From: Methylobacterium sp.
Lineage (GTDB): Bacteria > Pseudomonadota > Alphaproteobacteria > Rhizobiales > Beijerinckiaceae
DNA: 10,856 nt
Direction of reading: 5' to 3'
NCBI GenBank assembly: GCA_020252865.1
Contig: JADCCH010000120.1
Coordinates: 1 to 10,856 of the forward strand
The notes under the pieces were generated by a model. That model worked only from the letters and a program-made list of their open reading frames with translations, had not been told where the DNA came from and did not search any database. The position numbers and the translations under genes were made by a program. Below, in pieces: positions 1-10,856 of this stretch (its first letter is position 1; every line of letters starts with the position of its first letter).

Positions 1-438
1 CACCGTCAGCGCAGATGCCGGCTTGTCCGCCTCGCTTGCGAGCCCAACCAGCGCCGCCACGCGATCCGCCTCGGCCATCGCGGCACCACGCGCGGGATGG
101 CGGAGATAGGCGCCGACAGCGATGTTCTCCCGTACGCTGAGCCCCGCGAAGGGTTGCACGATCTGGAAGGTGCGCGCGAGGCCGAGCCTGGCAAGCGCCT
201 CCGGCGGCTGCCCGAGGATCGAGCGCCCCTCGTAGAGCACATCGCCCGCGCTCGGCACGGTGAAGCCGGAGATCATCGTGAAGGCCGTGGTCTTGCCCGC
301 GCCGTTCGGGCCGATGAGCCCGGTGATGGAGCCGGCTTCCACGGTGAAGCTCACATCGTTGACGGCGGTGAGGCCGCCGAAGCGCTTCGTCAGGCGACGG
401 ACCTCAAGCATCGGGCCTTGCGGCATCGGATCAGCCAT
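1..438 (-). CDS. livG: Branched-chain amino acid-type ABC transporter ATP-binding protein LivG (partial, C-terminus outside window)
   Basis: Cytoplasmic ATPase that would power the LivH/LivM permease pair encoded just upstream. Only the first 146 codons are in the window; the frame is open to the left edge. Translation from the ATG at 438 shows the Walker A motif GPNGAGKTT at residues 43-51 and the Q-loop segment ARTFQIVQPF with Gln92, both typical of the LivG branch of the HAAT family. The ABC signature, Walker B and H-loop lie beyond the edge and cannot be checked. The ATG overlaps the end of livM by 8 nt (ATGGCTGA), which suggests translational coupling. A livF ATPase gene is expected further left, by family habit only. 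Family assignment is secure; the transported substrate is not shown. Confidence 0.93.
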   Translation of the reverse strand, partial: MADPMPQGPMLEVRRLTKRFGGLTAVNDVSFTVEAGSITGLIGPNGAGKTTAFTMISGFTVPSAGDVLYEGRSILGQPPEALARLGLARTFQIVQPFAGLSVRENIAVGAYLRHPARGAAMAEADRVAALVGLASEADKPASALTV

Positions 439-1405
439 GGGAGGTCGGCTCCCCGCCCCGGTCGCCCTTTGCAAACAGGCCGATCACTCCGCGCGGCGCG
501 AAAGCCACGACGAGAATGAGCACGATGCCATAGACCACGAGATCGATGCCCGGCACGCGACCCGCCGCGAGCTTTGTGATCTCGCCAAGGCCGTGGAGCA
601 AACCCGCGCCAAGCAGCGGGCCGAGCACCGTGCCCGCGCCGCCGATGATCGCGGCGAGCAGGGCTTCCACGGAAATCCACGGCCCGAAGGCGATGGCCGC
701 GTCGAGATAGAGGAAATACTGCGCATAGAGCGCGCCCGCCGCCGCGGTGATCGCGGCGGAGAGCGAGATCGCCTGCAGCTTCACGGCCAGCACATTGACG
801 CCCAGCGCCCGCGCCGCCGCCTCGTTCTCGCGGATCGCCACGAGATAGGCCCCGAAACGGAGCCGCTCGATGGCGCGGTTGAGGATGAGCACCGCACCGA
901 CCAGCCCCAGCGCGATCCAGAAGAACACCGCGCGGCTCGCGAACTGGAAATTCTCAGGGCGCACATCGAGCTTGATCAGGATGCCTGCCGCGCCGCCGGT
1001 GATCGGCGCAGCGTTGGCGAGAATGCGCAGGACTTCCGCGAAGGCGAGCGTCACCAGTGCGAAGTATGAGCCGCGTAAGCCCGCGCGAAAGCTCAGCGAG
1101 CCGATGACAAACCCAACAAGGCTGCCGAGCGCGATGCCCGCCGCGAAACCCAGCCACGCATTCACGCCATAGCGCACCTGCAGGATGGCGGTCGTGTAGG
1201 CGCCCACGCCGAAGAAGGCAGCATGGCCGAAGGAGAATTGCCCGCCATAGCCGCCCGCGAGGTTCCAGCCCTGCGCGGCCAGCGCAATGACCAGCACGAA
1301 GAACAGGAAGTTGAGCGCCGTGTTCGGCAGGCCGAGGAACGGCAACCCCGCGAGCAGCACGAGAAGGCCAATCAGGAATGCAAAAGACGGATGACGCAGC
1401 AACAT
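431..1405 (-). CDS. livM: Branched-chain amino acid-type ABC transporter permease LivM
   Basis: Inner-membrane permease of 324 residues, a normal length for LivM (BPD_transp_2 family). Long hydrophobic segments run through the whole protein, about eight or nine membrane spans. Recognisable family blocks are GQFSFGHAAFFGVGAY near residues 55-70 and IIGGAGTVLGPLLGA near 253-267, the latter being the region that normally contacts the ATPase. The start ATG at 1405 lies 3 nt beyond the livH stop, with only a modest AAGG element upstream, so coupling to livH is likely. It ends inside the livG start. Liv-type permeases also serve amides, urea, aromatic acids and other organic acids, so the symbol denotes the family and not the substrate. 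Confidence 0.92.
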   Translation of the reverse strand: MLLRHPSFAFLIGLLVLLAGLPFLGLPNTALNFLFFVLVIALAAQGWNLAGGYGGQFSFGHAAFFGVGAYTTAILQVRYGVNAWLGFAAGIALGSLVGFVIGSLSFRAGLRGSYFALVTLAFAEVLRILANAAPITGGAAGILIKLDVRPENFQFASRAVFFWIALGLVGAVLILNRAIERLRFGAYLVAIRENEAAARALGVNVLAVKLQAISLSAAITAAAGALYAQYFLYLDAAIAFGPWISVEALLAAIIGGAGTVLGPLLGAGLLHGLGEITKLAAGRVPGIDLVVYGIVLILVVAFAPRGVIGLFAKGDRGGEPTSHG

Positions 1406-1408
1406 ATG

Positions 1409-2281
1409 TCAGGCCTTCGCGCCGAACAGGCCGGTGGGGCGCAGCAGCAGCACCAGGATGAAGATGAGGAAGATGCCGATCTGGCCGAGCGATTCCCCCA
1501 GCAAGAGGCCGCTCACGCTCTCGACCATGCCGATGAACAAACCGCCGATCAGCGCGCCAGCGATCGAGCCCATGCCGCCGAGCACCACAATCGTGAAGGC
1601 CACGAGCACGAAGGCATTCCCCACGCGCGGGTTCACGTAGAACGAGGGCATCAGGAGTGCGGCCGCCACAGCAAGGCAGGCGCAGCCGAGGCCGAAGGTG
1701 ATCGCATAGACATGCGCGACATCGATACCCATCAGCGTCGCGCCGAGCCGTTCCTTCGCCACCGCGCGGATCGCCTTGCCGGTATCGGTGCGGACCATGA
1801 ACAGCCAGAGCAGGATCGCGACGGACACCGAGCCCGCCAAGCCAATGAGCTTCGGCTGGGAGAGCAGCAGCGGGCCGATTTCCACCACGTTGAAGCCATA
1901 GGGCACATCGATCGTGCGGGTATCCGACCGGAAAACGGCCAGCAACCCGTTCTCGATCAGGATCGAGAGGCCGAGCGTCACCAGCAGGATGTTCTGGTCG
2001 TCGCCATGGCTCGCGGGGCCGATCACGAAGCGTTGCAGCCCATAGCCGAGGGCGAAGAACAAAGGCGCGAGAAGGAGGATCGAGACATAGGGATCAATCC
2101 CCAACGCGGCATGCAGCACGAAGACCGCGAACATCGCGGCGGTCAGCAGGGCGCCATGCGCGAAATTGATGATGTGCAGCACGCCATAGACGAGCGTCAG
2201 CCCGAGCGCGATCAGCGCATAGACGGCACCGGTCATCAGCCCGTTCAGCACGGCCTCGAAGATGATGGCGGGCGAATACAT
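1409..2281 (-). CDS. livH: Branched-chain amino acid-type ABC transporter permease LivH
   Basis: Inner-membrane permease of 290 residues, the typical LivH size, partner of LivM. The N-terminal block GLTLVYGVLHIINFAHG (ending near residue 43) and the block VLGGMGSIAGALIGG near 233-247 are hallmarks of LivH proteins; about eight hydrophobic segments are seen. The start at 2281 is preceded by a good Shine-Dalgarno sequence (AGGAG, 7 nt from the ATG). It is the third gene of the operon, 89 nt after the binding-protein gene, a gap that contains a stem-loop. The protein looks intact. The substrate cannot be read from the permease sequence. Confidence 0.93.
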   Translation of the reverse strand: MYSPAIIFEAVLNGLMTGAVYALIALGLTLVYGVLHIINFAHGALLTAAMFAVFVLHAALGIDPYVSILLLAPLFFALGYGLQRFVIGPASHGDDQNILLVTLGLSILIENGLLAVFRSDTRTIDVPYGFNVVEIGPLLLSQPKLIGLAGSVSVAILLWLFMVRTDTGKAIRAVAKERLGATLMGIDVAHVYAITFGLGCACLAVAAALLMPSFYVNPRVGNAFVLVAFTIVVLGGMGSIAGALIGGLFIGMVESVSGLLLGESLGQIGIFLIFILVLLLRPTGLFGAKA

Positions 2282-2315
2282 GCCGCGCTCCTGCTGGCGA
2301 AAGCGACAGGCTCAA

Positions 2316-2346
2316 GGGCCGCATCCGGGGTTGAGGGACGCGGCCC
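2316..2346 (-). other. Stem-loop between binding-protein gene and livH
   Basis: A perfect 7-bp inverted repeat, GGGCCGC at 2316-2322 and GCGGCCC at 2340-2346, with a 17-nt loop. It lies in the 89-nt gap between the stop of the binding-protein gene and the start of livH. No T-run follows on the minus strand, so it is not a standard intrinsic terminator. In ABC operons such stem-loops often protect the 3' end of the abundant binding-protein message or cause partial termination, which would give more binding protein than permease. That role is inferred from position only. Confidence 0.45.
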
Positions 2347-2370
2347 GTTCCTTCCGAGTTCAGACCGGGT

Positions 2371-3603
2371 TCATGCCCGGACGGGGAAGACCGGCCTGGC
2401 ATTGTCGAAGCTTTCCGGGAAGATCACCTTGATGTCCCCGCCCTGAACCTGGGTATTCACCGGGCCCGCGCCGGTATTCTGTCCATTGACGAACTTCGTC
2501 GGGCCATAGGGCATGATGTGATCATCGAAGGTCGAGTTCGCCAGCGCCTCGATGATCTTGCCACGATCCGCCGAGCCTGCCCGCTCGATCGCATCCGCCA
2601 GCAGGCGCACGCAGGAATAATTGAGCGGAATGTTGTAGGCCCAGACCGAGCCGGCATCGGCGGAGGCCTTCATCACGGCGGCGGATCTCGCCTTGCGCGG
2701 GTCATGCCAGTGGTTGCAATCCATCACGTTTTCCGCCGCATCCGGAAATTCCTTCACGAAGCGGAAGTTGGAGGCCGCACCGTTCAGCACCGCATAGATG
2801 CCCTTCGGGCGGATGCGCTGCTGCTGCATGGTGCGCGCGAGCAGCACGAACTCGCCGTAATAGCTCGAGGGGATCACGAGATCCGGGTTCAGCGCGCGGA
2901 TGCGCAGGGCGACATTCGCCATGTCACGCGAAGGGGTGGGGTGGGCGATGGTCTCGAGCACCTCGAAGCCGTGCTTCGGAAGTTCCGTCGCCATCAGCTT
3001 GGCGAGGCCCGAGCCAAAGAGGCCATCCTCATGCACCAGCACCACGGTCTTCGCAGGCTTGCCGGCCGCGTCGTTGAGCTTCACGAGGTTCGAGACGGCT
3101 GCCGTCGTCACGGTGCCGAAGCCGGGGCCGAGACGGAAGGTGTTCTTCAGCCAACGATTGACGCTCTGGTCGGCGACGCCCACATCCACAATGTATGGCA
3201 GGTCATAGCGAGAGGCGGCCTGGCTCGCCGCAAGGCAGATCGGCGAGGCGAAACCGCCGACAATTGCCGCGACGCCCTCGGCGTTCAGCTTTTCGACCTC
3301 CTGAGTCGCCGCTTCCGGGTTCGAACGGGCATCGGCGAAAACCATCTCCAGCTTCGCGCCACCCATCGACCGGACGCCGCCGGCGTCGTTGATCTCCTTC
3401 AGCGCGATTTCCGCACCGAGGCGGCCGAAGCCGCCATCCTGCGCCAGCGCGCCGGTTACCGGCTGGAGAATGCCGACCTTCACGGCCGGGACCTGCGCCC
3501 GCAGGATGGCCGGCGAGGCGATGAAGGCAGCGCCCGCAAGCGCACCCTTGAGGATCGTGCGGCGGTCGGCGTCGCCGGAGAGGATCGGGTTTTTGGTGGT
3601 CAT
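2371..3603 (-). CDS. ABC transporter periplasmic substrate-binding protein, Liv/HAAT type (Peripla_BP_6), with Tat-like signal
   Basis: Periplasmic receptor of 410 residues that would deliver ligand to LivH/LivM. The N-terminus carries a twin-arginine-like signal: DRRTILKG with Arg14-Arg15, then a hydrophobic alanine-rich stretch (residues 20-33) and a probable processing region around RAQ at 35-37. The mature part opens with VKVGILQPVTGALAQDG and continues GAEIALKEINDAGG, the classic start of type I Leu/Ile/Val-binding folds; 410 residues is usual for the family. The start ATG at 3603 has a clear GGGAG Shine-Dalgarno upstream. It lies 26 nt downstream of the regulator gene and ahead of livH. 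Homologues bind amino acids, amides, aromatic acids and other carboxylates, so the ligand is open; the neighbouring organic-acid enzymes suggest a carboxylate. Confidence 0.9.
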   Translation of the reverse strand: MTTKNPILSGDADRRTILKGALAGAAFIASPAILRAQVPAVKVGILQPVTGALAQDGGFGRLGAEIALKEINDAGGVRSMGGAKLEMVFADARSNPEAATQEVEKLNAEGVAAIVGGFASPICLAASQAASRYDLPYIVDVGVADQSVNRWLKNTFRLGPGFGTVTTAAVSNLVKLNDAAGKPAKTVVLVHEDGLFGSGLAKLMATELPKHGFEVLETIAHPTPSRDMANVALRIRALNPDLVIPSSYYGEFVLLARTMQQQRIRPKGIYAVLNGAASNFRFVKEFPDAAENVMDCNHWHDPRKARSAAVMKASADAGSVWAYNIPLNYSCVRLLADAIERAGSADRGKIIEALANSTFDDHIMPYGPTKFVNGQNTGAGPVNTQVQGGDIKVIFPESFDNARPVFPVRA

Positions 3604-3629
3604 GAAGGCTCTCCCTGTTGTTCTCGACT

Positions 3630-4466
3630 TTATTCGGCGGCTTCGGGGGGGTGATTGTCTCCAGGCTTCGGACCATCTACCGCCACAGGGCGCCAGCGAC
3701 GCCCCTCGCGATGGCCGGCACGGACCAGATCCATCTGGAACGAGTAGAGATCGGGGCGATAAAGCGCCAGCAGATGCTCGATTCCCCTTCCCTGCGCATC
3801 GAACACGGTGCGCGTCAGCGTGAGCAGCGCCGCGCCCGGTTCGATGCCCAGGGGACGCGCCACATCCGGCCCGGCGAGCGTGGCCGTGATGGTCTGCCGC
3901 GCATGGTCGGCCACGAGGCCCGCGCGCTCCAGCAGTTCCAGCAAGGGCTTCCTGGCGAGGTCATCCTCGCTCCAGCCGATGCCGATACTCTCCGGCACCG
4001 ACGACACGAGATAGGAGAAGGGCTGGCCATCGATCAGGCGCACGCGCTCGGATCGCTGGACGCGCTCACCCTCGGGCAGTTGCAAGGCCGTCCTGATATC
4101 CGGTGACGGCGCGAGATAGGCGAAGGAGAGGAGCTTCACGCTCGTGCGACGGCCCATTTCCAGGAGATGCGTCAGCACATTGGCCAAATCCGCGACTACC
4201 GGGCTGCCGCCACCCCGTGGGCTCAGATAGGTGCCCGAGCCCATGCGCCTCTCGACCAGCCCTTCGGCCTCGAGCCGATCCAGCGCATGCCGCAGGGTGA
4301 CGCGGGAGACGCCGAGTTCGACCGCGAGCGTCGGCTCGCCGGGAAAGCGCTTGCCCGGTCGAAACTCACCGCGCGAAATCCGGTCACGCAGGGCGAGATA
4401 GGCACCGCGGGCGCGGCTGAGGCCGGCACGAACACTCCGCTCGGCACCGTCTGCCGCAGAATCCAT
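3630..4466 (-). CDS. GntR family transcriptional regulator, HutC subfamily (winged helix plus UTRA domain)
   Basis: DNA-binding, ligand-responsive regulator of 278 residues. The N-terminal winged helix spans roughly residues 20-83: FRPGKRFPGEPTLAVELG, then VSRVTLRHALDRLEAEGLV and the wing GSGTYL at 76-81. The rest, from about 100 on, matches an UTRA effector domain: LPEGERVQRSERVRLIDGQP, later GIEPGAALLTLTRTVFDAQG and HLLALYRPDLYSF. The ATG at 4466 was chosen because the protein begins a normal distance before the helix-turn-helix and a GGGG element lies 8 nt upstream; the frame stays open far upstream (to 5987), but that part is antisense to leuC and resembles no protein. It heads the transporter operon, 26 nt before the binding-protein gene, and diverges from leuC. 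Autoregulation and control of both operons are inferred. The effector is unknown. Confidence 0.9.
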   Translation of the reverse strand: MDSAADGAERSVRAGLSRARGAYLALRDRISRGEFRPGKRFPGEPTLAVELGVSRVTLRHALDRLEAEGLVERRMGSGTYLSPRGGGSPVVADLANVLTHLLEMGRRTSVKLLSFAYLAPSPDIRTALQLPEGERVQRSERVRLIDGQPFSYLVSSVPESIGIGWSEDDLARKPLLELLERAGLVADHARQTITATLAGPDVARPLGIEPGAALLTLTRTVFDAQGRGIEHLLALYRPDLYSFQMDLVRAGHREGRRWRPVAVDGPKPGDNHPPEAAE

Positions 4467-4655
4467 TCCGCATGCCCCTTTCCAAACCCTCTGCCCGGCC
4501 CAAATCGATGATGGACCGCGAAAGTCCGTGCCGAAAAGACCCTTGCCTGTCTGCTTTACTATCCCGATATCTGTCTTACCTATAGAACAGGCTTGAGCCG
4601 TCAAGCCGCCGGCAATCCTTTTCCGCCAGGCCTTCGCAATTTTCTCCGGTGGCGC
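4467..4655. promoter_or_regulatory. Divergent intergenic regulatory region between the GntR gene and leuC
   Basis: This 189-nt stretch separates the minus-strand regulator/transporter operon from the plus-strand leuC operon and must hold the promoters of both. Its core (about 4541-4592) is clearly more AT-rich than the surroundings and contains TATAGA at 4581-4586, which could serve as a -10 element for the plus strand. I found no -35 box at good spacing, so no start site is assigned. CTGTCT occurs twice, at 4547 and 4571, 24 nt apart, and GCCTGT (4545-4550) is the inverse of ACAGGC (4587-4592). Shared control by the adjacent regulator is likely but inferred. Confidence 0.6.
4571..4590. promoter_or_regulatory. 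Candidate GntR/HutC-type operator dyad
   Basis: The 20-nt element CTGTCTTACCTATAGAACAG is an imperfect palindrome centred between 4580 and 4581: CTGT-n2-TA-n4-TA-n2-ACAG, with 12 of 20 positions symmetric. GntR-superfamily operators are commonly dyads with GT and AC outer parts and TA-rich inner parts, and this one sits between the regulator and its divergent neighbour, overlapping a possible -10 element for leuC. That position would suit repression. No binding evidence is available from sequence alone. Confidence 0.45.
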
Positions 4656-6074
4656 ATGAACGAGACCCCGCCCCGCACCCTGTTCGACAAGGTCTGGCAG
4701 GCCCGTCTCGTGCTGACGCGCGAGGATGGCACCAGCCTGCTGGCCATCGACCGGCACTTCCTTCATGAGGGGTCGCACCACGCTTTCGCGCAACTCGCCG
4801 AGAGGGGCGCGCACGTGGCGCGGCCCGATCTCACGTTCGGCGTCGCGGATCACTATGTGCCGACCCGGCGCGGCGCGGGGCAAGCCATCGACCCGACCAT
4901 CGCGGAGATGGTCCAGCGGCTCGAGCGCAATACGGCAAAGCATGGCATCACGCTCTTCGGCCTGGGTGATCCGCGGCAGGGCATCGTGCATGTCGTGGGG
5001 CCGGAACAGGGGCTGACGCTGCCCGGTCTCACCATGGTCTGCGGCGACAGCCACACATCGACGCACGGAGCCTATGGCGCGCTCGCCTTTGGCATCGGCG
5101 CGAGCGAGGTCGCGCATGTGCTGATGACCGGGACGCTCTGGCAGAGAAAGCCGAAAACCTTCCGCGTGAAGGTCGAGGGCATCCTCGGCTCCGGCCTCTC
5201 CGCCAAGGATATCGCGCTGCATCTCATCGCGACCATCGGTGCCGACGGCGCGACGGGCCATGCCCTGGAATATGCCGGCAGCGCCATCCGCACGCTTTCG
5301 ATGGAGGGGCGGCTCACACTCTGCAATCTCTCGATCGAGAGCGGTGCCCGCTGCGGCATGATTGCGCCGGACGAGACAACCTTCCGCGCGATTGCGGGGC
5401 GCCCCTACGCACCCAAGGGCGCGCTGTTCGAGCAGGCGGTGGAAGCGTGGCGGCAGCTCCCCAGCGATGCGGATGCGCATTTCGACCGGGAAATCACAGT
5501 TTCCGCCAATGAGATCGCGCCGATCGTCACCTGGGGCGTCACGCCGGAACAGGCTTTGCCGGTCACCGCTCGCGTGCCGGACCCAGCGCGAGAACCCGAC
5601 CCCGTGCGGGCGGAGGCCGCGCGCGCCGCACTCGATTACATGGGCCTCGCGCCCGGAACGGCACTCGCAGAGGTGCCGGTCTCGCGCGTGTTCATCGGCT
5701 CCTGCACGAACAGCCGCATCGAGGATCTGCGCGCGGCGGCCAGCATTCTCGCGGGGCGCAGGGCGCGCGTGCCCGGCCTCGTTTCGCCCGGCTCGTCGAG
5801 CGTGAAGCGGCAGGCGGAGGAGGAAGGGCTCGACCGCATCTTCCGGGAGGCCGGGTTGGAATGGGTCGAATCCGGCTGCTCCATGTGCGTGGGCATGAAT
5901 GGCGATATCGGCCAGCCCGGCGAGCGCATCGCTTCCACCACCAACCGAAATTTCAAGGGAAGGCAGGGCGCGGGCGTGCGCACGCATCTGATGAGCCCGG
6001 CAATGGCCGCCGCAGCCGCGATTGCCGGCACGCTTGCCGATTGCCGTCCCTATTTCGAAGGGCGCAGGCCATGA
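4656..6074 (+). CDS. leuC: LeuC-like 3-isopropylmalate dehydratase family large subunit (aconitase superfamily)
   Basis: Large subunit of 472 residues of a two-subunit [4Fe-4S] hydro-lyase; the reference reaction is isomerisation of 2-isopropylmalate to 3-isopropylmalate through a dehydrated intermediate. All three cluster cysteines are present: Cys350 in FIGSCTNSR, and Cys408 and Cys411 in GCSMCVGMN. GDSHTSTHGAYGALAFG (130-146), DPRQGIVHVVGPEQG and TTNRNFKGRQG are also conserved. The ATG at 4656 gives the usual beginning, TPPRTLFDKVWQARLV; a TTG at 4593 would add 21 residues unlike LeuC. The ribosome binding site is weak (GGTGG). It is first in the plus-strand operon and overlaps leuD by ATGA. 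The setting, beside a HutC-type regulator, transporters and a CoA ligase rather than leucine biosynthesis genes, suggests a catabolic paralogue acting on another hydroxydiacid such as citramalate or a methylated malate; that is inference. Confidence 0.88.
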   Translation: MNETPPRTLFDKVWQARLVLTREDGTSLLAIDRHFLHEGSHHAFAQLAERGAHVARPDLTFGVADHYVPTRRGAGQAIDPTIAEMVQRLERNTAKHGITLFGLGDPRQGIVHVVGPEQGLTLPGLTMVCGDSHTSTHGAYGALAFGIGASEVAHVLMTGTLWQRKPKTFRVKVEGILGSGLSAKDIALHLIATIGADGATGHALEYAGSAIRTLSMEGRLTLCNLSIESGARCGMIAPDETTFRAIAGRPYAPKGALFEQAVEAWRQLPSDADAHFDREITVSANEIAPIVTWGVTPEQALPVTARVPDPAREPDPVRAEAARAALDYMGLAPGTALAEVPVSRVFIGSCTNSRIEDLRAAASILAGRRARVPGLVSPGSSSVKRQAEEEGLDRIFREAGLEWVESGCSMCVGMNGDIGQPGERIASTTNRNFKGRQGAGVRTHLMSPAMAAAAAIAGTLADCRPYFEGRRP

Positions 6075-6670
6075 GACCGTTCACGCGCGTCACGGCGCTG
6101 GCCTGCCCGCTGGCCATCGCCAGTATCGACACGGATCAGTTGATCCCAGCCCGCTTCATGCGCCGAACGCGGAAGGAGGGCTATGGCCCGGTCCTGCTGC
6201 ATGACCTGCGCTTCGAAGCGGATGGCGCGCCGAAACCCGATTTCCCGCTGAACCGCCTGGAATACAGGAGCGCGGGCTTCCTCGTGGCACGGCGGAATTT
6301 CGGCTCGGGTTCCAGCCGCGAGGCAGCGGTTTATGCCCTCGCGGACTTTGGCATCCGTGCTGTCATCGCACCGTCCTTCGGCGATATCTTCGCGCAGAAC
6401 GCGGTGAATAACGGCCTGCTGCCCGTGCGCCTGCCGGAGGATCAGGTCGAGCAATTGCTCGCGAAACTCGCGGCGGAGCCTGCGGAAATCACGGTCGATC
6501 TGGAGAGAAAACAGGTGGAGGCGACTGGCCTCATCCTGCCCTTCTCGCTGGATCCGGTCTGGCGAACGAAGCTCCTGAACGGTTGGGATGACCTCGACCT
6601 CACGCTCAGCCACCGTGCAGAAATCGAGCAATTCATGGCCCATGACGCCAGTTCTCGGCCCTGGATGATG
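6071..6670 (+). CDS. leuD: LeuD-like 3-isopropylmalate dehydratase family small subunit; no stop codon before the downstream ligase
   Basis: Small (swivel-domain) subunit that completes the active site of the LeuC-like partner. The LeuD domain covers about residues 1-198: SIDTDQLIPARFM (18-30), NFGSGSSREAAVYAL (76-90), VIAPSFGDIFAQNAVNNGLLPV, and the C-terminal GWDDLDLTLSH ending in SSRPW. Proteins of the family usually stop within a few residues of that point. Here the frame does not stop: it continues through about 50 unrecognised codons into the acyl-CoA synthetase and ends only at 8518. The end given is therefore an approximate domain boundary, not a stop. Both other frames do have stops just after Trp198 (TGA at 6666-6668 and 6673-6675), so one indel would restore a normal gene. 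Family members used for leucine synthesis typically read FGCGSSREHAPWAL; the Ser and AAVY here support a paralogue. Confidence 0.8.
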
Positions 6671-6808
6671 CCTGATCGTTCAGTACAGCCCGCAATCTGT
6701 CGGGTCCTGGAGCAGTTTTCGAAATCCTGCCTCCGAGGCTTGCCTGAACCACGGCCGAGGCCAATCTCCCTGGGACAAAACAAGAATGCGGGGCGGGAGG
6801 AGTCACCC
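6671..6808 (+). other. Unrecognised in-frame linker between the leuD domain and the acyl-CoA synthetase
   Basis: About 138 nt that is open in the leuD frame but looks like a former intergenic spacer. The implied peptide has no recognisable domain and is rich in Pro, Arg and Ser. Third codon positions are clearly less GC-rich (about 65 percent by hand count) than in the flanking genes. It ends with a strong Shine-Dalgarno sequence, GGGAGGAG at 6795-6802. Small inverted repeats (GGCCGAGGCC and similar) occur, but no terminator and no convincing promoter. Confidence 0.5.
6795..6802 (+). promoter_or_regulatory. Ribosome binding site of the acyl-CoA synthetase
   Basis: GGGAGGAG is a near-perfect Shine-Dalgarno sequence, 6 nt before the TTG at 6809 and 12 nt before the ATG at 6815; both are in the same frame and only two codons apart. 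The 6-nt distance favours the TTG and the codon identity favours the ATG. Either way, the site argues that the ligase starts its own translation despite the open frame from leuD. Confidence 0.6.
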
Positions 6809-6814
6809 TTGATC

Positions 6815-8518
6815 ATGACCAATCAGGAACAGGGCCCCGAGGCCGGCCCGGCGCAAGACGTGTCGACGATCCGGCTGATCGGGGATATCGCGCGCAATTC
6901 CGCCCGTATCTATGGGGCAAGAACGGCCTATTCGATCGTCATGCCCAATGGCATGTACGGAAGGTTGAGCTTCGAGGCGATCGACAGCCTTTCGGATGAT
7001 TTCGCGGCCTATCTGCGCGAGGAGCTGGGGCTGCATGCAGGCGACCGGGTGGCCTTGCAGATACCCAACAGGCTCACCTTTCCCATTCCGACGTTTTGCG
7101 TTGCCAAGGCCGGCCTCGTGCTGGTCAACACCAATCCACTCTACACCGGCGTGGAAATGGGAAGGCAGTTCGCCGATGCCGGAATCCGCGCGCTCGTCAT
7201 CGTCGACATGTTCGCGGACAAGCTGACGGAAGCCGCCTCGATCCATCCGATCGAGCATGTCATCATCGCGGCGGTCTCGGAAAAGATGCCGCGTATGGTG
7301 AGCGGGGTCATCCGGCTGGTGCAGCGCTACTGGGACCGGTCGCTGCCGATGGTCGGCCTTCCCCATCATCTGTTCGGTGACGCACTCGCGCGCGGCGCGG
7401 CGTTGCGCGCGAGCCGGGGCATCGAGGTCAAGGATTACACGGCCGATACCCGCCCCGATGAGCTGGCGATGCTGCAATATACCGGCGGCACGACGGGCGT
7501 CGCGAAGGGCGCGATGCTCAGCCATTCCAACCTGGTATCGAATGTGGGGCAGGCCGGAATCTGCTTCGGCGGGGAAATCCGTCCCGGTGCGGAAGTTGTT
7601 CTCACGGCGCTGCCGCTCTACCACATCTTCGCCTTCACCGCGAATATGCTGTTCTTTCACAGATGGGGGGCCGAGAACATCCTGATCCCCAATCCGCGGC
7701 CCATTTCGAACCTCAAGCGCGCCTTCGAGAACCACGCCGTCACCTGGATGACCGGTGTGAATACGCTGTTCAATGCGCTGAACAACGAATTCTGGTTCGC
7801 GGAAGATCCGCCGAAATCCCTGCGCGGCGCGGTGGCCGGCGGCATGGCCTTGCAGGCCTCCGTGGCCGAGCGCTTCAAGGCGATCACCGGCATCGACGTG
7901 CTGGAAGGCTACGGGCTCACGGAAACCTCGCCGATCGTCACCTTCAATTCCCGCCGGAATTTCCGGCTCGGCACCATCGGGCAACCCATGCCCGAGACGG
8001 ATATCCGCCTTCTCGATGCCGAGGGGCAAGCGGTGGGCCCGGGCGAACCGGGCGAAATCGCCGTGCGCGGCCCGCAGGTGATGGGCGGCTACTGGAACAG
8101 GCCGGAGGAAACCGCCGCCACCCTGCGCAACGGCTGGCTGATGACCGGCGACATCGCGACGGTCGATTCCGAGGGCTTCTACCGCATCGTCGATCGCAAG
8201 AAGGACATGGTGCTGGTCTCCGGCTTCAACGTCTATCCGAACGAGGTCGAGGATGTGCTCTCGGCCCATCCCGGGGTGGTCGAGGCGGCAGTGATCGGCG
8301 TGCCGGATGGCGCGGCGGGCGAAGCGGTCTGCGCGTTCGTGGTGCTGCGCCACCGGGAGGCCCCGACGCCCGGGCAATTGCGCGAGCATTGCAAGGCGCA
8401 TCTTGCCGCCTACAAGGTACCCAAACGCATCGAATTCCGCGAACAGCTGCCGAAATCGAATGTCGGCAAGATTCTCCGGCGCGAGTTGCGCGCCGAACTG
8501 GAAAAGGCGGGAGGCTGA
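6815..8518 (+). CDS. fadD: FadD-like long-chain acyl-CoA synthetase (AMP-forming)
   Basis: Activates a carboxylic acid to its CoA thioester through an acyl-adenylate, using ATP and CoA. The protein has 567 residues, close to E. coli FadD. Motifs in order: YTGGTTGVAKGAM at 222-234 (ATP-binding loop), YGLTETSP at 366-373, GWLMTGD at 440-446 with Asp446, DRKKDMVLVSGFNVYPNE starting near 460 (the hinge and FadD/FACS signature region), and the C-terminal PKSNVGKILRREL with the probable catalytic Lys552. The start is set at ATG 6815; TTG 6809 is an alternative two codons earlier with better spacing to the ribosome binding site. The frame is continuous with leuD, so a fused 815-residue product is possible. 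FadD-like sequence suggests fatty-acid-like substrates, but the family is broad and the context hints at an imported organic acid. Confidence 0.92.
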   Translation: MTNQEQGPEAGPAQDVSTIRLIGDIARNSARIYGARTAYSIVMPNGMYGRLSFEAIDSLSDDFAAYLREELGLHAGDRVALQIPNRLTFPIPTFCVAKAGLVLVNTNPLYTGVEMGRQFADAGIRALVIVDMFADKLTEAASIHPIEHVIIAAVSEKMPRMVSGVIRLVQRYWDRSLPMVGLPHHLFGDALARGAALRASRGIEVKDYTADTRPDELAMLQYTGGTTGVAKGAMLSHSNLVSNVGQAGICFGGEIRPGAEVVLTALPLYHIFAFTANMLFFHRWGAENILIPNPRPISNLKRAFENHAVTWMTGVNTLFNALNNEFWFAEDPPKSLRGAVAGGMALQASVAERFKAITGIDVLEGYGLTETSPIVTFNSRRNFRLGTIGQPMPETDIRLLDAEGQAVGPGEPGEIAVRGPQVMGGYWNRPEETAATLRNGWLMTGDIATVDSEGFYRIVDRKKDMVLVSGFNVYPNEVEDVLSAHPGVVEAAVIGVPDGAAGEAVCAFVVLRHREAPTPGQLREHCKAHLAAYKVPKRIEFREQLPKSNVGKILRRELRAELEKAGG

Positions 8519-8519
8519 C

Positions 8520-9428
8520 ATGGTCGGCGCATTTGAACAGGCCGTCCTTGCCGCGATGATCTTCGTCATCATGCTCGGCATGGGCGCTTCCCTCACGCCC
8601 CGCGACTTCGTGCTCGCGCTGAAGCGGCCCTATGGCATGCTGATCGGGCTCGTCTCGCAATATGGCTTCATGCCCCTGATCGGGCTGATCCTCGCGCTCA
8701 CCCTGCCCGTCTCGGACCCGATCAAGATCGGGCTGCTCATCATGGGCTGCATGCCCGGCGGCACGACCTCGAACATCTTCACCTATTTCAGCCGCGGCAA
8801 TCTCGCGCTCTCGGTGCTGATGACCGTGAACTCGACCATCGTGGGCATCCTCGCCATTCCGCTGCTGATCGTGAGCTATGTCGCGATCCTCACCGCGACC
8901 GGTTCCATCTCGCTGGTGGTTCCGGCGCAGAACATCATCGTCACGCTCATCCTGCTGCTGGTGCCGGTGGCGATCGGCATGGCGATCCGCCGCTGGAACG
9001 CCAATGTCGGCGCGCTGGTGGAACTGGTCGGCAGCGCGCTGGGGCTGGTCTTCATCATCCTGCTGCTGGTGACCTGGGTGCCGCGCAACTGGCAATTCCT
9101 GCTCGAGACGCCGGGCTGGGTGTTCTTCGGCGCCATCGGGCTCGGCGTGTTCGGCTTCCTGTTCGGCTATCTGTTCTCGACGCTGCTGAAGCTGCACCCG
9201 CGCAATGCACGCACCATCGCGCTCGAGACCGGCATCCAGAACGGCCCGCTGGCGATCGCCATCGTCGCCTTCACCTTCACCGGGCCCCTTCAGGACATCC
9301 AGCAGGCTGTGATGGCCGTTCCGGCGCTCTATTCGCTGTTCATCGTCATTACCTCGGCGATGCTGACGATCTGGTTCCGGCGCGCGAATGCGACGGAGGA
9401 ACAGAAGATCCCCGATGCCCTGCTCTAG
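8520..9428 (+). CDS. BASS family (bile acid:sodium symporter, SBF) transporter
   Basis: Inner-membrane, probably Na+-coupled carrier for organic anions, 302 residues with about nine or ten hydrophobic segments, the normal size for bacterial BASS proteins. Family marks are GCMPGGTTSN at 76-85 and ETGIQN at 236-241. In the characterised Neisseria homologue a Glu and a Gln four residues apart bind sodium; Glu236 and Gln240 fit this. The ATG at 8520 follows the ligase stop by one nucleotide and has a GGGAGG Shine-Dalgarno about 5 nt upstream, so both are surely cotranscribed. An importer next to a CoA ligase suggests uptake followed by thioesterification of the same acid, which is inference. Substrates of the family include bile acids, pyruvate, pantothenate and other carboxylates. 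Confidence 0.88.
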   Translation: MVGAFEQAVLAAMIFVIMLGMGASLTPRDFVLALKRPYGMLIGLVSQYGFMPLIGLILALTLPVSDPIKIGLLIMGCMPGGTTSNIFTYFSRGNLALSVLMTVNSTIVGILAIPLLIVSYVAILTATGSISLVVPAQNIIVTLILLLVPVAIGMAIRRWNANVGALVELVGSALGLVFIILLLVTWVPRNWQFLLETPGWVFFGAIGLGVFGFLFGYLFSTLLKLHPRNARTIALETGIQNGPLAIAIVAFTFTGPLQDIQQAVMAVPALYSLFIVITSAMLTIWFRRANATEEQKIPDALL

Positions 9429-9487
9429 GCGCGGCTTTGCGTGCGTTCCCGTTCGGCGCTCTTCCAGCGGGCGGGGCAGCGCTTTTG

Positions 9488-9513
9488 CAGGAATCCCGCA
9501 TGGGGATTGCCTG
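9488..9513. terminator. Stem-loop downstream of the BASS gene, possible bidirectional terminator
   Basis: Arms CAGGAATCCC (9488-9497) and GGGATTGCCTG (9503-9513) form a 10-bp stem with one bulged G and a 5-nt loop. It lies 60 nt after the BASS stop and about 100 nt from the fucU stop, between convergent genes. No T-run follows on either strand, so intrinsic termination is uncertain; the hairpin may instead stabilise transcript ends. Confidence 0.35.
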
Positions 9514-9563
9514 GCATGGCCTCGTGAAGGCTTGGCTTTCGCTTCCTCGCGGGGTTTCATGGT

Positions 9564-9582
9564 CGCTCCGGAAAAGGGAGCG
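9564..9582. terminator. Second stem-loop in the convergent spacer
   Basis: A perfect 6-bp stem, CGCTCC (9564-9569) and GGAGCG (9577-9582), with a 7-nt loop GGAAAAG. It lies 34 nt past the fucU stop in the minus direction. It lacks a following T-run on both strands, so the terminator label is tentative. Confidence 0.3.
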
Positions 9583-9616
9583 TGGCTTCCCGCCTCGCCC
9601 GCCACGCGAGGACCGC

Positions 9617-10057
9617 TCAGATCGCGCCCTTGCGCAGCAGCACATTGCCGTAGAAGCGCGCATCCCCGCATTGGACGATACCGAACGCCGCGCGCGCCGC
9701 GCCGTAGAAGGCGAAGCGCTCCAGCGAAACGAAACGCCCCGCATATCCCGCCGACCGGATGGCCCCCCGCAAATCGGCCACAGCCGGCGGCACCTCCTCC
9801 GGCTTGTCCACAACCTGCATGAAGCGCACGGGATCATCCGTGAAATCATCCAGCGGCAGCAGGGTCAGCACGGCGGCGGCGGCGGCCTCGACCCGGATGC
9901 CCGGCAACCGGATCAGCCTGCCGGTGACCGTCTTCGCCGCAATCGTCTCGGCCGGATGATTGGCGTCGACGATCGCCAGATCATCGCCGTGCCCCATGCT
10001 CGCGAGGAGGTGCAGGATCTCCGGCGAGAGCAGCGGATCGATCCCCTTCAGGCGCAT
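9617..10057 (-). CDS. fucU: RbsD/FucU family sugar mutarotase, probable L-fucose mutarotase
   Basis: Cytoplasmic enzyme that interconverts sugar anomers, feeding the form used by the next enzyme. The 146 residues match the family length (E. coli FucU is 140). Seen are LKGIDPLLSPE at 3-13, MGHGDDLAIVDANHP at 21-35 with the conserved active-site His23, ERFAFYGAARAAFGIV from 113, and YGNVLLRKG at 136-144. The FAFYxxA and C-terminal YGN pattern is closer to FucU than to RbsD. The ATG at 10057 sits inside the end of the upstream amidohydrolase gene (10-nt overlap, 10048-10057) with a GGGGGA ribosome binding site, so translation is probably coupled. Pairing with a fuconolactonase-like gene supports an L-fucose or related deoxy-sugar role. 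D-ribose pyranase activity is the main alternative. Confidence 0.87.
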   Translation of the reverse strand: MRLKGIDPLLSPEILHLLASMGHGDDLAIVDANHPAETIAAKTVTGRLIRLPGIRVEAAAAAVLTLLPLDDFTDDPVRFMQVVDKPEEVPPAVADLRGAIRSAGYAGRFVSLERFAFYGAARAAFGIVQCGDARFYGNVLLRKGAI

Positions 10058-10856
10058 GGTTTCCCCCGTTTGGACAGATAGATGCGAGCGGCATTTCCAC
10101 CGAAGATCGCCTCGCGCTCATCCGCGCTCAGCGCCGCGAGCAGGCTTCGGGCGGCTTGCGCCCAGCCGAGATAATCGCCCGCGAGGTTCAGCACGGGCCA
10201 ATCCGATCCCCAGAGGATGCGTGCCGGGCCGAAAGTCGCGAGCAAATGCGTGACATAGGGCAAGAGATCCGCCGCTTGCCAGCCCGGCCCGGCCTCGGTC
10301 GCCAGCCCCGAGAGCTTCACCATCACCTTCGGCCGCGCCGCCAGCGCCGCCATGTCCGCGCGCCACGGATCGAGCAGGCTGTCCCGAATGAACGGTTTTG
10401 CGGCATGGTCGATGACAATGGGAAGGGCCGGATGCCGATCGGCCAGCACAAGCAGCCGCGCGAGATGGTGCGGCCGCACGAGGGCATCGAAAACGAGCCC
10501 TCCCGCCTCAATCGCGCCGAGCGCATGCCCAACCCTGGCCAAGAGCATCCAATCCGGATCGGGGATGTCGTGGATCATCGGGCGCAGGCCCACGAGAAGC
10601 GGGTCGCGGGCCATCGCGGCGATGCGCGCCGGCGCATCCTCCGCATTGCAATCGACCCAGCCCACCACGCCCGCGACATGCGCGGTCTGGCGCGCGACCT
10701 CCAGCATGAAACGCGTCTCGGCCTCGGTCGGCGCGGCCTGCACGAGGATGGTGCGGTCGATGCCCGCCCGTCCCAGCAGCGGGGCGAGATCATCGGGCCC
10801 GAAATCGCGGTGGATCGGTGCCAGAGCCGGGGTCAGCCAGCCATAATCACCGCGCG
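10048..10856 (-). CDS. Amidohydrolase family protein, probable L-fuconolactonase-type sugar lactonase (partial, 5' end outside window)
   Basis: A TIM-barrel hydrolase of the Amidohydro_2 / COG3618 group, whose members open sugar lactones such as L-fucono-1,5-lactone, or 2-pyrone-4,6-dicarboxylate. About 268 codons are visible; the frame is open to the right edge, where it already reads GDYGWLTPALAPIHRDF, a segment normally 10-20 residues after the missing N-terminal HxH motif. Further on are TILVQAAPTEAETRFML, GVVGWVDC, GLRPMIHD, PIVIDHAAKPF, VKLSGLAT, ILWGSDWPV with the probable catalytic Asp, and IFGGNAARIY. A GTG at 10743 is not the start, because the homologous sequence clearly continues upstream of it. 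It overlaps fucU by 10 nt. Together with FucU it points to a non-phosphorylative L-fucose-like pathway; the exact lactone is uncertain. Confidence 0.85.
   Translation of the reverse strand, partial: RGDYGWLTPALAPIHRDFGPDDLAPLLGRAGIDRTILVQAAPTEAETRFMLEVARQTAHVAGVVGWVDCNAEDAPARIAAMARDPLLVGLRPMIHDIPDPDWMLLARVGHALGAIEAGGLVFDALVRPHHLARLLVLADRHPALPIVIDHAAKPFIRDSLLDPWRADMAALAARPKVMVKLSGLATEAGPGWQAADLLPYVTHLLATFGPARILWGSDWPVLNLAGDYLGWAQAARSLLAALSADEREAIFGGNAARIYLSKRGKPCA

Follow-up and report, generated by a model that had tools for sequence, protein, structure and literature searches.

Here we ask whether a leuD-like gene and an acyl-CoA synthetase gene that share one open frame in a Methylobacterium sp. 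contig encode a fused protein or are two genes whose boundary has been lost. The window (the whole 10,856-nucleotide stretch analysed, contig JADCCH010000120.1 of assembly GCA_020252865.1, hereafter G000) had been predicted to hold an uninterrupted frame of 815 codons, and a second reading of 6071–8518 bore this out: no stop separates the ATG at 6071 from the TGA ending at 8518, and a stand-alone LeuD of about 200 residues is not found in the window, as the frame runs on. The first part of the frame (residues 1–123, Pfam Aconitase_C, PF00694; residues 1–199, LeuD subfamily PRK01641 of NCBIfam) exceeds the curated LeuD cut-offs (NF002458, 234.9 bits against 167; TIGR00171, 189 bits against 116.25) and, like leuD, follows a leuC-like gene; it is a putative small subunit of a 3-isopropylmalate dehydratase. 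As the two genes overlap by ATGA, leuD may be translated by coupling to leuC. The second part has the full AMP-binding domain (residues 278–675 of the joined frame; PF00501, 274.3 bits) and C-terminal domain (AMP-binding_C, residues 725–800; PF13193, 77.6 bits) of FadD-kind long-chain fatty acid CoA ligases, both over cut-off. It differs from that kind in scoring below the NCBIfam FadD cut-offs (NF004229, 580.6 bits against 879; NF006523, 580.1 bits against 884), and its exact subfamily is thus left without assignment.

Relatives of the LeuD part were collected by scanning genome contigs, and the best 80 of 168 places were kept. In all of these 80 the LeuD frame ends after 199–235 residues, with counting begun where the match begins. 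The scan may omit the window's own genome and genomes very near to it, so that little can be concluded from its lack of another fused copy. The two nearest relatives of the LeuD part are L009 (G010:C17; 97% protein identity, 94% on LeuD) and L010 (G009:C21; 90% on LeuD), which have the same gene order as the window, with the ligase downstream. At the aligned codon 206 (6686–6688) the window reads CAG and both relatives read TAG; the difference from L009 at this codon is a single T-to-C change at 6686. Because L010 carries the same TAG as L009, the simplest view is that the stop is ancestral. Stop-loss (nonstop) substitutions can join neighbouring genes in one frame, and the likeness here is close: a single substitution makes a sense codon of TAG, and the open frame extends into the next gene. 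The difference is that the change is seen in one assembly only, where an error may explain it. As judged from these alignments, the joined frame is caused by the loss of one stop codon in this contig. The dN/dS of leuD is 0.20 against L009 and 0.24 against L010.

The original prediction had offered a true fusion, a stop-codon loss with the ligase also starting on its own, and a sequencing indel; the second of these is supported, by the TAG/CAG difference at 6686 and by the ligase TTG and Shine-Dalgarno shared with relatives. It had expected leuD to stop at about residue 199–201, whereas in these two relatives the stop is the 206th codon, eight beyond Trp198. It had also named a stop directly after the RPW segment in several close relatives as an observation that would count against a fusion, and both relatives of the same gene order stop shortly after that segment. 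The leuD and ligase frames are very probably those of two separate genes joined by a stop loss, which would be either a recent private mutation or an assembly error, the balance between these two branches being about even.

How one base could join two genes is apparent from the spacer between them. Between the CAG and the ligase start lie 120 bases at which the window and L009 do not differ, which makes a comparison with L009 uninformative about constraint on the linker. L009 has the same stop-free, in-frame spacer of 40 codons, yet keeps its TAG; the spacer would be stop-free and in frame by chance, and loss of the TAG alone would be enough to join the frames. In L010 the spacer contains indels (net 4 bases) that place leuD and the ligase in different frames. 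These frame-breaking indels support the earlier view of the linker as a former spacer, and the linker does not appear to be evolving as protein. In a more distant relative, L094 (G006; 78% identical over residues 223–814), an in-frame TAG lies two codons upstream of the TTG of the ligase. The interval 6500–6900 contains no promoter-like site, and its sole terminator-like site lies on the minus strand inside leuD, with 0.4 such sites expected by chance.

The ligase, which had been predicted to be complete and to have its own Shine-Dalgarno sequence, was found to be so, but most likely not with the proposed length of 567 residues: a start at TTG 6809, six bases after the Shine-Dalgarno, gives 569 codons. 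A TTG aligned with 6809 stands behind a purine-rich stretch in all six relatives whose DNA was read by eye (L009, L010 and L091–L094), while three of them (L091, L092 and L093) lack the ATG of 6815. For this reason TTG 6809, rather than ATG 6815, is most likely the ligase start. Translation of leuD in L009 and L010 would end at the TAG, with separate initiation of the ligase at the TTG. If the CAG in the window is real, ribosomes leaving leuD would run on into a LeuD–linker–ligase protein, put at about 88 kDa in the original prediction, and the ligase would also be made from its own TTG. The coordinates of these features are collected in Table 1.

Table 1. Positions in the window of the leuC-, leuD- and ligase-related features.
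Feature	Position	Strand	Basis or remark
leuC-like large subunit (PRK12466 subfamily)	4593–6074	+	Predicted start; TGA overlaps the leuD ATG as ATGA
leuD-like small subunit, 205 codons	6071–6685	+	NCBIfam match; stop of relatives at codon 206
CAG in place of the leuD stop TAG of L009 and L010	6686–6688	+	T to C at 6686
Probable former intergenic spacer (40 stop-free codons in the leuD frame)	6689–6808	+	Identical in L009; indels in L010
Shine-Dalgarno GGGAGGAG of the ligase	6795–6802	+	Purine-rich stretch at the same place in six relatives
FadD-like acyl-CoA ligase, likely TTG start, 569 codons + TGA	6809–8518	+	Pfam and NCBIfam; DNA of relatives
Block near-identical to L009	6575–8674		12 differences in 2,100 bases

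The lost stop lies within a block that covers the spacer and the ligase and is about 99.4% identical to L009 (12 of 2,100 bases differ in 6575–8674), whereas the rest of the contig is about 93–94% identical and the 9.4-kb alignment as a whole 94%. Such a contrast points either to a recent exchange between two lineages or to a chimeric contig. Seven of the 40 other G000 contigs fetched could be aligned to the stretches of G010 used, and in these the highest identity of any 400-bp stretch was 98.75%; three such stretches reached at least 98.5% and none 99%. Of the 11 ligase differences between the window and L009, nine are nonsynonymous and two synonymous, compared with 40.5 and 52.5 between L009 and L010 (Fisher's test on rounded counts, P = 0.023). 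A ratio of 9:2 is as expected if the differences are unfiltered recent changes or errors. Judged against the other relatives, the odd base is the window's at 6686, 6831, 7088, 7091, 7097, 7152, 8290 and 8419, and that of L009 at 6941, 7181 and 8084; position 7070 is equivocal. L094 also shows T at 7097 in the DNA alignment, next to a gap, but its protein has G at this place. Six of the 11 ligase differences, all nonsynonymous, fall within 112 bases (7070–7181).

We give an even chance to a real, recent stop loss in this strain, neutral or mildly harmful, that followed a recombination bringing in the spacer–ligase block. One transition is enough, and the recent ligase changes show little purifying selection, although the CAG is present in one assembly only. 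This leuD copy may also be dispensable: a second leuD-like gene, 38% identical, lies on contig C216 of the same assembly, so the copy at 6071 is not the only leuD there. The leuCD copy of the window is found beside an acyl-CoA ligase and a bile acid:sodium symporter-like protein, and also beside minus-strand genes resembling branched-chain amino acid or urea-type ABC transporters, with matches under NCBIfam cut-offs (431–9428). The frame at 3630–5987, also beside leuCD, presumably holds a GntR-like regulator. The region 431–9428 may represent a catabolic gene cluster that includes a second leuCD.

Just short of an even chance goes to a consensus error or strain chimera, in which the true genome would keep the stop and the CAG would be the product of wrongly called bases or of mixed reads. 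The G000 assembly is fragmented (392 contigs; completeness 78.37%), and a chimera would produce a block near-identical to L009 within a more divergent contig, of a kind seen in none of the seven other contigs; recent homologous recombination accounts for the block equally well. The window-private changes cluster at 7088–7152 and include G343C, at a residue where all 27 distinct homologues compared have G (23) or A (4), as counted from 29 rows in which two places occur twice and from which the homologue L007 was dropped by a filter. Against an error stand the three of nine nonsynonymous differences that fall on the L009 side, so that odd changes are not confined to the window, and the absence of gaps relative to L009 in the block. 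Most stops elsewhere are also kept: when 71 coding-like frames of G000 were compared with G010, 65 kept a stop codon. This set was filtered on third-position changes; frames of the window itself are among its members, as is at least one that runs antisense to the ligase, but leuD is left out, its stop-to-stop frame holding about 150 non-coding codons. The six exceptions are five frames of 110–169 codons, which may not be genes, and one of 365 codons with its stop aligned to a gap. A first count of stops kept, 87 of 99, was discarded, as it included antisense frames.

A selected, bifunctional LeuD–acyl-CoA ligase fusion protein is very unlikely, even though the frame is open and both domains are complete. 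The stop is kept in both syntenic relatives, the linker appears to be a spacer that carries indels in L010, and the ligase retains its own start. No other uninterrupted LeuD–ligase frame was found among the matches listed for 17 genus genomes and 397 family genomes; a fusion common to more than one genome was not seen among them. In the family search two candidates were scored per genome, 365 of the 397 genomes matched at the cut-off used, and the matches were listed in order of score, so that a full fusion should rank high among them; the only other full-length match listed is G010, with its TAG. A search of G000 with 6400–7100 did not find the locus a second time. An old fusion gains no support from the relatives' stops or from the genus and family matches listed, which lack a second fused frame.

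The adjacency itself is uncommon. Among the matches listed, leuD lies directly before the ligase in three of the 17 genus genomes, the window's included (G000, G009 and G010), and in G011 the two genes are on different contigs. Within the best 80 of 168 LeuD loci, a ligase motif occurs within 3.3 kb downstream in two (L009 and L010); seven of the loci do not extend that far, and the search would overlook any ligase that lacks the motif. Similarity to the window at the DNA level starts only at 6923 in L092, 6791 in L093 and 6779 in L094, after about 1.5 kb of unlike DNA, and leuD thus does not adjoin the ligase in these relatives; in L091 only about 350 bases are available before the ligase.

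There is only a slim chance that the frame represents the first step of a newly born LeuD–acyl-CoA ligase fusion, in which recombination of the spacer–ligase block and then the single stop loss would have given one protein; if so, two enzymes encoded in one gene cluster, a dehydratase and a CoA ligase, would have been brought together. A sequencing indel near 6640–6665, proposed because the other frames have stops there, can be set aside almost entirely, since the alignments have no gaps against L009 (4519–9270) or L010 (6071–6688) and the stop of both relatives lies in the same frame, at 6686.

The most likely reading remains that of two separate genes joined by an ordinary stop-codon loss. 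The locus carries a caution, in that a single base is enough, in a fragmented assembly, to produce a seemingly new two-domain enzyme, the origin of which is exposed by two close relatives. If the mutation is real, it would be a small example of adjacent genes beginning to fuse.
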